Assembly (NCBI GenBank): GCA_031276545.1
Contig: JAISMW010000026.1
Span: 1-7,203, forward strand
Source: Tannerellaceae bacterium
GTDB taxonomy: Bacteria > Bacteroidota > Bacteroidia > Bacteroidales > Tannerellaceae
DNA length: 7,203 nucleotides
Direction: 5' to 3'
The position numbers and the translations under genes are program-made. The first letter of the stretch is position 1. Each line of letters begins with the position of its first letter. Below are positions 1 through 7,203 of the stretch, one piece after another. The notes under the pieces are model-generated. The model had not been told where the DNA came from and searched no databases. It saw nothing but the letters and a program-made list of their open reading frames with translations.

Positions 1-240
1 TTCCAAAGCAGAGAAAACCCGGTTAAACGTATCATGGGAAGGGATACCGCCCGGCAGACGCAGGAATGTTTTCAAGCATTCCGCTTTGGCCTTGCCGAAC
101 TCTTCCATATCATACCAACTCGTTACTCCACAGAAAAACAAAGCGATGGCGATAAACAAAATGTCTTCCAAATCATGCTCGCGCCTGCGTTCAACACGGG
201 GATCTATTAAATTCGAAAAATAACTCACAGGACTTTTCAT
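1..240 (-). CDS. ISAs1-family transposase, N-terminal 80 residues (cut by window edge)
   Basis: Reading the minus strand from ATG at 240 gives an 80-residue open frame running off the window. It starts MKSPVSYFSNLIDPRVERRR and contains LEDILFIAIALFFCGV, WYDMEEFGKAK and LPGGIPSHDTFNRVFS. That order (DPR, hydrophobic ILxIA block, EEFGKAK, LPxGIPSHDTFxRVF) is the N-terminal domain associated with DDE transposases of the ISAs1 / H-repeat type, recognised from memory. The catalytic DDE domain lies outside the window, so I cannot say whether the element is active. It is divergent from the LRR gene at 326; the 85 bp between the two starts must hold the element's end and the LRR gene promoter. Confidence 0.88.
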   Translation of the reverse strand, partial: MKSPVSYFSNLIDPRVERRREHDLEDILFIAIALFFCGVTSWYDMEEFGKAKAECLKTFLRLPGGIPSHDTFNRVFSALE

Positions 241-262
241 ATTATAAGATGCGTCAGCACTG
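1..262 (-). mobile_element. End of an ISAs1-type insertion sequence (boundary approximate)
   Basis: The transposase start at 240 means the element's end lies between about 241 and 306. On the minus strand the bases CAGTGCTGACGC (262 down to 251) begin with CAG, and I recall terminal repeats of this family beginning CAGG or similar, so 262 is my best guess. The other end is outside the window, so neither the inverted repeat nor the target duplication can be tested. The presence of the element is well supported; the exact boundary is a guess. Confidence 0.45.
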
Positions 263-285
263 TTCAAACGGGCGATTTTTCCCTC

Positions 286-293
286 TATATTTG
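286..293 (+). promoter_or_regulatory. Bacteroidetes -7 box for the LRR gene
   Basis: TATATTTG at 286-293 matches TAnnTTTG exactly and sits 32 bp before the ATG at 326, giving a leader of roughly 25 nt. No good TTTG lies 19-21 bp upstream; the nearest is GTTC at 262-265. The -33 position therefore falls at or next to the presumed insertion-sequence edge, so the element may have disrupted or donated it. Confidence 0.5.
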
Positions 294-325
294 CACGGTT
301 TTTCATACTATTAATACTATACATC

Positions 326-1690
326 ATGACACGTTTCATTTTTCTCTTTATTGTATATCTGATTCCTGTCGTTACTTTGGCGCAAAGCGGAACGGTGGGC
401 GAACTCTCCTGGACTTTATCCGACGGTACGCTTACCGTCAGCGGCACGGGCGCCATGCCGGATTATGAGGACAATGCGAGCCTTCTGCCGGATTATGATT
501 CCGGCAGTCCCTGGCAGCCGTACCGCGAAAGCATCCTCGCCGTCGTCATAGAAGACGGCGTGACCCGTATCGGAGACGAGGCCTTTATGTTTTGCGAATG
601 GATGGAGTCCGTCTCCCTTCCCGACGGGCTGACCGCTATCGGGAAAGAGGCTTTTAAGGATTGCGACGCTCTCACATCGCTCACCGTTCCCGGCAGCGTG
701 AAGACGATGGGTGAGGGAGCGTTTTCCTCATGCAACACCCTGACATCCGTCATCCTTCTTGACGGTATCACCTGTATCGGAGAAAAAGCCTTCTCCGCTT
801 GCTCCGCTCTGACCTCCGTCACCCTTCCCGGCAGTCTGACCTGCATCGAAGCGTTCGCTTTTTACTATTGCAGCCACTTGGCGTCCGTCACCTTTCCCGA
901 CGGCCTGACCCGTATCGGAACGCAGGCCTTTGACTGTTGCCGCGCCCTGACGTCCGTCACCCTTCCCGGCAGCCTGACCCACATCGGAGAAGGGGCTTTT
1001 ACCACCTCCGGCCTGACCTCCATCACCCTTCTCGACGGTATCACCGGTATTGGGAAAGGAGCCTTTTCCGTTTGCTCCGCCCTGACATCCGTCACCCTTC
1101 CCGGCAGCCTGACCCGCATCGAAGCGTCCGCCTTTGCCTATTGCCGCAGCCTGGGCGCCTTTACCGTTCCCCGCAGCGTGACCGTCATCGGAGCCGGAGC
1201 TTTTGCTTCCTGCAGTAGCCTGACCTCCATCACCGTGGAAGAGGGCAACACCGCCTATGTTTCCGACGACGGTATCCTGTTCAATCACGACAGGAGCAAA
1301 CTGATTCAATATCCGGCTGGAAAAACCGGCGAACGGTACACCCCGCCCGGCAGCGTGACCGTCGTCGAAGCGCGCGCCTTTGAAGGCAGTCTCCCGACCT
1401 CCGTCATCCTTCCCGCCGGCGTGACCCACGTCGGAACCGGCGCCTTTTACGATTGCTCCGCCCTGACGTCCGTCACCCTTCCCGGCAGCATCACCTATAT
1501 CGGAGAATACCCTTTTCTCGGCTGCACCGCCCTGAAGGATGTAACCGCCGGATGGCGCACGCCCTTTCCCATCGAAAACTTCGAGTCTGTGTCTGCCGAT
1601 TCCCTCACTCTCCACGTCCCTGCCGGCACAAAAGCCCTCTACGAATCTTCTCCGTCCTGGAAAGATTTCGGGACGATAGTGGAAGAGTAA
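326..1690 (+). CDS. BspA-like secreted leucine-rich repeat (LRR_5) protein
   Basis: A 454-residue protein with a signal peptide (residues 1-19, MTRFIFLFIVYLIPVVTLA, cleavage before QSG). Residues 20-45 form the cap that often precedes such repeats (GTVGELSWTLSDGTLTVSG then TGAMPDY). From about residue 68 there are roughly 12 repeats of 23 residues with consensus LTSVTLPGSLTxIGxxAFxxC, the Treponema/BspA LRR_5 type. An island at about 299-345 (VEEGNTAYVSDDGILFNHD, KLIQYPAGK) interrupts the array, as is usual in this family. The C-terminus (LHVPAGTKALYESSPSWKDF) is the common closing cap; no anchor or sorting domain follows. Relatives act as surface adhesins or ligand-binding proteins; the ligand here is unknown. 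The start is set by the promoter and signal peptide. A long antisense open frame over this gene is a by-product of the repeats. Confidence 0.9.
   Translation: MTRFIFLFIVYLIPVVTLAQSGTVGELSWTLSDGTLTVSGTGAMPDYEDNASLLPDYDSGSPWQPYRESILAVVIEDGVTRIGDEAFMFCEWMESVSLPDGLTAIGKEAFKDCDALTSLTVPGSVKTMGEGAFSSCNTLTSVILLDGITCIGEKAFSACSALTSVTLPGSLTCIEAFAFYYCSHLASVTFPDGLTRIGTQAFDCCRALTSVTLPGSLTHIGEGAFTTSGLTSITLLDGITGIGKGAFSVCSALTSVTLPGSLTRIEASAFAYCRSLGAFTVPRSVTVIGAGAFASCSSLTSITVEEGNTAYVSDDGILFNHDRSKLIQYPAGKTGERYTPPGSVTVVEARAFEGSLPTSVILPAGVTHVGTGAFYDCSALTSVTLPGSITYIGEYPFLGCTALKDVTAGWRTPFPIENFESVSADSLTLHVPAGTKALYESSPSWKDFGTIVEE
740..1150 (+). repeat. Duplicated two-LRR module (138 bp) inside the BspA-like gene
   Basis: Residues 139-184 (nt 740-877) and 230-275 (nt 1013-1150) are two copies of a 46-residue pair of repeats. 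The first half of each reads LLDGITxIG...AFSxCSA and the second LTSVTLPGSLTxIEAxAF. Ordinary neighbouring repeats are less alike. The DNA block TCCGTCACCCTTCCCGGCAG recurs at about 818, 954, 1088 and 1470. The spacings are multiples of the 69-bp repeat, or one codon short of that where the TTSG repeat has lost a residue. This points to growth of the array by recombination between repeats. Confidence 0.7.
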
Positions 1691-1692
1691 CC

Positions 1693-2985
1693 TCAAGAGT
1701 CGCCTCCGCCGCCGCGATATGATAGGTGATACCCGCCTTCCGCATCCTTTTCCGGTACATATCCTTCGGTTAGCTCCAGCAGCCATCCGTCGCCCTCGAC
1801 CCTTCTTCCTTCTGTCCGGACGGGATTTGTGATGGACACTTTGTCCCAGCGGGCGCTCACCAGCGCGCCCTTGCGGACAGTCAGGACGCCCCAGCGGTCG
1901 GAGACACGCAGGGTGGGGTAAACGGAGCCTTCGTCTCCTAAGGGTACAATGTTGCCGGGGTCGAAGGAAATGCTCATCTGCTCGAACCGTATCTCGAAAT
2001 GGGGCTGTTCGACAAGCAGGCGCTTGTATCCGTCAACGAGCGCCCGGTTCTTTTCCTCCCTTTCTGTTTCTTCCTGCAGGATGGCCGCCCCGCCGTAATC
2101 GCCGGACAGGCTGTCTGCCGTTTCTTTTAAATCCGGGGGTATCTGTATAGCAAAAGCCCTGATGAAATAATCCGTCAAACCGGTTTCTGCCGTAATTTCC
2201 CTGTTCCAGTTCTTATTCTCCTTATACAGCAGGTAGCCGTAGGCCGGAACCGTGTAATACGCAAACGAGCGGACAAAGGTAGGACGGGAAATAAAGGCAT
2301 CCATGCTGTGAGCCAAATGTTCTCCGGCCTGCCTGCCGCTCCTTCCGCTGACGACGGCCCCGGTAAATTCCGCCAGTCCCTCGTTCAGCTCCAGGAGATT
2401 TTCCGCCGTCGGCGAACCTTCATACAGGCTGTGACGGTATTTCCTGAACACCATGGCATGGGAAAGATGCCGCCGCTGCTCCTTTTTCGACAAAGACCGG
2501 ACAGCCTTTTTCAGCGCTTCCAACTCCAGGCGCAGATATACTCTGCCGTGCTTTTGATCGAGGTGGCGGTTGTCGGCATCACGAAGCACAAAACCCAGGG
2601 AAGGCTGCACCGTATGAAACAGTTCATGAGCCAGCAGGCTCAGCCTGTCGTGCTTTCCGGGAGGGAGCGGAAGCATAATCATAGCCCATCTTTTCCCGTT
2701 CCAGTCCATCGAGGTATTGGCAAAATTCACGCTGTCGGGCAAAATGCCCGTATAGATATCGCCGCAACGCGTCAGAACATGCGTCGCATCCGGTTCATTG
2801 GCAAAAATCCGCCGAGTCTGAGGGTCAATCAGCAGCATAGCGCCGTACAAATCCCTGCCCCAGAGTCCGGCATATTTTTTTGTCGCCTTTTTTATTTCGC
2901 GAAAGGAAGCAGGGAGATTCTTCTGCAAATCCGGCGGTATCTGTCCCGCTGCACCGGGAACGGACAAAAGAAGAAAAGCAGACAT
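1693..2985 (-). CDS. Secreted gluzincin-like zinc metalloprotease, signal peptide probably frameshifted
   Basis: The 430-residue frame contains HELFH at 120-124 (HExxH zinc site and catalytic Glu) and NEGLAEFTG at 201-209, where E202 is the likely third zinc ligand as in gluzincins. H124 to E202 is longer than in M1 or M4 enzymes, and I do not recognise the exact family. The C-terminal third (from about 330) looks beta-rich and may be an accessory domain. From the in-frame ATG at 2985 the N-terminus is MSAFLLLSVPGAAGQ, a weak signal with no basic n-region. An ATG at 3014 in another frame gives MKANACILALCLLFFF, a far better signal peptide; one extra T in the T tract complementary to 2966-2969 would join it to LSVPGAAGQ. 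The gene follows the 233-residue gene after 27 bp if it starts at 3014, suggesting an operon. Likely periplasmic or surface; substrate unknown. Confidence 0.75.
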   Translation of the reverse strand: MSAFLLLSVPGAAGQIPPDLQKNLPASFREIKKATKKYAGLWGRDLYGAMLLIDPQTRRIFANEPDATHVLTRCGDIYTGILPDSVNFANTSMDWNGKRWAMIMLPLPPGKHDRLSLLAHELFHTVQPSLGFVLRDADNRHLDQKHGRVYLRLELEALKKAVRSLSKKEQRRHLSHAMVFRKYRHSLYEGSPTAENLLELNEGLAEFTGAVVSGRSGRQAGEHLAHSMDAFISRPTFVRSFAYYTVPAYGYLLYKENKNWNREITAETGLTDYFIRAFAIQIPPDLKETADSLSGDYGGAAILQEETEREEKNRALVDGYKRLLVEQPHFEIRFEQMSISFDPGNIVPLGDEGSVYPTLRVSDRWGVLTVRKGALVSARWDKVSITNPVRTEGRRVEGDGWLLELTEGYVPEKDAEGGYHLSYRGGGGDS

Positions 2986-3041
2986 AAGGCAAGAATACAG
3001 GCATTTGCTTTCATATCGATCTGTTTATTATGTATGAGGCG

Positions 3042-3743
3042 CTACGGAACGTAGGCCATTTTGATGGGACTCCAGGGGCCTTTCCCGCCGCGCGTATTTT
3101 CCCAGCGCATGGCCAGATAGACGGCGCGTCCGTGGTCTTTGCCGTGGAACGGCAGGATAATGGGCGAAGAGGTATGGAGTGCGGAATTAAGCAGATCGTT
3201 GGCGTCGATAACCGGCGTTTCGGAAAACATCCAGCGCAGTTCCGCGCCGAGTTGTCCGGCGGGCTTGCCCTTCCTGACAGCGGCGGCGGCGAAAGTGTAA
3301 TAGTGGATGCTGAGGCGGTGATCTTCCAGCGTCGTGATGCTGAAGCCCGGCGCTTCGGCAGCCACGCGCGAGGAACTGCGCCGCCCGAACGGACGGATGG
3401 GAAAGCCCATTGCTTCGAGGTCTGCATCGGTCACCAGCGGATTTCCCTTCATCATCCGGTAAAGCTCCCGGTAGCCGGTCGTAAACGTTTTTTGGGCGCC
3501 TTTCATCTGTACAATGATGATGGGGGTGCGCGTAGCGGGGTTCGACCAAGCCCTATACGCCTCCGCATAAGGATCCAAAGCCTTTTCGCAGAACATTTCC
3601 TTATACCATTTCCCCTGCGGTGCGGTCGGTTCCATTCCGAAGCGGTTGAGGTTTGCATTGATATGGGGCACGGTCATTTCCGTAACCATTTCATAGACTT
3701 TGGGTCTGGCCTGGGGCAGCCAGTCTAAACGTTGGTGTCTCAT
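3042..3743 (-). CDS. Uncharacterised 233-residue Bacteroidetes protein
   Basis: The protein runs from MRHQRLDWLPQARPKVYEMV to GPWSPIKMAYVP. I recognise the type from Bacteroidetes genomes: about 220 residues, an N-terminal helical part with PQGKW and a DP-rich stretch (residues 42-70), YRELYRMMKGNPLVTDADL near 93-111, a variable middle, then HYYTFAAAA, GKPAGQLGAELRW and a C-terminal block VYLAMRWENTRGGKGPWSPI. I know no Pfam name or function. The C-terminal third reads as beta strands, possibly fibronectin-III-like (inference). There is no signal peptide or membrane segment, so it is probably cytoplasmic, unlike the secreted protease encoded 27 bp downstream. It is the first gene downstream of the 21-bp tandem array, 57 bp away. 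The antisense open frame at 3030-3728 is a shadow. Confidence 0.8.
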   Translation of the reverse strand: MRHQRLDWLPQARPKVYEMVTEMTVPHINANLNRFGMEPTAPQGKWYKEMFCEKALDPYAEAYRAWSNPATRTPIIIVQMKGAQKTFTTGYRELYRMMKGNPLVTDADLEAMGFPIRPFGRRSSSRVAAEAPGFSITTLEDHRLSIHYYTFAAAAVRKGKPAGQLGAELRWMFSETPVIDANDLLNSALHTSSPIILPFHGKDHGRAVYLAMRWENTRGGKGPWSPIKMAYVP

Positions 3744-3800
3744 CTTTTCTGTTTAAATTATAATCTATCTGTTTGCATTCAAAAAAGTTCCTGTCACGAC

Positions 3801-4199
3801 TGCAAATATAGGGACAATGATTGCAAATAGTACTTAAATTACTGCAAATACTACAATAGTGAATGTAAATGTTACAATAATGAATATAAATATTTAAATA
3901 AGTAATGCAAATATTATTAGAAGTAATGCAAATGTTCCAATAAGTAATGCAAATATTGCTGGAAGGAACGCAAATATTGGAATAAGTAATGCAAATATTG
4001 CTGGAAGGAATGCAAATATTCAAAGAAGTAATGCAAATATTGCTGGAAGGAATGCAAATATTCAAAGAAGTAATGCAAATATTGGCGGAAGGAACGCAAA
4101 TATTCAAAGAAGTAATGCAAATATTGTAGGAAGGAACGCAAATATTGGAATAAGTAATGCAAATATTGTCGGAAGGAACGCAAATATACCGATAATGTA
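3801..4199. repeat. 21-bp tandem array, 19 units without indels, 42-bp higher-order period
   Basis: Nineteen units of exactly 21 bp start at 3801, 3822, and so on to 4179. The core is TGCAAATATT (or CGCAAATATT) followed by 11 variable bases. From unit 8 to 18 two types strictly alternate: type A tail xxxGGAAGGAA (GCT, GGC, GTA or GTC in front) and type B tail CAAAGAAGTAA or GGAATAAGTAA. Units 1-7, nearest the 3743 gene, are degenerate; units 8-18 are nearly uniform. AATATT is present in 13 units, always one per 21 bp, so on one face of the helix. On the minus strand each unit shows a TATTTGC-like box, but only units 1 (3803-3810) and 19 (4181-4188) make exact TATATTTG. The 3744-3800 gap between the array and the 233-residue gene holds nothing I recognise. 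Confidence 0.95.
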
Positions 4200-4210
4200 C
4201 GTACATGAAA
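4181..4210 (-). promoter_or_regulatory. Possible minus-strand promoter with a 12-bp palindrome at the array edge
   Basis: On the minus strand the last array unit carries TATATTTG (4188 down to 4181), an exact TAnnTTTG box. Eighteen bases upstream is TTTC (4210 to 4207), one mismatch from TTTG. The spacer consists largely of the perfect palindrome ATGTACGTACAT (4195-4206), a plausible operator. Transcription from here would read the whole array as a leader of about 430 nt for the 233-residue gene and protease. Unit 1 (3810-3803) is a closer second candidate but has no -33 partner. Confidence 0.35.
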
Positions 4211-4250
4211 CCTCCTCAGCTCCACCGATACGGAAGGTTTTTACCTCCTA

Positions 4251-4403
4251 ATGCCCGGCGAGGCCTTCGAATATAAGGGCGGTCAATCGGAACAGGAAAG
4301 CGGAAACCGGATCGGCAAGGAGAATGAGGAATCTGTGATTCCGGTATATTGCCCGAAAGGCAGAATCCGCATAACCGACCTCTGGTACCGACGCAATATA
4401 TAG
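4251..4403 (+). pseudogene. Short ORF or gene remnant, 50 codons, unrecognised
   Basis: From ATG at 4251 a frame reads MPGEAFEYKGGQSEQESG and continues through EESVIPVYCPKGRIRITDLW to TAG at 4401-4403. The same frame is open upstream to a stop at 4206-4208, adding SSTDTEGFYLL. The composition is protein-like, with aromatic and charged residues in balance and a VYCPKGR segment, rather than the skewed composition of an accidental frame. There is no promoter, leader or signal, and the stop lies inside the first unit of the GC-rich repeats. I read it as a possible C-terminal fragment of a lost gene; a short genuine peptide or chance are alternatives. Confidence 0.25.
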
Positions 4404-4588
4404 CCTCTGGAGATCACCACCACCCCCGGCATCGACGCAATACGAAGTCTCTGCAGGTCAGTGCCCCCGGTGTTGACGCCATGCACAGCCTCCACGAGTC
4501 ACCGCTCCCCGGTTACGACGCCATGCGCAGCCTCCGCAGGTCAGTGCTCTCCAGCACCGACGCCATGCATAGCTTCTACTTGAAGATA
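4390..4588. repeat. Decaying GC-rich 42-bp tandem repeat, four units plus a partial
   Basis: Units begin at GACGCAAT or GACGCCATGC: 4390-4433 (44 bp), 4434-4474 (41 bp), 4475-4516 (42 bp), 4517-4558 (42 bp), and a partial 4559-4588. Shared blocks are GACGCCATGC, AGCCTCC and GGTCAGTGC. Units 3-5 translate as DAMHSLHESPLPGY, DAMRSLRRSVLSST and DAMHSF, a 14-residue repeat, but the 44- and 41-bp units shift the frame. A 93-codon open frame (4349-4630) across it is therefore probably not a gene; it may be the relic of a repeat protein or a non-coding repeat. Downstream to about 4860 I see no gene. Confidence 0.7.
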
Positions 4589-4990
4589 TACCAAATATAT
4601 ATACATTCTGTTATCTCACGGTGCTGTTGAGGCTACTGCACCTATTCGGCATCCTGTCCGGTGAAAGCGCTAATGGGTTGTAAAAATCCGAAATCTTGCT
4701 TAATGAAGATGACAGGATTCTGTTAAAATTCTGTATGCTGTTTGTGTATTTTTTTTGACTTTGCTGCCGTTCGGTGGATTGCTTCGGGGAGAGAACAGGG
4801 TTTTGCAGAAATGCAGCATCCTGTTTGACGGTTTTGGGAGATGAGATAGCTTTTATTAAGCCGTTATTTCAGGATGACTTACCGATTTGTTTTTTATATT
4901 GATTTATATTATTTACTGTTTTGGATTGAAAATTTATATAAAATAAGCAATCCTATTTTTGTCGTGCCCCTTTCTTAAAAACATTGCACA

Positions 4991-5023
4991 TATCTTTGCG
5001 GTATATGCATGCGTATACTTTTG
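4991..5023 (+). promoter_or_regulatory. Two -7 boxes and a near-palindrome upstream of the beta-barrel gene
   Basis: TATCTTTG (4991-4998) and TACTTTTG (5016-5023) both match TAnnTTTG. The TTTG of the first (4995-4998) lies 17 bp before the second and could act as its -33, slightly short of the usual 19-21 bp. Between them GTATATGCATGCGTATAC (5001-5018) is an inverted repeat matching at 16 of 18 positions and overlapping the second box, so it could be an operator. Leaders to the ATG at 5058 would be about 55 or 30 nt. Confidence 0.5.
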
Positions 5024-5057
5024 TGATAAACTATTATTCATTTAAAAAACAAATCGT

Positions 5058-5687
5058 ATGAAAAACAATTTGAAGAGTATCTTATTGCTGTCCCTGCTGC
5101 TGTCCAGTAGTACCTTCGTGACGAATGCGCAGACGCTTGTGCGGTCGGGATTGCTGTTGAATGGTGGGACGGGAAGTCTCTCGCCGGCCGGCGCGACGCT
5201 TCCGGGCGTACCTACGCGCTGGACTACACTGGACTATAGGTATAATTTATCGGCAGGATACCGTTTTCGTCTCCAGCCGTCGCTTTCTTCCCGCTGGTTT
5301 CTCGATCTGGATGCCAATGCGGGACTGAAGCAATGGGACTGGAAGGATATGCTGTTTGCGCCGTCCTCCACCAATCCGTATGATTATCCTGTGAAGGAAA
5401 CGTCTTTCCGCTACCTGTTCATCTCGGCCGGTGGAACCGTCAATCATCCCGTAGTGGGAGGGCTGAGCATCGGAGCCGGTGCGGAGGCGGTCTATTACCG
5501 GAATTTGAAGGGGGAAGGCACCCGTAGCAAGTTCGACCTTCCGCTGGTAGGGAAGATAGCGTACGATTTCGGCCCGGTGGAATTAGGCCTTCAGTACAAA
5601 TACGGCCTGATGAACGCCGTGCGTACCGATTATATTGGCAGTTCCAAAGTGCGCGACTGGCAAGTGTCGGTATTTATTCCTTTCTGA
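5058..5687 (+). CDS. Small outer-membrane beta-barrel protein
   Basis: A 209-residue protein with a clear signal peptide: MKNNLKS, a hydrophobic run ILLLSLLLSSSTFV, then TNA before QTLVRSG (cleavage after about residue 24). The mature part is alternating hydrophobic/polar strands with aromatic girdle residues, such as YRYNLSAGYRFRLQP, RWFLDLDANAGLKQWDW, FRYLFISAGGTVNHP and VELGLQYKYGLMNAV. It ends WQVSVFIPF; a C-terminal Phe in a final amphipathic strand is the BAM recognition signal. About 8 strands fit the length, as in OmpW/OmpX-like porin-family barrels common in Bacteroidetes. No plug, OmpA or SusC/D feature is visible, so it is a simple barrel of unknown cargo. The A-rich leader ACAAATCGT before the ATG is typical of the phylum. 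It is monocistronic: promoters upstream and a hairpin at 5730 downstream. Confidence 0.85.
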   Translation: MKNNLKSILLLSLLLSSSTFVTNAQTLVRSGLLLNGGTGSLSPAGATLPGVPTRWTTLDYRYNLSAGYRFRLQPSLSSRWFLDLDANAGLKQWDWKDMLFAPSSTNPYDYPVKETSFRYLFISAGGTVNHPVVGGLSIGAGAEAVYYRNLKGEGTRSKFDLPLVGKIAYDFGPVELGLQYKYGLMNAVRTDYIGSSKVRDWQVSVFIPF

Positions 5688-5729
5688 TTCGCCGGCTGCC
5701 CCTTCCTGCCGACAGGGGTGGCCATTTTA

Positions 5730-5772
5730 GCGGACGGGCTGCAGATTGGAGGTCTGCAGTCCGCTTGTTATT
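5730..5772 (+). terminator. Hairpin after the beta-barrel gene
   Basis: CTGCAGA (5739-5745) pairs with TCTGCAG (5753-5759) around the 7-nt loop TTGGAGG. GCGGA (5730-5734) pairs with TCCGC (5760-5764) outside, with CGGG bulged on the 5' side. The tail is TTGTTATT, a modest T stretch. It lies 43 bp after the stop at 5687 and before the promoter of the next gene, so it is probably a rho-independent terminator. Confidence 0.65.
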
Positions 5773-5823
5773 CATCGCACTGTTTAACCAGTTAGCGGGA
5801 TGATGAAAAAAAGTTTCCTGCAC

Positions 5824-5853
5824 TTGTACTGTATCGTTTTTTGTTTACTTTTG
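5824..5853 (+). promoter_or_regulatory. Consensus Bacteroidetes promoter for the first NTF2-like gene
   Basis: TTG at 5824-5826, a 19-bp spacer, then TACTTTTG at 5846-5853 matches the -33/-7 consensus in sequence and spacing. It is followed by an A/T-rich leader and ATG at 5878. This promoter lies inside the longer open frame that starts at 5800, so it argues for the 5878 start. Confidence 0.7.
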
Positions 5854-5877
5854 TGCGTAAATAAAAATATTAATATA

Positions 5878-6306
5878 ATGAAAGAAAAAACATTTGCAAC
5901 ATCATCTTGTGCAGATCATCCTGCACATTCCGAACAAGTAGCCGGCAACGAACGGATTGTTGCGCAGTATTTCGACTATTTCAATCAGCACGAATGGGAG
6001 AAGATGGCCGATATGTATGTCGACGAAGCGGAATTTAAAGACCCTGCCATCGGAACGAAAATTGTTTCCATGACAAAAGCTGAGGTTGTGGCAAAATATT
6101 CGGAACTGGGCGAAATCTTTCCCGACCTTACGGATACCGTGATTCAAACCTATCCTTCGGGAGAGCACCACATCATCGTGGAATTTGTGACGGAGGGAAC
6201 CGCACCGGACGGTTCGAAGATGGAAATGCCTATCTGTACGATTTTCACCATTGAAGACGGCAAAATCACCAGGGATTTTTCGTATTACGACAATCCGCCG
6301 GAATAG
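5878..6306 (+). CDS. SnoaL/NTF2-like protein, paralogue A (probably cytoplasmic)
   Basis: From ATG at 5878 the protein has 142 residues: MKEKTFATSSCADHPAHSEQ, then an NTF2-like fold with the opening helix NERIVAQYFDYFNQHEWEKM, the DMYVDEAEFKDP strand, KAEVVAKYSELGEIFPDL, and closing strands including VEFVTEGTAPDGSKM and ITRDFSYYDN. This matches the SnoaL-like / nuclear transport factor 2 superfamily, small cone-shaped proteins that bind or isomerise small molecules; the substrate is unknown. The frame is open back to ATG at 5800, adding MMKKSFLHLYCIVFCLLLC, which looks like an export signal. I prefer 5878 because a consensus promoter ends at 5853, only 24 bp upstream. If a longer transcript exists, the 168-residue form would be exported. 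It is followed 53 bp later by paralogue B. Confidence 0.85.
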   Translation: MKEKTFATSSCADHPAHSEQVAGNERIVAQYFDYFNQHEWEKMADMYVDEAEFKDPAIGTKIVSMTKAEVVAKYSELGEIFPDLTDTVIQTYPSGEHHIIVEFVTEGTAPDGSKMEMPICTIFTIEDGKITRDFSYYDNPPE

Positions 6307-6359
6307 TATTTTATTTGCAGACTAACGAATTATTTATCAAGTACTCACCTTTATACTTC

Positions 6360-6812
6360 ATGATTATGCGAACCCTATCATTGTTTTTAGTTTTAATGCT
6401 CGCCGCGCTGTCCTGCGCGGAAAAGAAGACGGAGTCCAAACCCTCTGCCGGCAACGAAGAGATTGTTGCACAGTATTTCGAATATTTCAATCAGCACGAA
6501 TGGGAAAAGATGGCCGATATGTATGTGGACGAAGCGGAATTTAAGGATCCGTCCATCGGAACGGAAATCGTTACCATGACGAAAGCGGAAATCGTGGCAA
6601 AATATCAGGAACTGGGCGGGATTTTTCCCGACCTTAAGGACAGGGTGATTCAAACCTATCCTTCGGGAGACAGGTATATCACCGTAGAATTTGTAACGGA
6701 GGGAACCGCGCCGGACGGTTCGAAGATGAAATTGCCCATCTGTACGGTTTTCGCCATCGAAGGCGGCAGGATTACAAAGGATTTTTCTTATTACGACAAT
6801 AGTCAGGAGTAA
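6360..6812 (+). CDS. SnoaL/NTF2-like lipoprotein, paralogue B
   Basis: From ATG at 6360 (or 6366) the protein has 150 residues and begins MIMRTLSLFLVLMLAALSC, a lipoprotein-type signal with Cys19 as the probable acylated residue, then a charged linker AEKKTESKPSAG. The domain from NEEIVAQYFEYFNQHEWEKM to the end is about 81% identical to paralogue A over 119 residues (23 differences by eye). The frame also extends upstream to a TTG at 6315, but that segment (MQTNELFIKYSPLYF) precedes an obvious signal peptide, so 6360 is better. No separate consensus promoter is visible: TTTATTTG at 6310-6317 has one mismatch and no -33 partner. It is therefore probably co-transcribed with A and terminated by the hairpin at 6845. 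Binding partner unknown; probably envelope-anchored. Confidence 0.87.
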   Translation: MIMRTLSLFLVLMLAALSCAEKKTESKPSAGNEEIVAQYFEYFNQHEWEKMADMYVDEAEFKDPSIGTEIVTMTKAEIVAKYQELGGIFPDLKDRVIQTYPSGDRYITVEFVTEGTAPDGSKMKLPICTVFAIEGGRITKDFSYYDNSQE

Positions 6813-6844
6813 TTCCGCAGTATATAAGAAGGATGCTGAAGCAG

Positions 6845-6878
6845 GCGAGCCGGAGATTTGAGGTCTCCGGCTCGCTTT
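6845..6878 (+). terminator. Strong rho-independent terminator after the NTF2-like pair
   Basis: GCGAGCCGGAGA (6845-6856) pairs perfectly over 12 bp with TCTCCGGCTCGC (6864-6875) around the 7-nt loop TTTGAGG, followed by TTTGCT. It begins 33 bp after the stop at 6812. Confidence 0.8.
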
Positions 6879-6921
6879 GCTGTGTGCCGTGCATTGTGAA
6901 TAGACAACTTAAGGCGATTGA

Positions 6922-6981
6922 CTTTCCTACTCAGTAGAAAGGGTGAACCGGGCGGCGATCGGCTTTTCTACTCTTATGTAG
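6922..6981. repeat. Two short imperfect palindromes before the IS5-type element
   Basis: CTTTCCTACTCAGTAGAAAG (6922-6941) is a palindrome interrupted by one unpaired C, and CTAC (6968-6971) with GTAG (6978-6981) forms a second. Both contain CTACTC, so they may be related. They lie between the terminator and the IS5-type promoter and could be part of the element's end or its target. No function can be read from them. Confidence 0.3.
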
Positions 6982-7010
6982 TCAGTCCTTATTAAGTAAT
7001 CATTTCATTG

Positions 7011-7046
7011 AATACCAATAAAATGGTTGTAAAAAAGTTTGGTATT
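7011..7046. repeat. 8-bp inverted repeat over the IS5-type promoter
   Basis: AATACCAA (7011-7018) and TTGGTATT (7039-7046) are exact reverse complements 20 bp apart. The right arm overlaps the -33 TTTG of the transposase promoter. It could be an operator for the transposase, a transposase binding site, or part of the element's terminal structure. Confidence 0.5.
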
Positions 7047-7069
7047 TTCAGCCGGTTATTGTAACTTTG
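7038..7069 (+). promoter_or_regulatory. Consensus promoter of the IS5-type transposase
   Basis: TTTG (7038-7041), a 20-bp spacer, and TAACTTTG (7062-7069) form a full match to the Bacteroidetes consensus, the best in the window. It is followed by a leader of about 15 nt and ATG at 7091. Confidence 0.75.
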
Positions 7070-7090
7070 GCGCATAAAAACCGGAAAATT

Positions 7091-7203
7091 ATGTTAGGAA
7101 AATTACCTGTGGATGACCATCGCGAACTGTTTCGCACCCGATTGGCGGATTTGATTAATCCTGAGCACGAACTTGCTCTTTTGGCCGATAAAATCGACTG
7201 GAA
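7091..7203 (+). CDS. IS5-family transposase, first 37 residues (cut by window edge)
   Basis: The frame from ATG at 7091 begins MLGKLPVDDHRELFRTRLAD and continues LINPEHELALLADKIDW before the window ends. This is the conserved opening of IS5-family transposases (an MLGKxP start, then a DxxHELxLLAxKIDW helix ahead of the DUF772 region), recognised from memory. The DDE catalytic part is outside the window. A consensus promoter directly upstream suggests it is expressed. The left inverted repeat of the element is not identified; it should lie between about 6880 and 7040. Confidence 0.88.
   Translation, partial: MLGKLPVDDHRELFRTRLADLINPEHELALLADKIDW

What the first reader, a model, noticed from the sequence alone, without database searches (positions are those of the whole stretch)
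3801..4199. Unbroken 21-bp array (19 units) with A/B alternation upstream of an uncharacterised operon
The period is exactly 21 bp for 399 bp while the 11-bp tails vary, so length is conserved better than sequence. Units 8-18 alternate two tail types, giving a 42-bp repeat; units 1-7 are degenerate. The TGCAAATATT core recurs every two helical turns, placing AATATT sites on one DNA face. This is what I would expect of cooperative binding sites for a repressor, nucleoid protein or phased bending element, but I know no described element of this form. Recent copying of a 42-bp dimer alone would also explain units 8-18.
Basis: seen in the sequence. Interest (0 to 1): 0.75.

Follow-up and report, generated by a model that had tools for sequence, protein, structure and literature searches.

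The report
Repeat-array leader of an unknown gene family
This DNA array of 21-letter repeats is one of about a hundred found in front of members of an unnamed bacterial gene family, mostly with the same repeat length but each with its own repeat sequence, which suggests that the spacing rather than the letters may be what matters.

Summary
The array is real: 19 unbroken 21-bp units at 3801-4199 with A/B alternation. Its core sequence is not the point. The 233-residue gene beside it belongs to a multi-copy Bacteroidetes family without a Pfam or NCBIfam name, modelled as helices plus a fibronectin-III fold. Of 102 near-full-length family genes with at least 130 bp upstream, 91 carry a strong array of period 21, 42 or 63. 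Within 350 bp upstream it is 82 of 93, against 16 of 463 other genes and 6 of 94 downstream regions; in a later draw 16 of 26, all 16 at multiples of 21. Units differ between copies, sometimes even beside 95%-identical proteins. The -7 box TAnnTTTG is enriched in sense just distal of the arrays and not in the gap, so the array is probably a transcribed 5' leader. Best reading: a dispersed gene cassette whose fast-turnover leader acts in cis, held in period (two DNA turns) but not in sequence. Regulation is inferred; a passenger minisatellite is the main rival.

The parts
3801..4199 (-). Tandem array, 19 x 21 bp, A/B alternation in units 8-18; probable transcribed leader of the minus-strand gene
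   Evidence: family-wide association
4181..4188 (-). TATATTTG, a match to the Bacteroidetes -7 box TAnnTTTG, inside the distal-most array unit; a weak -33-like TTTC lies 18 nt upstream (4207-4210, read by hand from the printed sequence). Putative promoter; perfect boxes also lie at 3803-3810 and 4592-4599
   Evidence: consensus in PMC7366714 (one passage read)
3744..3800 (-). 57-bp gap between array and start codon; no TAnnTTTG box in it
3042..3743 (-). 233-aa gene, first row of alignment A1: N-terminal helices plus C-terminal fibronectin-III fold; no match in Pfam, NCBIfam or PADLOC at E 0.1
1693..2985 (-). 430-aa co-directional gene 56 bp downstream; possible co-transcribed neighbour, not conserved with the family
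4424..4568 (.). Second, GC-rich tandem repeat of 42 bp (3.5 copies), 224 bp distal of the array; relation to the cassette unknown

Best explanation
The array is the 5' leader of a dispersed, self-contained gene cassette: promoter, then about ten 21-bp repeats, then about 59 bp, then the gene. SHOWN: arrays of this period stand in front of most copies of the family while unit sequence is not conserved; in several close pairs the units have changed more than the flanks; the proteins are under purifying selection; one copy has lost its gene and kept the array. SUPPORTED: transcription starts at or near the distal edge, so the array is transcribed. INFERRED: it acts in cis on its own gene (as a roadblock, attenuator or structured leader), and what is maintained is the two-turn DNA period and perhaps a weak dyad symmetry, so the sequence is free to drift while unit gain and loss tunes expression.
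For: Association: 91 of 102 genes with >=130 bp upstream have a strong array at lag 21, 42 or 63. Within 350 bp: 82 of 93 family genes, 16 of 463 control ORFs, 6 of 94 downstream regions at these lags; of 12 control hits examined, 5 are a family gene's own array shared with a neighbour. Later genome draw: 16 of 26, all 16 at multiples of 21. Position: median gap 59 bp, IQR 49-80. Promoter: TAnnTTTG in sense in 32 of 85 distal 150-bp flanks (6.3 expected), antisense 12 of 85 (7.4 expected), gap 2 of 94 (3.5 expected); Fisher p 8e-4 for sense against antisense. Turnover: L105/L107 share 306 bp upstream (83%) and the gene region (80%) but not the array; L145/L148, dS 0.29 and dN/dS 0.08, have units at chance similarity. 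Length: indels are 174 of 2615 changed bases in family arrays, 106 of 445 in 24 other-period rows. Dyads: circular dyad matches 12.72 against 10.94 +- 0.15 shuffled; folding z -1.57 over 90 arrays. Cassette: no common neighbour (79 loci); relic L229 keeps array, gap and about 15 codons of the gene.
Against: No expression data. A perfect -7 box was seen within 150 bp in only 32 of 85, and stretches 245-400 bp distal also exceed the shuffles (13 of 77 sense with 5.0 expected, 15 of 77 antisense with 6.6 expected). The window has three perfect boxes, one of them at the proximal array edge. Eleven of 102 genes lack a strong array of this period; six of these show none at all (L040, L041, L045, L046, L123, L143), and 10 of 26 in the later draw lack one. 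In 4 of 14 close pairs the array aligns across. Dyad symmetry is moderate and not unique: mean z 1.14 for family arrays (n=94), 0.78 for other 21-bp arrays (n=15), 0.31 for other periods (n=28). No G-U bias: 145 G-U against 167 A-C. One copy has a 22-bp period (L013). Period could be kept by descent without function.
Confidence: 0.5

Rival explanations
1. Neutral passenger: the cassette carries a minisatellite from its ancestor; slippage and unequal exchange homogenise new variants quickly, and the period stays 21 because copying moves whole units.
For: Related cassettes show gradual unit divergence (L084/L087, 14 of 21 matches at 77% protein identity; L062 keeps L099-like units at its distal end; array aligns across in 4 of 14 close pairs). 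A relic keeps its array after most of the gene is gone. Other 21-bp arrays exist away from the family (9 of 32 other arrays in 1029 kb).
Against: Unit sequence is at chance similarity between most copies while 91 of 93 strong arrays keep a multiple of 21; indels are rarer relative to substitutions than in other-period arrays, a small sample. Arrays stand in front of 16 of 26 copies in the class-wide draw.
Confidence: 0.3
2. Type III toxin-antitoxin-like module: the array RNA neutralises the downstream protein.
For: Same order (promoter, tandem array, gene), monomer length conserved while sequence varies, many copies; the architecture is described in PMC5086642 (passages read). A T5 run follows the array more often than shuffled (16 of 94, 4.9 expected).
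Against: Fold is helical plus fibronectin-III, with no endoribonuclease match among the listed hits; 78 of 94 have no T5 run after the array, so no general terminator; units do not follow the protein closely; no G-U bias.
Confidence: 0.05
3. Cognate operator array: each protein, or a host regulator, binds its own array cooperatively on one DNA face.
For: 21 bp is two helical turns; dyad-rich units.
Against: Four pairs of >=90% identical proteins have units at 9, 15, 10 and 16 of 21 matches, chance being 9.2, so one protein specificity hardly fits all; -7 boxes lie distal to the array.
Confidence: 0.1
4. The array is a recombination or duplication platform that spreads the cassette.
For: Dispersed multi-copy cassettes, a relic, and many matches that start at contig ends.
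Against: Paralogues' arrays mostly differ in sequence, so they give little homology; no recurring neighbour such as an integrase was found.
Confidence: 0.05

Closest known systems
BrickBuilt minisatellite/MITE of Porphyromonas gingivalis (PMC4596501; abstract and one results section read)
   Same: Bacteroidales, intergenic tandem array of a ~2-turn unit, conserved and variable halves of the unit, homologous leader and tail, promoter activity
   Different: 23-nt unit of one recognisable sequence in 19 elements, inverted-repeat ends, varied neighbouring genes; here 21 bp, units unrelated between most copies, tied to one gene family
Type III toxin-antitoxin systems such as ToxIN (PMC5086642; passages read)
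   Same: Tandem nucleotide repeats between promoter and gene; monomer length conserved better than sequence
   Different: 34-36-nt repeats in the ToxIN examples, terminator before the gene, endoribonuclease toxin, repeats conserved among close toxins; none of these holds generally here
TAACTGA heptamer repeats (PMC4679880; abstract and Bacteroidetes section read)
   Same: Intergenic tandem repeats, often upstream of start codons, present in some Bacteroidetes
   Different: One fixed 7-bp word with no pattern in downstream function; the units here show no excess at lag 7 and no fixed word

Membership tests
Type III toxin-antitoxin | Tandem repeat array between a promoter and the gene | tested here: met
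   array; promoter only by consensus box, 32 of 85
Type III toxin-antitoxin | Rho-independent terminator between array and gene | tested here: not met
   T5 run within 25 nt of the array end in 16 of 94; above the shuffled 4.9 but not general
Type III toxin-antitoxin | Endoribonuclease (ToxN-type) toxin fold | tested here: not met
   AF2 model with fibronectin-III matches; PADLOC, NCBIfam: only weak single-member hits, Pfam none
Type III toxin-antitoxin | Repeats conserved among closely related toxins | tested here: not met
   (95.5% identical proteins, 9 of 21 matches; other close pairs 10 to 16 of 21)
BrickBuilt | Common 23-nt repeat sequence in all copies | tested here: not met
   period 21, units mostly unrelated
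BrickBuilt | Leader and tail with inverted-repeat ends | tested here: inconclusive
   Shared upstream flank and 3' stretch in some close pairs; terminal inverted repeats not looked for systematically
Coding heptad repeats | An open reading frame through the array | tested here: not met
   No open sense frame in 19 of 94 arrays (permuted control 25%). Mean open frames exceed the control on both strands alike (sense 1.61 against 1.20, antisense 1.64 against 1.28)
Cooperative operator array | Shared recognition sequence bound by one protein | tested here: not met
   Units mostly unrelated between copies; binding itself not testable here

The most novel reading that the evidence does not exclude
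A sequence-independent, period-coded leader: a whole gene family is controlled by transcribed arrays in which only the 21-bp period, local dyad symmetry and unit number carry information, so that the control element can be hypervariable in sequence without losing function.
Probability: 0.3. Interest if true: 0.87.

Novelty: new variant of a known kind. Interest (0 to 1): 0.72.

Why it matters
An element that keeps its repeat length across many copies of a gene family while its sequence turns over is unusual, and sequence-based searches cannot see it. It ties an unnamed, sometimes strongly expanded gene family (29 matches among 64 first-look candidates, 29 of them scored, in one 2.3-Mb genome) to a testable cis element, and it makes a clean system for asking whether DNA period alone can be a selected signal.

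Tried and rejected
Core-specific element: the GCAAATATT core at 21-bp spacing is not a marker; 6 genome-contig loci, one beside a family gene.

Coding heptads: rejected. RNA-level hairpin selection: no sense/antisense difference in folding z and no G-U bias. Heptamer substructure: no excess at lag 7.

Trans targets: two G004 arrays searched in their own genome found related arrays elsewhere. By DNA alignment, L229 keeps the gap and the first ~15 codons of a family gene, L228 continues into a stretch 72% like a family gene up to the contig end, and L227 shares the upstream flank and array but shows no gene. An hmmsearch with the family model found nothing in these three loci, the gene pieces being short. 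Only these two arrays were tried.

Viral or plasmid origin: no relative confirmed in viral contigs with the profile or in plasmids with the window's protein. The pattern scan of viral contigs gave 40 loci that I did not examine.

Literature: searches listed no paper that, by title and start of abstract, describes this family or 21-bp arrays before it; three of them returned no paper. Only open-licence PMC papers are held. Papers seen: PMC4596501 (abstract, one section), PMC5086642 (passages), PMC4679880 (abstract, one section), PMC7366714 (one passage).

Selection and rows dropped: the window and L003 were found through their arrays, and genomes G001-G005 were reached through loci with a core array. 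The regions were picked by me from the matches listed (the list was cut) for near-full length and room upstream, not by their arrays. One search found 152 matches; after removing those without a start codon and duplicates (same first 200 bases) 117 genes, of which 106 near full length; 102 had >=130 bp upstream. One search used 94 arrays, including L023, L025 and L037, whose arrays are weak. One search was given 32 loci and dropped L160 and L174 (no start codon found); of its 30 rows (20 strong), 4 (L039, L044, L048, L049) had been looked at before, leaving 16 of 26. That test searched 700 bp, the control 350 bp. Start codons were chosen as the ATG nearest the model start, so gap lengths are approximate.

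Full report
OBSERVATION. The window holds 19 consecutive 21-bp units at 3801-4199 with no register break. Nine of 19 units carry the exact TGCAAATATT core. Units 8-18 alternate two tail types, so lag 42 (0.817) beats lag 21 (0.717). The array lies 57 bp from the start codon of a minus-strand gene, 3042-3743, of 233 codons.

THE GENE. The protein has no Pfam match. Searching 5.8 billion proteins gave 46 hits, one of them the window's own; those with a source name are hypothetical proteins, the few with an organism being Tannerellaceae and Dysgonamonadaceae bacteria. A profile of 34 sequences (the window, 32 relatives and L003; A1) found 646, of which 120 were listed. Pfam gives no match for any of the 34 at E 0.1; NCBIfam and PADLOC give only single-member weak hits. 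The AlphaFold2 model (mean pLDDT 93.4, pTM 0.60) has N-terminal helices and a C-terminal beta-sandwich; the listed structural matches are to fibronectin-III type domains in the PDB, and many in viral models are tail or fibronectin-III proteins. I see no signal peptide by eye; this was not tested with a program.

FIRST CLUE. A scan of genome contigs for three GCAAATATT cores at 21-bp spacing gave six loci, five titled as Bacteroidetes of several kinds and one as Myxococcales. One of them, L003, a Prevotellaceae MAG, has a 28%-identical relative of the 233-aa protein directly beside its array. The other five showed no relative at E 0.01 in the stretch fetched.

SYSTEMATIC TEST. The family was then searched by profile, without regard to arrays: 4 of 5 genomes of the seed loci, 6 of 198 of the order of G003, 26 of 99 of the family of G004, 17 of 295 of the class of G002 and 2 of 71 of the family of G005. 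These draws overlap and include the seeds, which had been reached through a core array; the tool names none of the groups. The family is patchy but often multi-copy. I fetched 80 regions of up to 20 kb, two of them in G200 without a known copy. Among 152 profile matches, 117 unique genes with a start were kept, 106 near full length. Of the 102 with at least 130 bp upstream, the best self-similarity lag is 21 in 71, 42 in 20 and 63 in 5; 91 are strong at these lags. The eleven others are nine with a weak or no signal (L123, L023, L037, L143, L040, L041, L045, L046, L025), one 22-bp array (L013) and one 8/16-bp array (L067). By source, 26 of 29 (28 genomes plus the window) have at least one. Without the window and L003 the count is 89 of 100.

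CONTROLS. Within 350 bp upstream, strong arrays at multiples of 21: family genes 82 of 93; other ORFs of at least 250 codons in the same regions 16 of 463 (Fisher p 8e-69; 37 of 463 at any period); 350 bp downstream of the family genes 6 of 94 (p 6e-33; 24 of 94 at any period, 12 of them period 14). Of 12 of the 16 control hits examined, five are a family gene's own array seen from a neighbour, and three are built of 7-bp words by eye. Copies are related, so these p-values overstate independence. In a later class-wide draw, 16 of 26 previously unseen copies, searched 700 bp upstream, had strong arrays (scores 26-210), all 16 at multiples of 21; 10 of 26 had none. In 1029 kb of fetched regions, 67 arrays lay upstream of family genes (64 of period 21) and 32 elsewhere (9 of period 21), so such arrays are not exclusive to the family.

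SEQUENCE FREE, PERIOD FIXED. Consensus units of 94 arrays are mostly unrelated: the best circular match between copies averages 9.3-9.8 of 21 for proteins under 60% identical, against 9.19 for shuffled units; 10.1 and 10.6 for 60-70% and 70-80%; and about 12.4 for the nine pairs above 80%. L145 and L148 have 95.5% identical proteins (dN 0.025, dS 0.294) and units at chance similarity (9 of 21), while L061/L111 and L147/L148 keep 15 and 16 of 21. Among 14 close pairs aligned with their flanks, by my reading the array does not align in 8, aligns in part in 2 and aligns across in 4; in L105/L107, L012/L016 and L037/L047 both flanks align and the array does not. At one conserved locus (L084/L087, five shared neighbours) units are 14 of 21 alike. 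So arrays descend with the gene and then turn over fast. Indels make up 174 of 2615 changed bases in period 20-22 rows of family arrays and 106 of 445 in 24 other-period rows (the second sample is small).

TRANSCRIBED LEADER. The Bacteroidetes -7 box TAnnTTTG (PMC7366714, one passage read) occurs in sense in 32 of 85 distal 150-bp flanks (6.3 expected) and antisense in 12 of 85 (7.4 expected). It occurs in 2 of 94 gaps (3.5 expected) and 2 of 94 arrays (5.6 expected) in sense. Of 35 boxes, 21 start 4-54 bp before the array. Farther out (245-400 bp distal) it is 13 of 77 in sense (5.0 expected) and 15 of 77 antisense (6.6 expected), so intergenic background is above the shuffles, and the strand bias near the array (p 8e-4) is the telling part. 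In the window a box lies in the distal-most unit at 4181-4188, with a near -33 element 18 nt upstream; others lie at 4592-4599 and at the proximal edge, 3803-3810, where the neighbouring TTTG is only 13 nt away (spacings read by hand). The likely transcript begins at the distal edge and runs through the array. In 53 of 85 no perfect box was seen, so this is support, not proof.

STRUCTURE. Units show more circular dyad symmetry than shuffles (12.72 against 10.94 +- 0.15), and arrays fold better than column-permuted ones (mean z -1.57, p 6e-11, 90 arrays). Sense and antisense behave alike, and G-U pairs are no commoner than A-C (145 against 167), so nothing points to RNA hairpins in particular. 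Other 21-bp arrays show a similar, smaller tendency.

CASSETTE. No neighbour family recurs in more than 6 of 79 loci. Searching G004 with two of its arrays found related arrays elsewhere. By DNA alignment L229 keeps array, gap and about 15 codons, L228 continues into a stretch 72% like a family gene up to the contig end, and L227 has the shared upstream flank and array without a gene. Copies multiply and at least one has lost its gene.

MECHANISM. Committed reading: a cis-acting transcribed leader whose period (two B-DNA turns) and perhaps dyads matter. Shown: association, position, turnover in several pairs, purifying selection on the protein (dN/dS 0.08-0.41 in the 16 closest pairs). Supported: transcription through the array. 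Inferred: cis control and helical phasing. Main rival: a passenger minisatellite inherited with the cassette. Type III toxin-antitoxin membership fails on terminator, fold and co-variation; BrickBuilt membership fails on shared sequence and period.

NOVELTY. Repeat arrays before genes are a known broad kind; a family-wide array of fixed period and free sequence did not appear in the listings, which cover open-licence PMC papers only.

Noticed in passing
window 4424-4568: A second, GC-rich 42-bp tandem repeat (3.5 copies; lag-42 identity 0.57, lag-21 0.35) lies distal of the array; it may be an older array of the same cassette or unrelated.
   Followed up: partly
window 326-1690 (+): BspA-type leucine-rich-repeat protein gene (LRR_5, E 2e-95), itself internally repetitive (135/69-bp periods).
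   Followed up: no
window 5881-6306 and 6360-6812 (+): Two adjacent SnoaL-like genes that look alike, apparently a tandem duplication.
   Followed up: no
window 1-456 (-): Open reading frame with a DDE_Tnp_1_assoc (transposase-associated) domain, cut by the window end.
   Followed up: no
L024 1248-1379 and L026 347-560: 18-bp arrays downstream of family-gene fragments in G003, a different period on the other side of the gene.
   Followed up: no
L228 210-769: Three different 21-bp arrays in series before a stretch like a family gene that ends at the contig end.
   Followed up: partly
L156 7735-8043 and L082 11922-12085: 21/42-bp arrays with no family gene next to them; possibly relics.
   Followed up: partly
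G214: 29 family matches (64 first-look candidates, 29 scored) in a 2.3-Mb genome, many at contig ends, an extreme expansion.
   Followed up: no
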